A stretch of DNA of 64,000 bases from Natranaerobius thermophilus JW/NM-WN-LF (GTDB lineage: Bacteria; Bacillota; Natranaerobiia; Natranaerobiales; Natranaerobiaceae), in the NCBI RefSeq assembly GCF_000020005.1, contig NC_010718.1:1431001-1495000 (forward strand), given 5' to 3'. A program made the translations under genes and the position numbers. Positions 1 through 64,000 of this stretch are shown here, piece by piece. Position 1 is the first letter of the stretch, and each line of letters opens with the position of its first letter. The notes under the pieces were generated by a model. It worked only from the letters and a program-made list of their open reading frames with translations, had not been told where the DNA came from and ran no database searches.

Positions 1-1
1 G

Positions 2-121
2 GCAGGACAAATTTCTGGTTTGGTAAGCCAGGAACAGAGTGCCAGGGAGATTATCGAAGAAGTTATGACTGAAGCTAAAAATTTAGTGGACAGTTTTGAT
101 TCAAAGAATTTGGAAAGGTGA
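2..121 (+). CDS. fabK: Enoyl-ACP reductase II (FabK), C-terminal end only
   Basis: Only the last 39 codons are in the window; the open frame runs in from the left edge and stops at TGA 119-121. The tail begins AGQISGL, which fits the C-terminus of the FMN-dependent enoyl-ACP reductase FabK (nitronate monooxygenase-like fold), the enzyme for the last reduction step of fatty-acid elongation. Position directly before fabD supports this, since fabK-fabD-fabG is a common Firmicute order. A different protein of the 2-nitropropane dioxygenase family cannot be excluded from so short a piece. Confidence 0.6.
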   Translation, partial: AGQISGLVSQEQSAREIIEEVMTEAKNLVDSFDSKNLER

Positions 122-131
122 GGTGAAATGT

Positions 132-1082
132 ATGAAAAAACTAGGCTTTTTGTTTCCGGGCCAAGGTGCTCAATACGTAGGAATGGGAAAATTTCTATAT
201 GATAATTACCAACCAGCCCAAAAAATCTTCGAAACAGCAGGTGAAGTTCTGGGTTTTGATATAAAGGACAAGATTTTTAACGGAACAAAAGAAGATTTAC
301 GTAAAACAGAATTAACACAACCAGCTATTTTGACAACTTCAGTCGCTTCTGCTACGGTATTACAGGAACAAGGTTTGGCACCGCAAGGTGCTGCAGGGCT
401 TAGTTTGGGAGAGTACAGTTCACTGGTGATAGCAGGATCCATCAAATTTGAAGATGCTCTTGTTATTGTTCAAAGAAGAGGACAATATATGCAAGAAGCC
501 GTCCCTGAAGGTAAAGGCAAAATGGTATCTGTTTTAGGTTTAGAAGATAAACAGGTTGAAAAAGCTTGTGAAATGGTGAGAACAGAAACTGATAAATATG
601 TGGTTCCTGCTAATTATAACAGTCCTAAGCAGATTGTCATCTCCGGAGAGGCCGAGGGTGTTGAATTGGCCAAAGAGAAATGTCATGAACTAGGTGCAAA
701 AAGAACTAAAGAAGTTTCCGTAAGTGCGCCTTTTCATTGTGAATTACTTGAGCCAGCTGCAGCTAAACTAAAGGTAGAACTGGATCAAATTGAAATTAAA
801 GAACCAGAAATTGATGTAATATCAAATGTGACTGGAGAACCTTTTCAAACGGCTCAAGAAGTCCGTGAAAATTTAATTAGACAGGTGAAATCCCCAGTGT
901 TATTACATCAGTCGTTTACTAAAATGATTAACATGGGATATGATGGTTTTATCGATGTAGGTCCAGGTAACACTATGACGAAGCTTTTAAGTAAAGTTGA
1001 CCGTAAGGTTTATCAGACTTCAGTTGATAAAGGAAATAATTTACAAGAATTGTTATCTAATAAGGAGGACCTGCTTAAATGA
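132..1082 (+). CDS. fabD: Malonyl-CoA:ACP transacylase FabD
   Basis: FabD moves the malonyl group from CoA to acyl carrier protein, supplying the extender unit for fatty-acid synthesis in the cytoplasm. The 316-residue protein opens with the family signature FPGQGAQ near residue 8, carries the nucleophile Ser91 in GLSLG, a conserved Arg pair near 115 and the catalytic His202 in APFHCELL. The ATG at 132 is preferred over an upstream in-frame codon at 96 because it follows a purine-rich GAAAGGTGAGGTG and gives the usual MKKLGFLFPGQG start. The stop overlaps the start of fabG by four bases (ATGA), so the two are probably translationally coupled. Confidence 0.96.
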   Translation: MKKLGFLFPGQGAQYVGMGKFLYDNYQPAQKIFETAGEVLGFDIKDKIFNGTKEDLRKTELTQPAILTTSVASATVLQEQGLAPQGAAGLSLGEYSSLVIAGSIKFEDALVIVQRRGQYMQEAVPEGKGKMVSVLGLEDKQVEKACEMVRTETDKYVVPANYNSPKQIVISGEAEGVELAKEKCHELGAKRTKEVSVSAPFHCELLEPAAAKLKVELDQIEIKEPEIDVISNVTGEPFQTAQEVRENLIRQVKSPVLLHQSFTKMINMGYDGFIDVGPGNTMTKLLSKVDRKVYQTSVDKGNNLQELLSNKEDLLK

Positions 1083-1810
1083 GTAAAATTGCTGTTATTA
1101 CTGGCGGTTCTAGGGGTATAGGTAGAAGTGTTACACTAAACTTAGCAAAAGCTGGGTATGATGTTTTAATTAATTATTCTTCTAACTCCAGTGCTTGCCA
1201 AGAAGTTAAAAAGGAAGTTGAAGCTATTGGACAACGGGCCGAATGTTATCAGGCCGCTGTAGAGAATTATCAAGATGTTGAAGCAATGGGTAATTATGCT
1301 ATGGAAAAATACGGAAATATAAATGTATTGGTCAATAATGCAGGGATTACTCAAGATAAACTTTTTCTGAGAATGAAAGAACAAGATTTTGAAAAAGTGA
1401 TTGATGTGAATCTTAAAGGTGTTTATAATTGTAGTAAAGTGTTTTCAAAACCTATGATCAAAAATAGATCAGGTACAATAATTAATATGGCATCTATTGC
1501 TGGGATCATAGGAAATGCAGGCCAAGCAAATTATTCAGCCAGTAAAGCTGGTGTCATAGGTTTAACGAAAACTTTAGCACGTGAATTAGCACCAAGGGGA
1601 GTTAGAGTTAATGCTGTCGCTCCTGGCTTTATAGATACAGAGATGACTGAGAACCTATCGGAACAAGTAAAAGAGGAGTTATTAAATCAAATACCTATGA
1701 AGAGATATGGTTGCCCTGAAGAAGTGGCTGAAACTGTACTATTTTTAACTGAACAGGCTACATATTTGACTGGACAAGTGATTAATGTAGATGGTGGTAT
1801 GGTGATGTGA
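1079..1810 (+). CDS. fabG: 3-oxoacyl-ACP reductase FabG
   Basis: FabG is the NADPH-dependent short-chain dehydrogenase that reduces 3-ketoacyl-ACP in each elongation round. At 243 residues it has normal length. Visible motifs are the Rossmann turn TGGSRGIG (residues 8-15), NNAG (86-89), the catalytic Asn111, Ser139, Tyr152 and Lys156 in the YxxxK pattern, and a C-terminal NVDGGMVM. The SD GGAGG lies at 1063-1067 inside the end of fabD. The gap to acpP holds a candidate FapR operator. Confidence 0.97.
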   Translation: MSKIAVITGGSRGIGRSVTLNLAKAGYDVLINYSSNSSACQEVKKEVEAIGQRAECYQAAVENYQDVEAMGNYAMEKYGNINVLVNNAGITQDKLFLRMKEQDFEKVIDVNLKGVYNCSKVFSKPMIKNRSGTIINMASIAGIIGNAGQANYSASKAGVIGLTKTLARELAPRGVRVNAVAPGFIDTEMTENLSEQVKEELLNQIPMKRYGCPEEVAETVLFLTEQATYLTGQVINVDGGMVM

Positions 1811-1854
1811 TTTTAAAACCCTAGTTTATTACAAATATTAACTAATACATTATT

Positions 1855-1871
1855 ATAGTACCTAGCACTAA
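1855..1871 (+). promoter_or_regulatory. Candidate FapR operator before acpP
   Basis: The 17-mer ATAGTACCTAGCACTAA has the shape of the FapR box known from Bacillus (half sites TTAGTA and TACTAA with a 5-base CCTGG-like centre); by eye it differs from an ideal inverted repeat at one base in each arm. It sits just before the acpP Shine-Dalgarno, so a bound repressor would block transcription of acpP and fabF. FapR is released by malonyl-CoA, which would link the genes to precursor supply. The fapR gene itself would lie outside the window. Confidence 0.6.
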
Positions 1872-1888
1872 AGAGGGGAGGTGACAAT

Positions 1889-2119
1889 GTGGCTACCTTT
1901 GATAAAGTGAAAGACATTGTTGTGGATCAGCTGGGAGTAGATGAAGATCAAGTGACTATGGAAGCTAATTTCACTGAAGACTTAGAAGCTGATTCTTTAG
2001 ACATTGTGGAATTAATTATGGCTATGGAAGAAGAGTTTGACATGGAAATCTCAGATGAGGAAGCTGAGAAAATGAGCACTGTTGGTGATGTTGTTAATTA
2101 TATTGAACAGAATCAGTAA
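1889..2119 (+). CDS. acpP: Acyl carrier protein AcpP
   Basis: The 76-residue acidic protein carries the growing acyl chain on a 4'-phosphopantetheine arm. The attachment serine is Ser36 in the invariant [10 protein letters not shown] context, and the whole chain is alignable with known ACPs. Translation starts at GTG 1889; the ATG at 1887 is in another frame and cannot be used. GGGGAGGTG at 1875-1883 is a strong ribosome binding site. It follows fabG at 78 bases and is followed by a perfect hairpin before fabF. Confidence 0.97.
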
Positions 2120-2122
2120 TAT

Positions 2123-2148
2123 GAGAAAGTCCCTATAGGGACTTTCTC
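2123..2148 (+). terminator. Perfect 26-base palindromic hairpin after acpP
   Basis: GAGAAAGTCCC at 2123-2133 pairs exactly with GGGACTTTCTC at 2138-2148 around a TATA loop, starting four bases after the acpP stop. No U-run follows (TAAATTATAG), so it is a poor intrinsic terminator. It may protect the abundant acpP message from 3' decay or partly lower fabF expression. Confidence 0.5.
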
Positions 2149-2231
2149 TAAATTATAGATTTTAGGTAAACAAGCAATAAGTTGTTTTAGCAAGCTATCA
2201 AACCTATCTTTACTGAAAGTGGGTGATTAAT

Positions 2232-3470
2232 TTGAACAGGGTTGTTGTGACTGGCTTGGGAGTTATCAGTCCTAACGGTTTAGGTAAAGAACAGTTTTGG
2301 AATGCACTACAAAATGGGAGCAGCGGAGTAGATGAAATCACATCTTTTGATACCGAAGAATTTTCAACAAAAATAGCTGGTGAAGTATTAGACTTTGAAG
2401 CCACAGACTTTTTTAGTAAAAAAGAAGCGAGGAGAATGGATAGGTTTGTTCAATTTGCGTCAGCTGCTAGTCAGATGGCTGTCGATGATGCAGCTCTTGA
2501 AATAACTGATGAATTGAAAAATTCAGTAGGAGTTTCTATAGGCTCAGGAATAGGTGGACTACAAACCTTAGAAGAAAGTCATAAAAAGCTAATGGAAAAA
2601 GGGCCTAAAAGAGTAAGCCCCTTATTTATTCCCATGATGATTGCTAATATGGCTTCGGGTAAGGTGTCAATAGATTTGGGTGCAAAAGGACCAAATTTGA
2701 CTTTAGTAACTGCTTGTGCTACTGCTGCTCATGCTATCGGTGAATCGCTCAGAATACTTCAAAGGGGTGAATGTGATGTGATGATCACCGGAGGATCTGA
2801 AGCGACTGTCACACCTTTAGCTATTGCAGGATTTGGTTCTATGAAGGCATTATCAACGCGAAATGACGATCCCCAAAAAGCAAGTCGGCCCTTTGATAAA
2901 AATAGGGACGGATTTGTAATGGGAGAAGGAGCTGGAGTTTTAGTTCTGGAAACTCTAGATCATGCAATCAAAAGAAATGCACCTATCTATGCGGAAGTAG
3001 CAGGATTTGGCATGACAGGTGATGCTTATCATATGACTGCTCCTTGTCCAGATTCCACTGGAGCCATTGCTTGTATGGAAGAAGCCATTCAGGATGCTGG
3101 TATTTCAAAAACTGAAATTCAGTATATAAATGCTCACGGCACTTCCACCGAGTATAATGACAGATTAGAAACTTTAGCCATCAAAGAAGTTTTCCAAGAA
3201 CATGCCGAAAATTTACTGGTAAGTTCAACCAAATCCATGACAGGCCACTTATTGGGGGCAGCAGGAGGGGTTGAAAGTGTAGCTACATTACTTTCAATGA
3301 CAAATAATTATGTTCATCCGACTATAAATTTAGAAACTCATGACCCTAAATGTGACCTGGATTACGTACCCAATGAGGGACGCCATGCGGAACTAGATAC
3401 TACTTTAGTGAATAATTTTGGCTTTGGTGGGACAAATGCTAGCTTAATTTTTAAAAGCTTGAAGGATTAA
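2232..3470 (+). CDS. fabF: 3-oxoacyl-ACP synthase II FabF
   Basis: FabF (KAS II) condenses acyl-ACP with malonyl-ACP to extend the chain by two carbons. The 412-residue thiolase-fold protein keeps the Cys-His-His triad: Cys162 in VTACATAAHA, His302 in NAHGTST and His339 in MTGHLLGAAG. The TTG at 2232 is taken as start: GGGTGATT lies at a proper distance upstream and the protein then begins MNRVVVTGLG as in relatives. A GTG at 2223 would add three residues and lies within the ribosome site. Confidence 0.95.
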   Translation: MNRVVVTGLGVISPNGLGKEQFWNALQNGSSGVDEITSFDTEEFSTKIAGEVLDFEATDFFSKKEARRMDRFVQFASAASQMAVDDAALEITDELKNSVGVSIGSGIGGLQTLEESHKKLMEKGPKRVSPLFIPMMIANMASGKVSIDLGAKGPNLTLVTACATAAHAIGESLRILQRGECDVMITGGSEATVTPLAIAGFGSMKALSTRNDDPQKASRPFDKNRDGFVMGEGAGVLVLETLDHAIKRNAPIYAEVAGFGMTGDAYHMTAPCPDSTGAIACMEEAIQDAGISKTEIQYINAHGTSTEYNDRLETLAIKEVFQEHAENLLVSSTKSMTGHLLGAAGGVESVATLLSMTNNYVHPTINLETHDPKCDLDYVPNEGRHAELDTTLVNNFGFGGTNASLIFKSLKD

Positions 3471-3492
3471 CTATTTAAGTGAGGGATGTAAA

Positions 3493-4185
3493 ATGGGTAA
3501 GGAATGCCGCGATATTGTTGAACTAAAAGAAAAGTTAGGTATTTATGTGGATGATAAGTTACTACTACAAGCAGTGACTCATACTTCCTATGCCCATGAA
3601 CAAAAAGATGTTGTTGATCACAATGAAAGGCTTGAGTTTTTAGGAGATGCTGTTTTAGAACTGGCAATCAGCGAAACATTATATAAAAAATACCCTGAGC
3701 TACCTGAGGGTGAGCTTACCAAATTAAGAGCAGAGTTAGTGTGCGAATTATCTTTAGTTAAAATTGCAGAAAAATTAGATCTGGGAAAATATTTAAGGTT
3801 AGGCAAAGGCGAGGATAGTACTGGAGGAAGAGACCGGCGTTCTACCCTGGCAGATACAGTTGAAGCTTTAATTGGAGCTGTTTACTTACAAACAAATTAC
3901 GATCAAACGAAACAACTGATTCTTGACTTATTTAAAGATCAATTAAGTCATATTGATAATCAACGGATTGGTGATTATAAAACTATGATACAAGAATTAG
4001 TACAGGATAGATATGGTGATCCACCTAAATATCAAATTGTTAAAGAATCGGGTCCAGATCATGACAAGAGTTTTGTTGCTGAAGTCCAAATTAACAATGA
4101 AGTCGTGGGTAGAGGCAGTGGTAAAAGCAAAAAAGAGGCAGAACAGAATGCGGCTCATTTTGCTTTTCAAAAATTAAGTAAATAA
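3493..4185 (+). CDS. rnc: Ribonuclease III
   Basis: RNase III cuts double-stranded RNA, above all the rRNA precursor stems. The 230-residue protein has the signature NERLEFLGDAVL near residue 43, a second acidic cluster DTVEALIGAVY near 117, and a C-terminal double-stranded-RNA-binding domain ending in KSKKEAEQNAAHFAF. The start ATG follows AAGTGAGGG. It is 22 bases after fabF; the order acpP-fabF-rnc-smc-ftsY is widespread in Firmicutes, except that spoVS is placed between rnc and smc here. Confidence 0.97.
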   Translation: MGKECRDIVELKEKLGIYVDDKLLLQAVTHTSYAHEQKDVVDHNERLEFLGDAVLELAISETLYKKYPELPEGELTKLRAELVCELSLVKIAEKLDLGKYLRLGKGEDSTGGRDRRSTLADTVEALIGAVYLQTNYDQTKQLILDLFKDQLSHIDNQRIGDYKTMIQELVQDRYGDPPKYQIVKESGPDHDKSFVAEVQINNEVVGRGSGKSKKEAEQNAAHFAFQKLSK

Positions 4186-4203
4186 ATTAATTTTAACCAA
4201 GTG

Positions 4204-4231
4204 GCAGGAATTTGCTATGAACATATAGTAT
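4204..4231 (+). promoter_or_regulatory. Sigma-H-like promoter for spoVS
   Basis: GCAGGAATT at 4204-4212 fits the sigma-H -35 pattern RNAGGAWWW exactly. Twelve bases later ATAGTAT at 4225-4231 fits the -10 pattern RNNGAAT with one mismatch. In Bacillus subtilis spoVS is transcribed by sigma-H, so position and identity agree. The run AGTATATTATAAAG that follows could also serve a sigma-A polymerase. Confidence 0.5.
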
Positions 4232-4246
4232 ATTATAAAGTAAGCT

Positions 4247-4322
4247 AAAACAATTCAATTAAAGTTTTGGTGCATTTCAAAGTTAAGAAGAAGTTAAATT
4301 ACAAAAAACAATTCAAGTAAAG
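4247..4322 (+). repeat. Pair of 18-base direct repeats in the spoVS leader
   Basis: AAAACAATTCAATTAAAG at 4247-4264 recurs as AAAACAATTCAAGTAAAG at 4305-4322 with one difference, 58 bases apart (start to start). The second copy ends at the spoVS Shine-Dalgarno. They could be two binding sites for a regulator or a small tandem duplication; the sequence alone does not decide. Confidence 0.45.
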
Positions 4323-4339
4323 GGGGAAGCTTTAAAACA

Positions 4340-4600
4340 ATGGAAGTACTAAAAGTTTCTGCTCAATCAGAACCAAAGGCTGTTGCAGGTGCACTGTCGG
4401 CTGTAGTGAGAGAACATGGCGCTGCTGAGATTCAGTCAGTAGGAGCAGGTGCCGTTAATCAGGCAGTAAAAGCGATTGCTATTGCGAGAGGGTTTGTATC
4501 TCCTAATGGGATTGATTTGGTATGTATCCCGGCTTTTACTGAAATTGAGATTGATGGTGAAGAAAGAACAGCCATTAAATTTTATCTTGAATCTCGCTAA
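4340..4600 (+). CDS. spoVS: Stage V sporulation protein S
   Basis: SpoVS is a small Alba-like protein needed for coat assembly and late sporulation in Bacillus, acting early through septation and development control. The 86-residue chain matches the family along its entire length: MEVLKVSAQSEPK at the start, the central GAGAVNQAVKAIAIARGF and the C-terminal FTEIEIDGEERTAIKF. GGGGGAAG at 4322-4329 serves as ribosome site. It forms a separate unit with a sigma-H-like promoter and a terminator. A further inverted repeat, TTGAATCTC/GAGATTCAA at 4587-4613, spans the stop codon. Confidence 0.96.
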   Translation: MEVLKVSAQSEPKAVAGALSAVVREHGAAEIQSVGAGAVNQAVKAIAIARGFVSPNGIDLVCIPAFTEIEIDGEERTAIKFYLESR

Positions 4601-4637
4601 AATTGAGATTCAAAGCAATTGAAACTTGTTATTACAG

Positions 4638-4670
4638 TACCTGCTTGTGCAAACAAGCAGGTATTTTGTT
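4638..4670 (+). terminator. Rho-independent terminator after spoVS
   Basis: TACCTGCTTGT at 4638-4648 pairs with ACAAGCAGGTA at 4653-4663 around GCAA and is followed by TTTTGTT. It separates spoVS from smc, whose start lies only 27 bases further on, so smc must rely on read-through or on a promoter inside this hairpin region. Confidence 0.85.
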
Positions 4671-4697
4671 GCGTGGAGTCTAGAGGAGCGTGGTATT

Positions 4698-7600
4698 TTG
4701 TTAAAAAAACTAGAATTAGTCGGTTTTAAGTCCTTTCCTGAAAAAACAACATTTGAGCTCTCTGATGGTATCACAGCCGTAGTTGGGCCTAACGGTTGTG
4801 GTAAAAGTAATATCAGTGATGCAATTCGATGGGTACTGGGAGAACATCGAACAAAACCTCTTCGTGGTGAAAAAATGGAAGATTTCATTTTTTCCGGTAC
4901 TCAAAATAAAAAAGCTATGAATATGGCAGAAGTTACGCTAACTCTTGATAATTCTCAAGGGCATTTGGGACTTGATTACGATGAAGTGACAATTAAGAGA
5001 AAATACTACAGAAGTGGAGACAGTGAATATTTTTTAAATAAAACACCTTGTCGATTAAAAGATATTCAGGAAACTTTCATGGATACTGGTTTGGGAAAAG
5101 ATACATATTCAATTATTAGCCAAGGAGAGATTGACAAAATATTATCAGCTTCCCCTTATGAGAGGAGATATCTCTTTGAGGAAGCCTCAGGTATTTTAAA
5201 ACATAAGACGCGAAAGCAAGAAGCACTTAAGCGGCTGAATGATACTGAGCACAATCTTTCCAGGGTTTCCGATGTTATCGAGGAATTAAATCAACAATTA
5301 CCCCCTCTAAAACAACAAGCTGAAAGAGCTAGCAAGTATAAAGAACTTAAAGATAAAATGATGAAATTGGAAGTAAACCTTTTAGCTCATAGAATAGATG
5401 AAAAGAGAGCTAAATGGTATGAATTAGATGAAACTTATAAGCAGATAGAAAATAACAAGGAAGAAATATCTTCTCAGCTTAGAACTATTGAAAGTGAACT
5501 AGAAACCATTAAAACCCAGTTAGTTGACTTGGAGAAAGAGATGGAGAAGCAGCAACAGCAAAATGTAGAAGTAGTAAGTGAGATAGAACAAAAACAGGGA
5601 CAAGATAAAATTTTATCTGAGCGTAAGGAAAATTTGGAAAAAGAACAAGTCCGTCTTGAATCCGAACAGGCAAATATTGAAAAAGAAATTGAGAAGTTAA
5701 CAACTTCCTTGACAGACCTTGATAATAAATATGAATCTCTGAAGAAAGAAAAACATCAAGTGGAAGAAGATTTGCATAACATAAAAAACCGTCTTGATAA
5801 AATGTCCCAAGAAAATAATGAACTGGAAAATGCGAAAGCATCTTTAATAGAAGTGATTAGTCATCGTCAAAGAAAAGAAACTGAATATGATAACTATTAT
5901 AAGGAACAAACACGTCTTAAAAAGGAATTAGATGAGCTAAAAACTGAAGTAAAAAAATTACAGTCTAGACAAGAAGAACTTGACAATAAAATTAAACAAA
6001 TAAAAGAGCAGCAAATAACAAAACAAAGTCGTCTGGATGAATTAGTAACTAAAATAACCTCTGAAAAACAAAGAATTGATGGGTTAGAGTCTGAAAAACA
6101 ACAATTAACAGATCGTATAAATGACCTTAATCAAAGACTCCAAGGTTATAAATCCAGGTATGAAGCTTTAAAGGAGTTCTATAATTCAGATAGTTTTTCC
6201 AGGGGAGTTAGAGAAGTTTTAAAACTAAAAGAAAATAACCCCCAGTCTTGGAGTGGAGTAATAGGAACTGTTTCACAGCTCATATCTGTGGAAAAACATT
6301 ATTTAAAAGCTATTGAAACTGCTTTAGGACAAGCTCAACAGAATATAGTTACAGCTAATGATGCCGAAGCTAAAAAAGTATTAGAACATTTAAAGAAATA
6401 CAAACTCGGTAGAGCTACTTGCCTGCCCTTAGATAATTTACAACCCAGATACTTAAATCAAAAACAACGTCAAATAATCAGAGAATGTGAGATTACTGGT
6501 ATAGCCTCACAGTTGATCACTATATCTGAAAAATACAGAGTAGTTGCCGAGCATCTGTTAGGCCGAGTTATTGTTGTACCCAATATGGATACTGGTTTAG
6601 AGTTAGCCAAAAAACTCAAGTTTAGTCTTAAACTAGTTACACTAGACGGCGAATTGATTTTACCAGGAGGAGCTATGGTAGGGGGAAGTAACAAAAAGTC
6701 GTCCTCTTCTTTGCAACAGCAACTATCCAATGACGATAATAAAACTAAATTACAAAATCAGATCTCAACTACCCAAAAAGAACTTCAAAAATTACAGGAA
6801 GATCAAAAACAGATAGAAGAACAGCTTCAGAATAAAAGAAGCAATATTGACAAGTTGATGTCTGAACGACATCAATTAGATTTGGAATTAGGTGAGTTGA
6901 GAAAAGATCAAGAGAATTTTGCAACTGAAAAAGCCAAAATACTAGAAGACATAGAAGTCTATCAGCTTAAACAACAGACAAAACAACAGGAACTTTCGGA
7001 TTTAGACAGTAATATTGAAGAAACGGAATCAAAATTACAGGAACTCGATCAAACTAGAAGTAAACTCGAACAGGATATTAAAGAACTTGAAACCGAATTT
7101 AAACAAACTAGTGATGAATACAAAAAGCTCAATGAACAGAAATTAACCTTTGAAGTTAATGTTGGGAAATTAGATGAAAGGTTAAAAAATATCAGTGAAG
7201 ACAGACAGGAAACTTATGAAAAAACGAGATATTATCGGGAAGAAAAGTTACCTCAAATAAAGGAAGAGCTGAAAGAGTTATCAGAAAAGATAAATGATAC
7301 TATCAACGAGAAAAAAGACAATCATACCAAAATTGAAGAACTTAGGACAAAGCAGCGGGAATTATCCAATACCTTGGACAATCTGAAACAAGAACGAGAA
7401 AATACGAGAGAAACTCTAAGTGAAAAAGAAACTCGTCAAAAAGAGTTAGCCAAACAAGAGAAAGAAATAGACCAACAGAGCTCTCAATTGAAGATGAAAA
7501 AGAGCAGAATTGAAACAGAACTATCAAATATACTAGAACGCCTTGATGAACAGTATGATATGGAACCTCAGGAAGCTTTAAATCATAAAGAAGCCATTGA

Positions 7601-8273
7601 TGATTTTAAAAAATACGAATATCAGATTAAAAACATCCAATCAGAGATAAATCAATTGGGTGAAGTCAATTTGGGCGCTATAGAAGAATACAACAGGTTA
7701 CAAGAAAGGATGGACTTCCTAAAAGATCAACAAAAGGATTTGAGATCCGCTCAGAAATCATTAAACAAATTATTATCAGAAATTGATTCTACGATGAAAA
7801 ATAGTTTTTCAGAGACAGTCACTAAGATTAATCAGACATTTAAAAGAGTTTTCACAGAAATATACGGTGGAGGTTCGGCTCATTTAGAATACACTGATGA
7901 AAGCGATCTGTTAAACACAGGTATAGAGATAATTGCCAAGCCACCTGGTAAAAAGAAACAAAATTTATCTTTATTATCCGGAGGTGAACGGGCATTAACT
8001 GTCATTGCCTTACTTTTCTCCGTTCACGAGATTAAACCCACACCATTTTGCATTTTAGATGAAATAGATGCTTCTTTAGATGAATCTAACTTAGAAATAC
8101 TGACCAGATTTATGAAAAGTTATGCCCAAAATACACAATTTATTGTGATAACTCATCGGAAAAAGACTATGTTAGCTGCTAATAGATTTTATGGTATTAC
8201 CATGGCTGAACCCGGCATCAGTCAACTTATTTCAGTTAAACTAGAAGATGATGATATAATAGAAACCGCTTAG
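4698..8273 (+). CDS. smc: Chromosome segregation ATPase SMC
   Basis: SMC is the ATPase of the bacterial condensin that works with ScpA and ScpB to compact and resolve the origin regions. The 1191-residue protein has an N-terminal Walker A (GPNGCGKSN, near residue 32), long coiled coils around residues 170-500 and 680-1000, a hinge near 510-670, the signature LLSGGERALT near 1095 and Walker B CILDEIDASLD near 1120. TTG 4698 is the start: GAGGAGCG precedes it and the product begins MLKKLELVGFKSF. Codons further upstream would place the spoVS terminator inside the gene. Confidence 0.97.
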   Translation: MLKKLELVGFKSFPEKTTFELSDGITAVVGPNGCGKSNISDAIRWVLGEHRTKPLRGEKMEDFIFSGTQNKKAMNMAEVTLTLDNSQGHLGLDYDEVTIKRKYYRSGDSEYFLNKTPCRLKDIQETFMDTGLGKDTYSIISQGEIDKILSASPYERRYLFEEASGILKHKTRKQEALKRLNDTEHNLSRVSDVIEELNQQLPPLKQQAERASKYKELKDKMMKLEVNLLAHRIDEKRAKWYELDETYKQIENNKEEISSQLRTIESELETIKTQLVDLEKEMEKQQQQNVEVVSEIEQKQGQDKILSERKENLEKEQVRLESEQANIEKEIEKLTTSLTDLDNKYESLKKEKHQVEEDLHNIKNRLDKMSQENNELENAKASLIEVISHRQRKETEYDNYYKEQTRLKKELDELKTEVKKLQSRQEELDNKIKQIKEQQITKQSRLDELVTKITSEKQRIDGLESEKQQLTDRINDLNQRLQGYKSRYEALKEFYNSDSFSRGVREVLKLKENNPQSWSGVIGTVSQLISVEKHYLKAIETALGQAQQNIVTANDAEAKKVLEHLKKYKLGRATCLPLDNLQPRYLNQKQRQIIRECEITGIASQLITISEKYRVVAEHLLGRVIVVPNMDTGLELAKKLKFSLKLVTLDGELILPGGAMVGGSNKKSSSSLQQQLSNDDNKTKLQNQISTTQKELQKLQEDQKQIEEQLQNKRSNIDKLMSERHQLDLELGELRKDQENFATEKAKILEDIEVYQLKQQTKQQELSDLDSNIEETESKLQELDQTRSKLEQDIKELETEFKQTSDEYKKLNEQKLTFEVNVGKLDERLKNISEDRQETYEKTRYYREEKLPQIKEELKELSEKINDTINEKKDNHTKIEELRTKQRELSNTLDNLKQERENTRETLSEKETRQKELAKQEKEIDQQSSQLKMKKSRIETELSNILERLDEQYDMEPQEALNHKEAIDDFKKYEYQIKNIQSEINQLGEVNLGAIEEYNRLQERMDFLKDQQKDLRSAQKSLNKLLSEIDSTMKNSFSETVTKINQTFKRVFTEIYGGGSAHLEYTDESDLLNTGIEIIAKPPGKKKQNLSLLSGGERALTVIALLFSVHEIKPTPFCILDEIDASLDESNLEILTRFMKSYAQNTQFIVITHRKKTMLAANRFYGITMAEPGISQLISVKLEDDDIIETA

Positions 8274-8304
8274 ATTGGAAAATAAGAAAGGAGTGCAGTT
8301 AAAA

Positions 8305-9237
8305 ATGGGGATATTTTCAAAAATCAAGGACGGTCTAACAAAGACTAGACGTGGATTCGTGTCCCAGATAGAAAAGTTGTTAACAGGTAAAAAGATTGAT
8401 GAAGAGTTCTTTGAAGAGCTAGAAGATATTTTAATAAGTGCTGATGTAGGAGTGGATACCACTTTAAAAATTGTAGAAAACTTGCGTCAAAGGATAAAGG
8501 AAGAAAAAATAAAGGATTCGGAAACTGTTAATCAAGTTTTAAAAGATGAAATGAAGGATATGCTTATGCAAAAAGATAAGTCACTAACTCCCCAAGAAGG
8601 GACCCCTAAAGTAAGTTTAGTTGTAGGTGTGAATGGTGTTGGGAAAACAACTTCCATTGGAAAGCTGGCATATAAACACAAACAAGAAGGTAAAAAAGTG
8701 GTTTTAGCGGCCGGGGACACTTTTAGAGCCGCTGCAATAGACCAACTACAAATATGGGGTGACCGAGTTGGAGTTGATGTGATTAAACATCAGGAGGGTG
8801 CGGACCCTGCTGCAGTAGTGTATGATGCTATTCAGGCTGGAAGAGCCCGCAATGCTGATCATCTAATATGTGATACGGCAGGTCGTTTGCATAATAAGAA
8901 AAATCTTATGGAAGAATTAAAGAAGGTATCAAGAATAATTGAAAGAGAAATCGGAACTCCTCCACATGATGTTTACATGGTATTAGATGCAACTACTGGC
9001 CAAAATGCCCTGAGTCAAGCCAAGCTATTTTCAGAGGTAACTCCCGTATCCGGTATTATTCTTACTAAATTAGATGGTACTGCAAAAGGTGGTATTGTGC
9101 TAGCACTAGCTAATGAAATGGAGATACCAATTAAATATATTGGGGTTGGTGAGGGAATGGAAGATTTACAAGATTTTGATCCAGACCAATTTATCGATGC
9201 TCTGTTTGCTAATTCGGGAGAAAATAATGAAGAGTAA
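8305..9237 (+). CDS. ftsY: Signal recognition particle receptor FtsY
   Basis: FtsY is the membrane-associated SRP receptor GTPase that docks Ffh-ribosome complexes at the translocon. The 310-residue form has only a short N-terminal helix before the NG domain, lacking the long acidic A domain of Escherichia coli. Motifs: GVNGVGKTTSIGKLA (P-loop, near 113), DTFRAAAIDQL, DTAGRLHNKKNLM (G3) and TKLDGTAKGG (G4). ATG 8305 is preceded by AAGGAG at 8288-8293. smc ends 31 bases before, so the pair is likely cotranscribed and is closed by a strong terminator. Confidence 0.97.
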   Translation: MGIFSKIKDGLTKTRRGFVSQIEKLLTGKKIDEEFFEELEDILISADVGVDTTLKIVENLRQRIKEEKIKDSETVNQVLKDEMKDMLMQKDKSLTPQEGTPKVSLVVGVNGVGKTTSIGKLAYKHKQEGKKVVLAAGDTFRAAAIDQLQIWGDRVGVDVIKHQEGADPAAVVYDAIQAGRARNADHLICDTAGRLHNKKNLMEELKKVSRIIEREIGTPPHDVYMVLDATTGQNALSQAKLFSEVTPVSGIILTKLDGTAKGGIVLALANEMEIPIKYIGVGEGMEDLQDFDPDQFIDALFANSGENNEE

Positions 9238-9270
9238 AGACTCCTTGCTTGACAGGGGAGTCTTTTTTTT
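9236..9270 (+). terminator. Rho-independent terminator after ftsY
   Basis: AAAGACTCC at 9236-9244 pairs with GGAGTCTTT at 9257-9265 and is followed by more T residues to 9270. The stem begins inside the ftsY stop codon. It ends the smc-ftsY unit. Confidence 0.9.
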
Positions 9271-9346
9271 GTAGAATATTTTTGTAAAGTGATTTGCCTT
9301 TACAGTGATTTTGTAAGATTAAACTTTGCAGGTGGGGTATTCTAAA

Positions 9347-9694
9347 ATGCTAGAAAAAACAAATAAATTGATTATGCTCTTTGATTTTTATGGAGAATTA
9401 TTAACCCCTAGACAAAAGGAAATATTCAAGTTATATTATTATGAGGATTTTTCTCTGGGAGAGATCTCCGAACTGGAAGGTATTAGTCGGCAGGCTGTAT
9501 ATGACTTATTACAACGTTGTGAGGAATTACTACAGGATTACGAATCCAGATTGGGTTTTGTTGACAGATTTACCTTTCAAAGGAAATCCTTGAAAAAGAT
9601 AAAAGAAATTTTGACAAGGGAAACTCACCTAGATAATAACACTAGAGAAAAGTGCCTTAAATTGTTGGATGAATTATTAAGGAGTGAGGCTTAA
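9347..9694 (+). CDS. ylxM: YlxM/p13-like SRP-associated DNA-binding protein
   Basis: The 115-residue protein has a sigma-70 region 4-like helix-turn-helix: LLTPRQKEIFKLYYYEDF followed by EISELEGISRQAVYDLL around residues 20-60. This fits the UPF0122/YlxM family, which nearly always precedes ffh and is known in streptococci to modulate the SRP pathway. ATG 9347 lies after AGGTGGGG. The stop codon shares its last base with the ffh start (TAATG), indicating tight coupling. Confidence 0.92.
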   Translation: MLEKTNKLIMLFDFYGELLTPRQKEIFKLYYYEDFSLGEISELEGISRQAVYDLLQRCEELLQDYESRLGFVDRFTFQRKSLKKIKEILTRETHLDNNTREKCLKLLDELLRSEA

Positions 9695-11037
9695 TGCTTC
9701 AAAGACTATCAGAAAAATTACAGGATACCTTTGGCAAACTGACAGGAAAAGGTAAAGTCAACGAAAAAGACGTTAAAGAAGCCATGAGAGAAGTTCGTCT
9801 GGCCCTTCTAGAAGCCGACGTTAACTATAAAGTAGTTAAAGAGTTTGTCAATAATGTTAAAGAAAGAGCTGTTGGGGAAGAAGTATTAGAAAGTTTAACT
9901 CCGGGTCAACAAGTGATCAAAATTGTCCGGGATGAATTAACACAATTAATGGGTGGAGAAGTTAGCGAAGTAAACTTTTCTGATCAACCTCCAACTGTTA
10001 TTATGCTTTCTGGTTTGCAAGGTACTGGAAAAACCACGGCATCTGCTAAGCTGGCTAAAAAATTTAAAAAAGATGGCAAAAATCCATTGATGGTTGCCTG
10101 TGATACCCAACGTCCAGCTGCAATTAAACAGTTACAAGTTTTAGGAGAACAAACTGATATCCCTGTTTTCAGTATGGGAGATAAACAGCACCCAGCTGAT
10201 ATAGCTAAAGGTGCTGTGGAACATGCTAAAAAAAATCAGATGGATGTTGTTATTTTAGATACAGCTGGTAGATTGCATATTGATGAAGATCTAATGACAG
10301 AGTTGCGTGAGGTTGAGAGCAGTGTCGAGCCTCATGAAATCTTACTAGTTGTAGATGCTATGACAGGTCAGGATGCAGTCAATGTTGCCGAAAGATTTGA
10401 TCAGGATTTAGATTTATCTGGAATAGTAATGACTAAGCTTGATGGAGATACCAGGGGCGGAGCAGCGCTCTCAGTCAAAAAAGTCACTGGAAAACCAATT
10501 AAATTTATTGGTACAGGGGAAAAAGTTGATGAATTAGAAGTTTTCCATCCTGATCGATTGGCTTCTAGAATTCTGGGCATGGGAGATGTAATGTCTCTGA
10601 TAGAAAAAGCTGAAACTAGTATGGACCAGAAAAAAGCCCAAGAACTGGAAAAGAAAATTAAAAGCCAGTCTTTTACCTTCGAAGATTTTTTAGAGCAGCT
10701 ACAACAATTGAAGAGCATGGGTCCTTTGGACCAAATTATGGATATGATGCCTGGTATGGCAGGTAACAAAAAGATGAAAAATTTCTCTGTAGATGAACAA
10801 GAACTAGTTAAAATTGAAGCTATTATTCAATCAATGACTCAAGAAGAACGTGTTAAACCTGAAGTAATTAATAGCAGTAGAAAAAAACGTATAGCCAAAG
10901 GAAGTGGAACCAGAGTCCAAGATGTCAACAAACTTCTGAAGCAATTTGAGCAAATGAAGAAAATGATGAAACAAATGGGTAAAATGGGTAAAAAGAAAAT
11001 GCCGGGAAAAATGGGGAACAATCTTCCCTTTATGTAA
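9694..11037 (+). CDS. ffh: Signal recognition particle protein Ffh
   Basis: Ffh binds signal sequences and 4.5S/6S RNA and delivers ribosomes to FtsY. The 447-residue protein has an N helical bundle, a G domain with GLQGTGKTTASAKLA near 107, DTQRPAAIKQL, DTAGRLHIDEDL near 190 and TKLDGDTRGGAAL near 245, then an M domain from about 330 with a Met-rich C-terminal tail (MKKMMKQMGKMG) for signal-peptide and RNA contact. It starts on the last base of the ylxM stop. Confidence 0.98.
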   Translation: MLQRLSEKLQDTFGKLTGKGKVNEKDVKEAMREVRLALLEADVNYKVVKEFVNNVKERAVGEEVLESLTPGQQVIKIVRDELTQLMGGEVSEVNFSDQPPTVIMLSGLQGTGKTTASAKLAKKFKKDGKNPLMVACDTQRPAAIKQLQVLGEQTDIPVFSMGDKQHPADIAKGAVEHAKKNQMDVVILDTAGRLHIDEDLMTELREVESSVEPHEILLVVDAMTGQDAVNVAERFDQDLDLSGIVMTKLDGDTRGGAALSVKKVTGKPIKFIGTGEKVDELEVFHPDRLASRILGMGDVMSLIEKAETSMDQKKAQELEKKIKSQSFTFEDFLEQLQQLKSMGPLDQIMDMMPGMAGNKKMKNFSVDEQELVKIEAIIQSMTQEERVKPEVINSSRKKRIAKGSGTRVQDVNKLLKQFEQMKKMMKQMGKMGKKKMPGKMGNNLPFM

Positions 11038-11091
11038 TAATTTAATGGAATTTAGAAATCCATCTAATCAAACTAAGGAGGTGTAGAACTA

Positions 11092-11340
11092 ATGGCTGTT
11101 AGAATGAGACTTAAAAGAATGGGAGCTAAGAAACAACCTTCCTACAGAATTGTAGTGGCAGATGTGAGAGCACCCAGAGATGGCAGGTTCATTGAAGAAC
11201 TGGGACATTATAACCCAACAACTGAACCAGTCACTTTAGAAATTAATGAGGAAAAAGCTAAGAAATGGTTACAAGAAGGGGCTAAGCCTTCACAAAAAGT
11301 TCGTTCTCTGTTAACCCAAGCCGGTGTAGTGGAAAAATAA
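11092..11340 (+). CDS. rpsP: 30S ribosomal protein bS16
   Basis: This is the 82-residue small-subunit protein bS16, starting [19 protein letters not shown], as in relatives, with the internal [14 protein letters not shown]. It assists early 30S assembly. AAGGAGGTG at 11075-11083 is a near-perfect ribosome site. It heads the conserved group rpsP-khpA-rimM-trmD-rplS, 54 bases after ffh with no terminator seen. Confidence 0.98.
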
Positions 11341-11359
11341 CAGAAGGAGGCTTTTAACA

Positions 11360-11590
11360 TTGAAAGAACTGGTGGAATACATTGCCAAATCTATAGTCGA
11401 TCATCCTGAAGAAGTGTCTGTGTCAGAAGTAGAAGGCAAAAAAGCGATGGTCCTTGAGTTAAAAGTTCATCCTGATGATATGGGTAAGGTGATTGGTAAA
11501 CAAGGTAGGATTGCTAAGTCTATCCGAACTGTGGTTAGTGCTGCTGCTATAAGAGAAAATAAAAGGGTTATGGTGGAAATAGTGCAGTGA
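11360..11590 (+). CDS. khpA: KH-domain RNA-binding protein KhpA
   Basis: The 76-residue protein is essentially a single KH domain with the loop GKVIGKQGRIAKSIR around residues 41-55 that contacts RNA. KhpA (YlqC) pairs with KhpB and affects cell elongation and RNA metabolism in Firmicutes. The start is TTG 11360 behind AGAAGGAGG; the first residues MKELVEYIAKSIVDHPEEV are typical. It sits 19 bases after rpsP. Confidence 0.95.
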   Translation: MKELVEYIAKSIVDHPEEVSVSEVEGKKAMVLELKVHPDDMGKVIGKQGRIAKSIRTVVSAAAIRENKRVMVEIVQ

Positions 11591-11643
11591 TGTAATGTTA
11601 TTTGGGGCAGCAGATAGTATTCTTAAAAGTGGGGTGAATCAAA

Positions 11644-12183
11644 ATGCACCCTGAATTAGATCTTGTTTATGTAGGGAAAATTGTAGGTACTCACGGTGTA
11701 AAAGGTGAGTTGAAAGTCATTTCACTCACCGATATTGAAAACCGATTTAATGAGCTAGATAGGGTCTATCTTGTCAATGAACAAGATCACTATGACCCTA
11801 TTATTGCTCATATTGAATCATCCTTTACTCATAAAAACATGGAAATTGTCAAGTTTAGTGAATGGGATGATATCAATCAAGTTGAGGGTTTTCATGACTG
11901 GTATATTAAAATCCCTAGGGAAGAAAGGCCACAGTTAGAAGAAGATGAATATTACTTTGATCAAATCACCGGTTTGTCTGTTGTTACCGTGGAAGATGAA
12001 TTTCTGGGTACTGTAACCAATATTTACCAAACTGGGAGTAACGATGTCTACGAAGTCAGTAAAGAACAAGATGATAAGCCAATTTTAATTCCAGCCCTTT
12101 ATGAAGTAGTTAAAAAAATAGATCTTGACGAACAAATTATGATAGTGGATCTACCAGAGGGGCTCTTAGACGAGGAGGAATAA
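11644..12183 (+). CDS. rimM: 16S rRNA processing protein RimM
   Basis: RimM helps mature the 30S head by binding bS19/uS19 and assisting 16S processing. The 179-residue protein has the N-terminal barrel signature [17 protein letters not shown] and a C-terminal PRC barrel around 95-170, with [11 protein letters not shown] at its start and GLLDEEE at the end. AGTGGGGTG precedes ATG 11644. trmD begins two bases after the stop. Confidence 0.97.
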
Positions 12184-12184
12184 A

Positions 12185-12955
12185 ATGCATATCGATATCA
12201 TGACATTATTCCCGGAAATGTTTCACGGCGTATTGGAAAGCAGTATTATTGGTAGAGCCCTGGCTCGAGAAATGATTACAGTAAATCTGATTGATATCAG
12301 GGAGTTTTCTACTAATAAGCATCGAAAGGTAGATGATTACCCTTATGGTGGCGGTGCGGGAATGGTGATGAAACCAGAACCCATATTTTATGCCATGGAT
12401 GAACTTAAAAAGTCTCCTTCTTTTAATGTAAACCAGAAAACTGTTTTTGTTACACCACAAGGAAATCCATATTCTCAAGAAAAAGCGAAGGAATTATCTA
12501 GTTTAAATCGATTAACCATTTTATGTGGGCATTACGAAGGAGTAGATGAAAGGGTTAGGCAACATTTAGTAGATGAAGAAATATCCGTTGGAGATTACGT
12601 ATTAACCGGTGGTGAATTGCCTGCAATGGTTATTTTGGATTCTGTAACCAGGCTTGTACCTGGTGTTCTTGGTGATGAGAGCTCGGCCAAGACAGATTCA
12701 TTCAATAATTACTTGCTTGAACATCCCCAGTATACTAGACCTGCAATTTTTAGAGGTTTAGAAGTTCCAGAAATTTTAATGTCTGGGGATCACAAGCGAA
12801 TAGCAACATGGAAAACCAAAGAGAGCCTAAAGAGAACCTTATCTCGGAGGCCAGACTTACTAGACAAGAAATCGTTAACTGAAGAAGAATACAAATTAAT
12901 GCGCGAAATTTTAAAAGAAAGTCCAAATAAAGAATTGGACTTGGACAGATTGTAA
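12185..12955 (+). CDS. trmD: tRNA (guanine37-N1)-methyltransferase TrmD
   Basis: TrmD methylates G37 next to the anticodon using S-adenosylmethionine and prevents +1 frameshifting. The 256-residue SPOUT enzyme shows [13 protein letters not shown], the knot residues YGGGAGMVM near 57, [12 protein letters not shown] near 112 and [13 protein letters not shown] near 132. Its ribosome site GAGGAGGAA lies within the end of rimM. The rplS promoter begins in its last codons. Confidence 0.98.
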
Positions 12956-12978
12956 ATTTAAGACCAATATGCTATAAT
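12950..12978 (+). promoter_or_regulatory. Sigma-A promoter for rplS with extended -10
   Basis: TTGTAA at 12950-12955, a 17-base spacer and TATAAT at 12973-12978, with TG one base upstream of the -10, make a good housekeeping promoter. It starts in the trmD stop region and would give rplS its own transcript. Confidence 0.7.
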
Positions 12979-12982
12979 ATTT

Positions 12983-13029
12983 CTGTCGTTTGTCAAATCA
13001 CAGATGGTCCTCTGTCAAAATAATTGACA
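12983..13029 (+). promoter_or_regulatory. rplS: Structured rplS leader, possible L19 leader element
   Basis: The leader can form ACAGA/TCTGT (13000-13004 with 13011-13015) or, exclusively, TGTCAA/TTGACA (13013-13018 with 13024-13029); another TGTCAA at 12991-12996 competes for the same partner. Low-G+C Firmicutes are known to have an L19 autoregulatory leader here, but I cannot confirm the consensus fold by eye. Confidence 0.35.
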
Positions 13030-13058
13030 TGAACGTCTAAGAAGGAGGAGGAAGAAAA

Positions 13059-13400
13059 ATGGATATAATTAAACAAATTGAGCAAAAACAAATGCGAGAT
13101 GATATTCCTGATTTTAAAACTGGAGATTCTGTTAGGGTTTATGTGAAAGTGGTTGAAGGACAAAGAGAACGACAGCAGCCTTTTGAGGGAATAGTTATTC
13201 GTAAAAAAGGTTCTGGTTTAAGAGAAACTTTCACAGTTAGGCGGACAAGTTTCGGTGTTGGAGTCGAAAGAACTTTCCCCGTCCATTCTCCTAAGTTAGG
13301 AAAAATTGAAGTATTGCGTCGTGGCAAGACACGCCGTGCTAAATTGTATTACTTAAGAGATTTAAAAGGTAAAGCTGCACGTGTCAAAGGCATTCGCTAG
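13059..13400 (+). CDS. rplS: 50S ribosomal protein bL19
   Basis: The 113-residue protein bL19 lies at the subunit interface of the ribosome. Visible family motifs are [30 protein letters not shown] and the C-terminal [29 protein letters not shown] precedes ATG 13059. A promoter, a structured leader and a terminator set it apart from the rimM-trmD genes as a separately controllable gene. Confidence 0.98.
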
Positions 13401-13401
13401 T

Positions 13402-13433
13402 AAAAAAGGGGCTGGATTACAGTCCCTTTTTTA
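13402..13433 (+). terminator. Rho-independent terminator after rplS
   Basis: AAAAAAGGGGCTG at 13402-13414 pairs with CAGTCCCTTTTTT at 13420-13432 (one G-U pair) around GATTA. The A-run on the left arm also makes it usable in reverse. Confidence 0.9.
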
Positions 13434-13451
13434 AACATGGAGGATGAGTTT

Positions 13452-13970
13452 ATGACAACAAACAAATCACGAGAAGTATTTGAATGGATAAAATCATTAG
13501 TAGTAGCTGTTTTACTTGCTTTGCTTATCAGATATTTCGTTGTAGAAATTTTTTTAGTAGAGGGACAATCCATGTATCCTACCTTGGAGAATTCCCAGCG
13601 CTTGATAGTGAATAAATTTGTGTACCGTTTTAGAGAACCTGATCGAGAAGATGTAATAGTTTTTGAATACAGTGATGATAAAGATTTTATTAAACGAGTA
13701 ATTGCTCTTCCAGGAGAAGAAATTAAAATATCTGAAGGACAAGTATATATAGATGGTGACCCTCTTGACGAGTCTGAATATGAAACAAAAAAAATTAATG
13801 ATAATTACGGTCCTGAAGCAGTACCCGAAGATAAATATTTTGTCTTGGGAGATAATCGCGATAATAGTATGGACAGCCGCTCTGACTCAGTTGGGTTTAT
13901 CCATGAAGATAAGATAAAGGGAAAAGCTTTTTTAATCTTTTGGCCTTTAGATGATGTTGGGAGTATATAA
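13452..13970 (+). CDS. lepB: Type I signal peptidase
   Basis: Signal peptidase I removes signal peptides from exported proteins at the outer face of the membrane. The 172-residue protein has one N-terminal membrane helix (about residues 15-35), the nucleophile Ser in EGQSMYPTL, the general-base Lys in DFIKRVI and the box GDNRDNSMDSR near 135, as in S26 Ser-Lys enzymes. ATG 13452 is chosen over ATG 13437 because GGAGG at 13439-13443 lies between them at correct spacing for the second. Confidence 0.96.
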   Translation: MTTNKSREVFEWIKSLVVAVLLALLIRYFVVEIFLVEGQSMYPTLENSQRLIVNKFVYRFREPDREDVIVFEYSDDKDFIKRVIALPGEEIKISEGQVYIDGDPLDESEYETKKINDNYGPEAVPEDKYFVLGDNRDNSMDSRSDSVGFIHEDKIKGKAFLIFWPLDDVGSI

Positions 13971-14021
13971 GATGCTTTTGGTATATATTTTGAGTTGTTC
14001 TATATGTCGGAGGGAATTATG

Positions 14022-14615
14022 ATGTATTATTGTGGTATTGATGAAGCTGGTTTCGGAGCAGGAGCTGCCCAGGTTTATGTATCAGCCTGTGTTTTAGATC
14101 CACAGAAACCTATTAATGAAAGCCTAACGGATTCTAAGCAATTGACTCCTAAAAAAAGGGAACTTCTTGCAGAAGAAATTAAACAAGACGCTTTAACGTG
14201 GTGTATAGCTACTGCAAGTGTGGAAGAAATCGAAAAACTAAATATTAGAAAAGCTACGATTTTGGCAATGAAGCGTTCTCTTGAAGGATTAACTGTTAAA
14301 CCAGATATGGTTTACATAGATGGCATTAATTCACCTGAAGTGCCTTTTCCAGTGGAAACTGTCGTTAAAGGTGATAGTAAAATCCCTGCCATAAGTGCAG
14401 CTTCAATTCTAGCCAAAGTTGCCCGTGATAATAGGATGCTAGAATATGATGAACAATATCCTGAATACGGATTTAAAGACCATAAAGGTTATCTGACTAA
14501 AAACCATATCAAAGCTATTCAAAAATACGGACCCAGTCCAATACATAGAAAAACATATAAACCTATTAAAAAAATTATTGATAATCAGAAAAATCAACAG
14601 TTGGAGCTATTTTAG
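14022..14615 (+). CDS. rnhB: Ribonuclease HII, variant with altered GRG motif
   Basis: RNase HII removes ribonucleotides from DNA. The 197-residue protein keeps the acidic residues Asp7 and Glu8 (GIDEAG), the Asp in YIDG near 103 and the Asp in KVARDNR near 134, plus TDSKQLTPKKR and the C-terminal YGPSPIHRKTYKP. Unusually, the GRG motif that reads the ribose 2'-OH is GFG (Phe11), and the usual PLAGPV stretch after it is AGAAQV. ATG 14022 lies seven bases after GGAGGG; ATG 14019 is an alternative. It directly follows lepB; rbgA, a common neighbour, is missing. Confidence 0.88.
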   Translation: MYYCGIDEAGFGAGAAQVYVSACVLDPQKPINESLTDSKQLTPKKRELLAEEIKQDALTWCIATASVEEIEKLNIRKATILAMKRSLEGLTVKPDMVYIDGINSPEVPFPVETVVKGDSKIPAISAASILAKVARDNRMLEYDEQYPEYGFKDHKGYLTKNHIKAIQKYGPSPIHRKTYKPIKKIIDNQKNQQLELF

Positions 14616-14672
14616 GGAATTATTATGATTGTGATTAAGTATTAATTAAAATGAAAAGAGGCACACAAGCAG

Positions 14673-15032
14673 GTGAACAATAAATCCAAGGGAAGAACTG
14701 CCGAAAAGATTGCAAGAATCTTTCTATTAAGTAAAGGCTATCAAATTATTTTCCAAAATTATAGATTTTCTCGGTTAGGAGAAATAGATTTAATATGTTG
14801 TTTTGACAATATCCTTATATTTGTAGAAGTTAAGAGCAGATCATCTCTTTTATGGGGACAACCAGAAGAAGCGGTTGGTTATGAGAAACAAGGCCAGCTG
14901 AAAAAGTTGGCAAATATTTTTTTGTACGAATTTAACGAATTTACTGAATACCAAATCAGATTTGATGTGATTGCTATTTTAAATAATAATAAGGTAAAAT
15001 GTGAAATTAGTCACTTGAGGGATGCTTTTTGA
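14673..15032 (+). CDS. yraN: YraN/UPF0102 nuclease-like protein
   Basis: The 119-residue protein has the restriction-endonuclease-like core of the UPF0102 family: KGRTAEKIARIFLLSKGY, then LGEIDLI and FVEVKSRSS with the D-x(n)-E-x-K metal-site pattern near residues 42-58. Family members are proposed Holliday-junction or DNA-processing nucleases, but the role is unproven. GTG 14673 has a weak ribosome site. It lies between rnhB and comM, its usual place in Firmicutes. Confidence 0.9.
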   Translation: MNNKSKGRTAEKIARIFLLSKGYQIIFQNYRFSRLGEIDLICCFDNILIFVEVKSRSSLLWGQPEEAVGYEKQGQLKKLANIFLYEFNEFTEYQIRFDVIAILNNNKVKCEISHLRDAF

Positions 15033-15092
15033 TAAGGCTGTATTAACAAGAAATATAAGGACTTTGATTAAAATTTAGGAGATGAGTGCCAG

Positions 15093-16652
15093 GTGTATAC
15101 TAAACTGACAAGTTGTATTTTGCATGGTATCGAAGGTAAACTCATAGGAGTAGAAGTTGATATTGCTAATGGAATTCCCAATTTTGAGATTGTGGGACTA
15201 GCCAACACAGCTGTGAAAGAGGCTAAGGGTCGTGTCCGATCGGCAATAAAAAACAGTGGTCTAGATTTTCCTACAAAACGCATTACCATCAATCTAGCAC
15301 CCAGTAATCTCCCCAAGGGCGGATCGCAACTTGATCTGTCTATTGCTCTTAGTATTTTAACTGCTTGTGGCCAAGGGATAGATTACCACAGTTATAACTG
15401 TTTTAGCCGGGATGCTGTATATATTGGCGAATTATCCCTGGATGGAAAAGTTAGAAGGATTGACGGTGCCCTCCCCATGGCTATGTCTGTGTTAGAAAGC
15501 GGCTACTCAAACTTAGTTTTACCGGCAGAAAATGCTAAAGAAGTATCAGTACTAGGAGATAAACTGAAAGTATTCCCTATTAATTCTATTGAGGAAGCTA
15601 TAGCTGTTATCAATTGTAAAGGGGCGTCTAGTAAAAATATCACTATTGATATGGATTGCCATCAATTTTCATCAACCAAAAAAACATGGTTATCAAATTT
15701 TAATGATGTAAAAGGTCAAGAGCAAGCTAAAAGAGCTTTAGAGATTGCTGTAGCAGGGATGCATAATATCTTGATGATAGGGCCACCAGGGACGGGCAAG
15801 TCAATGCTCGCCAAGCGCATTCCTTCAATAATGCCAGGGCTTAATTTTGAAGAATCCTTAGAAGTTACTAAAATTTATAGTGCTTCAGGAAAATTAGATT
15901 ACAATACTTTTAATGGTTTGATAGCTATTCCACCGGTAAGAACCCCTCACCACAGTATTACAGAAGCTGCTTTGATTGGTGGAGGAAAGGTTCCTATCCC
16001 TGGTGAAATCAGCCTTGCCCACAGGGGTATTTTAGTTTTAGACGAATTATCAGAATTTTCAGCGACAACATTAGATTTATTACGCCAACCCTTGGAAGAT
16101 GATAGGGTAGTTATTTCTCGAGCGCATGGTACATGTGAGTTTCCGTCCAAATTTATGCTAGTGGCAACCACCAATCCGTGCCCTTGTGGTTACTTTACTG
16201 TGCCGGGAAAGGAATGTACTTGTACTCCTCGTCAATTAAAAACTCATCATGGAAAAATAACAGGAGCGTTATGGGATCGCATTGATATACAGGTTGAAGT
16301 ACCGTTAATTGAATATAATGAAATTATTTCTAATAATAACGGTGAGGATTCCCAAGATATACAGCAAAGGGTTATATCAGCGCGTCTTAAACAACAGGAG
16401 AGATATGGCTACTCAATGATCACTAATTCACGTTTAAAAGTTAATGAAATAAAAATACACTGTTCCATCGATAAACAAGGTCAAAATCTGCTAAATCAAA
16501 TGTTTGACAAATTAGGGCTAAGTATTAGGGGATATAATAAAATCCTAAAGGTTGCAAGGACCATTGCTGATTTGCGTGGTGATAACCAAATTACCGCCTC
16601 AGATTTGGCTGAAGCTAGTAGTTATCGCGGCTTAGATCGTAAATACCAGTAA
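15093..16652 (+). CDS. comM: YifB/ComM-family Mg-chelatase-like AAA+ ATPase
   Basis: ComM is a hexameric branch-migration helicase that helps integrate transforming DNA in competent bacteria; YifB is the general name. The 519-residue protein has an N-terminal Lon-like domain (to about residue 170), Walker A MIGPPGTGKSMLAKR near 227, Walker B GILVLDELSEF near 310 and a Cys cluster CPCGYF...CTC near 363-375. GTG 15093 follows AGGAGATGAG. It is normally next to dprA; here two accessory genes separate them. Confidence 0.95.
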   Translation: MYTKLTSCILHGIEGKLIGVEVDIANGIPNFEIVGLANTAVKEAKGRVRSAIKNSGLDFPTKRITINLAPSNLPKGGSQLDLSIALSILTACGQGIDYHSYNCFSRDAVYIGELSLDGKVRRIDGALPMAMSVLESGYSNLVLPAENAKEVSVLGDKLKVFPINSIEEAIAVINCKGASSKNITIDMDCHQFSSTKKTWLSNFNDVKGQEQAKRALEIAVAGMHNILMIGPPGTGKSMLAKRIPSIMPGLNFEESLEVTKIYSASGKLDYNTFNGLIAIPPVRTPHHSITEAALIGGGKVPIPGEISLAHRGILVLDELSEFSATTLDLLRQPLEDDRVVISRAHGTCEFPSKFMLVATTNPCPCGYFTVPGKECTCTPRQLKTHHGKITGALWDRIDIQVEVPLIEYNEIISNNNGEDSQDIQQRVISARLKQQERYGYSMITNSRLKVNEIKIHCSIDKQGQNLLNQMFDKLGLSIRGYNKILKVARTIADLRGDNQITASDLAEASSYRGLDRKYQ

Positions 16653-16687
16653 AAAAGACACCCATTATTGGGTGTCTTCATTTTTTT
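16651..16687. terminator. Bidirectional terminator between comM and the minus-strand gene
   Basis: GACACCCA at 16657-16664 pairs with TGGGTGTC at 16669-16676 around TTAT, with an A-run before (16651-16656) and a T-run after (to 16687), so it works in both directions. The stop codon of the minus-strand gene lies in the loop. Confidence 0.9.
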
Positions 16688-17789
16688 CCTGGGTTAAACT
16701 TTGAAATTGGAATAATAAATTACAAATTTGGTCTAAGTCATAAACTAGTGTAGCAATTTCGATTAGAGACCTAATATGAGCAGGTCCTAAGTGGCTTTCT
16801 TGCCAGTTATTAATTTTTTCACGCAGTTCTTCTCTTAAAGTGGTGATTTCTTCTATCTGATTTGAAATTATTTCTACTCTATTATCATCGGATTCTAAGA
16901 AATTTTCCAGTAAATTTTTTTCTAGACTTGTGGTTAAAAACAAGAATTCTTGTACTGAATTAAGTAAATCATTGTATTGTGTACTGGGGTTTCTGATACC
17001 AGATAAACGATTACATCTTTGTTCAGCAACATATTGAATATCAATTACCCGTTGGGCTATAAGCCATAGCAGTTCTAATGCCTTTTCCATTTTATCGATC
17101 TCATTAAAGCTTTTGTGCTTGCTCCCAAAGTAACGCTTGTAACCTCGTTCATTTTTATACATGGCTAATTTTTGCTTTGCTTCATCATGGAGGTGATAAA
17201 TTCTGTCAACCAACTGATCGATATGTTCCTGACTGTAGTTTTCACAAGTCAGAAAACTGTTGATAACTCTCATCATCAATAATTCAATTCCTTCATTTAA
17301 GTCGCGCAAGCTCTTTTTTACAGTTTCAATATGCTGTGGTGGAGAAAATAAAAGATTAATTATTACTGCTACGATAATTCCTAAGAAGGGTAAAATGGTA
17401 GCTCGATGGACAGCATAAGAAACTGTGTCGTCTCGTCCTCCGGTCATTATAATTGCCACTGTTACGCAAGCCAAGTTGATAGATTCGGTCCAGCCAAACT
17501 TAAGACAGACCAAAATAGTAATGATAATAGCAAGTCCTACAAGTAAAGGGTTATTTCCCAAAGTGAATAACATTAATAAAGCTATTATTGCTCCGATAGC
17601 AGTAGCCTGAATTCTTTCCCAGCCCTTGATAAAAGAATCAGTAATTGTGGGCTGTAGTGAAATAATAGCTGCTATAGCTGCTAGATAAGCATATTCTAAT
17701 TGTAATAAACTGGCCAACCATATTGTGATTGTAACGGCCAATCCTGTTTTCCAAACTCTTGGTCCTATTATCACTGGTCTTCTCCCCAT
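16665..17789 (-). CDS. FUSC/aromatic acid exporter (ArAE)-type membrane protein
   Basis: The protein of about 374 residues has several predicted N-terminal membrane helices within residues 15-150, including LAAIAAIISLQPT, a conserved-looking stretch of this family, then a soluble helical C-terminal domain of about 220 residues. This layout matches the YqjA/DUF939 branch of the FUSC or aromatic-acid-exporter superfamily; the substrate is unknown. ATG 17789 gives MGRRPVIIGPRVWK; TTG 17795 or GTG 17807 are possible starts. It is the only minus-strand gene in the window and is divergent from the asparagine-synthetase-like gene. Confidence 0.82.
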   Translation of the reverse strand: MGRRPVIIGPRVWKTGLAVTITIWLASLLQLEYAYLAAIAAIISLQPTITDSFIKGWERIQATAIGAIIALLMLFTLGNNPLLVGLAIIITILVCLKFGWTESINLACVTVAIIMTGGRDDTVSYAVHRATILPFLGIIVAVIINLLFSPPQHIETVKKSLRDLNEGIELLMMRVINSFLTCENYSQEHIDQLVDRIYHLHDEAKQKLAMYKNERGYKRYFGSKHKSFNEIDKMEKALELLWLIAQRVIDIQYVAEQRCNRLSGIRNPSTQYNDLLNSVQEFLFLTTSLEKNLLENFLESDDNRVEIISNQIEEITTLREELREKINNWQESHLGPAHIRSLIEIATLVYDLDQICNLLFQFQSLTQEKNEDTQ

Positions 17790-17825
17790 TAACAAATATA
17801 ATAACACTCCCGATATTTCTTAAAT

Positions 17826-17854
17826 ATACTAACATGGAAAGGGATAAAACTCAA
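17826..17854 (-). promoter_or_regulatory. Candidate sigma-A promoter of the FUSC-type gene
   Basis: Read on the minus strand, TTGAGT (17854-17849), a 17-base spacer and TAGTAT (17831-17826) match housekeeping boxes in four positions each. An inverted repeat abuts its -35, which would suit repressor control. Confidence 0.35.
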
Positions 17855-17878
17855 GGTTATTTTAAATAAATTAACCTT
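17853..17878. repeat. Inverted repeat in the divergent intergenic region
   Basis: AAGGTTA at 17853-17859 and TAACCTT at 17872-17878 are exact inverse copies, 12 bases apart, midway between the two divergent genes and touching the candidate -35 of the minus-strand gene. It could be an operator for a dimeric regulator. Confidence 0.45.
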
Positions 17879-17909
17879 CAAATAATATTATGACTGGAGG
17901 GCAGTCTTT

Positions 17910-19772
17910 ATGAGTGGTTTGGCTGGTGTTATGTCGCCTAACAGAGAATTTGAAAGACAGAAAATTGTTGATAACATGCTGGCAACACTTAATCACAGGG
18001 GACCAGGGATCAGAAAGAAACATTCTATTAATAAAATTACTATGGGAATGACCGTGAACGTTGAGAAAGAACAGCAGGTTTTGCCTTATGTAAATGAATA
18101 TAACAACAAAATGATGATTTGTGATGCCACTATCTTCAATTCACATGAACTGGGACAACAATTAAAAGCTAAGGGACATTATTTAAGGACCGGTAATGGA
18201 GAAGAAATTTTGCTTCATCTCTATGAAGAATGGGGTTTGGATGGATTACAAAAGGTCAACGGATTTTTTAGTCTGGTGATTTATGACAAAAATACAGATA
18301 AGTTAATTGCCGCACGTGATCCCTTTGGCGTTAAACCTCTTTATTATCATCAAAAAAATGGTACCATACTCTTTTCTTCTGAATTAAAGGGAATAGTAGC
18401 TTCTAATTTAATTTCTCCTAAATTAAACTCCTATTGCCTCAATTTGTATCTAATATTACAGTACCCTCCGGAGCCTTACAGTATGATTGATGATGTCTAC
18501 CGTGTCCTTCCAGGAACTGCAATGACTTTTAATAAAGCTAGCATAGAATCTACTTACAAATATCATACTTTTGTATTTAATGGTTCGAATAAATTCACTC
18601 AATCAAAACCAAAGGGAGGTAATAAGCAAGAAATAGCAGAACAAACCAAAACTTTATTTCAGAAAAGTATTCAGGAACAATTTGAAAACACATCTAATCC
18701 AGGAGCATTTCTTTCAAGTGGAATAGATTCTTCCTCAGTAGTTGCTCTGTTAAATAAAAAATATGTTCCGGGGATTTCTACATTTTCCGTGGGGTTTCAT
18801 TTTCAAAAGTATGATGAACTTGAATTTATTAAAAATTTAACAGCTCAACTTCAGGTTAACAATTATCAAAAATTGGTGTCTTTAGAGGAATTGAAGAACG
18901 AATTGCGTAAATTTGTGTGGCATCTTGACGAACCAGTAGCTGATCCTTCTGCCTTTGGTTTATATAAAGGGGCTGAACTTGCAAGTAATTTTGTCAAAGA
19001 AATTTTTTCAGGAGAAGGAGCAGATGAATTTTTTGGTGGATACAATATCTACCAAGAACCCTTATTTGTCAACAAAATTCAAAAATTACCATCGACTGTA
19101 TTATCTACTATGAATAGTATATTTAATATTATTCCTTACAATATAAAAGGAAAGAGTTTATTTAAAAGAGCCAACACTCCTCTATCCGAGAGATATTTCG
19201 GTAATGCCATGATTTTCACTCCAGCTGAAAAGGATAACTTAATTTCCAAAGAACATCAAATTTCTGGAGTCTTAGACAAAATGTTTAAACCTATCTATAA
19301 AAATGTAGAAAAATGCCACGATGTTAATAAAATGCAGTATGTAGACATAAATTCCTGGATGACAGGTGATATAATGCTAAAAGTTGATAGAATGTTAATG
19401 GCACATTCACTGAGCTTAAGAGCCCCTTTTCTTAATCTTGAATTGACAGACTGGGCTTATAATTTACCTGTTAAGTGGAAAGTTTCCCAAAAAGAGACCA
19501 AAATAGCTTTTAGAAGAGCCATGAATGACATTTTACCTCAACAAAGTGTTGTTAAGAAAAAACTAGGGTTTCCAGTACCTACTGATAAATGGTTTGAAAA
19601 TTCTTTGATTACATGGGCTAAAGATTTGTTATTGTCTAATGAAAGTAAAAAATACTTTAATCCAAACAAAGTTAAAAAACTAATGAAACCCGATAAAAAA
19701 ACTGATTTTCAGGGCAGAAAATTGTGGACACTATTGATATTTTTACTATGGCAAGATATGTATCTAAAATAA
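17910..19772 (+). CDS. Asparagine-synthetase-like protein with degenerate glutaminase domain
   Basis: The 620-residue protein has the two-domain AsnB build: an N-terminal Ntn amidohydrolase fold (1-210) and a C-terminal ATP-pyrophosphatase fold (240-620) with SSGIDSS near 271, HLDEPVADPSA, GEGADEFFGGY and LKVDRMLMAHSL. The glutaminase half looks dead: the essential Cys2 is Ser (MSGLAGV), NGE of the glutamine pocket is CDA, and the conserved Arg and Asp regions are changed. No upstream in-frame Cys start exists; GGAGGG at 17897-17902 fixes this ATG. It may use free ammonia, or a different nucleophile as beta-lactam synthetases do. asnB is therefore not assigned as name. Confidence 0.85.
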   Translation: MSGLAGVMSPNREFERQKIVDNMLATLNHRGPGIRKKHSINKITMGMTVNVEKEQQVLPYVNEYNNKMMICDATIFNSHELGQQLKAKGHYLRTGNGEEILLHLYEEWGLDGLQKVNGFFSLVIYDKNTDKLIAARDPFGVKPLYYHQKNGTILFSSELKGIVASNLISPKLNSYCLNLYLILQYPPEPYSMIDDVYRVLPGTAMTFNKASIESTYKYHTFVFNGSNKFTQSKPKGGNKQEIAEQTKTLFQKSIQEQFENTSNPGAFLSSGIDSSSVVALLNKKYVPGISTFSVGFHFQKYDELEFIKNLTAQLQVNNYQKLVSLEELKNELRKFVWHLDEPVADPSAFGLYKGAELASNFVKEIFSGEGADEFFGGYNIYQEPLFVNKIQKLPSTVLSTMNSIFNIIPYNIKGKSLFKRANTPLSERYFGNAMIFTPAEKDNLISKEHQISGVLDKMFKPIYKNVEKCHDVNKMQYVDINSWMTGDIMLKVDRMLMAHSLSLRAPFLNLELTDWAYNLPVKWKVSQKETKIAFRRAMNDILPQQSVVKKKLGFPVPTDKWFENSLITWAKDLLLSNESKKYFNPNKVKKLMKPDKKTDFQGRKLWTLLIFLLWQDMYLK

Positions 19773-19783
19773 ACTGGCAAGAA

Positions 19784-19813
19784 TTGACTCTAATATATTA
19801 AATAGTGTATACT
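19784..19813 (+). promoter_or_regulatory. Sigma-A promoter for dprA-topA-trmFO
   Basis: TTGACT at 19784-19789, an 18-base spacer ending in TG, and TATACT at 19808-19813 make a good housekeeping promoter with five of six matches in each box, 84 bases before the first likely dprA codon. Confidence 0.7.
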
Positions 19814-19896
19814 AAACACAAAATTAAGACCTTAGTACTAACTTTAGAAGTTTAAATTACCGACAGGAGTTGATAACTTTGGAATGAAAGTATGTT

Positions 19897-20946
19897 ATGG
19901 GGTTAAAGTTGATTCCTGGTTTAGGCAATAACAGAATAAAAAAGTTGATTCAATGGTTTGGTTGTGGGGAAGAAGTTTGGAATTCATCTATTGAAAATCT
20001 TTTAGAAGTATCTGGTATTAGTTACGATTTGGCTGAAAATATAGTGGTTCATAGATCTAAAATCGATTTACAAAAAAAGGTTAATGAAATTATGGAACAG
20101 GGAATAAAGATTATATTACCTGAGGAATATCCTGAATCACTACAAGAAATTTATGATTCTCCTGTTTTGTTATATGCCAAGGGCGATGTATCATTACTTA
20201 ATACCAGAAAACTTGCTGTAGTTGGAACACGTAAAATAACCAGTTATGGAGATATAGTCATTAAAAATATCATACCTTCAGTGACAAGGGCTGATATAAC
20301 AATTGTCAGCGGTTTAGCTAAGGGAACAGATGCAAAAGCTCACTATAGATGTTTACAGGAAGGGGGGAAAACCATTGCCGTTTTAGGCAATGGTTTAGAT
20401 ATTATTTATCCTCCAGAAAACAGGGAACTATACAAGCAAATCTCTGAAAAGGGGCTATTAATCAGTGAATATCCGCCAGAACTTGGCCCACAAAAATTTC
20501 ATTTCCCTCAACGCAACCGGATAATAAGTGGTTTGTCAGAGGGTGTTTTGGTCATTGAAGCTCCTAAAAAAAGTGGGGCTATGATTACAGCTCAATTAGC
20601 TTTAGATCAAAATAGAGAAGTTTTTGCTATACCAGGTAATATTAATAATCCATGTAGTCAGGGTTGCAATGCTTTAATTGCTCAAGGTGCTAAAGTGGTT
20701 ACGGATCCTGATGATATTTTGACAGAATATAATTTAACAGTTAATATGCTTATAGAAGAATCTAAGAACAGACTTTCCTCATCTCAAAAAGCAATTTTGG
20801 AAAAAATCCCTTATTATGAAATATCAATTGATGAATTATTGTCTTCAACTAATACTGATAAGGATATTTATACATGTTTATTGGAATTAGAATTAAATGG
20901 ATGGATAATGCGCAGACTGGGTGGATATGTAATAAGGATAAAATAA
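19897..20946 (+). CDS. dprA: DNA-processing protein DprA, irregular 5' end
   Basis: DprA (Smf) loads RecA on incoming single-stranded DNA during transformation. The 349-residue frame has an N-terminal helix-hairpin-helix-like GLKLIPGLGNNRIKK, the Rossmann DprA core with VVGTRKITSYG near 108, SGLAKGTDAKAH near 140, LGNGLDIIYPPEN and FPQRNRIISGLS near 205, and a C-terminal winged-helix part. ATG 19897 has no ribosome site. AGGAG lies at 19865-19869, and another frame from ATG 19884 reads MKVCY, like the usual residues before GLKLIPG, so a one-base shift or indel near 19896 is suspected. Confidence 0.9.
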   Translation: MGLKLIPGLGNNRIKKLIQWFGCGEEVWNSSIENLLEVSGISYDLAENIVVHRSKIDLQKKVNEIMEQGIKIILPEEYPESLQEIYDSPVLLYAKGDVSLLNTRKLAVVGTRKITSYGDIVIKNIIPSVTRADITIVSGLAKGTDAKAHYRCLQEGGKTIAVLGNGLDIIYPPENRELYKQISEKGLLISEYPPELGPQKFHFPQRNRIISGLSEGVLVIEAPKKSGAMITAQLALDQNREVFAIPGNINNPCSQGCNALIAQGAKVVTDPDDILTEYNLTVNMLIEESKNRLSSSQKAILEKIPYYEISIDELLSSTNTDKDIYTCLLELELNGWIMRRLGGYVIRIK

Positions 20947-20969
20947 GGTCTTTTATGGAGGTGAAGTAA

Positions 20970-23057
20970 TTGGCAAGTAATTTAGTTATAGTTGAATCTC
21001 CGGCCAAGGCTCAGACGATTAAAAGATACCTTGGAAAACAATACAAAGTAAAAGCATCAATGGGGCATTTAATAGACCTCCCAAAAAGTCAGATGGGAAT
21101 AGAAATTAATGAAGTATTCAAGCCAAAATATATAACAATTAGAGGGAAAGGTAAAATTCTCTCAGAGCTTAAAAAAGAGGCCAAAAAAGCCGACAGAGTT
21201 TATCTGGCAGGGGACCCTGACCGAGAAGGGGAAGCTATCTGTTGGCACTTGGGGCGAGCTTTAGGAATAGATGAAGATGAACATTGCCGCGTCGAATTTA
21301 ATGAAATTACTAAGGATGCAATAAAAGCGGCTTTTAAAGAACCAAGAAAAATCGCTTATAACTTAGTTAATGCACAACAGGCTCGACGAGTACTGGACCG
21401 GCTTGTTGGTTATAATATTAGTCCCATTTTGTGGAAAAAAGTAAGAAAAGGATTGAGTGCGGGAAGGGTTCAGTCGGTAGCGGTTAGGCTCATTTGCGAT
21501 AGAGAACAAGAGATCAAAGAATTTGTTCCAGAAGAGTATTGGACCCTGATTGCTCAATTCAGTAAAGATGGAGAAAAATTTGAAGGTAAACTGCAAGAAG
21601 TTGACGGCAAAAAAGCTGAGATTCCCAATGAAGAAAGAATGAACGAGATACTATCAAAGTTAGAAAATGCTACGTACAAGGTTCATAAGGTAGAGAAAAA
21701 AGAACGCAAAAGAAACCCGAATCCTCCATTCATAACAAGCACATTACAGCAAGACGCATATAGACGATTGGGTTTTTCTGCACGAAGAACTATGAGAACA
21801 GCTCAACAATTATATGAAGGTATTAAGGTGTCTGGTGAAGGACATGTGGGTTTAATAACTTATTTAAGAACGGATTCCACTAGGATTAGTCAAAGTGCTT
21901 TGACTGCTGCTAAAGAATATATCCTGGAGGAATATGGCGAAGACTACTATCCCGGGAAACCGAGAACGTTTAAAGGTGGCAAAGGATCCCAGGATGCTCA
22001 CGAGTGTATTCGCCCAACTAGGACGGATTTATCACCTGAAAAAATTAAATCGGCCCTGAGTAATGACCAATTTAAATTGTATAAATTAATTTGGAATCGA
22101 TTTATTGCAAGTCAGATGGCTCCAGCCAAGTACGATACCGTTGCTGCTGATATTTATGCTGCTGGTACTATGAAGTTTAGGGCTCGAGGTTCTCAACTTA
22201 AATTTCCAGGCTTTTTAGCTTTGGGACATGAAGACCAGGATAAAGATGAAATTTTGCCTGAATTAAAACAGGATGATTTGTTAGATTTAGAAGAATTGCA
22301 ACCTAACCAACACTTTACTCAACCACCGCCTCGATACAGTGAGGCCTCTCTTGTAAAAACTTTAGAAAAAGAAGGTATAGGTCGTCCTAGTACTTATGCA
22401 CCAATTATAGAAACTATTCAAACAAAGGGGTATGTGATTCAGGAGGAGAAGAGACTATATCCGACTCAACTTGGTGAAATAGTAGTTGAACAACTTAAAG
22501 AATTTTTTCCTGATGTATTAGATGTAGATTTTACTGCAGAAGTAGAACAGGGTTTAGATAAAATTGAAGATGGTGAAAAAGACTGGCAAGAGTTCTTATA
22601 TGAATTCTACGAACCCTTTGAGAAACAAGTAAAAACAGCTGAAGAAGAGATGAAGAAAATTGAACTAGAAGAAGAACAGACGGATGTAGAATGTGAAAAA
22701 TGTGGTAGTTACATGGTGGTAAAACATGGCCGTTATGGAAAGTTTTTGGCTTGTCCTAATTTTCCTGATTGTAAAAATACCAAATCCTTTGTTAAGGAAT
22801 TGAATGTAGAATGTCCTAAATGTCAGGGAACTATTGTAGAAAGAAAGAGTAAAAAAGGCAGAAAGTTTTTGGGATGCAATAATTATCCAGACTGTGATTT
22901 TATAACTTGGTATAAACCTGTTGAAGGAAAAAAATGCCCTAAATGCGAATCTTTTCTAGTACAGCGCGGTAAAAAGAACAAGTACTACCAGTGTAGTCAT
23001 CCAGATTGTGATTATTCCGCCGATGCCGTGGAAGAACAAGAAGAGAAACAGAGCTGA
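20970..23057 (+). CDS. topA: DNA topoisomerase I
   Basis: Type IA topoisomerase that relaxes negative supercoils by cutting one strand. The 695-residue protein has the Toprim domain (VIVESPAKAQTIKRYLG, then DPDREGEAI near 86), the active Tyr in ITYLRTDSTRIS near 299, and three C-terminal C4 zinc ribbons (CEKCG...CPNFPDC, CPKCQ...CNNYPDC, CPKCE...CSHPDC) from about residue 575. TTG 20970 follows GGAGGTGAAG. It is 23 bases after dprA, the usual order. Confidence 0.98.
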   Translation: MASNLVIVESPAKAQTIKRYLGKQYKVKASMGHLIDLPKSQMGIEINEVFKPKYITIRGKGKILSELKKEAKKADRVYLAGDPDREGEAICWHLGRALGIDEDEHCRVEFNEITKDAIKAAFKEPRKIAYNLVNAQQARRVLDRLVGYNISPILWKKVRKGLSAGRVQSVAVRLICDREQEIKEFVPEEYWTLIAQFSKDGEKFEGKLQEVDGKKAEIPNEERMNEILSKLENATYKVHKVEKKERKRNPNPPFITSTLQQDAYRRLGFSARRTMRTAQQLYEGIKVSGEGHVGLITYLRTDSTRISQSALTAAKEYILEEYGEDYYPGKPRTFKGGKGSQDAHECIRPTRTDLSPEKIKSALSNDQFKLYKLIWNRFIASQMAPAKYDTVAADIYAAGTMKFRARGSQLKFPGFLALGHEDQDKDEILPELKQDDLLDLEELQPNQHFTQPPPRYSEASLVKTLEKEGIGRPSTYAPIIETIQTKGYVIQEEKRLYPTQLGEIVVEQLKEFFPDVLDVDFTAEVEQGLDKIEDGEKDWQEFLYEFYEPFEKQVKTAEEEMKKIELEEEQTDVECEKCGSYMVVKHGRYGKFLACPNFPDCKNTKSFVKELNVECPKCQGTIVERKSKKGRKFLGCNNYPDCDFITWYKPVEGKKCPKCESFLVQRGKKNKYYQCSHPDCDYSADAVEEQEEKQS

Positions 23058-23086
23058 ACTAACACAGGAGAAGGGAAGGATATACT

Positions 23087-24388
23087 ATGAGATTAACAGT
23101 GATAGGTGGTGGACTAGCTGGTTCAGAAGCTGCTTATCAGGCTGCACAACAAGGGGTAACTGTTGACTTGTATGAAATGAGGCCGGTTAAGACCACGGCT
23201 GCACATAAAACAGGTGAACTGGCTGAATTAGTATGTAGTAATAGCTTGCGAGCTAAATCCTTGGAAAATGCAGCTGGACTATTAAAAGAGGAGCTGCGAA
23301 AATTCGATAGTTTGATTATGAAAGTTGCTGATCAGGTACAAGTTCCTGCCGGTGGAGCTTTGGCTGTTGATAGAGAAGCTTTTAGTCAGAAAGTGACTGA
23401 GTATATTGAAAACCATCCGAATATAAATTTAATCACAGAGGAAGTTACAGAAATAAATGAAAGTCAGCCAACTGTTATAGCTACAGGACCTCTAACATCA
23501 ACATCGTTAACTGAGCGAATTCAAAAGTTAACTGGTACAGATTTTCTGTACTTTTATGATGCAGCTGCCCCAATCGTCACATATGAATCAATTAATAAAA
23601 ATATTGCTTATTGGGCATCCAGGTATGGCAAAGGTACACCTGACTATCTGAACTGTCCCATGACTAAAGAAGAGTATGAAGACTTTTATCAAGAGTTAAT
23701 AAATGCTGAAAAAGTACCTTTAAAATCTTTTGAAAAGGAAGTAGTCTTTGAAGGTTGTATGCCTGTTGAACAAATGGCAAACCGTGGTAAGGATACTTTG
23801 GTTTTTGGTCCTTTAAAACCTGTAGGACTTGAAAATCCAAATACAGGAGAAATGCCCTATGCAGTAGTGCAACTGAGAAAAGATAATCGTGAAGGAACTC
23901 TATACAATCTAGTTGGTTTTCAAACTAGGCTAAAATGGCCTGAACAAAGAAGAGTGTTTCGTAAAATTCCCGGGCTAGAAGAAGCTGAATTTGTCAGGTA
24001 TGGAGTTATGCATAGAAATACTTTTATTAATTCACCCAAAGTTTTAACCGCTAATTATCAGCTTAGAGAAAGGCCTGGATTATTTTTTGCAGGACAGGTG
24101 ACTGGAGTTGAAGGATATGTAGAGTCAACAGCTTCAGGGTTAGTTGCTGGACTTAATGCAGCTAGGAAATTACAAGGAAATGAAACCTTGACTTTCCCGC
24201 GAGAAACGGCATTGGGTGCCCTGGCAAGTTATATAGTTGAAGCTTCGCCTGACAATTTTCAACCTATGAACATTAATTTTGGTTTACTCCCCTCTTTAGA
24301 GAAGAAAGTTCCGAAAAAAATTAAAAAGCAAAAACAATCGGAAAGAGCTTTAAAAATATTGGAAGAATTTATTGAAAGAAAATTGTAA
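23087..24388 (+). CDS. trmFO: Folate-dependent tRNA-U54 methyltransferase TrmFO
   Basis: TrmFO forms ribothymidine at U54 of tRNAs using methylenetetrahydrofolate and FAD. The 433-residue flavoprotein starts with the dinucleotide-binding [16 protein letters not shown] and has the family stretches [10 protein letters not shown] near 47, [13 protein letters not shown] near 228 and [15 protein letters not shown] near 330. Formerly named Gid. ACAGGAGAAGG lies before ATG 23087. It probably shares the dprA promoter. Confidence 0.97.
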
Positions 24389-24397
24389 CTATTTTAG

Positions 24398-24427
24398 TTG
24401 CAAATCTTTTACGAATTGTGTTATGAT
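24398..24427 (+). promoter_or_regulatory. Candidate sigma-A promoter for xerC-hslVU-codY
   Basis: TTGCAA at 24398-24403, an 18-base spacer and TATGAT at 24422-24427 lie directly before the recombinase gene. The -35 is weaker (four of six) than the -10 (five of six). Confidence 0.5.
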
Positions 24428-24450
24428 TTGTCAGAAGGGAGAACTCGAAA

Positions 24451-25350
24451 TTGAGAAACGAGTTGCTCGACTTTTTGGAATTTTTAAAAGGAGAAAAGAA
24501 TTTATCCCATTATACCGTAGACAATTACTATAAAGACCTTACTCAGGCAGAAAACTTTTTTAATGAACAATTTGAGCTATATCAATGGGATGAAGTGACA
24601 CATAAACATATTAGACATTTTCTTGCCTATTTAAAAGATAAAAACTACGAAAAAAGCACAACGGCTAGAAAGTTGTCAGCTATTAGGTCATTGTTCAAAT
24701 TTTTAACCAGGGAAGAAAAAATAAGGTCTAACACTAGCGCTTTATTAGCCACACCAAAAAAAGAGCGCAAACTACCGGAGTTTTTGTCAATAGAAGAAGT
24801 TGAAATGTTGATAAATGCCCCAGGTGATGATCCTTTTGGACTCCGTGATAAGGCAATCTTGGAGGTTTTTTATTGTTCAGGCATAAGGCTAGGAGAATTA
24901 TGGGGCCTTGATTTACAAAATTTAGATTTACAAACTGGTTACTTAAAAGTGACTGGAAAAGGCAATATTGAGCGGTTGGCACCCTTGGGAAGCTTTGCCT
25001 TGGCAGCTATAGAAGATTATCTTTATAATGCCAGGCCTGAATTACTTAAAAAGAATAAGTCAGTTGAAAACTGTGATGCCTTATTCTTGAATAAATTTGG
25101 AACAAGGATATCTCAGCGCAGTATTAGGAGAAGGGTAAAAAAATACGTCCAACAAACTGCCTCAGAACATAGAGTTTCTCCTCATAGTTTAAGACATAGT
25201 TTTGCAACCCATTTACTAGAAGGTGGTGCCGATCTCAGGGCTGTTCAAGAATTACTGGGACATGTGAATATATCTACGACTCAAATTTATACCCATGTTA
25301 ATCAAGCCAGGATGACGGAGGTTTACAATAAATATCATCCCAGGGCTTAA
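24451..25350 (+). CDS. xerC: Tyrosine recombinase XerC-like
   Basis: The 299-residue protein is a Xer-type site-specific recombinase that resolves chromosome dimers at dif. It has a SAM-like N-terminal domain (residues 1-85) and the catalytic domain with Arg in CSGIRLGEL near 147, Lys in TGKGNIER near 171, HxxR in HSLRHSF near 245, His in LGHVNIS near 270 and the nucleophile Tyr in QIYTHV near 279. TTG 24451 follows AGAAGGGAG. The trmFO-xer-hslVU-codY order supports XerC; XerD cannot be excluded by sequence alone. Confidence 0.93.
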   Translation: MRNELLDFLEFLKGEKNLSHYTVDNYYKDLTQAENFFNEQFELYQWDEVTHKHIRHFLAYLKDKNYEKSTTARKLSAIRSLFKFLTREEKIRSNTSALLATPKKERKLPEFLSIEEVEMLINAPGDDPFGLRDKAILEVFYCSGIRLGELWGLDLQNLDLQTGYLKVTGKGNIERLAPLGSFALAAIEDYLYNARPELLKKNKSVENCDALFLNKFGTRISQRSIRRRVKKYVQQTASEHRVSPHSLRHSFATHLLEGGADLRAVQELLGHVNISTTQIYTHVNQARMTEVYNKYHPRA

Positions 25351-25391
25351 AATTATATTATCACGAATGAAGTTTTAAGGTGGTGAACATT

Positions 25392-25937
25392 ATGCTTGAT
25401 GGTACTACAATAGCAGCATGTAAAACCGATAAAGGAACTGCCATTGCAGGGGATGGACAAATTACTATGGGACAAAATACCATTTTTAAACAATCAGCCA
25501 AAAAGATATGGAAATTGTATAAAGGTGAAGTCTTGGCTGGTTTTGCTGGCTCAGTTGCCGATGCTATGACCTTGTTTGAAAGGTTTGAACATAAATTAGA
25601 ACAAGAAAAAGGTAATTTATCCAAGGCTAGTGTGGAACTGGCAAAAGAATGGAGATCAGACAAAGTGTTAAGACGCTTAGAAGCTCTATTACTGGTAGCT
25701 AATCTAGATAAAATGTTTATTATTTCCGGGAGTGGAGAAATCATTGAACCCGACGATAATGTAGCAGCAATTGGTTCAGGAGGGGCTTATGCTCTATCAG
25801 CTTTAAAAATGCTTTCGAAACACAGTGATTTAGCTCCTGGAGAAATGGCCTGCGAAGCCTTGAACACAGCTGCAGAAATTTGTGTGTACACTAATTCCCA
25901 TATTTCCGTGGAAGAGTTGAGAGCACAGGGAGACTAA
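25392..25937 (+). CDS. hslV: ATP-dependent protease subunit HslV (ClpQ)
   Basis: HslV is the proteasome-like peptidase that forms a complex with HslU. The 181-residue precursor begins MLDGTTIAACK; removal of the short leader would expose a catalytic Thr (Thr5 or Thr6), as in most HslV and unlike the Ser of Bacillus ClpQ. GDGQITMGQNT and GSGGAYALSAL are conserved. ATG 25392 is preceded by AGGTGGTG; a GTG at 25380 is within this ribosome site. Confidence 0.95.
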   Translation: MLDGTTIAACKTDKGTAIAGDGQITMGQNTIFKQSAKKIWKLYKGEVLAGFAGSVADAMTLFERFEHKLEQEKGNLSKASVELAKEWRSDKVLRRLEALLLVANLDKMFIISGSGEIIEPDDNVAAIGSGGAYALSALKMLSKHSDLAPGEMACEALNTAAEICVYTNSHISVEELRAQGD

Positions 25938-25954
25938 TTGACAGTTCAATTAGT
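25933..25954 (+). repeat. Inverted repeat across the hslV stop codon
   Basis: ACTAATTGA at 25933-25941 pairs with TCAATTAGT at 25946-25954 around CAGT, spanning the hslV stop. With no T-run it is not a typical terminator; it may affect coupling between hslV and hslU. Confidence 0.45.
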
Positions 25955-25982
25955 ATAAAGAATTGACCGTAAAAGGCAGGTG

Positions 25983-27329
25983 ATGATTATTTCAACAGAA
26001 GAACTGACACCCCAAGAAATAGTAGAGCGATTAGATAAATATATTATTGGTCAAAACAAAGCAAAGAGATCTATGGCTATAGCAATTAGGAATAGGTATC
26101 GCAGACAAAAACTTGAAGAAGAACTTAAAGAAGAAGTTATTCCTAAAAATATATTGATGATTGGCCCTACAGGAGTTGGGAAAACTGAAATAGCTAGGAG
26201 ACTGGCAAAACTTATCAAGGCACCTTTTATAAAAATTGAAGTTACTAAGTTTACAGAAGTAGGTTATGTAGGTAGAAACGTTGAATCTATGGTCAAAGAT
26301 TTAGTAGCTGAATCCATTCAGTTAGTAGAAGAGGAAAAGCATGAAGAAGTTTCTAAACAAGCACGTAAGCAAGCTGAAAATAGAATTATAGATTTATTAT
26401 TGTCAGAGAAAAAATCTTCTTCCAAAGGTGAGCAAGAAACTGATCTGAGAACAAGAAGACGGGAAATTAAAGAACAATTGTTTAAAGGCTTATTGGAAGA
26501 TGAGTATGTAACAGTTAAACTAGAAAAAGAACCGGCTCAAGATGATAACTTGATGGGAGAACAGTTTGAAGAAATGGGAGTTAATTTTAAAGAATTGTTT
26601 GGAAAAATATTACCTAAAGAATCTGAACACAAGAAAATGACTGTGAAAGAAGCTAGAAAAGTTTTAACTCGACAAGAAGCCGATAAATTAATTAATAAGG
26701 ATCAGGTAAATCAAGAAGCTATTGAAAGAGCAGAAAATTATGGTATCATTTTCTTGGATGAGTTTGATAAAATAGCAGCATCTTCAGGAAAACAATCCGG
26801 TGGTCAAGATGTTTCACGTGAAGGGGTACAAAGGGACATACTTCCTATTGTAGAAGGTTCGACAGTGAACACTAGATACGGTCGAGTCAAGACTGATCAC
26901 ATTATGTTTATAGGAGCTGGAGCCTTTCACGATAGTAAACCGGCGGACTTAATACCTGAATTGCAGGGTAGATTCCCCATCAGAGTTGAACTGGATAGCC
27001 TGACCAAGGATGACTTTTATCGGATTCTGACAGAGCCTAGCAACGCTTTGCTAGAACAATATAAGGCCTTGTTAAGAACTGAAGAAGTAAAGGTCAATTT
27101 CACAGAAGATGCCATCGAAGAACTTGCCAATATGTGTGAGTACGTAAATGAAAATACTGAAGATATTGGGGCTAGAAGACTGCATACAATTTTAGAAACA
27201 TTACTGGAAGAATTATCATTTTATGCTCCAGAAATGAAAGGTCAAGAGGTTGAGATCAACTCCAATTATGTTAAAGATCAACTTCAAGATATTGTGACTG
27301 AAAAAGATAGCAGTCGGTTTATCTTGTAA
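25983..27329 (+). CDS. hslU: HslU (ClpY) AAA+ unfoldase
   Basis: HslU unfolds substrates and feeds them to HslV. The protein of about 448 residues has Walker [16 protein letters not shown] near 60, the pore loop [10 protein letters not shown] near 95 (GYVG), an inserted I domain of about 130 residues, Walker [12 protein letters not shown] near 256 and the sensor-2 region [10 protein letters not shown] near 396. It ends with FIL, as HslU tails that insert into HslV do. ATG 25983 has AAAAGG six bases upstream; the preceding GTG is less likely. Confidence 0.96.
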
Positions 27330-27368
27330 ATGACTTAACAGTTTATTGATTGAAGGTGGGATTTTTTC

Positions 27369-27416
27369 ATGGAAATGAAAAGTATTAGTGACTTTTCTAT
27401 TATACTTACTAGATAA
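27369..27416 (+). CDS. Possible 15-codon leader peptide before codY
   Basis: A short frame from ATG 27369 with GAAGGTGGG at good spacing encodes a 15-residue peptide rich in Ile, Leu and Ser (ISDFSIILTR at its end) and stops 32 bases before the codY start. CodY senses isoleucine and other branched-chain amino acids, which makes such a leader suggestive, but no paired terminator/antiterminator was found. It may be chance. Confidence 0.25.
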   Translation: MEMKSISDFSIILTR

Positions 27417-27448
27417 AACAAAAAATTCTATAAGAAAGGATGAAGTTT

Positions 27449-28234
27449 ATGAGTAGTAGTTTGTTAGAAAAAACACGCAGAATCAACAGAATTCTACAAA
27501 AGGCTGCAGGACAGCCTGTAGATTTCGCGGAAGTAGCCCAAGTTTTAAGGGATGTTATCGAAGCAAACACTTACATTGCCAGCAAGAAAGGTAAAATATT
27601 GGGTAGTGCCCTGGTAGATGAATTCGAGTGTGAGATTATGAAAGATCAAGTTCTTGATCAAGGAAAATTCCCTGAGGATTACAATGATTATTTATTATCA
27701 TTAAATGAAACTAGTTATAATCTAACACAAAAAAGAAACGAATGTGTGTATAAAAATGACGAACAATGTCTATTTGAAAACAAATTAACAACAGTAGTCC
27801 CGATAATCGGGGGAGGAAAGAGACTTGGCTCCTTGATTTTAGCTCGTTTCAGTAAAGAATTTCAAGACGAAGACTTAATACTAGCAGAGAATGGAGCTAC
27901 AGTAGTTGGCATGGAAATATTAAGGGCAAAAGCCGAGGAAATTGAAGAAGAAGCTCGAAATAAAGCTATTGTTCAATTAGCCTTAGGAACTCTATCATAT
28001 TCTGAGCTGGAAGCTGTAGAGCACATTTTTGAAGAGTTAGACGGTGACGAAGGTCTATTAGTAGCAAGTAAGGTTGCAGATCGTGTCGGAATTACCCGAT
28101 CTGTAATTGTGAATGCCTTGAGAAAGTTTGAAAGTGCAGGAGTTATTGAATCTCGTTCCTTGGGAATGAAGGGAACTTATATTAAAGTTCTCAACAATCA
28201 ATTGCTAGAAGAGCTTAGAAAAAGATATGCCTAA
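27449..28234 (+). CDS. codY: Global nutritional repressor CodY
   Basis: CodY represses stationary-phase, amino-acid and often motility genes when GTP and branched-chain amino acids are plentiful. The 261-residue protein has the N-terminal GAF domain ([17 protein letters not shown] start, to about 155) and the C-terminal winged helix with [22 protein letters not shown] near 205-226 and the tail [15 protein letters not shown] at 27435-27440 selects ATG 27449 over ATG 27440. The gene lies just before the flagellar operon, as in Bacillus, but an intron has entered between them. Confidence 0.97.
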
Positions 28235-28284
28235 TAATTTCCTCACCTGTCTTCGCTGATTTAAAACATAAACAGCAAGAAGTG

Positions 28285-28322
28285 AAAGGCTATGTGTCCA
28301 AAGGATGCATAGCCTTTTTATT
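28285..28322 (+). terminator. codY terminator, insertion site of the group II intron
   Basis: AAAGGCTATG at 28285-28294 pairs with CATAGCCTTT at 28308-28317; the stem extends by five more pairs (two G-U) to an AAA loop. It is followed by TTTATT and then at once by the intron start GTGCG. Class C introns are known to enter just after such terminators. Confidence 0.9.
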
Positions 28323-28726
28323 GTGCGCCATGCATGACGATTAGCTAGGTGGTGTAAGTCCACTATGGGGGTTTGTAGTTACCAACCATTAGCCAAGAGC
28401 AAGGGTGCCCATCGTGAGGTGGGATCTGAAGGAAGCTTAAGGCAAAATTCCGACCCAAGGCACACGAACATCATCAGGCATAAGGTATGGGATGAGTTTG
28501 CAATACAAAACGAAGTCCAATCAACTACACGGACATACCAGTGTAAATGATGTGGGTACATGGAATGAAAGTTAATCGTCTTACCGTGGGAGGTCTCATG
28601 GACGTGGCAAGATGAACTTCGAACCACGGTTGAAATAAGATTTGTCATGAGAAGTCAGCAGATTCCATAGTACTTGATGAGGTCGACATCATTAAGGAAG
28701 GGATGAACCTAGGAGGAGATCAGTAA

Positions 28727-30154
28727 ATGACTGTTACCAATAAAGGAATGAAGTGCCGCCAACTTCTGACAGGCGAAAGCTGCAAAGAAGGCTCACCGCA
28801 GAAGAATAGTGCGGAACACGAAGGATATGCGGGAGTGCACAGTTCTTTAAGGATAACTGAAAACAACATCTCCAATGCAAACTTGTCGAAGGGGAATTTG
28901 CTAGAGGAAATTTTGGATAGAGACAACATGAATAAAGCATTCAAGAAAATAAAATCCAACAAAGGCTCTCACGGGATTGATGGGATGGGAGTAGATGAAC
29001 TTCTACAATATCTCAAAGAAAACGGGGACCACCTCAGGCAAAGAGTCCTGGACGGTAAATACCGCCCTAATCCCGTCAGAAGGGTAGAGATACCTAAAGA
29101 AGATGGGAAGAAAAGAAAATTAGGCATACCTACAGTGGTAGACAGGGTAATCCAACAAGCAATAGCCCAAGTACTATCTCCAATATATGAGGAGCAATTC
29201 TCAGATAACAGCTATGGTTTTCGCCCTGGACGCAGTACTCATGATGCAATTAAGAAAAGTCAACAAAACATAAATGAAGGATACAAATATGTAGTAGATA
29301 TGGACTTGGAGAAATACTTTGACACAGTAAACCAGAGCAAATTGATAGAAGTGCTATCTAAGACAATAAAAGACGGTCGAGTAATATCTCTTATCAACAA
29401 ATATCTAAGAGCAGGAGTAATGATCAAACACACCTATAAGGATACAGAAGTTGGCGTGCCCCAGGGCGGGCCTCTTAGCCCTATCCTCAGTAACATAATG
29501 CTCCACGAATTGGATAAAGAACTTGAGAAAAGGGGGCACGAATTCGTCCGCTATGCGGACGACCTGCTAATCTTTTGTAAAAGCAGAAGAAGTGCCGGAC
29601 GCACCTTGAAGAACATACTACCCTTCATCGAAAATAAACTATTTCTCAAAGTAAATAAAGATAAAACTGTAGTTGCCTATGTAGGAAAGGTAAGATTTCT
29701 TGGGTTTGGCTTTTACAGACATAAAGGAAAAGCCAGATTAAGAGTTCATCTTAAATCAGTTACAAAGATGAGAACGAGAATAAAAGAACTCACATCTAGA
29801 AGTTATGGAATAAGCAACGAAGCCAGAGCAAAGAAACTTAGCCGATACATTATGGGTTGGGTTAACTACTTTAAACCAGCTGATATGAAGAATCTGTTAA
29901 TAAATACTGACAGTTGGATGAGAAGGCGTATTCGCATGATTTACTGGAAACAATGGAAGAAAGTGAGAACAAAATTTAAAATGCTCAAGTTCTTTGGAGC
30001 CAATAAATACAAAGCATGGGAATATGCAAACACAAGAAAGGGCTACTGGAGAATTTCCAATAGCCCCGTCTTATCCAAATCCCTTGGAAATGATGTAATC
30101 AAAGGATTTGGTTTCCTATTCTTTTCGGAATATTATCGACAAGTTAAAGCGTAA
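28727..30154 (+). CDS. ltrA: Group II intron reverse transcriptase/maturase
   Basis: The 475-residue protein has the RT finger-palm with LGIPTVVDRVIQQAIAQVL near 140, DNSYGFRPGRSTHDAI near 163, VDMDLEKYFDTV near 191, GVPQGGPLSP near 238 and the catalytic YADD in FVRYADDLL near 275, then the maturase X domain (GWVNYFKPADMKN near 390). No HNH endonuclease domain follows, as is usual for class C introns, which prefer single-stranded DNA near terminators. AGGAGGA at 28710-28716 precedes ATG 28727. The frame is unbroken. Confidence 0.96.
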   Translation: MTVTNKGMKCRQLLTGESCKEGSPQKNSAEHEGYAGVHSSLRITENNISNANLSKGNLLEEILDRDNMNKAFKKIKSNKGSHGIDGMGVDELLQYLKENGDHLRQRVLDGKYRPNPVRRVEIPKEDGKKRKLGIPTVVDRVIQQAIAQVLSPIYEEQFSDNSYGFRPGRSTHDAIKKSQQNINEGYKYVVDMDLEKYFDTVNQSKLIEVLSKTIKDGRVISLINKYLRAGVMIKHTYKDTEVGVPQGGPLSPILSNIMLHELDKELEKRGHEFVRYADDLLIFCKSRRSAGRTLKNILPFIENKLFLKVNKDKTVVAYVGKVRFLGFGFYRHKGKARLRVHLKSVTKMRTRIKELTSRSYGISNEARAKKLSRYIMGWVNYFKPADMKNLLINTDSWMRRRIRMIYWKQWKKVRTKFKMLKFFGANKYKAWEYANTRKGYWRISNSPVLSKSLGNDVIKGFGFLFFSEYYRQVKA

Positions 30155-30161
30155 ACTAGGA

Positions 30162-30234
30162 ACCGCCGTGTACCGAACGGTTTGCTCGGTGGTGTGAGAG
30201 GTCGGTAGATAAAATAATTATCTACCTCCTACTC
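30162..30234 (+). ncRNA. Intron domains V and VI
   Basis: Domain V: ACCGCCG (30162-30168) pairs with CGGTGGT (30187-30193), with an inner stem capped near CCGAACGG. Domain VI: GAG and AGG (30196-30201) pair with CCT and CTC (30228-30234), leaving A30231 bulged as likely branch point; above it GGTAGATAA (30204-30212) pairs with TTATCTACC (30218-30226). Confidence 0.82.
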
Positions 30235-30237
30235 GAT

Positions 30238-30541
30238 TTATGAGTCTATTGTCCTAGGTCTAAGAACCAATTAGGACCTGAGAGGTCTAGTATTTTGTCA
30301 GAATATGTAATATTTTTAACAAGGTGACTAAATATGCTATTTTTTACCGAAAAAATAATATTTTTGGTAGGAATAATGTAATTACATGTCGAAGAAAAAA
30401 TAAAAGTCGGACAAGGGATAAAAGATATCATTATTAAAAACAAAGCTACTATAAAGATTTATGGACAAATATAAGGATAAAGTATGATTTTTTAGAAAAA
30501 CTAACTGTGTTTATTCAGCGTTTGCATAGGAGGGACGTCAG
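30238..30541 (+). other. Control region before the flagellar operon
   Basis: This 304-base gap between intron and flgB has no credible gene. It holds two mutually exclusive hairpins at 30251-30288 (GTCCTA/TAGGAC or GACCT/AGGTC), an imperfect A/T hairpin at 30345-30369 framed by TACC and GGTA, the palindrome TGTAATTACA (30377-30386), an adjoining Spo0A-type box, and an extended AT-rich stretch. The best -10-like hexamer is TATGAT at 30483-30488, with TGGACA 15 bases upstream, which is a weak pair. The operon promoter must lie here or before the intron. Confidence 0.5.
30387..30393 (+). promoter_or_regulatory. Spo0A-box-like heptamer
   Basis: TGTCGAA at 30387-30393 equals the core Spo0A box known from Bacillus and clostridia, 150 bases before flgB. 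A heptamer occurs by chance fairly often, so position is the main support; a spore former switching off motility would be the expected logic. Confidence 0.3.
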
Positions 30542-30946
30542 ATGTTTGAACAAGCCCCTATAGGTCTGTTAGGAAATTCCCTGAATGGGACCACTAAAAG
30601 ACACGAAGTAATTTCTAATAATATTGCCAATGTCAACACTCCTGGGTTTAAAAGAGGACGAGTGGATTTTGAAGAACAGCTTAAAGAAGCTATGAAAGCT
30701 GATTCCAAAGATATTGAAGGAAAAATCACTCGAGAAAAACACATACCAATTGGGAAAGTAGACTCTACGATAGAACCCCAGGTCAGGCGTGAATCTGATT
30801 CATCTATGAGAAATGATGATAACAATGTAGATGTGGATACCGAAATGTCACGGTTGACCCAAAACTCTCTTCATCATCAGGCCCTTACAAGACAGTTAAG
30901 CAGTGAATTTAACAAATTGCGTTCTGCTATACAAGGAGGGAGGTAA
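30542..30946 (+). CDS. flgB: Flagellar basal-body rod protein FlgB
   Basis: FlgB is a proximal rod subunit exported by the flagellar secretion system. The 134-residue protein has the rod-family motif RHEVISNNIANVNTPGFKR near residue 21 and a helical C-terminus. AGGAGGGACG precedes ATG 30542. It is the first gene of the fla/che operon, with flgC four bases after. Confidence 0.97.
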   Translation: MFEQAPIGLLGNSLNGTTKRHEVISNNIANVNTPGFKRGRVDFEEQLKEAMKADSKDIEGKITREKHIPIGKVDSTIEPQVRRESDSSMRNDDNNVDVDTEMSRLTQNSLHHQALTRQLSSEFNKLRSAIQGGR

Positions 30947-30950
30947 ATAA

Positions 30951-31391
30951 ATGTTTGACACCTTTGATATTAGTGGATCTGGTTTAACAGCAGAAAGGTT
31001 ACGTATGGATGTTATTTCTAATAATATAGCCAATGCCAATACAACCAGAACTGAAGATGGCGAACCTTATAGACGACAGATGCCTGTATTTGAAACTAGA
31101 GGAAAAAGTTTTAGTGACCACTTACATAGTTTTTTGCAAAAAGATGGAGATTTTGATTCCCAAGGTGTCAGGGTCAGTAGTATTGAAGAAGATGATTCAC
31201 CTTTTAAAGAAATTTATGACCCGGAACATCCTGAAGCTGATCCGGAAACCGGATATGTTCAAAAACCCAATGTTGAAATAGTTAAAGAGATGACGGATAT
31301 GATTACAGCATCACGGGCATATGAAGCCAATGCTACAGCAATAGATAATGCAAAAAGTATGGCCTCTAATACATTAGATATCGGTCGATAA
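30951..31391 (+). CDS. flgC: Flagellar basal-body rod protein FlgC
   Basis: FlgC forms the rod with FlgB, FlgF and FlgG. The 146-residue protein shows RMDVISNNIANANTTRTEDGEPYRR near residue 18 and the C-terminal MTDMITASRAYEANATAI that packs in the rod core. GGGAGG lies before the start. The stop overlaps the ribosome region of fliE. Confidence 0.97.
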   Translation: MFDTFDISGSGLTAERLRMDVISNNIANANTTRTEDGEPYRRQMPVFETRGKSFSDHLHSFLQKDGDFDSQGVRVSSIEEDDSPFKEIYDPEHPEADPETGYVQKPNVEIVKEMTDMITASRAYEANATAIDNAKSMASNTLDIGR

Positions 31392-31405
31392 TGGGGGGGA
31401 TTAAC

Positions 31406-31696
31406 ATGAGAATAGAAGGTATTGGTGAAAACACTGTAAATCCTATTAATCAAGGAAATAAACAAAAGGCAGAGGACTTAAATTTTAGAGAGTTTTTGTC
31501 TGACGCCATTTCTAAGGTGGATGACATCCAAAAAGAGAGTGAGGTGCTCAATCAAAAGCTAGCCGTTGGAGAAGTAGATAACCTTCATGATGTGGTGATT
31601 GCCACTGAAAAAGCCGAGTTAGCTCTCAACTTAACTTTAGAAGTTAGGAATCAACTCATAGAAACCCATGACGAATTAATGCGGATGCAAATATAA
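31406..31696 (+). CDS. fliE: MS-ring/rod junction protein FliE
   Basis: FliE joins the MS ring to the rod. The 96-residue protein has the typical C-terminal part VDNLHDVVIATEKAELALNL and ends VRNQLIETHDELMRMQI. ATG 31406 is chosen because a G-rich ribosome site (AATGGGGGGGA) lies just upstream; the ATG at 31391 is part of that site. Confidence 0.95.
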   Translation: MRIEGIGENTVNPINQGNKQKAEDLNFREFLSDAISKVDDIQKESEVLNQKLAVGEVDNLHDVVIATEKAELALNLTLEVRNQLIETHDELMRMQI

Positions 31697-31714
31697 AGGC
31701 GTGGTGATTAATCC

Positions 31715-33274
31715 ATGAATGAAATGTTAGCTAATGCAAAAAATCAGTCACAGCAATTTTGGGGCAATTTATCAAAAGGTCAAAAGATAACTTTTGCCAC
31801 CGCTCTGGGACTATTTATTATTGGTACCCTGGTACTGTCTGTCTCTATGCTACAAACTGATTATACAGAAGTTGCACGGGATTTAGATCCCAGAGATGCC
31901 AGTGAAATAGCTGAAATGATAGAAGATATGGGTGTTTCTTATCAAATAGAGGATGGAGGCTCTCGTATCCTGGTGCCTGAAGACGATCACGATCAGGTTA
32001 GATTAGAGTTAGCTGGCGCCGGATTACCGCGAGGTGGTGTCCTGGGATATGAAGAGTTAGATACACAACAGTTGGGACTTACTGAATCTGAGCGAGAGAT
32101 GCGTCAAAAGATTGCTCTGGAAGGAGAACTTGTACGTACCATTCGTCGTTATCCTGAAGTTGAAGATGCAAGAGTACATTTAGTTCTTCCGGAAAGATCT
32201 ATTTTCGAAGAAACTCGTGAAGATTCGCAAGCTGCTGTTTTTTTGGATTTAGAACCTCATAGGGAACTGACTGAACAGCAGATAAGCAGTATAGTCAATT
32301 TAGTTGCCCATTCTGTGGAAGGTCTGACACCCAAAAATGTCACATTAACATCAGGAGACAGGATGCTAAGTGACAAAACCCAATCCGATGACAAAAACAG
32401 CCCTAGTGCTGGATCAGAAGTTGAAAAGAGATTATCCATTCAAGAAGAATTTCAAAATACACTCCAAAGCAGTGTAGAAAGTATGTTGGAAAATATAGTG
32501 GGCAGAGGTAATGTGACAGCCCGAGTAAATGCGGAATTGGATTTTGACGAATTTGAATCCTTTTCAGAACTCTTTGAGCCCGTTGAGGGTGATGAAGGAA
32601 TATTGGTGAGCATGCATAGAGAAGAGGAGTTTTACTCCGGTGAAGATGTAAGTCAAGGAGGTGTTCCTGGAGATCCTGCCGAGGGAACTCCGGAATATCA
32701 AGAAGTAACCGGAGAAGGTGGTAGCTTTGATTACGAAAGAATAGATGAAACTAGAAATTATGAAGTGAATAAGATTGAAGAAAGATCAAGGCTAGCTCCT
32801 GGCGCACTAAATAAATTGAGTGTAGCTGTAGCTGTAAATCAAGAACTCGATGAAGATGAAATGGATAGCATAGAAGCGCTAGTAGAAGACGCAGTAGGAA
32901 TAAATTTAGAAAACGAGAACCATCAGATAACAGTTGAACAAATGGACTTTGATACTTCTTTACAGGATATGTTAGCTGCACAACATGAGAAAAAACAACA
33001 AATGGCAGCGCAACAGAGATGGATAACCCTTGGCATTGGAGCTGCAGTCCTAGTTGTTCTGGCTCTCATTGGTAGAAAGATTTATAAAACCATAAGGGAT
33101 AGAAAAGAAATAGAAGATCGCCTTGAGAGAGAACAAATGGTACAAGATCAGGCAGCAGCTTCAGAAGATATTGAACCTGAAGTACCTAAAGTTCAAAAAC
33201 AAATCTCCGATTTCGCTGAGAAAAAACCAGAAGAGTTTGCCAAAGTATTGAAGGCTTGGCTAGCTGAAGAATAA
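31715..33274 (+). CDS. fliF: Flagellar MS-ring protein FliF
   Basis: FliF builds the membrane ring that anchors the rod and export gate. The 519-residue protein has two membrane helices (about 27-47 and 430-450) flanking a large periplasm-side domain with VLGYEELD and RTIRRYPEVEDARVHLVLPER near 145, and a C-terminal acidic segment that binds FliG. The region around 270-350 is rich in Glu, Gly and Asp, an acid-rich composition fitting a salt-adapted host. Confidence 0.97.
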   Translation: MNEMLANAKNQSQQFWGNLSKGQKITFATALGLFIIGTLVLSVSMLQTDYTEVARDLDPRDASEIAEMIEDMGVSYQIEDGGSRILVPEDDHDQVRLELAGAGLPRGGVLGYEELDTQQLGLTESEREMRQKIALEGELVRTIRRYPEVEDARVHLVLPERSIFEETREDSQAAVFLDLEPHRELTEQQISSIVNLVAHSVEGLTPKNVTLTSGDRMLSDKTQSDDKNSPSAGSEVEKRLSIQEEFQNTLQSSVESMLENIVGRGNVTARVNAELDFDEFESFSELFEPVEGDEGILVSMHREEEFYSGEDVSQGGVPGDPAEGTPEYQEVTGEGGSFDYERIDETRNYEVNKIEERSRLAPGALNKLSVAVAVNQELDEDEMDSIEALVEDAVGINLENENHQITVEQMDFDTSLQDMLAAQHEKKQQMAAQQRWITLGIGAAVLVVLALIGRKIYKTIRDRKEIEDRLEREQMVQDQAAASEDIEPEVPKVQKQISDFAEKKPEEFAKVLKAWLAEE

Positions 33275-33286
33275 AGGGGTGAGACC

Positions 33287-34294
33287 ATGAGTCCCGAAGA
33301 ACTTTCTCCTAAACAAAAAGCTGCCGTGTTAATGATTTCTCTCGGCAGCGATACGTCAGCAGAGGTTATGAAGCACCTATCCGAGGAAGAGATTGAACAG
33401 CTGACCCTTGAAATCGCTAATGTGCAAAAAGTTGATACTGAACAAAGAGAAGATGTATTAAATGAATTTCATCAAATGGCTGTTGCCCAAGATTATATTT
33501 CTCAAGGTGGAATTAATTACGCCAAGGAAGTATTAGAAAGGGCTTTGGGCTCTCAAAAAGCCATGAATATCATAGATAGGCTGACATCTTCGTTACAGGT
33601 AAAGCCGTTTGAATTCATGAGAAAAACCGAGCCTAGCCAGGTAATTAATTTTATCCAAAACGAACATCCGCAAACTATTGCATTGATACTGGCTTACTTA
33701 CAACCTGAGCAATCTTCAATGATTTTGTCTGCTTTACCTTCAGAAAAGCAGGTGGATGTGGCCAGGCGTATTGCAGTTATGGAACGGACATCCCCTGAGA
33801 TAATTAAAGAAGTGGAGCAGATACTTGAAAGAAAACTGTCCTCAGTCATGACACAGGATTATACTTCAGCCGGAGGGATCTCTGCTATTGTGGATGTTTT
33901 AAATAATGTGGATAGGGCAACTGAAAAGACTATCTTGGAAAACCTAGAAACTGAAGATCCAGATCTGGCAGAGGAGATCAAGAAGCGATTATTTGTATTT
34001 GACGATATTGTACTCCTAGATGACCGCTCAATCCAGAGAGTGATTAGAGAAGTAGAGCAAAAGGACTTGACTATGGCCTTAAAGGTAGCAGGTGATGAAG
34101 TGAAAGATCGAGTCTTTAAAAATATGTCCAAAAGAATGTCAGATCTTATTAAAGAAGAGATGGATTATATGGGCCCTGTACGTTTGAGAGATGTGGAAGA
34201 GTCGCAACAAAAAATTGTTAACTTAATTCGCAGCCTAGAAGAAAGTGGTGAAATAGTTATCGCAAGGGGTAAGGAGGATGAAGTGATTGTCTAA
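33287..34294 (+). CDS. fliG: Flagellar motor switch protein FliG
   Basis: FliG is the C-ring part that interacts with the stator. The 335-residue protein has LSPKQKAAVLMISLGSD at the start, NEHPQTIALILAYL near 124 in the middle domain and the C-terminal torque domain with FDDIVLLDDRSIQRV near 245 carrying the charged residues. It starts 12 bases after fliF and overlaps fliH by eight bases. Confidence 0.98.
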   Translation: MSPEELSPKQKAAVLMISLGSDTSAEVMKHLSEEEIEQLTLEIANVQKVDTEQREDVLNEFHQMAVAQDYISQGGINYAKEVLERALGSQKAMNIIDRLTSSLQVKPFEFMRKTEPSQVINFIQNEHPQTIALILAYLQPEQSSMILSALPSEKQVDVARRIAVMERTSPEIIKEVEQILERKLSSVMTQDYTSAGGISAIVDVLNNVDRATEKTILENLETEDPDLAEEIKKRLFVFDDIVLLDDRSIQRVIREVEQKDLTMALKVAGDEVKDRVFKNMSKRMSDLIKEEMDYMGPVRLRDVEESQQKIVNLIRSLEESGEIVIARGKEDEVIV

Positions 34295-35054
34295 AATATA
34301 TAAGTCTAAAAACTTGACTCCCAAATCCCCTCTTGTCTGGAAATGTGACCATTTCTTCTCTGATACACAAGAAGATACATATATGGAGGAAGAACAATTC
34401 GAGACAGAAGAAGAAGAGCAACAGCAAGGACATCAAATTCCCGAAGAAGAGATTAATCAAATTCTAGAAAACGCTCGACAAAAGGCTGAACAGGAAGCCC
34501 AGGAGATAATAGATAATGCTCAGGCTGAAAAAGAAAAAATACTTAAAGAAGCCAAGGAAAAAGGTTATCAAGATGGGTACCAGCAAGGCAAAGATGAGGG
34601 GTTACAGGAAGTTGAAGCTGAAAAAGAACAGTTAATATCCGAAGCTAAGCATCTTTTAGTGGCTGCTAAGCAAGATTATCAAGACACATTAAAAGAACTA
34701 GAACCGGAAATTTGCCGCTTGATAACTGAAATTGCCGAGAAACTTATATCCGATAGACTAGAAGACCAGCAAGAACTAGTATCTGAACTGGTAAAAAATG
34801 GTATTGAAAGAATGACTGAACAAAATAAGGTTATAATAAGAGCACATCCCGATGATTATGCCCAATTAGAAGCAGACAAAGACCAAATACTCGAGGGTTT
34901 TTCTGACTTAAGGATTGAACTGAAACAGGACGATGATTTAAAGCCAGGAGCACCAATTTTGTTTGGGGAAAATGGACATATTGAACTAGAACTAAGTCGG
35001 CAAATAGATGAACTTCGCCGAGCCTTGGGGCAGGTGATTAACAGTGGCAACTGA
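34287..35054 (+). CDS. fliH: Flagellar export ATPase regulator FliH
   Basis: FliH is the stalk-like regulator of the FliI ATPase. The 255-residue protein has an acidic, Gln/Glu-rich N-terminal half, a coiled coil with the tandem GYQDGYQQGKDEG near 94-106, and a V-ATPase E-subunit-like C-terminus. TTG 34287 follows AAGGAGGATG and overlaps the end of fliG; it is 11 bases into the fliI start as well. Confidence 0.92.
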   Translation: MSKIYKSKNLTPKSPLVWKCDHFFSDTQEDTYMEEEQFETEEEEQQQGHQIPEEEINQILENARQKAEQEAQEIIDNAQAEKEKILKEAKEKGYQDGYQQGKDEGLQEVEAEKEQLISEAKHLLVAAKQDYQDTLKELEPEICRLITEIAEKLISDRLEDQQELVSELVKNGIERMTEQNKVIIRAHPDDYAQLEADKDQILEGFSDLRIELKQDDDLKPGAPILFGENGHIELELSRQIDELRRALGQVINSGN

Positions 35055-36363
35055 TGGTGTAGACTTAGATAAACTTTCTCAAACAATAAGGAATAGTAAC
35101 ACTTTACCTTTACAAGGAGAAGTCACCAGAGTTGTAGGGTTAACTGTTGAGGCCCGAGGCCCAGGGGCTAAAATCGGTGATTTGTGCCTTATCAGAAGTG
35201 ATGATCAGGAGATTGAGTGTGAAGTTGTAGGTTTCAATGATGGAAAAATACTATTGATGCCCCTTGGTAATTTAAACAATGTGGCACCGGGTAATAAAGT
35301 GATTACTTCTCGAGAGAATTTGTCAGTACCTGTAGGTCCTGGTTTGGTTGGTAGAGTATTAGATGGTCTAGGTCGCCCTATGGATGGAAAGGGCCCCCTT
35401 ACTAATACAAAATGTCGTTATCCTATGGAAAACACTCCCCCCGCTCCCCTTGACCGCAGTAGGATACAAAAACCTATTCAAACTGGTATTAAAGCTATTG
35501 ATGGGGTTTTGACAATTGGAAAAGGGCAGCGGATGGGAATTTTTTCAGGGTCTGGAGTAGGTAAAAGTACACTCCTAGGTATGATTGCAAGAAATACTTC
35601 TGCCTCTGTCAATGTAATTGGTTTAATAGGTGAACGGGGCAGAGAAGTTCGTGAATTTATAGAAAAAGATTTAGGAGAAGAAGGATTACAACGAAGTGTT
35701 ATTGTGGTTGCCACCTCTGACCAACCCGCTCTTTTGAGAATCAAGGGAGCGATGACTGCAACTGCTATTGCAGAATATTTCCGTGACTGTGGAAATGATG
35801 TCATGCTAATGATGGACTCTGTAACCAGGTTTGCTACTGCCAAACGGGAAGTTGGACTGGCAACAGGTGAGCCACCGGCTACAAGAGGGTTTCCACCTTC
35901 TGTTTTTGCAATGTTGCCCCAGCTGTTAGAAAGGTCTGGTACTTCTGATAAAGGGAGTGTTACCGGTTTATATACTGTATTGGTTGATGGAGATGATATG
36001 GACGAGCCCGTATCCGATACCGTTCGGGGAGTGCTAGATGGTCATATTGTTCTTAGCAGAAAGCTGGCCATGCAAAATCATTATCCGGCCATTGATATAC
36101 TACAGAGCATTTCACGGGTGATGGTGGATATTACTGATACTCAACATCAAAAAGCGGCTGCCAAAATTAGTTCAGCTCTGGCAGCCTATGAAGAGGCCCG
36201 AGATTTGATTGAAATCGGGGCTTATAAAAAGGGGAGCAATCCCAAGGTTGACTGGGCGATGGAGCTAATTGACGATTTAAATGAGTTTTTACGCCAGGAA
36301 ATCACAGAAAAAACTACTCTGGATGAAACCATCAATAAACTAAAGAAGTTTTTAGATGATTAA
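35044..36363 (+). CDS. fliI: Flagellum-specific ATPase FliI
   Basis: FliI energises export of rod, hook and filament proteins. The 439-residue protein is F1-beta-like with Walker A FSGSGVGKSTLLG near 168, Walker B DVMLMMDSVTRFA near 255, and the conserved ATGEPPATRGFPPSVFA near 280. GTG 35044 overlaps the last codons of fliH, with GGGGCAGGTG upstream. Confidence 0.98.
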   Translation: MATDGVDLDKLSQTIRNSNTLPLQGEVTRVVGLTVEARGPGAKIGDLCLIRSDDQEIECEVVGFNDGKILLMPLGNLNNVAPGNKVITSRENLSVPVGPGLVGRVLDGLGRPMDGKGPLTNTKCRYPMENTPPAPLDRSRIQKPIQTGIKAIDGVLTIGKGQRMGIFSGSGVGKSTLLGMIARNTSASVNVIGLIGERGREVREFIEKDLGEEGLQRSVIVVATSDQPALLRIKGAMTATAIAEYFRDCGNDVMLMMDSVTRFATAKREVGLATGEPPATRGFPPSVFAMLPQLLERSGTSDKGSVTGLYTVLVDGDDMDEPVSDTVRGVLDGHIVLSRKLAMQNHYPAIDILQSISRVMVDITDTQHQKAAAKISSALAAYEEARDLIEIGAYKKGSNPKVDWAMELIDDLNEFLRQEITEKTTLDETINKLKKFLDD

Positions 36364-36402
36364 TTGGTTGACTAAATGTAGGGAAAGACAGAGGTGGTAA
36401 TA

Positions 36403-36843
36403 TTGAAGAAGTTCCAATTCTCTTTGGAGAAGGTATTAAAAGTTAAGGAACGCAATGAAGAACTGAAGAAGAAAGAATTTCAAAGAGCTCAAAAATACAG
36501 GGATGAGCAAAAACAGGCTTTAGATAAACTTTTAGATAAGCGCCATGAACTGTGTGAGGATATCTTAACTAAACAGAAATCTCCTGTGAAAATAGAAAAT
36601 ATAACCCACTACTATAGTTATCTTTCACATCTAGATGATGAAATTATAAATAAGCGTCATCAACTTGAAGATGCCGAAGAACAACTAGAGCAAGCACGGC
36701 TTAATTGGATTGAAGCAAAACGGGAGAAAAAGGTTTTGGAGAAACTAGAGGAAAGACAGTATGAGGAATATAAACAAAAGGTTTTGAAGAATGAACAAAA
36801 GACTTTAGATGAGTTAAGTGTTCAATTTAGTTACTCCCGTTAA
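36403..36843 (+). CDS. fliJ: Flagellar export chaperone FliJ
   Basis: The 146-residue, highly charged, fully helical protein fits FliJ, the coiled-coil factor of the FliI ATPase, with the typical start MKKFQFSLEKVLKVKE. TTG 36403 is preferred over GTG 36394, as AGAGGTGG lies at 36389-36396. The order fliI-fliJ supports it. Sequence conservation in FliJ is low. Confidence 0.9.
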   Translation: MKKFQFSLEKVLKVKERNEELKKKEFQRAQKYRDEQKQALDKLLDKRHELCEDILTKQKSPVKIENITHYYSYLSHLDDEIINKRHQLEDAEEQLEQARLNWIEAKREKKVLEKLEERQYEEYKQKVLKNEQKTLDELSVQFSYSR

Positions 36844-36859
36844 AAAGGAGCGAGAGATA

Positions 36860-37438
36860 TTGGATCAAAATAATACTGGCAGTCAAAAACAGGCTCTTGC
36901 ATTAATGATTATCATCCCTCTCATATTTGCTTTGATTGTAGGAGGGATTCTAGCCCAATTGTTTGGAATTATTGATATTACTAACTTTTTGGGTGGAATT
37001 CCTGTAGTAGGTGAAGTGGTACCTGACTCAGACGAAGAAGAAGTTTACTCTCGAGAAGATGAACTGGATAGATGGGCTGAAACCCTTGACGACCGAGAAA
37101 GAGATTTAGAAGAAGATAGGCGTGAATTAGAGGAACGTCAAGAGGAATTGGATGAATTAAAAGAATCCTTAAAAGAACGCGAACAAATATTGGAAGAGCG
37201 GGAGGAAGAATTACTAGATAAGGAAGATACTGTGGTAGACAGAGAAGAGCGATTAGAATCACTTGCTAATGTCTATTCTGAAATGCGGCCTCAAGAAGCA
37301 GCAGAGATACTGGAAGATTTAGAAGATGAATTGGTGATTGAAATACTGAATCGTCTCTCCAGTGACCAAAAAGCAAGAATTCTATCTGAGATGGACTCTG
37401 AGACAGCTAGAAATTTAACTAGAATGATGGGAACATAA
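36860..37438 (+). CDS. ylxF: YlxF/MotE-like membrane coiled-coil protein
   Basis: The 192-residue protein has one membrane helix (about residues 13-37), a very acidic coiled coil (about 55-135) and a C-terminal MgtE-N-like helical domain with YSEMRPQEAAEILEDLEDELVIEIL and ILSEMDSETARNL. This matches the YlxF/MotE family found between fliJ and fliK, thought to act as a chaperone for stator or export components. TTG 36860 lies behind AAAAGGAGCGAGA. Confidence 0.85.
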   Translation: MDQNNTGSQKQALALMIIIPLIFALIVGGILAQLFGIIDITNFLGGIPVVGEVVPDSDEEEVYSREDELDRWAETLDDRERDLEEDRRELEERQEELDELKESLKEREQILEEREEELLDKEDTVVDREERLESLANVYSEMRPQEAAEILEDLEDELVIEILNRLSSDQKARILSEMDSETARNLTRMMGT

Positions 37439-37512
37439 TATGAGATCAACTAATAGCAATTTAATATAGTTTTAATACTAAATAACTATCCTATGAAAGG
37501 AGGTGAAATGAT

Positions 37513-39426
37513 GTGAATAGTGCAGGTGTAGATCTTATGACACAAGTCATGCATGCTAGGGAACAGGGAGTCAAATCAGATTCTCGACAAAAAACTGGGA
37601 ATAGTAGTTTTCAAGATCAATTACAACAATTAGTTGATAATGAAAAACTTACAGATAAGGAAACAATTTTACTAGATGAGTCCGGTTCATTTACTGAAGA
37701 ATTAATGAAGGATGAATTAGACCAACTTTTTTCACAAGAAGTACTTAATCAGTTACCAGATAAGCTGTCAGAGTTAATAGAGCTTTTAGAAAATCAAGAG
37801 CAACTTATTGAGCAGTTAATAGGCGCAGAAATTTTAGACGAGGCAGACTTAACCAAACTACATCAAAAATTGACTGGCCAAAAAGAAGTCTTCAAAGAAA
37901 TGATTCTTGAAAATATGGAAGAAATAGACCAAGATTCAGAGGTATCTGATTTAATTGGTACTCTAACAATCAAAAATAAACATAATTTATCCCCTGAATT
38001 AAAAGAGCTAATGGACCAAGACTTAAAAGTAATAGATTTAAACTTAGAACAATTAAACCAAATAATACAGAAAGATGATGTTGAAATCGAACTAGATTCT
38101 GAACAGATGATAGAAGAGTTGACTTTGGAAGATATGATGTTTTGGTTGCAAGTTGAAGATTTAGCAGAATCCTTGAAAAATATACAATCACTACTTGACT
38201 ATCAAGACATTGACGGCAAATTACAAAAATTATTTGCAGAACTTGAACAAGTGATGAATTCGTCGGACCAGATTGACTCAAGACAAGAAGCTCTTGACCA
38301 TATAAAAAAGAAATACTCACAGGATAACGCTTCACAGTTATTTTCCCAAGACAAGGCTGAGTTAGATTTAGAATTTAATGAAATTCATATGCAAAACGAG
38401 GACAGCACAAAAAATATCCTAAAGGAACTGAAGAAGATCAGCCAACTTATAAACGCCCTGGGAGAAGATAATCTTGAGTCAAAAAAGTCAAAAATATTAA
38501 TTACAGAACTTAAAGCTGAAGAAGCAGAGTTTGTTAAACAGTTACTTGCTACTAGTATTGCCACCACTAGTGACAATGAAAGTTCTTACCAACTAGATAT
38601 GGATAATAAGAACATATTTAAACAGCTAGCTGAACTAAACCATGGAAAAGATGGTTCTCTAAATGACGCCAACTTCAATGTTACTAAACAAATGCAAGAA
38701 AAAATCCAAAATATCATGCAGGCTATTGAAAACAAAGACGAACCAACAGTTACTGAAGATTATCTATTTTCCAAGTTAGAGCAAATTTTGAGCCAAGATT
38801 CGAGTGCGAGCTTTTCACAGCAGTTCCACAGCAGTAATTTTGGAGCTTTTGCTGAAGGTGAGGAGAACAATGTTAGTGTTAATCAAATCATTGATCTTAC
38901 TCAACACTTTAATAATGATCAAGATGTAAAACCCGTTGAAAAACTGTTTAGCCAAAGAAGTCAAGAATTAGTTAATAATTTACGTGAAGCAATCTTGCAA
39001 CAGGTTAATTTAGAACAGGAAGGCGATACTCACACCTTAAAAATGAAATTGAAACCAGAACAACTGGGACAGTTACGGATGCAGTTCTCATATCAAGATG
39101 GTGAATTAAAAGGACATATTTTTACACAGAACGCACAAGCTCGTGATGTCATTCAGGCAAATCTGGTTGAACTTCGAAATCAGCTAGGCGAACAAGGGCT
39201 CGAGTTTAACGAACTGGATGTGTCAGTAGATCAGGAACAGGATGATGAAAACGGAGAATTTGACTTACACAGATTCAATTTTAGACAAAACATTAGTGAA
39301 GATGGTGAAGAGAATTCTCAGGATGAACAGGATGAGTTGGATTACCAATCAGAGGACAGATTAGCAGTAAACTACGAAAATAATGGCTACGGTTATAACC
39401 ATGGTTCAATTGACTTACGTATTTAA
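37513..39426 (+). CDS. fliK: Flagellar hook-length control protein FliK
   Basis: FliK measures hook length and switches export specificity through FlhB. At 637 residues it is longer than most FliK. The N-terminal 500 residues are low-complexity, Glu/Gln/Leu-rich and poorly conserved; the C-terminal domain (about 500-590) has the family signature LKMKLKPEQLGQLRMQF and the following beta-hairpin DGELKGHIFTQ. GTG 37513 is six bases after AAAGGAGGTGA. Confidence 0.9.
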   Translation: MNSAGVDLMTQVMHAREQGVKSDSRQKTGNSSFQDQLQQLVDNEKLTDKETILLDESGSFTEELMKDELDQLFSQEVLNQLPDKLSELIELLENQEQLIEQLIGAEILDEADLTKLHQKLTGQKEVFKEMILENMEEIDQDSEVSDLIGTLTIKNKHNLSPELKELMDQDLKVIDLNLEQLNQIIQKDDVEIELDSEQMIEELTLEDMMFWLQVEDLAESLKNIQSLLDYQDIDGKLQKLFAELEQVMNSSDQIDSRQEALDHIKKKYSQDNASQLFSQDKAELDLEFNEIHMQNEDSTKNILKELKKISQLINALGEDNLESKKSKILITELKAEEAEFVKQLLATSIATTSDNESSYQLDMDNKNIFKQLAELNHGKDGSLNDANFNVTKQMQEKIQNIMQAIENKDEPTVTEDYLFSKLEQILSQDSSASFSQQFHSSNFGAFAEGEENNVSVNQIIDLTQHFNNDQDVKPVEKLFSQRSQELVNNLREAILQQVNLEQEGDTHTLKMKLKPEQLGQLRMQFSYQDGELKGHIFTQNAQARDVIQANLVELRNQLGEQGLEFNELDVSVDQEQDDENGEFDLHRFNFRQNISEDGEENSQDEQDELDYQSEDRLAVNYENNGYGYNHGSIDLRI

Positions 39427-39453
39427 GGTGTGACACTATAGGAGGTGTTTTTA

Positions 39454-39891
39454 ATGATCATTGGAGATATGGGAGGTCCTCAAGCTAAATCTGTTTCCGA
39501 AGGACAGCAACAAAACCTTCCTCAATTGGAAAACCAGGATGATCTGGGCCAAGATGAATTTATAAAAATACTAACTACTCAATTACAGCATCAAGACCCA
39601 CTAGATCCCATGGATGATAGGGAATTTATCGTACAAATGACTTCATTTAATCAATTAGATCAACTACAATCATTAAATGAAACTCAAGAACAATCATCCA
39701 TGCTTAATTTACTAGGAAGACATGTAGTGGCTGAAAATGAAGATGGTGAAATTATTGAAGGTACTGTAACAGCCATCCGGGATTTCAATGGCTCGCCAGG
39801 TTTTGAAATCGATGGCAAGAAGGTAGATTTCGAGGATGTAGTAGAAATCAAACCGGTAGACCAGCCAGGACAAGCAGAATCACAGGAATAA
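39454..39891 (+). CDS. flgD: Hook-cap protein FlgD
   Basis: FlgD caps the growing hook and aids polymerisation of FlgE. The 145-residue protein is a short FlgD with the conserved N-terminal LGQDEFIKILTTQLQHQDPLDPMDDREFIVQM near 30-60 (given here as its defining stretch in parts: QLQHQDPLDPMD) and a small C-terminal beta domain. ATG 39454 is nine bases after GGAGGTG. The short length is usual for Firmicutes. Confidence 0.94.
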   Translation: MIIGDMGGPQAKSVSEGQQQNLPQLENQDDLGQDEFIKILTTQLQHQDPLDPMDDREFIVQMTSFNQLDQLQSLNETQEQSSMLNLLGRHVVAENEDGEIIEGTVTAIRDFNGSPGFEIDGKKVDFEDVVEIKPVDQPGQAESQE

Positions 39892-39975
39892 CACGAATCA
39901 GACTAAAAGGGGTAGTTAGACTATAGTGAGATAGTTTTTTAGAAGGATATCTGGCTAGTTAAAGGGGATGATTTT

Positions 39976-40371
39976 ATGGATAATATTCATGGTTCTCGAC
40001 ATATAGGACCTATTATCCCACCTGACAAAATTGAACAAGCAAATCAAAAGACTGATCAGTCCCAACAGGATAGCTCTAAATCCAAGGACTTCTCTAAATT
40101 ATTGCAGCGCGAACTGGAGGAAGTAAACTTCTCAAAACATGCTCAAAATAGAATTCGGTCCAGGAATATTGAACTAGACGACACTAAGATGGAAAAGTTA
40201 TCAGAAGCTATTAATAAAGCTGAAGCTAAAGGTGCTAAAGAATCACTGGTAGTTTTGGATAAAACTGCTTTTGTAGTCAGTGTAAACAACCGAACAGTAA
40301 TTACCGCTGCCGATGAATCTCAATTGAAAGAAAATGTTTTCACTAATATTGACAGTGCTGTGATTATGTAA
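39976..40371 (+). CDS. Flagellar operon protein of TIGR02530 type
   Basis: The 131-residue protein has the conserved core FSKHAQNRIRSRNIELDD near 51-68 and a C-terminal segment KTAFVVSVNNRTVITA that recur in the TIGR02530 family, always next to flgD and flgE in Firmicutes. A hook-assembly role is assumed from position only. ATG 39976 has AAAGGGGATG upstream. Confidence 0.85.
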   Translation: MDNIHGSRHIGPIIPPDKIEQANQKTDQSQQDSSKSKDFSKLLQRELEEVNFSKHAQNRIRSRNIELDDTKMEKLSEAINKAEAKGAKESLVVLDKTAFVVSVNNRTVITAADESQLKENVFTNIDSAVIM

Positions 40372-40407
40372 TTGAAATGATTTTTACTACAACAATTAGT
40401 GGGCTCT

Positions 40408-40485
40408 GGGCTGGACCTCCTGAGGAGGAAGCCCTGGTCTTTCATCGACAATGAAAGACCGCTCACACAAAACTTTAAGGAGGTC
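40408..40485 (+). promoter_or_regulatory. flgE: Structured leader before flgE with complementary anti-Shine-Dalgarno
   Basis: Hairpin 1: GGGCT (40408-40412) with AGCCC (40430-40434), inside it CCTCC (40416-40420) with GGAGG (40424-40428). Hairpin 2: a perfect 10-bp stem GGTCTTTCAT (40436-40445) with ATGAAAGACC (40451-40460). GACCTCCT (40414-40421) is also fully complementary to AGGAGGTC (40478-40485), the flgE ribosome site, so hairpin 1 and site masking exclude each other. The structure is seen; regulation is inferred. Confidence 0.6.
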
Positions 40486-40494
40486 GATGGTTTT

Positions 40495-42021
40495 ATGTTG
40501 AGGTCAATGTATTCTGGTGTAAGCGGATTGAGAAATCATCAAACCCGTTTGGATACAATCGGAAATAATGTGGCAAATGTAAATACTGCAGGCTTTAAAG
40601 GGGATCGAGTTACCTTTCAAGATGCTTTTAATCAGACTTTAGAAGCGGCATCTGCTCCTAATGAGCGAGGCGGAACCAATCCCCAACAGGTTGGTCTGGG
40701 TATGAATATCGGAAGTATGGATACAATCCACACCCAGGGTAGTTTGGAAAACACTGGTCGAGATACTGATCTGGCCATAGAAGGGGATGGTTTTTTCGTA
40801 GTCAATGACGGACAAAGCGATATGTTTACAAGAGTGGGTAATTTTGGAGTAGATAGTGAGGGGAACTTGGTTTCTCAAGGCACAGGTTACAAAGTTCAGG
40901 GTTATGCTTACGATGAAGATGCCGATGAAATTAATACTGACGAAATCGTAGATATGGAAATTCCCTTAGGAGATGTGGTGGACCCTGAAGCTACTGAAAA
41001 TGTAAAGTATAATGGAAATTTGAACTCAAATACTGAACCAGGAGAAACCGTTTCTACCACTGTTAATGTGTTTGATAATTTAGGAAGTGAGCATACATTG
41101 AATTTGGAATTTGAAGAGTCAGGTGAAAATGAATGGCAGATGACTGTACGAAAAGATGGGATTTTGATCGAAGACGAAATCCAAGTCTCCTTTTCAGATG
41201 ATGGGGAGCTAACAAGTGTTGGCGATGAAGGTACTTCTTATTCAATCAACGATTTTGAAGCTACGGTTCAGGACTTTGGTGGACTGTCAGATAGTGCAAA
41301 AGAAGACCTGGGTTTTGATATAGATGACGATAATGGACATGACGAAGATAACATCCAAGGCATGTTAATGAGAAACGATGTTCAAGCTGGAAATGCTGAG
41401 GCGGAAGATGTGGCGGCTTTAGCCATTGAAGTAGAAGGCAGATACGAATGGTATCATCCCGATGATATAAACTTTGATAGTTTAGAGGAAGGCGATTACA
41501 GTCCCGATGTTGACCCTATTTTCACCCAAGATCAGGAACCTCAAAATGATGAAGAAGTTGATCTGCTAAACGCTCCCGGTGGAATTGAATTCGACCTTGG
41601 CGATGTAAGACAGGTTGCCGGAGAATCTACAGTTGAAGGTGTAGCTGAAGATGGACAGGCCCAGGGTGAACTTGAAACCTATGAAGTTGATTCAGCAGGA
41701 ATTATTACAGGAACTTACACCAATGGTGAAACTCGTCAACTAGGCCAAGTAGTCCTATCAGATTTCACCAATCCCGGTGGACTTGAAAAGCTAGGAAGCG
41801 GTCTTTATCAACCTACCAGGAACTCGGGTGAGCCAAGTTACGGTATAGCAGGAACCGGTGGACGAGGTGAAATCGCCCCTGGTGCCCTGGAAATGTCCAA
41901 TGTAGATATGGGAGAGCAGTTTACTGATATGATCGTAACTCAAAGAGGTTTTCAGGCTAATTCCAGGTCAATAACCACTGGGGACGAAGTTCTTCAGGAA
42001 CTCGTTAATCTGAAAACCTAG
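40495..42021 (+). CDS. flgE: Flagellar hook protein FlgE
   Basis: FlgE polymerises into the hook. The 508-residue protein has the N-terminal export and core motif NNVANVNTAGFKGDRV near 25-40, GDGFFVVNDG near 98, and the C-terminal core MSNVDMGEQFTDMIVTQRGFQANSR near 470-500 (key parts: MIVTQRGFQANSR). The middle domain is very acidic. ATG 40495 follows AAGGAGGTCG; an upstream in-frame GTG at 40399 would run through the hairpin leader and is rejected. Confidence 0.96.
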   Translation: MLRSMYSGVSGLRNHQTRLDTIGNNVANVNTAGFKGDRVTFQDAFNQTLEAASAPNERGGTNPQQVGLGMNIGSMDTIHTQGSLENTGRDTDLAIEGDGFFVVNDGQSDMFTRVGNFGVDSEGNLVSQGTGYKVQGYAYDEDADEINTDEIVDMEIPLGDVVDPEATENVKYNGNLNSNTEPGETVSTTVNVFDNLGSEHTLNLEFEESGENEWQMTVRKDGILIEDEIQVSFSDDGELTSVGDEGTSYSINDFEATVQDFGGLSDSAKEDLGFDIDDDNGHDEDNIQGMLMRNDVQAGNAEAEDVAALAIEVEGRYEWYHPDDINFDSLEEGDYSPDVDPIFTQDQEPQNDEEVDLLNAPGGIEFDLGDVRQVAGESTVEGVAEDGQAQGELETYEVDSAGIITGTYTNGETRQLGQVVLSDFTNPGGLEKLGSGLYQPTRNSGEPSYGIAGTGGRGEIAPGALEMSNVDMGEQFTDMIVTQRGFQANSRSITTGDEVLQELVNLKT

Positions 42022-42064
42022 TTTTAGCTTATGATTTGAATTTTGAATTAAAGAGGTGGCTAAT

Positions 42065-42307
42065 GTGATTAGAGTTACGCGCTTTAATGGCAAGGAATAC
42101 ATTGTTAATGCCGATCTGATAGAATTTGTTGAAGAAACACCTGACACTGTAATTACCTTAGTAACTGGCCGCAAAGTCCTTGTTAAAGAAACTTCGGAAG
42201 AAGTGATTGATCTGGTAATAGAATATCGTCGCAGGGTGGGATGTCACCCTGCGACGATCCAAATAAAAGATAAAAATCAAGTAAATGCCAACGACAGTGA
42301 GAAATGA
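42065..42307 (+). CDS. flbD: Flagellar protein FlbD/SwrD
   Basis: SwrD (FlbD family) raises flagellar power in Bacillus subtilis, acting on the stator. The 80-residue protein has the family start MIRVTRFNGKEYIVNADLIEF... (seen as RVTRFNGKEYIVNADL) and TVITLVTGRKVLVKET. GTG 42065 follows AGAGGTGG. The conserved part ends near residue 60; the remaining tail is encoded by a perfect hairpin and is likely not conserved. It overlaps the ribosome site of motA. Confidence 0.92.
   Translation: MIRVTRFNGKEYIVNADLIEFVEETPDTVITLVTGRKVLVKETSEEVIDLVIEYRRRVGCHPATIQIKDKNQVNANDSEK
42225..42258 (+). other. Perfect 14-bp GC-rich hairpin in the 3' end of flbD
   Basis: ATCGTCGCAGGGTG at 42225-42238 pairs base for base with CACCCTGCGACGAT at 42245-42258 around GGATGT. 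It lies in the coding end of flbD, 60 bases before motA, with no T-run after. Such a stable stem in AT-rich DNA suggests an RNA processing, stability or attenuation element between hook and stator genes. Confidence 0.75.
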
Positions 42308-42317
42308 GGTGGGAACA

Positions 42318-43118
42318 ATGGATATTGCCACGATAATAGGATTAATAGCTGGCGTCTTTTTATTAATCGGAGCTGTATTCCTGGAAGGGAATGTGGATAT
42401 TTTTTTCAACATCCCTTCAGCACTAATAGTCATTGGTGGAACTGTAGCTGCTACCTTGATAAGTTATCCTATCAATCAGTTTTTCTCAATCGTTAAAACA
42501 GTACAGAATGCTTTTAAAGTTAAAAGCATGAATCCTACCGAAACTATTAATTTACTGGTCAACCTAGCTGAAAAAGCCAGAAGGGAAGGCTTACTGGCCT
42601 TGGAAGACGATGTAGAAGAAATGGATGATGATTTCTTGAAAAAAGGTGTTCAGTTGGTTGTGGATGGCACTGATCCAGAACTGGTCAGAAGTATTTTAGA
42701 AACGGAATTATCCTTTCAAGAAGAGCGTCACAAAATAGGTCAAAATATTTTCCGGACTATGGGCACCTTTTCCCCGGCCTTTGGTATGTCTGGAACTTTG
42801 ATAGGACTAGTAAGTATGTTGGATGACTTAGATGATCCTGATGCAATAGGTCCAGGGATGGCTTTAGCTCTGTTAACTACACTTTACGGTGTAGTAGCTG
42901 CTAATTTGATCTTTTTACCCATAGCAAATAAATTAGAAGTTAAAAGCAATGATGAAATCTTATTAAAAGAAGTTATGTTAGAAGGTATGTTGAGTATCCA
43001 AGCTGGCGAGAATCCTAGAATAGTTGAAGAAAAACTAAAGGCCTTTTTAGCTCCTAAATCCAGGGATGAAATAGCCGAAGAGGATGAAGAGGTGGTGGAC
43101 GCCAATGCCGAAATTTAA
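42318..43118 (+). CDS. motA: Stator protein MotA
   Basis: MotA forms the pentamer of the ion-driven stator. The 266-residue protein has four membrane helices, with MDIATIIGLIAGVFLLIGAV at the start, the cytoplasmic loop with charged residues near 80-120, and the MotA/ExbB core GTFSPAFGMSGTLIGLVSML near 152 and ALLTTLYGVVAANLIFLPIA near 183. GAGGTGGGA precedes ATG 42318. It overlaps motB. Confidence 0.96.
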   Translation: MDIATIIGLIAGVFLLIGAVFLEGNVDIFFNIPSALIVIGGTVAATLISYPINQFFSIVKTVQNAFKVKSMNPTETINLLVNLAEKARREGLLALEDDVEEMDDDFLKKGVQLVVDGTDPELVRSILETELSFQEERHKIGQNIFRTMGTFSPAFGMSGTLIGLVSMLDDLDDPDAIGPGMALALLTTLYGVVAANLIFLPIANKLEVKSNDEILLKEVMLEGMLSIQAGENPRIVEEKLKAFLAPKSRDEIAEEDEEVVDANAEI

Positions 43119-43914
43119 TAGGCAACGGCGCAGTGGGAAAGGCAATGATAACAACAAAGGTGGTAGTAACTGGCTTCAAACATACGGGGATATGATCACT
43201 TTGTTACTGGCCTTTTTCGTTTTACTTTATTCTATTTCTACTGTTGATGCTGAAAAATTCGAACGCATGTTAGTATCACTCCATGAAAGTTTTTCAGGAG
43301 TGTTACCCGAACATAGGGCTCAAATTCCCCGAGAAGACCCGAATATCACACTGCCAGAACCTAGTGAACGCCAGGTTCCTTCTGAAGAGGAACAGATGAT
43401 GGAAGATATCTACGATCAATTAGAAGATTACATAGAAGATGCCGATCTGGCTGAAGTTGTTATGCTTGAAACTGAAGAAAGAGGAATCGTGATACGGTTT
43501 CAAGACAAAATCTTATTTGATTCAGGAAGGGCCGAGCTCAGGTCAGAATCCCTGGAAATTCTAGGAGATATAGCTGAAATTTTAGAAGAGATTCCTAACG
43601 AAATAAAGGTGGAAGGATTTACTGATGATGTGCCTATTGATACTCCTGAATTCCCTTCTAACTGGGAGTTATCTGCAGCCCGCGCCACCACTGTTTTACG
43701 ATACTTAAGCGAAGAAGGTGGTTTAGACCCTGGGAGGTTACAAGCTACAGGCTATGGTGAATATAGACCTATGGTTCCCAATGACAGTCCAGAGAATCGT
43801 CAATTAAACAGAAGAGTAGATATTACGGTCTTGTGGTCTGTCTGGGAGCAAGATGACTATTACGACCGAGATACTACAGACCTTTTTGAGAGGGGAGAGG
43901 ATGAAATTGAATAA
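43105..43914 (+). CDS. motB: Stator protein MotB
   Basis: MotB is the ion-binding, peptidoglycan-anchoring stator part. The 269-residue protein has one membrane helix (about 30-50) with the ion-binding Asp in TYGDMITLLLAFFVLLYS and a C-terminal OmpA-like domain with GFTDDVP near 170 and NRRVDITV near 240. ATG 43105 is 14 bases before the motA stop. Whether it uses protons or sodium cannot be told from these motifs; an alkaliphile would favour sodium. Confidence 0.95.
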   Translation: MPKFNRQRRSGKGNDNNKGGSNWLQTYGDMITLLLAFFVLLYSISTVDAEKFERMLVSLHESFSGVLPEHRAQIPREDPNITLPEPSERQVPSEEEQMMEDIYDQLEDYIEDADLAEVVMLETEERGIVIRFQDKILFDSGRAELRSESLEILGDIAEILEEIPNEIKVEGFTDDVPIDTPEFPSNWELSAARATTVLRYLSEEGGLDPGRLQATGYGEYRPMVPNDSPENRQLNRRVDITVLWSVWEQDDYYDRDTTDLFERGEDEIE

Positions 43915-44365
43915 TAAAGGTTATGTAAATACTATTGGAATTATTATTATTGCCGGGATCATTTTGATAATTCTGGCATCCGGGATAGCATATTTCATTG
44001 CTGTGAGTGTAGCATCACCTGATCAGCCCACAACTGAAAAAGGTGAAGAAGTAGTGAGTTATACTGGTATTACCTTTCCCCTGGGTGAATTTACTACTAA
44101 TTTGGCAGACGAAGGTGCCAGGCGAATATTTCAAGTTGAAGTAGTAGTAGAATTATCGGAATCAGGTGCAAAGTCTGAGCTAGAAGAGAGAGAACCTCAA
44201 GTCAGGGACAAAATATATACTATTCTTAGATCTATGAAAGCCGAAGAACTAAATGAACAAGAAGGTATGGAAGAACTGAGGGAGCAAATCAAGGAAGCGA
44301 TAGATGAAAGAATCGAGGAAGGAGAAGTAGTTAACGTTTACTTTAACCGGCCATTAATAACTTAA
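43901..44365 (+). CDS. fliL: Flagellar protein FliL
   Basis: FliL is a single-span protein that rings the stator and supports torque. The 154-residue protein has a membrane helix (about 8-32) and the stomatin-like periplasmic domain with FPLGEFTTNLAD near 64 and the C-terminal VVNVYFNRPLIT. ATG 43901 overlaps motB by 14 bases; TTG 43907 is a possible alternative, as GAGAGG lies at 43895-43900. Confidence 0.92.
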   Translation: MKLNNKGYVNTIGIIIIAGIILIILASGIAYFIAVSVASPDQPTTEKGEEVVSYTGITFPLGEFTTNLADEGARRIFQVEVVVELSESGAKSELEEREPQVRDKIYTILRSMKAEELNEQEGMEELREQIKEAIDERIEEGEVVNVYFNRPLIT

Positions 44366-44400
44366 CTAAATGCCGGTGTATGAATGGGGGGATGTGAGAT

Positions 44401-45402
44401 ATGTCAGAAGTTTTATCTCAGTCTGAAATAGACGACTTATTATCTGCTATTTCAACTGGAGATCTTAACGTGGAAGATGCCAAGCAACAGGATACTCAAC
44501 AAAAAGTTAAACCTTATGATTTTAGGCGACCAGCTAAATTTTCAAAAGATCAGATCAGAACACTACAAATGATCAATGAGAATTTTGCCAGATTATTATC
44601 AACTTATCTTTCAGCTTATCTGCGTTCTTATGTAGAAATCGAACTAGCTTCTGTGGATCAGGTGACTTACGACGAATTTATGAGATCACTGACTAATCCT
44701 ACGATTATGGGGATTTTTTCTGCTCCTCCCATGGAAGGTAAGTCATTAATGGAGATGAATCCAAATATTGCTTTTGCTGTGATAGACCGCTTAATGGGTG
44801 GTCCTGGGGAGACTTTTGAAAGCACAGGTGAATTGACTGAAATTGAAGAAGCCGTGGCAAGAAAAATATTTAATCGCATGCTCGATAGTATGTTGGAAGC
44901 GTGGAAGAATGTGGGTGAATTGGAGCCTGAATTTGAGCGGATTGAAAATAATCCCCAGTTCACACAAATAATTTCTCCTAATGAGATAGTAGCAGTGGTA
45001 GCTTTTTCTGTAAAAGTAGGAGAAGCTGAAGGGTTGTTCAATGTTTGTTTGCCATATATTTTTCTTGAACCTGTAATAGATAGACTATCAGCTAGGTTTT
45101 GGTTCGCTACAGGACATCAAAAAAAGATAACTGAAGAAGAATCTCAAGCTCTTAAAAATAGGCTTCATAAAACTCAGGTTCCAGTAAAAGCCGAGTTGGC
45201 GAGAACGAGAATTTCAGTCAAGGAATTTTTAAACTTGCAAGAAGGGGATGTAATTTCATTGAATAAACCATTCGAAAGCGAAATTGATCTGATAGTAGGA
45301 AAAAAGACGAAATTCAAGGGCAAACCTGGATCAATTAAAAATAAACTAGCTGTACAAATCACTCAAATAGTTAGGGAAGGAGATGATTCCCTTGGAGAAT
45401 AA
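44401..45402 (+). CDS. fliM: Flagellar motor switch protein FliM
   Basis: FliM is the C-ring component that binds CheY-phosphate. The 333-residue protein starts with the CheY-binding LSQSEIDDLLSAI (residues 5-17), has the FliG-binding middle domain with MEMNPNIAFAVIDRLMGGPG near 113, and a C-terminal SpoA domain. GGGGGGATG precedes the start. It overlaps fliY by about ten bases. Confidence 0.97.
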   Translation: MSEVLSQSEIDDLLSAISTGDLNVEDAKQQDTQQKVKPYDFRRPAKFSKDQIRTLQMINENFARLLSTYLSAYLRSYVEIELASVDQVTYDEFMRSLTNPTIMGIFSAPPMEGKSLMEMNPNIAFAVIDRLMGGPGETFESTGELTEIEEAVARKIFNRMLDSMLEAWKNVGELEPEFERIENNPQFTQIISPNEIVAVVAFSVKVGEAEGLFNVCLPYIFLEPVIDRLSARFWFATGHQKKITEEESQALKNRLHKTQVPVKAELARTRISVKEFLNLQEGDVISLNKPFESEIDLIVGKKTKFKGKPGSIKNKLAVQITQIVREGDDSLGE

Positions 45403-46660
45403 TAAAGATATCTTGTCCCAAGAAGAAATTGATGCTCTGTTAAAAGGATCAGGCGACGATGATAGTGGCGATGATGGAGATAACCATGGTGGTAGTGGCG
45501 GCAGCGGATCAGGTAACGATGGCAATGGAGGTAATGGAAATAATGGAGATAATGGTGATAATTCTTTAAATGAAACTGAAAAGGATACCGTTGGTGAAAT
45601 TGGAAACATTTCCATGGGGACTGCTGCTACTACCTTATCAGTACTACTTAATCAGAAAGTATCTATAACTACTCCAAGAGTTGAAGTGACAGACTATGCC
45701 ACTTTAAGAGAAGAATTTCCTAAACCTCATGTAGCAGTAGAAGTGGAATACTTGGAGGGGCTTGAAGGAATTAATGTATTAATCCTAAAACAAGAGGATG
45801 CAAAAATGATTGCCAATTTAATGATGGGTGGCGACGGTACAGATATTGCTGAAGGTGAAATCGAGGAATTTCACTTAAGTGCTGTAGGAGAAGCCATGAA
45901 TCAGATGATGGGCTCGGCCTCGACTTCCATGTCTGATATGTTTGATAAAACCATTAATATTTCGCCTCCAAGTGTAAAAATGCTGGATCTAGGATCTGAA
46001 GAAGCCCTAGAAGAACTTCCAAAAGAGCCCATGATTAAAGTTGCATTTGATTTAAAAATCGGTGATTTAATTGATAGCGAAATCATGCAGTTAATACCCT
46101 TTGAATTTGCTAAAGATATGGTAGTTTCTTTAACTGGAGATAGTGCAGAAGAAGTTTCAGCAGGTCAACAAGAAATGGCTGCAAGTTCCGAAGGAACAGC
46201 AGCTGCAAAACCCCAAGCTCCGACTCAAACTGGTCCTGGGCCAGAATCTGGTCAATCGCCAGAAAGGGAGGTGTCTACACAAGGACAACCAACAGGACAA
46301 GGAGAGCAACAAATGAAACAAGAGCAACAGCCAAAGAAAGACTATCAACCTGTAGAATTTTCGCCTTTAGAAGGTCATCAATCGGCTGCCAAAGGAGAAA
46401 ATTCCAATATTGAATTGATAATGGATGTTCCTCTGGAAGTAACGGTTGAACTGGGACAAACCAAGAAAAAAATCCAAGAAATATTGGAATTGGTTCCAGG
46501 ATCTATTATAGAACTGGATAAAATTGCCGGGGAGCCAGTTGATATAAAAGTTAATGGGAAATTAATCGCTAAAGGGGAAGTAGTTGTAATCGATGAGAAC
46601 TTCGGTATCAGAATTACCGAAATAATTAGTCCGGTGGAGAGGATTAACAAACTTCAGTAA
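45392..46660 (+). CDS. fliY: Switch phosphatase FliY
   Basis: FliY is the Firmicute C-ring protein that both takes the place of FliN and dephosphorylates CheY. The 422-residue protein has a CheY-binding LSQEEIDALL at the start, a Gly/Asn/Asp/Ser-only linker of about 35 residues, a CheC-like domain with both DxxxExxN-type motifs (DTVGEIGN and SAVGEAMN), a Gln/Pro-rich linker near 245-320, and a C-terminal SpoA/FliN domain. TTG 45392 is nine bases after AAGGAG; ATG 45383 abuts this site. Confidence 0.95.
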   Translation: MENNKDILSQEEIDALLKGSGDDDSGDDGDNHGGSGGSGSGNDGNGGNGNNGDNGDNSLNETEKDTVGEIGNISMGTAATTLSVLLNQKVSITTPRVEVTDYATLREEFPKPHVAVEVEYLEGLEGINVLILKQEDAKMIANLMMGGDGTDIAEGEIEEFHLSAVGEAMNQMMGSASTSMSDMFDKTINISPPSVKMLDLGSEEALEELPKEPMIKVAFDLKIGDLIDSEIMQLIPFEFAKDMVVSLTGDSAEEVSAGQQEMAASSEGTAAAKPQAPTQTGPGPESGQSPEREVSTQGQPTGQGEQQMKQEQQPKKDYQPVEFSPLEGHQSAAKGENSNIELIMDVPLEVTVELGQTKKKIQEILELVPGSIIELDKIAGEPVDIKVNGKLIAKGEVVVIDENFGIRITEIISPVERINKLQ

Positions 46661-46705
46661 AATTAAAAACGATAAAACTAGCTAAAAAGGGAGGGCTATG
46701 TACTG

Positions 46706-47068
46706 ATGAGTCAAAAAGTTTTAATTGTAGATGATGCTGCATTTATGCGTATGATGATCAAGGACATTCTTACTAAAAATGGTTTTGAAGTAGTTGGAGA
46801 AGCTGTTAACGGTCAGGAGGCGGTGGACAAATACCAAGAATTAAGTCCTGATTTAATTACAATGGACATTACTATGCCCGAAAAAGATGGAATCCAAGCA
46901 TTGAAGGAGATCAAAGAACAAGACTCCAATGCCAAGGTGATCATGTGTTCAGCTATGGGACAACAGTCCATGGTTATTGAAGCAATTCAAGCTGGTGCCA
47001 AGGATTTTATAGTAAAACCATTTCAGCCAGATAGGGTAATGGAAGCTATCAACAAAGCTTTAGGTTAG
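46706..47068 (+). CDS. cheY: Chemotaxis response regulator CheY
   Basis: CheY carries the signal from CheA to the switch. The 120-residue single receiver domain has the acid pocket VDDAAFMR (Asp9, Asp10), the phospho-acceptor Asp in LITMDITMPEKDG near 54, the Ser/Thr switch in MCSAMGQ near 83 and the Lys in FIVKPF near 104. GGGAGG precedes ATG 46706. It sits between fliY and fliO, the usual place in Firmicutes. Confidence 0.97.
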   Translation: MSQKVLIVDDAAFMRMMIKDILTKNGFEVVGEAVNGQEAVDKYQELSPDLITMDITMPEKDGIQALKEIKEQDSNAKVIMCSAMGQQSMVIEAIQAGAKDFIVKPFQPDRVMEAINKALG

Positions 47069-47103
47069 AGACAAAGCTATCGAATTAAGGGAGGCTTTTT
47101 CCT

Positions 47104-47670
47104 ATGTCGTACCAAGTAATATACAAAATAGCAGCTTTACTTTCGGCAGATAAGCTAGACGAAGTAGATAGTGGAATGGAATCAGGCACAGGCGAGTATA
47201 TCGATTATTTAATGAGTCTTTTTGGGTATTTATTCGTTTTTTTGCTTGTCATTGGTTTACTATTTGTTGTTCTAAAACTGTTAAAAAATTATTCGGCCAA
47301 ATTAAATGAAAGTCATCATATGAGGGTTTTGGACAGCCTCCCCTTGGATAACGAAAAAAAGCTGATTTTAGTAGAAGTAGGAAATAAAATTCTGTTAATT
47401 GGTGCAGGAAAGGAGTTAAACCTCCTTACTAGTGTTGAATTAAGCCAAGAAGAATTGCAACTAATTAGAGAATCCGGGAAATCTTCTCAATCCATAACTT
47501 TTATGGATATATGGGAAAAAATCAAGGACAAGCTCCCAGGCAATATTTATGGAGATCAAGGAAAAACCTTTAATGAAGACGATGAAAGTTTTGAACAACA
47601 ATTACAAGAAGAACTGAACAAGATGCGACGCTCTAAAGATGAGGGAGGACACGATGATGGTGAAAGATAG
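47104..47670 (+). CDS. fliO: Flagellar export protein FliO/FliZ
   Basis: FliO helps assemble the FliP core of the export gate. The 188-residue protein has one membrane helix (about 38-60) followed by a short cytoplasmic domain with the family-like [23 protein letters not shown] around 77-99. The C-terminal tail is charged. GGGAGG lies at 47089-47094. It overlaps fliP by 14 bases, and identity rests largely on position before fliP. Confidence 0.88.
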
Positions 47671-48424
47671 AAAAACACTTGTGCCGGCTATTATTATAAT
47701 AGTACTGATATTATTAATTCCTTCCCAAACAGAAGCAGCTCAACCTTTTCCAATTCCTAATTTGGAATTGGAGGTAGGAGAAGGGGAAGAACCAGAGGAC
47801 TTGGCATTAACTTTACAAATAATAATTCTGTTGACAATTTTAAGTCTAGCACCGGCATTACTCATTCTAACTACCTCTTTCACCAGGGTAGTAATTGTAC
47901 TGTCTTTTATCAGGAATGCCTTGGCTACTCAACAGATGCCTCCCAATCAAGTTTTAATTGGATTGGCTCTTTTTCTAACTTTTTTCATAATGAGTCCTGT
48001 ATGGGGCGATGTGTATCAGGAAGCCTGGGAGCCCTATCGCGAAGGTGATATTACTCAAGAAGAAGCCATTGAAAATGGTCTTGAACCTGTTAGGGAATTT
48101 ATGTATCAACAGACGAGGGAAGATGATCTGGCTTTGTTTGTAGAATACTCGGATATTGAAAACCCTGCAACAATCGAAGATGTACCGACCCATGTTATCA
48201 TCCCGGCCTTTGTAATCAGTGAATTAAAAACCGCTTTTCAAATTGGTTTTATGATATTTGTACCTTTTTTAATTATAGATATGATTGTGGCAAGTACATT
48301 AATGTCCATGGGGATGCTCATGCTCCCACCCGTGATGATATCACTTCCTTTTAAGGTACTACTTTTTGTACTTGTTGATGGTTGGTTCTTAATTACCAGG
48401 TCCCTACTTATAAGCTTTGGATGA
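47657..48424 (+). CDS. fliP: Flagellar export gate protein FliP
   Basis: FliP is the main pore subunit of the export gate. The 255-residue protein has a cleavable-looking signal peptide (hydrophobic run ending ...PSQTEA near residue 28) and four membrane helices, with [23 protein letters not shown] near 72-95 (core [12 protein letters not shown]) and [24 protein letters not shown] at 47643-47648 suits ATG 47657 best; ATG 47654 is possible. Confidence 0.96.
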
Positions 48425-48443
48425 CAATACGAGGTGAATAGCT

Positions 48444-48713
48444 TTGACAGAAGAATTTGTGTTACATCTAGGCCGTGAAGCTCTAATAACTGTTTTACTC
48501 GCTGCCGCTCCTATGCTGGCATCAGCTTTAATAGTAGGACTAATGGTCAGCATTTTTCAGGCAACTACACAGATACAAGAACAAACTTTGGCTTTTGTGC
48601 CAAAAATTGTAGCGGTTTTACTGTCTGTAGCTTTCTTTGGTCCCTGGATGTATACTCTGTTAACTGAATTTGCAATCAATATATTTAGTAATATAAACCA
48701 GTTCATTAATTAA
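48444..48713 (+). CDS. fliQ: Flagellar export gate protein FliQ
   Basis: The 89-residue protein has two membrane helices and the family core GLMVSIFQATTQIQEQTLAFVPKI near 34-57 (key part FQATTQIQEQTL). FliQ forms part of the helical export gate with FliP and FliR. TTG 48444 follows GAGGTGAAT. Confidence 0.96.
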   Translation: MTEEFVLHLGREALITVLLAAAPMLASALIVGLMVSIFQATTQIQEQTLAFVPKIVAVLLSVAFFGPWMYTLLTEFAINIFSNINQFIN

Positions 48714-48737
48714 CTAGAAGGATGGGGGTCAGGGGAC

Positions 48738-49511
48738 TTGGATCTGACAACGTTGTTGCTAGAACAAGGCGTTTTATTCATATTGTTATTAACTAGAATA
48801 TCTGGCATGATAATGACAGCACCAATTTTTGGAAGTAATTATATGCCCAATCAAATTAAAATAGCCTTTAGTTTAATATTGACACTGGTTTTTTTACCTG
48901 TTTTATCTCCTGAAGGTTTATCTGATTATCATATCATGAATGTTATATTATTTGCTTTTATGGAGTTAATGGTCGGAATAGCAATAGGTATGATCGCCAA
49001 TTTGGTATTTTCTTCAATACAAATAGCTGGACAATTAATTGATGTACAAATGGGATTTGCTATGGCTAGGGTGATGGACCCCCAGTACGAAACTCAAGTA
49101 CCTTTAATAGGTCAATTTAAATATATTTTAGCTATCATGATTTTTTTAGTTATAAATGGTCATCACTTATTAATTAGATCAGTTTATGAAAGTTATCAAT
49201 TGCTACCTATTGGCAATATATTTGATTTAGGTGCAGGGGGAGTAGCTCTTAATGAACTGTTCTCCACAGTGTTTGTTTTGGCTATTCAGGTGAGTGCTCC
49301 CGCTCTTGGTACTTTATTTTTGACAAATATAGCTTTGGGGGTTTTGGCTAGAACTGTACCCCAAATGAATGTATTTATTATTGGGTTTCCTGTGAAAATT
49401 TTTGTAGGATTTCTGTCCCTGGTATTATTAATGCCTACTTATACTTTGGTTTTGGGAAACTTATTTCAGCACATTTGGGATGGTTTATATAACTTCTTAC
49501 AAGCTTTATAG
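48738..49511 (+). CDS. fliR: Flagellar export gate protein FliR
   Basis: FliR completes the FliPQR gate. The 257-residue protein has about six membrane helices, with FLLLLTRISGMIM-like residues near 15-28, AGQLIDVQMGFAMARVMDP near 99 and NVFIIGFPVKIFVGF near 213. TTG 48738 follows GGATGGGGGTCAGGGG. A gap of about 105 bases before flhB has only a weak promoter-like pair (TTGATC and TATTAA, 17 apart). Confidence 0.96.
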   Translation: MDLTTLLLEQGVLFILLLTRISGMIMTAPIFGSNYMPNQIKIAFSLILTLVFLPVLSPEGLSDYHIMNVILFAFMELMVGIAIGMIANLVFSSIQIAGQLIDVQMGFAMARVMDPQYETQVPLIGQFKYILAIMIFLVINGHHLLIRSVYESYQLLPIGNIFDLGAGGVALNELFSTVFVLAIQVSAPALGTLFLTNIALGVLARTVPQMNVFIIGFPVKIFVGFLSLVLLMPTYTLVLGNLFQHIWDGLYNFLQAL

Positions 49512-49617
49512 TTTTTGATCGGTATTTTAATCCGTTCTATTAAATTTACAGTTATCAACAAGAATATAGCCACATCAAAATAAAAATTTTAAAGTATCAT
49601 TTATGGGGGAGACAGGG

Positions 49618-50709
49618 TTGAACATAGATAAAAGATTTGATTTACAACTTTTTAATCAAGAAAAAACTGAAACACCTACTCCCAAACATAGGAGAGAATC
49701 AAGAAAAAAAGGACAGGTTGCGAAAAGCACGGAATTAACATCAGCATTACTTCTTATGGCAACCTTTTCTACCCTATATATTGTTTTCCCTTACTCCTTT
49801 GATCGTTTTATGAATTTTGCCAAACAGTTCTGGTCTAATATAAATACTATCAATTACACTATGGACGAGATCCATTCTCTGTTGATAACGATGATGATGG
49901 AAGGCGCGGTATTTGCAGCCCCAGTGATAATTGTGGCAGTACTTATTGGTCTGATCAGTAATTTGATGCAAGTAGGAATCTTATTGACTGGTGATCCTTT
50001 AAAACCTAAATTAGAGCGATTAGACCCTATTAAAGGTTTCCAAAAAATCTTTAGCAAGCGAGCTGTAGTTGAGCTTACAAAATCATTGTTTAAAATGGTA
50101 GTTATAGGTATTATAGCGTATATTCTCTTTAATAACCATATGGAACATTTTCCCTATTTTTATGATATGACAGTAATGCAAATTGCGGTAGAAGTAGGTC
50201 AATTGACCTGGGCTTTGATATTTCGTGTCGGAATGGCATTACTGTTTTTAAGTATATTAGATTATGTCTATCAAGTATGGGAACATGAGCAAAATCTAAA
50301 AATGACTAAACAACAAGTAAAAGACGAGCACAAACAAACCGAAGGGGATCCCCAAGTACGGTCCAAGATGAAAGAAAAGCAAAGGGAAATTTCTAAAAAA
50401 AGAATGATGAGTGAAGTTCCTGAAGCCGATGTTGTCATAACAAACCCCGTTCATATAGCTGTTGCATTAAAGTATGATGAAGGGGATACTGCTCCCATGG
50501 TACTAGCAAAGGGCCAGGGACATGTGGCTAGAAAAATCAAAGAAATAGCTGAAGACCATAATGTAGTAGTAATGGAAAACCGTCAGTTAGCTAGAAGCTT
50601 ATATTTTTCTGTTGAAATTGGGGACTTTATTCCAGAAGAGTTATATCAAGCAGTTGCGGAAGTACTAGCCTTTGTCTATAGGTTAAAAAAATCATCAGGC
50701 ATGGAGTGA
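49618..50709 (+). CDS. flhB: Flagellar export switch protein FlhB, NPVH variant
   Basis: FlhB controls substrate choice of the export gate by self-cleavage of its cytoplasmic domain. The 363-residue protein starts with FDLQLFNQEKTETPTPKHR, has four membrane helices and the C-terminal domain. The cleavage motif, nearly always NPTH, is NPVH here (Asn276 to His279). TTG 49618 is six bases after GGGGGAGA; ATG 49603 is less likely. Its end overlaps the flhA ribosome site. Confidence 0.96.
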   Translation: MNIDKRFDLQLFNQEKTETPTPKHRRESRKKGQVAKSTELTSALLLMATFSTLYIVFPYSFDRFMNFAKQFWSNINTINYTMDEIHSLLITMMMEGAVFAAPVIIVAVLIGLISNLMQVGILLTGDPLKPKLERLDPIKGFQKIFSKRAVVELTKSLFKMVVIGIIAYILFNNHMEHFPYFYDMTVMQIAVEVGQLTWALIFRVGMALLFLSILDYVYQVWEHEQNLKMTKQQVKDEHKQTEGDPQVRSKMKEKQREISKKRMMSEVPEADVVITNPVHIAVALKYDEGDTAPMVLAKGQGHVARKIKEIAEDHNVVVMENRQLARSLYFSVEIGDFIPEELYQAVAEVLAFVYRLKKSSGME

Positions 50710-50717
50710 TCATAATT

Positions 50718-52778
50718 ATGCGTCATGTTGACTTGATAGTTGTTCTTGCAGTCATAGCAATAGTATTAATGTTAATTTTACCAGTTCCGCCGGAACTGTT
50801 AGATTTTTTGCTGGTGTTGAATATAACAGTAGCTCTAACTATATTACTGATATCTATGTATACTTTAGAACCTCTGCAATTCTCTATATTTCCGACTCTG
50901 TTGCTGTTAGTTACTATATACCGTTTGGCTCTTAATGTTTCATCAACTCGTCTGATCCTATTGGATGCTTACGCAGGAGAAGTTATAATGCAATTTGGAG
51001 AATTTGTCGTAGGTGGTAACCCTATTGTAGGTTTTGTTATTTTCCTAATTTTAATATCAATCCAATTTATTGTTATTACCAAGGGGGCCGAACGGGTTTC
51101 AGAAGTAACTGCTCGTTTCACTTTGGATGCCATGCCTGGTAAACAAATGGCTATTGATGCTGATCTAAATTCGGGTTTAATAGATGAACAGCAGGCTAAA
51201 GAGAGGCGTGAAGCTGTAGAACAAGAAGCTGATTTTTACGGTGCCATGGATGGTGCCAGTAAATTTGTTAAAGGGGACGCTATTGCAGGAATAGTCATCA
51301 CTATAATAAATATATTAGGTGGATTTGTCATTGGAATGGCTCAACAGGGCATGACATTTCAAGAAGCCCTGCAAACCTTCACTTTATTGACAGTTGGTGA
51401 TGGCTTGGTGACCCAGATACCTGCTTTACTGGTGTCTACTTCCACAGGTATTGTAGTTACGCGAGCTGCTTCAGATTCTAACTTGGGTCAAGATGTTGTC
51501 AGACAAATACTTGCACATCCCAAAGTTTTATTTATAGTTGGTGGTGTCTTAGCGGCTGTGGGGGCATTTCCCGGTATGCCGCCTTTACCATTTTTAGCAC
51601 TAGGTTCTATTATGGGCTTTTTAGGTTTTCAACTACGTACTTCTTTAAAATCAGAAGAACCTACTCCGGAAGAAGAACAAGCTGCTGCTACTGAAGAGGA
51701 AGCTGAAGAATATCGAAGTCCAGAGAATGTTATGTCTTTATTAAAAATAGACCCAATTGAATTTGAATTCGGATATGGATTACTTCCCTTGGCTGACCCC
51801 GATCAAGGAGGGGATTTACTAGACCGGGTTACTATGATTAGAAGACAAGTAGCCATGGAACTAGGTATCGTAGTTCCTGTGATCAGAGTGCGGGACAATA
51901 TTCAACTGTCTTCCAATGAGTACTGCATAAAAATTAAAGGAGTAGAAGTGGCCAAGGAAGAAGTACTACCAAATCATTACTTAGTGATGATTCCGGGAGA
52001 TTCAAGTGGAAAACCAGAGGACCTGGGTTTAGAAGGAACAGAAACTAAAGAACCAGTATTTGGTCTCCCTGCCTTATGGATAGACGAAAGCCAGCGTGAA
52101 CAAGCTGAAATGTCGGGATATACTGTAGTTGATCCTCCCTCGGTGTTAGCAACTCATTTAACAGAGATTATAAAACAGCATGCCCATGAGTTACTTGGAA
52201 GACAGGAAACTAAAGAATTAATAGACAATGTTAAAAATGATTATCCAGCGGTAGTAGAGGAATTGGTTGACAATATCTTGAACATTGGAGAAATACGCAA
52301 GGTATTGGCAAATCTGTTAAAAGAGGGTGTATCAATCAAAAACTTATTAACTATTTTGGAAACTTTAACTGATTACGGAGCAGTTACCAAGGATACTGAT
52401 ATGTTAACAGAGTATGTTAGGCAAAATCTCAACCGGGAAATAACCACTAAATTAAAAGAACTGCAAGGTGAGCCAATAAAAGTGATTACTTTAAGTCCAG
52501 AATTAGAACAAAAAATATCCGATTCCATCAAACAAACAGATCATGGGAACTATTTATCTATTGAACCACAGGTGACTCAAAAAATACAAAAACAACTGAA
52601 GAATTACACAGAACAACTTACCCAACAGGGTTTACAGCCAATAGTGGTTACTTCACCCATGGTGAGATTGTATTTTAAACGGTTAACAGAAGGTTTTTTA
52701 CCAAATCTGATGGTGGTATCTTTTCATGAATTAGATCCTCAAATTGAAGCACAATCTGTTGGGGTGGTGAATACATAA
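50718..52778 (+). CDS. flhA: Flagellar export gate protein FlhA
   Basis: FlhA is the large gate protein and chaperone dock, forming a nonameric ring. The 686-residue protein has about eight membrane helices in the first 320 residues, with the FHIPEP region RLALNVSSTRLIL near 73, GAERVSEVTARFTLDAMPGKQM near 135 (core TARFTLDAMPGKQM), and a cytoplasmic domain of about 340 residues. ATG 50718 is used; GTG 50706 is directly on the GGAG of the ribosome site. Confidence 0.97.
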   Translation: MRHVDLIVVLAVIAIVLMLILPVPPELLDFLLVLNITVALTILLISMYTLEPLQFSIFPTLLLLVTIYRLALNVSSTRLILLDAYAGEVIMQFGEFVVGGNPIVGFVIFLILISIQFIVITKGAERVSEVTARFTLDAMPGKQMAIDADLNSGLIDEQQAKERREAVEQEADFYGAMDGASKFVKGDAIAGIVITIINILGGFVIGMAQQGMTFQEALQTFTLLTVGDGLVTQIPALLVSTSTGIVVTRAASDSNLGQDVVRQILAHPKVLFIVGGVLAAVGAFPGMPPLPFLALGSIMGFLGFQLRTSLKSEEPTPEEEQAAATEEEAEEYRSPENVMSLLKIDPIEFEFGYGLLPLADPDQGGDLLDRVTMIRRQVAMELGIVVPVIRVRDNIQLSSNEYCIKIKGVEVAKEEVLPNHYLVMIPGDSSGKPEDLGLEGTETKEPVFGLPALWIDESQREQAEMSGYTVVDPPSVLATHLTEIIKQHAHELLGRQETKELIDNVKNDYPAVVEELVDNILNIGEIRKVLANLLKEGVSIKNLLTILETLTDYGAVTKDTDMLTEYVRQNLNREITTKLKELQGEPIKVITLSPELEQKISDSIKQTDHGNYLSIEPQVTQKIQKQLKNYTEQLTQQGLQPIVVTSPMVRLYFKRLTEGFLPNLMVVSFHELDPQIEAQSVGVVNT

Positions 52779-54179
52779 ATGAAAGTCAAAAAATACTTGG
52801 CCAATAGTGAAAAAGAAGCACTAGAACAAATTAAAGCAGAAATGGGAAATAATGCTATAATTCTAAATACCCGGAGAGTCAAAAAAGGTGGTTTTTTCGG
52901 GTTATTTGGTAAAACTATGCTAGAAGTGACTGTAGCAAATGATGCAGAAGCTAAAACCAAATTTGATAATATTGCAGAAAATAAAGATGATAATAAATTT
53001 TCCCTTACTTTACCAAAACATAATTCTAAAAGTCCTAAGACGCAAAACTCCTTTAGTAATCATCATCCGGCCAATATGAACAACTCAAATACCAACCAAA
53101 ATAAAAAAGAACAATTTAAACATTTACGCGAAATTATCGAAAAACGCCAACAGGAATATAATAACGAATTGGATGAAACTAGCAGTACAGATGTTGTTCA
53201 TTCTGTCCAAGGCAAAACCTCCCCAAAGATTGATGAACAGATAACAGATAAAGCACAAAACAGTTATTCAAATACCCATAATGAATCTTTGGAAGAACTC
53301 AAAAACGAACTTAATCAAACCAAAGATATGATGCAAACTATGATGAAAGAAGTTAGACAAAGTTCTTTTCGAGACAAACTCCCTGAACATGTAAATAAAT
53401 ATTATGACTTACTCTTAGAGCACGATGTGATTGATCAGCTAGCTCAAGAGTTGATTTCTCAAACTATGAAAGAAATGGATTTTAGAGGGTTAGAAGATGA
53501 ACAAGCCTTTGTTCGTGAACTAAAAACCATTATTGGTAAAAAATTATCAGAACAAGTCACCCCATTAAAGGACAAAAACACTACTGGACCAAGAATTATA
53601 AGCATGATTGGCCCTACTGGAGTAGGTAAAACTACAACTGTGGCCAAGTTAGCCGCTAGGCATACTTTGATGGAAAATGCAGAGGTGGGTTTGATTACTA
53701 TAGATACATACAGAATTGCTGCAGTGGAGCAATTAAAAACATATGGTGATATATTAAGCCTACCTGTTGAAGTAGTCATGACACCACAAGAACTTAAAGA
53801 TGCCATGCATAAATTAAAAGATAAAGATTTAATCATTATTGATACAGCTGGACGAAGCCATAAAAATGAAATGCAAATGAAAGAACTGAAAGGATTCATT
53901 GAAACCTGTGAACCCCATATTAATCATTTGGTGTTAAGCCTTGGTACTAAATATAAAGATTTAAAAAATATTATTGCCAAGTACAATCACATTAATTTTA
54001 ACAGCCTTATTTTGACTAAGACTGATGAAACTGACAATCTAGGAAACTTATTAAATCTTTTATGGGAATTTCAAACCGGTTGTTCATACGTGACTACAGG
54101 ACAAAATGTACCTGATGATTTAGAAGAATTTTCCTTAGAAAAACTATTAGATAAAATATTGGGTGAGAACAATGAATGA
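52779..54179 (+). CDS. flhF: Flagellar placement GTPase FlhF
   Basis: FlhF, the third SRP-type GTPase beside Ffh and FtsY in this window, sets the site and number of flagella. The 466-residue protein has an N-terminal basic B domain, a variable, Asn-rich linker (about 75-170), the N domain and the G domain with [17 protein letters not shown] near 284, DTYRIAAVEQL, DTAGRSHKNEMQM near 366 and LTKTDETDNLG. It starts directly after the flhA stop and overlaps flhG by eight bases. Confidence 0.95.
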   Translation: MKVKKYLANSEKEALEQIKAEMGNNAIILNTRRVKKGGFFGLFGKTMLEVTVANDAEAKTKFDNIAENKDDNKFSLTLPKHNSKSPKTQNSFSNHHPANMNNSNTNQNKKEQFKHLREIIEKRQQEYNNELDETSSTDVVHSVQGKTSPKIDEQITDKAQNSYSNTHNESLEELKNELNQTKDMMQTMMKEVRQSSFRDKLPEHVNKYYDLLLEHDVIDQLAQELISQTMKEMDFRGLEDEQAFVRELKTIIGKKLSEQVTPLKDKNTTGPRIISMIGPTGVGKTTTVAKLAARHTLMENAEVGLITIDTYRIAAVEQLKTYGDILSLPVEVVMTPQELKDAMHKLKDKDLIIIDTAGRSHKNEMQMKELKGFIETCEPHINHLVLSLGTKYKDLKNIIAKYNHINFNSLILTKTDETDNLGNLLNLLWEFQTGCSYVTTGQNVPDDLEEFSLEKLLDKILGENNE

Positions 54180-55014
54180 TCAAGCTAAAAGACTAAGACA
54201 ACTGGTTAAGGAAAAAAGTAGTGGAGAACATAGTGCCCCCACTATAGAACATCAACCCGAAATCATTACAATTTCGAGTGGAAAAGGTGGAGTAGGAAAA
54301 AGTGTATTGGCTGTCAATCTGTCTTTTGCTCTTAGAGAATTGAATAAAAAAATATTGTTAATAGATGGTAATTTTGGATTGTTTAACTTAGATATCTTAT
54401 TGGGGATTCAATCTAATCCCAAGTTAGAGCAACTGCTTAGAGGAGAAATAGATTTTAGGGAAGCAATCATTAATGTTTATCCTGGAATTGATTTAATTTG
54501 TGGCGGGACTGAATATAGGAACCTTCAAAAAGGGAATTCTTCCAGATTTGAAAAAGGGCTGGCCTTTGTTACAGATATTAAGAGAACTTCTGATTATGAC
54601 TTCATTATTATAGATACAGGTTCTGGCGTAAAACAGACCGTATTTAGTTTTGCAGATTTAAGTGATCAGTGCATTGTGCTGACTACTCCAGAATTAGCAG
54701 CAGTTACAGACACCTACGCTTTGGTTAAGTCACTTGTTTACGTTGGAGTAGCTAGTGAAGTTAATCTCGTTGTAAATATGTGCCATAAAGAAAAAGAAGC
54801 TGTTTCTACATGGAAGAACTTGAATAAAGTTTTAAAACATTATGTTAATTACGAGATAAACTTATTGGGTTATATCCTAGAAGATTCGTATATATCTACC
54901 AGTATAAAAAGACAGCAGCCTGCATTAATGTCTGAACCGAATACTTCATCTGGAATAGCAATTAAGAATCTGGCTCGCAAATTATTAAACGTAAAAGCTT
55001 CATGCCAGGGTTAA
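54172..55014 (+). CDS. flhG: Flagellar number regulator FlhG
   Basis: FlhG (YlxH, FleN) is a MinD-like ATPase that partners FlhF. The 280-residue protein has an N-terminal activator helix (DQAKRLRQLVKEK) thought to stimulate FlhF GTPase, the deviant Walker A SSGKGGVGKSVLAVNL near 36, DGNFGLFNLDILLG near 66 and IIIDTGSGV near 147. ATG 54172 lies after GGGTGAGAA within the end of flhF. Confidence 0.95.
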   Translation: MNDQAKRLRQLVKEKSSGEHSAPTIEHQPEIITISSGKGGVGKSVLAVNLSFALRELNKKILLIDGNFGLFNLDILLGIQSNPKLEQLLRGEIDFREAIINVYPGIDLICGGTEYRNLQKGNSSRFEKGLAFVTDIKRTSDYDFIIIDTGSGVKQTVFSFADLSDQCIVLTTPELAAVTDTYALVKSLVYVGVASEVNLVVNMCHKEKEAVSTWKNLNKVLKHYVNYEINLLGYILEDSYISTSIKRQQPALMSEPNTSSGIAIKNLARKLLNVKASCQG

Positions 55015-55056
55015 TTGTGTAGACTTGCTTTTACATATAAGGAGGTCACAGGTAAT

Positions 55057-55734
55057 ATGCTGAAAATTGGTTTATCTATCAAAATTAGAGTAGATAACAA
55101 AGATTATTCAAGTCGGATTGAAGATATGGACTCAGATTATTTATACATTTCAACTCCCATGGAAAAAGGACAATTGGTTCATTTCTCCCAAGGTAGTAAA
55201 ATTTCTGTTTACATAATAGTAAAAGGCGCTGTCTATAACTTTGAAGAGAAAATAAAGGAACAAATAAAAAGCCCCGTCCCATTGTTAAAAATCTCCAAAC
55301 CAGACAAACTGAAAAAAATACAGCGTCGACAGTTTTTTAGATTGGAAAAAAAGCTACCTGTTAAATATAAAATACTTGATGATGATTGTGAATCAGAACT
55401 CAGCGATACCAAAGATGCCTATGCCTTAGATATTAGTGGAGGTGGTCTAAAACTAGCAACACAAGAAATAATACCTGTGAATTCATTTTTGGAACTCAAT
55501 TTTGAATTAAACATTGATGAAGGGAAAAACAGCAATATTCATGATATAAGATGTGTAGGAAAGATTGTTAGAACCCAAAAAGTGGACACTGACCGGGTAT
55601 CAATATATCACTATGGGGTCAAATTTATTTCATTGCCATCCGAGATTCAAGATACCATTGTAAGATTTATTTTTAATGAGCAAAGAAAACTCCGATTAAA
55701 AGGAAGGTTTTCCCATGCAAAAAGAGAATACTAA
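55057..55734 (+). CDS. PilZ-domain c-di-GMP flagellar brake, YcgR/YpfA-like
   Basis: The 225-residue protein has an N-terminal YcgR-like domain (1-95) and a PilZ domain with both ligand motifs: RRQFFR near 97 and DISGGG near 129. Such proteins bind cyclic di-GMP and slow the motor by contacting MotA or the C ring. ATG 55057 follows AAGGAGGTCAC. It overlaps cheB by 20 bases, so the brake and the receptor-adaptation enzyme are coupled. Confidence 0.9.
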   Translation: MLKIGLSIKIRVDNKDYSSRIEDMDSDYLYISTPMEKGQLVHFSQGSKISVYIIVKGAVYNFEEKIKEQIKSPVPLLKISKPDKLKKIQRRQFFRLEKKLPVKYKILDDDCESELSDTKDAYALDISGGGLKLATQEIIPVNSFLELNFELNIDEGKNSNIHDIRCVGKIVRTQKVDTDRVSIYHYGVKFISLPSEIQDTIVRFIFNEQRKLRLKGRFSHAKREY

Positions 55735-56812
55735 TCGTATAAAAGTTATGGTGGTCGATGATTCAGCCTTCATGCGCAAGATGATAGTAGACATGGTCCA
55801 AGAAGAGCCCGGTTTAGAGATTGTTGCTATTGCAAAAAATGGCCAACAGGCACTTAAAATGATACCTGAACATCGCCCTCACGTTGTCACCCTTGATATT
55901 GAAATGCCTGTATTAAATGGTATAGAGACCCTTGAGCAAATAAAAGAGCTTTCTGACCGTCCAAATGTTATCATGCTTAGTTCTTATACACAAACAGGAT
56001 CCCAGGAAACTCTAAGGGCCCTTGAACTGGGTGCTGTAGATTTTGTTGGCAAACCCTCAGGTTCCATTTCACTTGATATCAAAAAAGTACAATCTGAGTT
56101 GATAGCAAAGATTAAAGCCGCATATCAAGCTACTACTAAGGTGACTTTTGACCAAAAAAAGGGCAACCCGTTCAACTCAAATCGGGAGATTTCACAAAAT
56201 ATAAAACAAAAATTAACCAATACTCAAAAAAATAAACTGATTGTAATAGGAGCTTCCACTGGAGGGCCTAGGGCACTTCACGAAGTGATCCCAAAAATTC
56301 CACAAAATTTCCCGGGATCTATTTTGGTAGTACAACATATGCCCAAAGGATTTACAAAACTCCTGAGCGAAAGGTTGAATACCATGTCGTCAATGACAGT
56401 GAAGGAAGCAGAAAATAATGATCCAATAGTCCCGGGTAAAGTTTATATAGCTCCTGGTGATTATCATTTGATGGTTTCTAAAAGTTCAGGAATACAGGGG
56501 GAAGATAAGTGGCGGGTCAAAGTTGACCAAGGACCGCCCGTAAAAGGTCTTAGACCCTGTGCTGATATATTATTTGAATCAGCTAGTATGATAGAGGATA
56601 TGGACTTGGTAGGGGTAGTATTAACTGGAATGGGGAGTGATGGTGCCAAAGGAATAAAAAGGTTAAAACGAGCCGGTGCCCATATAATAGCTGAAGACGA
56701 ATCAACTTGTGTTGTTTTTGGAATGCCAAAAGCAGCTATAAATACCGGCCTAGTAGATAAAATTTTACCTTTACCCGCAATTGCTCCAGAGATACTGAAT
56801 GTGATTACCTAA
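55715..56812 (+). CDS. cheB: Protein-glutamate methylesterase CheB
   Basis: CheB removes methyl groups from, and deamidates, chemoreceptors. The 365-residue protein has a receiver domain (VDDSAFMRK, acceptor Asp in VTLDIEMP near 61) and a methylesterase domain with the catalytic Ser in IGASTGGPRAL near 180, His in VQHMPKGFT near 206 and Asp in GMGSDGAKG near 300. Its counterpart CheR is not in the window. Confidence 0.97.
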   Translation: MQKENTNRIKVMVVDDSAFMRKMIVDMVQEEPGLEIVAIAKNGQQALKMIPEHRPHVVTLDIEMPVLNGIETLEQIKELSDRPNVIMLSSYTQTGSQETLRALELGAVDFVGKPSGSISLDIKKVQSELIAKIKAAYQATTKVTFDQKKGNPFNSNREISQNIKQKLTNTQKNKLIVIGASTGGPRALHEVIPKIPQNFPGSILVVQHMPKGFTKLLSERLNTMSSMTVKEAENNDPIVPGKVYIAPGDYHLMVSKSSGIQGEDKWRVKVDQGPPVKGLRPCADILFESASMIEDMDLVGVVLTGMGSDGAKGIKRLKRAGAHIIAEDESTCVVFGMPKAAINTGLVDKILPLPAIAPEILNVIT

Positions 56813-56832
56813 ATTGTTTGGGGGTGGATTAA

Positions 56833-58974
56833 ATGGATAATCAATATCTTGATGTTTTTATTGATGAAGCGAGAGAACATTTACAAACCATGAATCAAAA
56901 TTTGATTGATCTGGAACAAAGTCCTGAGGATCGATCTATTTTAGATTCTTTGTTTAGGGTTGCTCATACATTAAAAGGGATGGCAGCCACTATGGGGTAT
57001 CAAGGAGTTGCAAATTACACCCATAAATTAGAAAATATCCTGGATAGTTTTCGCCAAGGTGAGAAAAAGATTACATCGAACATTATTGATTTATTGTTAG
57101 AAGGAGCCGATGCCCTAGAAGAATTCGTAAATAAATTGTCAGAAGGTGAACAAGTAGATCTAGATTTTAGTAGTATGCAGTCACGCCTAGAACAAGCTTT
57201 TGCTAAGGCGGACAGAGATTCTTTTGAGACTCCTTCCCAGGCACAAGATACTTCTTCTACTAATAATGAACAGTCCAAGGGAGAAGCTGAAATGGCTGCA
57301 ACTAGTGAAGTTCAGACTGACTCTTCAGGGGAAAAGGCAGGATCAGAAAGTGATATTTTAGATTTAAATGAATATGAAGGAAACTTGTTAAAATCGGCTT
57401 TAAACGACGATTATTCGGCCTATCACATTAGAGTTGTTTTTGATGAAAATGTACTTTTAAAAGGTGCTAGAGCTTTTATGGTATTTCAAAAAGTAGAAGC
57501 TAGAGGAGAAATCATTAAATCTGACCCAGAAGTTGAAGAAATTGAAGATGAGAACTTTGATCAGGAAATTGAACTGATAGTGGTAACCAAGGTTGATCAG
57601 CAAGAAATAAAGTCGGATATTGAACAGGTTTCAGAAATAAATGAAGTTTACCTAAAAGTACTCCAAGAGGATCAACTTACAGATAAAACAGACGAAGGAG
57701 CAGATGAAGACGATGATGAGAAAGTTCAGACAGAAGAACAGAAAGTTCAACAAAAAGACAAACAAGATGAAGCCAAAGATTCAGATGGACAAAGCCAGCA
57801 AAAGATTAAGACTGGAAAGACCGTCAGAGTAGATATTGAGCGATTGGACAAGTTAATGAATTTAGTAAGTGAACTCGTTATTAACAAGACTCGCTTAGAA
57901 CAGGTAGCAAATAACAAAGAATCCTCTGAACTTGGAAAAACTAGTGAACAATTTAGTAGAATTACCAGTGAAATTCAAAATGTAGTGATGAAAGTTAGAA
58001 TGGTTCCTTTAGACCAGGTTTTTAACCGTTTCCCAAGAATGGTAAGGGATCTATCAAGATCCTTAAATAAAGAAGTTAATTTAGTCATTGAAGGAAGGGA
58101 AACAGAGTTAGATCGATCTTTGATAGATGAGATCGGTGACTTATTAATGCATTTAATAAGAAATGCTCTAGACCATGGTCTAGAAGATTCTGAAACCAGA
58201 CATAAATCGGGGAAATCAGCCAAGGGAAATATTCATATTAAAGCTTATCACAACGAAAACAATGTAGTTATTGAAGTCTCAGATGATGGTAAGGGAATTG
58301 ATCCAGAAAAAGTAAGGAAAAAAGCAATTTCCAGAGGATTGCTCGATAGCCAACAAAGTGAACAAGTGCCTGATTCAGAAGTGATTAACTTTTTATTCAC
58401 TCCAGGGTTTAGTACATCTGATGAGGTCTCCGAGGTATCTGGTAGGGGAGTTGGCCTGGACGTGGTCAAAAGTAAACTTGAAAATCTTGGTGGACGCGTG
58501 GAGTTAGACAGTGAAATTAATCAAGGCACAAAATTCACTATGTATTTACCTTTAACTCTAGCTATAATCCAGGCATTAATGGTCAATGTAGGCAATGAGC
58601 AATATGCTTTACCATTGTCATCCATTGAAGAAACGACAATTTTAACAGATCAGGATATCCAAAAGGTTCAAGAACAAGAAGTTATCAGGTTAAGGGATCA
58701 ATTGGTACCTCTAATTGATCTGCACGACATTTTAGATGTTGAACGTACTGAAAATGGCGAACAAGAGCATGCTGAACAAGAAAGATTTGCTATTATAGTT
58801 AGAAAAGGCGATAAAAAGGCAGGATTAATAGTTGATGAACTACTGGGACAGCAAGAAGTTGTAATAAAGTCTCTAGGTGGCTTTTTGGCCGATATTAAAG
58901 GGTTTACAGGAGCAACAATTTTAGGTGATGGAAAAGTTGCTTTAATTTTAGATGTGAATTCATTATTATTTTAA
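56833..58974 (+). CDS. cheA: Chemotaxis histidine kinase CheA
   Basis: CheA phosphorylates CheY and CheB under receptor control. The 713-residue protein has the P1 domain with phospho-acceptor His45 in VAHTLKGMA, a P2-like domain (about 190-290), a Glu/Asp/Gln-rich linker, the dimerisation helices near 330-400, the ATPase with HLIRNALDHGLE near 437, DDGKGIDPEK near 480 and GRGVGLDVVK near 540, and a C-terminal CheW-like domain. GGGGGTGG precedes ATG 56833. Confidence 0.98.
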   Translation: MDNQYLDVFIDEAREHLQTMNQNLIDLEQSPEDRSILDSLFRVAHTLKGMAATMGYQGVANYTHKLENILDSFRQGEKKITSNIIDLLLEGADALEEFVNKLSEGEQVDLDFSSMQSRLEQAFAKADRDSFETPSQAQDTSSTNNEQSKGEAEMAATSEVQTDSSGEKAGSESDILDLNEYEGNLLKSALNDDYSAYHIRVVFDENVLLKGARAFMVFQKVEARGEIIKSDPEVEEIEDENFDQEIELIVVTKVDQQEIKSDIEQVSEINEVYLKVLQEDQLTDKTDEGADEDDDEKVQTEEQKVQQKDKQDEAKDSDGQSQQKIKTGKTVRVDIERLDKLMNLVSELVINKTRLEQVANNKESSELGKTSEQFSRITSEIQNVVMKVRMVPLDQVFNRFPRMVRDLSRSLNKEVNLVIEGRETELDRSLIDEIGDLLMHLIRNALDHGLEDSETRHKSGKSAKGNIHIKAYHNENNVVIEVSDDGKGIDPEKVRKKAISRGLLDSQQSEQVPDSEVINFLFTPGFSTSDEVSEVSGRGVGLDVVKSKLENLGGRVELDSEINQGTKFTMYLPLTLAIIQALMVNVGNEQYALPLSSIEETTILTDQDIQKVQEQEVIRLRDQLVPLIDLHDILDVERTENGEQEHAEQERFAIIVRKGDKKAGLIVDELLGQQEVVIKSLGGFLADIKGFTGATILGDGKVALILDVNSLLF

Positions 58975-58989
58975 AGGAGGATGGTAAAT

Positions 58990-59469
58990 ATGACTGAAAC
59001 TCAAGCTACTACGGGAGATCAACAGTACATTGTGTTTAATCTAGGAGATGAGGAATATGGAGTAGAGATTCTTCAGGTTCAGACAATAGAGAGAATGTTG
59101 GATATAACTCGTGTACCTCACGCCCCTGATTTTGTTGAAGGTGTGACTAACCTCCGTGGTATGGTAGTGCCAATTATAGACTTGAGAAAGAGATTGAATC
59201 TACCTGAAAAAGAGGCTACAGATGAAACTAGAATTATTACAGTTAAAATAGATGAAGTTATGGTAGGAATGATAGTTGATTCTGCATCAGATGTAGTCAA
59301 AGTACCTCAAGATGCCATCGAACCACCACCTTCTATTATTGGTGGTGTGGAAAGTACTTATATTGAAGGTGTTGCTAAATTGGAAAATCGACTATTAATA
59401 TTACTTAAATTATCCGAGGTTCTTAAAAAAGATGAGGTAGACCAGTTAAAGAATCAGTTAAATACATAA
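58990..59469 (+). CDS. cheW: Coupling protein CheW
   Basis: CheW links CheA to chemoreceptors. The 159-residue protein has the CheW fold with YIVFNLGDEEYGVEI near 14, the conserved Arg in VEGVTNLRGMVVPIIDLR near 52-69, and EGVAKLENRLLILL near 127. AAGGAGG at 58973-58979 fixes ATG 58990 over ATG 58981. It follows cheA at 15 bases. Confidence 0.96.
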   Translation: MTETQATTGDQQYIVFNLGDEEYGVEILQVQTIERMLDITRVPHAPDFVEGVTNLRGMVVPIIDLRKRLNLPEKEATDETRIITVKIDEVMVGMIVDSASDVVKVPQDAIEPPPSIIGGVESTYIEGVAKLENRLLILLKLSEVLKKDEVDQLKNQLNT

Positions 59470-59513
59470 TGTGATATTGAACACCTATATCCCTAGAAAG
59501 GTGCGGTTAACCT

Positions 59514-60152
59514 ATGTCGGATTTTAATTTAAATGAGCTTCACATAGACATTTTGAAAGAATTAGGTAATATAGGGGCAGGTAACGCCACAACAGCTTTA
59601 TCACAGTTCTTAGGTAAGTCTATCAAGATGACGGTTCCAGAAGTTAATATACTTCCTTTTGAAGAAGTTCCCGAAGTAGTAGGAGGCCCAGAGGAATTAG
59701 TCGCAGGAGTGTACATGAGAATTGAGGGAGAAGCACCAGGGTCGCTGATGCTATTGCTAAAACAAGAAGATGCGCTAAAACTCATAGATGTACTTTTGGG
59801 AAGGGACAGTTCGCAGGAGAAAGTCGGTACCGCAGACCTAGACGATATAGAACAATCGGCCCTGATGGAAACAGGGAACATAGTCGCAAATTCTTATTTA
59901 AATTCCCTGGCCGATATGACTAAAATGGAAGTAGGACCATCCGTACCTGCTATTTCAGTAGATATGGCAGGAGCTATCTTAGAGGTGATTCTATTTCAAG
60001 TAGATGAAGAGATCAGTGAACACGTGATCTTGATCGGTACCGAATTTGCCTATGAGGGAAATACCATTAGAGGACACTTTTTTCTGATTCCCGATAATGA
60101 ATCCTTCCCAAAAATAATAAAATCTTTGGGGTTTGACTATGACGATAGTTAA
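59514..60152 (+). CDS. cheC: CheY-phosphate phosphatase CheC
   Basis: CheC dephosphorylates CheY and binds CheD. The 212-residue protein has two copies of the phosphatase motif, DILKELGN (residues 12-19) and SALMETGN near 122-129, and the family GAGNATTALS. It overlaps cheD by 14 bases. The ribosome site is AAAGGTG at 59498-59503. Confidence 0.96.
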   Translation: MSDFNLNELHIDILKELGNIGAGNATTALSQFLGKSIKMTVPEVNILPFEEVPEVVGGPEELVAGVYMRIEGEAPGSLMLLLKQEDALKLIDVLLGRDSSQEKVGTADLDDIEQSALMETGNIVANSYLNSLADMTKMEVGPSVPAISVDMAGAILEVILFQVDEEISEHVILIGTEFAYEGNTIRGHFFLIPDNESFPKIIKSLGFDYDDS

Positions 60153-60621
60153 AGTCGGTATTGCAGACATGAAAGTGGCCTCTAAGGAAAGTATTATTCG
60201 AACTTCGGGATTGGGATCATGTGTTGGAATCACCCTTTATGATGGCTCTTTAAAAATTGGTGGAATGGTTCACATTATGCTACCTGAAAGTCCGACTAAT
60301 AAGTCACAATTTAAAAGAACTAAATATGCAGATACCGGAATTGTAGATTTGCTAACAGAAATGGAAAATATGGGATGCAAGCGGAGGAATTTGGTTTCTA
60401 AAATGGCCGGGGGAGCTCATATGTTTAAGTTTTCTGGTGGGAGTGAACTTTTGAAAATTGGAGAGAGAAACGCTAAAGCTGTAGAAGAAGTATTAACAGA
60501 TTTAAAGGTAAAAATCCTTGCTAAAGATGTAGGAGGAGATTACGGCCGGACCATTGACCTTTTCTGTGAAACTGGAAAACTGCAAATCAAAACAATAAAT
60601 CGTGGAGTTAAAGAGGTGTAA
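60139..60621 (+). CDS. cheD: Chemoreceptor glutamine deamidase CheD
   Basis: CheD deamidates receptors and stimulates CheC. The 160-residue protein has the catalytic Cys in GLGSCVGI near 34, the His in GGMVHIMLPE near 51 and a Thr in KYADTGI near 70. ATG 60139 is 14 bases before the cheC stop, with TTTGGGG upstream; TTG 60133 is possible. Confidence 0.95.
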   Translation: MTIVKVGIADMKVASKESIIRTSGLGSCVGITLYDGSLKIGGMVHIMLPESPTNKSQFKRTKYADTGIVDLLTEMENMGCKRRNLVSKMAGGAHMFKFSGGSELLKIGERNAKAVEEVLTDLKVKILAKDVGGDYGRTIDLFCETGKLQIKTINRGVKEV

Positions 60622-60623
60622 CA

Positions 60624-61376
60624 GTGAGTCTTAACTTGATAACCAGCTATCAAGATTCCGGTGATCGCCAGCAACTTGAGAAATTAATATCAGAATATAG
60701 TTATTTGGTTAAAAAACAGGTTGATAAGGTGAACTATCCGTCAATTTCAGGCTTGAATAGAGATGACTTAATATCTTTTGGTGTAATTGGTTTGATAGAT
60801 GCTATCAAGAAGTTTGACATTAATAGAAATGTTCCCTTTGAGGCCTATGCAAATATTAGAATTAGAGGTGCAATTCTAGATGGGTTGAGAAAGTTTGATT
60901 TTGTACCTCGAAATTTAAGGGAAGAAATGAAAACTTTACACAGTGAATATAGAAAGCTTGAGCAAAAATTAGGTAGAACACCTACTAATAATGAATTGGC
61001 TTATCAAATGTCAATTAGCGAAGCAGAACTTGATAAATTATGGCAAGCAACAAATTGTGTGATTCCTAGCTATCTAAGCGACTACATAACTGCTGAAGAA
61101 GGTGAATTAACCTTAGAAGATATTTATCCGGACAGTAACAGTCCTGATCCTCAAAGTAGAATTGATGAAAAAACAACAAAACAAGAATTAGGACAGGCCA
61201 TAGACACACTGCCGCAAAAAGAGAAATTGGTGTTATCGTTATATTACTATGAAGAATTGACATTAAAAGAAATAGCAAAAATATTAGAACTTACAGAATC
61301 TAGAATTAGTCAATTACATTCTAAAGCTGTATTGAGACTTAGAGGAAAGCTAGCTAAAAAGAAACTTGACTTATAA
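60624..61376 (+). CDS. sigD: Flagellar sigma factor SigD/FliA
   Basis: This sigma-28 directs late flagellar and chemotaxis genes. The 250-residue protein has region 2 with LISFGVIGLIDAIKKFD and FEAYANIRIRGAILDGLR near 49-91 (core RIRGAILDGLR), region 3 near 100-160 and region 4 with ELTLKEIAKILELTESRISQLHSKA near 208 (core LTESRISQLHSKA). GTG 60624 lies behind AAAGAGGTG, directly after cheD. No flgM was seen nearby. Confidence 0.96.
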   Translation: MSLNLITSYQDSGDRQQLEKLISEYSYLVKKQVDKVNYPSISGLNRDDLISFGVIGLIDAIKKFDINRNVPFEAYANIRIRGAILDGLRKFDFVPRNLREEMKTLHSEYRKLEQKLGRTPTNNELAYQMSISEAELDKLWQATNCVIPSYLSDYITAEEGELTLEDIYPDSNSPDPQSRIDEKTTKQELGQAIDTLPQKEKLVLSLYYYEELTLKEIAKILELTESRISQLHSKAVLRLRGKLAKKKLDL

Positions 61377-61410
61377 TTACCCGTGTTTATTAAGGATGGA
61401 GTGATTTATA

Positions 61411-63279
61411 ATGGCAGAACTACCCCAAAGGTTTTCCGGTGAAAACTTACAAGAAGTTTTAGCGGAAGCTGCTGAATCACTATCATGTGAAGTTGAGGAA
61501 CTAGAATATAAAGTGATACAGCGAGAAAAGAAAGGCCTTTTAAGGCGAACCCCCTGTGTCATTGAAGTGTCTGGACAGCATAAAAAAAATGACAACACAA
61601 ACACGGGTGATAATAATGGTATAGTGGCCGAAACGGCAGCTAGTAATGACCCTGCGGAAGAGAAACTAAATGTCAGTATTGATGGATATTATGAGATATC
61701 GGAAGAAGACAATGCTATTTATTTAGTTGTATACCCTCCTGAAAATCGAGGTAATTATGTCAAGTGGAAAGATGTTAAGAGTAAATTAGAAGAAAAAGGT
61801 TTTGAAATCCTCGATGAGGCATTTATAGTAGAAATTGTCAGAAAATCGGAAGGCCAAAAAGTAGATATTTCTGAATATATTGAGGAACATGTAATAGATG
61901 GATCTTTTGAAATTAGAGTTGCTGAAGACAATATGAAAGCACTGTTAAAGGTGAATTTACCTCAAGGAAGAGGAAAGGAAGTTAATTTAGAAGAAATTAC
62001 TCAGGCCCTAAGTGAACGAAAAATCAGTCAAAATTTAGATTTTCAAGCAATACATAAATGTGTAAGTGAAGGCACACAAGGCGAATTCAGAACTATTGCC
62101 ACCGGAGATCAGCCTATAGATGGAAAAGACGCAGAGATCCAACTACATTTTGAAGAAAAAGAAAGAAAACCTGTAGTTAAAGAAGACGGAAGTGTGGACT
62201 ATTATAATATTGATAATGTTACTAATGTTAAAGCCGAGGACCTCTTGGCGAGCAAACATCCTCCAGAGGAGGGTAGTCCCGGTAAAGATGTATATGGAAA
62301 TATAGTGTCTCCCAAACCAGGAACTGATCGGCAAATAAAAAGAGGTAAAAATACCGAGTTAAGCGAAGATGAAATGGAGTTAAGAGCATCTATAGATGGA
62401 CAGGTAGTCATGAATAATGACGGGTTTATTCACGTATATCCTGTTTATGAAGTTTCTGGTGATGTGGATGTTTCAACAGGAAATATTGATTTTGTGGGTA
62501 ATGTTATTGTAAAAGGACAGATAAAAAGTGGTTTAAAGGTTAAGGCTGCTGGGGATGTAGAAGTCCGTAAAAGTGTTGATAGTTGTATAATAGAAGCGGG
62601 AGGCAATGTCGATATTAAAGGCGGCATTCAAGGTAGGAACAAAGGGTCTATTACTGCAGGTGGCTCGGTAACTTGCAAATTCATCGAAAATGCTCAAGTT
62701 TCTGCTGAAGGAGATATTAATGTTATTGAAGGTATTCTCCATAGTCAGGTAGAAGGTAATAAAATAAATGTTTTTGAAGGAAAAAAAGGTTTACTCGTAG
62801 GTGGCAAAGTAACTGCAAGAGAAGAGGTAGTAGCTAAAATGATTGGATCCAGTTTTGCCACTGCCACTCATGTAGCTGTCGGCTTAGACCCTGAATTAAG
62901 GAAAAAGTCTTCAGATATAGATACAGAACTGAAAAACACCAACGAAAACCTGGAAAAAACAGATAAAGCTATTGCAATACTACAGAAGGTCAAGCAAACT
63001 AAAGGGGCGCTGCCTAAGGATAAAGAAAATATGCTTGTTAGATTGCAAAGGACTAAATCCCACTTAGACCAAACAAAACAGCAATTATGCAGCCAAAAAG
63101 AGGAAATAAAAAATATTTTAAAAGATAAAACAGATGGCAGAGTTATAGCAAAAAAGGTGGTTTATCCTGGAGTCAAAGTAACCATTGGTGAAGTCTCGTA
63201 TAATATAAAGGATGAACAAAAGAGTAGTATGTTTAGATTGTCCTCTGATGGAGAAGTTTCCAGTGAGCCTGTATCTTAA
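61411..63279 (+). CDS. FapA/DUF342-family protein
   Basis: The 622-residue protein has an N-terminal KH-like/Jag-N-like part (PQRFSGENLQEVLAEAAESL, as SGENLQEVLAEAAESL), a DUF342 middle with LASKHPPEEGSPGKDVYGN near 278, a right-handed beta-helix of short repeats around 345-490 (DVDVSTGNIDFVGNV, AGGNVDIKGGIQG, AGGSVTCKFIENA) and a coiled coil near 500-575. The family member FapA of Vibrio affects polar flagellar assembly; in Firmicutes it follows sigD. Role here is inferred. The start ATG follows GGATGGAG. Confidence 0.85.
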   Translation: MAELPQRFSGENLQEVLAEAAESLSCEVEELEYKVIQREKKGLLRRTPCVIEVSGQHKKNDNTNTGDNNGIVAETAASNDPAEEKLNVSIDGYYEISEEDNAIYLVVYPPENRGNYVKWKDVKSKLEEKGFEILDEAFIVEIVRKSEGQKVDISEYIEEHVIDGSFEIRVAEDNMKALLKVNLPQGRGKEVNLEEITQALSERKISQNLDFQAIHKCVSEGTQGEFRTIATGDQPIDGKDAEIQLHFEEKERKPVVKEDGSVDYYNIDNVTNVKAEDLLASKHPPEEGSPGKDVYGNIVSPKPGTDRQIKRGKNTELSEDEMELRASIDGQVVMNNDGFIHVYPVYEVSGDVDVSTGNIDFVGNVIVKGQIKSGLKVKAAGDVEVRKSVDSCIIEAGGNVDIKGGIQGRNKGSITAGGSVTCKFIENAQVSAEGDINVIEGILHSQVEGNKINVFEGKKGLLVGGKVTAREEVVAKMIGSSFATATHVAVGLDPELRKKSSDIDTELKNTNENLEKTDKAIAILQKVKQTKGALPKDKENMLVRLQRTKSHLDQTKQQLCSQKEEIKNILKDKTDGRVIAKKVVYPGVKVTIGEVSYNIKDEQKSSMFRLSSDGEVSSEPVS

Positions 63280-63294
63280 AATGGGGTGAATATT

Positions 63295-63597
63295 ATGTCA
63301 TTTACACCCGGAGAATTACATGTTCTCTATAGCAAAATGCCAGAGGTTTCCAAAATCAATTCCCAAGAACAACAAATGCCTAACTGGCATTACTATTTAA
63401 TTCATTCTGCTTTTCAAAGAGAACAGCACTGGAATACTAAGTCTGTTACTGAATCTCCTTCTTCTTCTGAAGATGAGGCAAAAACAAAAAAAGAAGATGG
63501 GGAAGATTCTCCAGCAAAACAAGAGCAAAAGGTAAACAATAAACGAAAACATCGCAAATCTAGGGATTCGGGAAGATTTGTCGATATTACCTTATGA
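63295..63597 (+). CDS. Small hydrophilic protein of unknown function
   Basis: The 100-residue protein has no membrane helix. A moderately hydrophobic N-terminal half (FTPGELHVLYSKMPEVSKI) leads to a Ser/Glu/Lys-rich disordered stretch and a basic tail KHRKSRDSGRFVDITL. Similar short tails ending in a G-R-x-I/V-D-I motif occur in small genes after fapA in other clostridia as far as I recall. GGGGTGA at 63282-63288 selects ATG 63295. Its place between FapA and the SwrB-like gene suggests a motility role, not proven. Confidence 0.75.
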   Translation: MSFTPGELHVLYSKMPEVSKINSQEQQMPNWHYYLIHSAFQREQHWNTKSVTESPSSSEDEAKTKKEDGEDSPAKQEQKVNNKRKHRKSRDSGRFVDITL

Positions 63598-63639
63598 TTT
63601 TATAATTATCTCAAGTATAATGGGCAAGAGGTGAACTTT

Positions 63640-64000
63640 ATGGGACTATACATTACTGTTTTTATCATCGGTGTTATTTTAATAATTTTTTCCACCACGT
63701 TGTTGAAATCAAATAGTACATCTTCTATTACAACTCCTACCGAAAGTCGATTAACACAAAACTCCAGTTCTAAATATCACAATAATGAAAAAACATCATT
63801 TTTAGCTAGTGAAATATTGCGAGAAATGGAAGACAGTAGTGAAGAGATGTTACAAAAGCTCAGCAGCAAAGAGATGCAGTTAGAAAGTTTGATAAGCACT
63901 GCAGATTACAAAATATCCCAATTAGATGAGCTGTTGCGCCAAGATGTTTCAAAGATTGAAAAAGCTAATGAGATGAAACCTAGTTTAACACAAAAGCAGA
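63640..64000 (+). CDS. SwrB/DUF6115-like membrane coiled-coil protein, 3' end missing
   Basis: The frame from ATG 63640 (AAGAGGTG at good spacing) is open to the window edge, giving 120 residues. It has one N-terminal membrane helix (about 3-22), a Ser/Thr-rich linker and a coiled coil from about 55 (LASEILREMEDSSEEMLQ). This layout and its place near sigD match the SwrB (YlxL) or DUF6115 group, which in Bacillus promotes flagellar basal-body completion. The C-terminal part, often a small helix-turn-helix-like domain, is beyond the window. Confidence 0.7.
   Translation, partial: MGLYITVFIIGVILIIFSTTLLKSNSTSSITTPTESRLTQNSSSKYHNNEKTSFLASEILREMEDSSEEMLQKLSSKEMQLESLISTADYKISQLDELLRQDVSKIEKANEMKPSLTQKQ

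Follow-up and report, generated by a model that had tools for sequence, protein, structure and literature searches.

A glutaminase-dead, probably ammonia-fed variant of the AsnO-type asparagine synthetases in Natranaerobius thermophilus

In enzymes of the AsnB type the PP-loop domain forms an acyl-adenylate, and these enzymes are able to take ammonia directly. Ammonia-dependent activity is seen in wild-type human asparagine synthetase, ASNS (PMC6748925), and in L. casei AsnH the replacement of the N-terminal Cys by Ser abolishes the glutaminase (PMC3885529). A Cys-to-Ser mutant of PurF continues to use ammonia (PMC3261824), and NAD synthetases include natural ammonia-only forms (PMC3376133). 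AsnO of B. subtilis supports asparagine synthesis in E. coli, where it complements an auxotroph (Yoshida 1999, as cited in PMC8554201). The literature that we searched yielded no description of a Cys-less AsnB that uses ammonia. The gene analysed here lies in the genome of the haloalkalithermophile Natranaerobius thermophilus (G000, the source genome), within a window of 64,000 nucleotides (G000:C2:1431001-1495000), which is the whole stretch of DNA that was analysed; G001 denotes a related genome of the same family. Table 1 gives the features of this asnO-like gene, whose product is called the window protein below.

The open reading frame begins with ATG AGT GGT (Met-Ser-Gly), bearing out the Ser that the earlier note had read in place of the catalytic Cys, and Ser2 is also found in the orthologue in G001 (L013). 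An in-frame TAA at 17883-17885 closes the frame on the 5′ side, and the eight codons between this stop and the ATG hold neither ATG, GTG or TTG nor a Cys codon, which excludes Met-Cys as the true start. L013 is 51% identical to the window protein and syntenic, lying between the divergent FUSC gene and dprA-topA-trmFO; it starts Met-Ser, reads YRGEN and GDVS, and carries E414K and R416C. Because this syntenic protein likewise combines Met-Ser with a wrecked pocket, the glutaminase-dead state is conserved, and sequencing error is ruled out as the source of Ser2 and of the pocket loss.

Table 1. Features of the asnO-like gene and its surroundings (positions in the window; residues in human ASNS numbering where a replaced or equivalent residue is named)
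Feature	Position	Strand	Evidence
FUSC-family membrane-protein gene, divergent from asnO-like gene	16668..17807	-	Synteny with G001
Candidate promoter ATAACA-N18-TATACT	17801..17830	+	Consensus match only
Ribosome-binding site GGAGGG	17896..17901	+	Sequence; eight bases 5′ of ATG
asnO-like gene; product of 620 aa, homologous to asparagine synthetases, glutaminase-dead	17910..19772	+	ORF intact; Pfam; NCBIfam; AlphaFold
Codon 2, Ser replacing catalytic Cys1	17913..17915	+	Sequence, residue table
Segment in place of FGFRRLSIIDLEGGKQPL; no Arg48 equivalent	18042..18086	+	Alignment, residue table
D72-A73-T74 replacing Asn74-Gly75-Glu76 (NGE)	18123..18131	+	Alignment, residue table
G97 replacing glutamine-pocket Asp96	18198..18200	+	Residue table
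F119 replacing invariant Met; probable ammonia-tunnel position	18264..18266	+	Column comparison
PP-loop SSGIDSS, ATP-pyrophosphatase motif, intact	18714..18734	+	Residue table
SGEGADE intact (human Glu364/Asp367 equivalents)	19008..19028	+	Residue table
KVDR intact (Lys491-Arg494)	19380..19391	+	Residue table
SLRAPFLN replacing ELRVPFLD on glutaminase-facing surface of synthetase half	19413..19436	+	Residue table
Lys551, invariant catalytic lysine of synthetase site	19560..19562	+	Residue table
Promoter-like site of dprA, TTGACT-N18-TATACT	19784..19813	+	Consensus match
dprA, 3′ neighbour of asnO-like gene	19897..20946	+	Synteny with G001

The gene sits in a comM-dprA-topA context, outside any natural-product cluster. 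Its candidate promoter belongs to a class of consensus matches found 15 times against 9.9 expected from shuffled sequence, and a similar match, TTAACA-N18-TATACT, stands at equal spacing 5′ of L013. At 17795-17830 the divergent promoter-like sites of the FUSC gene and the asnO-like gene overlap, in sequence conserved between G000 and G001. Since dprA has a promoter-like site of its own, the asnO-like gene looks like a separate transcription unit. The same neighbourhood recurs in G018, a genome of a distant family, where an intact AsnO-type gene with the Cys comes immediately after yraN-comM (L099).

In order to compare catalytic residues we compiled a residue table of 86 proteins (the window protein and 85 relatives; 71 Cys-containing, 15 Cys-less) in human ASNS numbering, with the glutamine-pocket residues read from human ASNS (PMC6748925). 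Cys-containing relatives keep Arg48 (71/71), Asn74 (69/71), Glu76 (68/71) and Asp96 (70/71). None of the residues that mark a glutamine-dependent asparagine synthetase, namely the N-terminal Cys, Arg48, Asn74-Gly75-Glu76 and Asp96, was found in the window protein. The replacement of the conserved Arg-containing segment, as claimed in the earlier note, is confirmed by alignment and takes Arg48 with it, and its reading of NGE as CDA turned out to be one residue out of register, as ICDATIFN aligns with VFNGEIYN. Its HRGPG in place of HRGPD is correct to the letter but is not diagnostic of glutaminase loss, as other Cys-less relatives keep HRGPD. The Met of the LRGM motif, present in 46 of 46 Cys-bearing AsnO-type proteins, is Phe in the window protein and Tyr in L013; this position is presumably that of the ammonia-tunnel residue Met120 of E. 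coli AsnB, and the change may narrow the tunnel. That the glutaminase half is catalytically dead, as first proposed from the letters, is strongly supported by these residue losses together with the homologous mutant in which Cys-to-Ser exchange leaves no glutaminase (PMC3885529).

In the synthetase half, SSGIDSS, GEGADEFFGGY and LKVDRM are all present as the earlier note had reported, and the residues expected of a PF00733 synthetase (PP-loop S-G-D-S, Glu364, Asp367 and the catalytic Lys) were all found. Pfam assigns GATase_7/GATase_6 (PF13537) and Asn_synthase (PF00733) domains only, with no AsnA fold (PF03590) in the window protein. NCBIfam model TIGR01536 (asn_synth_AEB) matches at 342 bits (cut-off 267) and carries the name asparagine synthase (glutamine-hydrolyzing), the second part of which is wrong for this protein as the glutaminase residues are absent. 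Changes in the synthetase half include Glu414 to S502, Val417 to A505 and Asp421 to N509. Glu414 of human ASNS has been called ‘absolutely conserved’ and lies within 5 Å of the glutamine pocket (PMC6748925); it is kept in 71/71 Cys-containing relatives and is Ser in the window protein and Lys in L013. Of the columns with 95% or higher invariance across 46 Cys-bearing AsnO-type proteins, those changed in both the window protein and L013 number 12/38 in the glutaminase half and 8/66 in the synthetase half, and none of these eight is a listed catalytic residue. AlphaFold gives a confident full-length model (mean pLDDT 92.5, pTM 0.93); among solved structures its fold is matched best by TsnB9, human ASNS and AsnB of E. 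coli, with beta-lactam and carbapenam synthetases behind. Between the window protein and L013 the glutaminase half is 47% identical and the synthetase half 53%, a ratio of 0.89, where Cys-bearing pairs at similar distance have a mean of 1.00 and a 5th percentile of 0.89. By model and identity ratio, the glutaminase half is still folded and only mildly relaxed.

Judged from its sequence, the window protein is probably an ammonia-dependent, AsnO-type asparagine synthetase on a dead glutaminase scaffold, and as such a variant within a known enzyme family. In this mechanism the class II glutaminase domain would be retained as a structural scaffold with no catalysis of its own, the C-terminal PP-loop domain would use ATP to adenylate a carboxylate (most likely that of the aspartate side chain), and the acyl-adenylate would be attacked by free ammonia from solution, not by glutamine-derived ammonia from the tunnel. 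We thus infer ammonia as the donor and aspartate as the acceptor. The cytoplasm of N. thermophilus is at about pH 8.5 at its optimum, about one unit below the outside pH of 9.5 (PMC2764116), which implies a larger NH3 share of ammonia. The proposal of the earlier note that free ammonia is used, with the alkaline habitat as the rationale, stands as the best reading and fits this alkaline cytoplasm, but the rationale is weakened by similar Cys losses in other families, whose habitats are unknown, and by the state of the other amidotransferases. GuaA, CarA, PyrG, HisH, a gamma-glutamyl-GABA-hydrolase-like protein, GlmS and PurF of G000 all keep their catalytic Cys by sequence inspection, so a general loss of glutamine use is rejected, the Cys loss is specific to AsnB relatives, and an abundance of ammonia is insufficient as the only cause.

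Two neighbouring genes of the source genome also encode intact, Cys-type relatives, an AsnO (L001) and a protein of the AsnB/LtsA type (L002), so that another intact asnB, which the earlier note had suggested looking for, is indeed present; alongside these two, the need for one more asparagine synthetase is not evident. In G001 there are only three AsnB-family proteins (L013, L045 and L046), all Met-Ser, and no Cys-type AsnB was found. No AsnA was found in G000, G001 or G002. In these three genomes no AsnRS exceeded the cut-off and GatB is present in all, so that the tRNA-dependent route probably supplies Asn-tRNA; protein synthesis would then proceed without need of free asparagine, which counts against an ammonia-fed asparagine synthetase. 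L005 (G000:C2:468059) and L006 (G000:C2:1954532) are Met-Ser paralogues of about 480-500 aa and form, with L045 and L046, a short group that has no Arg48, Asp for Asn74, and Asp or Asn at Glu414. In the pair L006/L046 the glutaminase half is clearly relaxed (identity ratio 0.63). A Cys-bearing, 457-aa member of this group (L125:4030-5410; G000:C2:2055029-2056409) is a pseudogene: an in-frame TAG stands where SGEGADE has its Ser, and the 3′ end is disrupted, whereas the Met-Ser members L005 and L006 have remained intact. L010 (G000:C2:2728377-2729330, minus strand) is a 608-aa AsnB-like protein that starts MSKLIG, has lost Glu364, Asp367 and Lys466, and adjoins MurJ/O-antigen-type membrane proteins.

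All 15 Cys-less proteins in the residue table have also lost the glutamine pocket, and 14 of them keep the synthetase residues. In a search of 398 genomes from the phylum, other AsnO-type proteins without the Cys turned up in families f11 (G011, G129, G388), f68 (G282) and f86 (G159); a scan of the genome contigs gave no match with the window protein alone and two loci only with a two-sequence query. On a tree built from the synthetase domain alone, the window protein falls within an AsnO-type group of 36 rows (support 100/99) on its own long branch. The stem that it shares with L013 measures 1.48 changes per column, and a sister relationship of this pair to L001/L014, the AsnO pair of the order itself, is not rejected (p 0.37), nor is it established. 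The Cys-less label requires four changes on this tree, at least three of them on well-supported branches; a single origin is rejected (AU p = 2e-5), leaving at least three separate losses. In f11 the Cys was lost from a single-copy gene; in the sister family f19, single copies carry the Cys. In G011, G129, G388, G282, G159, G010 and G038 a Cys-less protein is the sole AsnB-type protein and AsnA is absent; AsnA is present in G021. Being the sole AsnB-type gene is rejected as a special trait of Cys-less genomes, as 11/16 Cys-bearing control genomes likewise have a single full AsnB-type gene (12/16 with G234, where the second match is a 46-bit fragment). This shared single-copy state suggests that the Cys-less proteins replaced the usual enzyme one for one and are not extra paralogues with new jobs, which favours the same reaction with another nitrogen source. 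Asn74, the oxyanion-hole residue, has become Asp in 12/15 Cys-less proteins (the window protein, L013, the f11 clade, L083, the 490-aa paralogues, L034 and L035) against 2/71 Cys-bearing ones. This recurrent change raises the rather doubtful idea that the dead pocket serves as an ammonium-collecting vestibule, in which Asp beside Ser would bind NH4+ and pass NH3 to the synthetase site. L084 (DULI01000004.1) and L022 (G016) keep the N-terminal Cys, have Asp for Asn74 and have lost Glu76, and are possible intermediate states of glutaminase loss.

The strongest competitor, which we regard as unlikely but well short of negligible, is a shift of substrate: acyl-adenylates would still be made, with an acceptor or amine other than aspartate or ammonia, as in intramolecular ring closure, amine or hydroxylamine ligation, or cell-envelope amidation. 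Such a shift would fit the long stem of the window protein and L013, the altered state of otherwise invariant synthetase positions (E502S, V505A, D509N, V364E, L366F), the fact that G000 also encodes an intact AsnO and an intact AsnB, and the amidation of peptidoglycan by related LtsA/AsnB enzymes (PMC8554201), but it sits poorly with the retention of the core motifs and of the AsnO signature ADPSA, with the lack of a biosynthetic cluster around the gene, with G001 keeping L013 while having no Cys-type AsnB, and with the single-copy status of the Cys-less protein in other lineages. The best solved relative, the hydroxyamidotransferase TsnB9, points towards a shift by its activity and away from it by being Met-Cys itself. 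That the protein is a pseudoenzyme, regulatory or decaying and without catalysis, is very improbable: the genome does hold a true pseudogene of the AsnB family, the paralogue L125, but here the frame is open over 620 codons, L013 in G001 is syntenic and 51% identical, the checked synthetase residues are all kept, identity is 47% even in the GATase half, and a promoter-like site is conserved between G000 and G001. Least credible is an arrangement like that of two-subunit amidotransferases, with a dedicated glutaminase in trans supplying the synthetase half with ammonia, for although such splits are known elsewhere, as in the T. thermophilus NAD synthetase (PMC3376133), no glutaminase gene adjoins in G000 or G001, the dead class II domain still fills the docking site in the AlphaFold model, and tunnel-region and interface residues are altered as well.

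Glutaminase loss in AsnB relatives is a repeated pattern, of which we found no description in the literature searched. If ammonia feeding is the right reading, AsnB-type enzymes have repeatedly switched from glutamine to ammonia in related bacteria, and the ammonia-fed form is the sole AsnB-type enzyme in several genomes. The natural, folded, glutaminase-dead enzymes would be material for studying the path of ammonia to the synthetase site, and the automatic annotation as glutamine-hydrolyzing would be wrong for a recognisable set of proteins.

Among known systems, the window protein most resembles the AsnO type (B. subtilis AsnO group) in its domain order, PP-loop, SGEGADE, Lys and DEPxADPxA, at 34-39% identity, and differs from it in lacking the glutaminase residues. 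The AsnB/LtsA enzymes that amidate mDAP, to which L002 belongs, are of the same superfamily, but the window protein has no PGMADIDSS-type acceptor segment with extra loop and groups with the AsnO type. TsnB9 (PDB 7ylz) is the best solved match in both sequence and fold (TM 0.76/0.82), yet it is only 18% identical, keeps Met-Cys and acts on glutamate-carried hydroxylamine, and no TsnB9-like pathway was found next to the asnO-like gene. Beta-lactam synthetase (1jgt) and CarA (1q15) are AsnB relatives without glutaminase function and share the fold, but their TM values of 0.56-0.62 and their profile scores fall below those of AsnB and TsnB9; the analogy to them drawn in the earlier note is unsupported, as the window protein is nearer to AsnB, AsnO and TsnB9 in sequence and fold and has a comM-dprA-topA context. 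AsnA is a functional analogue, using aspartate, ammonia and ATP, with an unrelated fold. PurF′ of Crenarchaeota and the ammonia-only NAD synthetases are amidotransferase relatives of other enzyme families that likewise lack a glutaminase, and the use of ammonia has been proposed for the former and shown for the latter.
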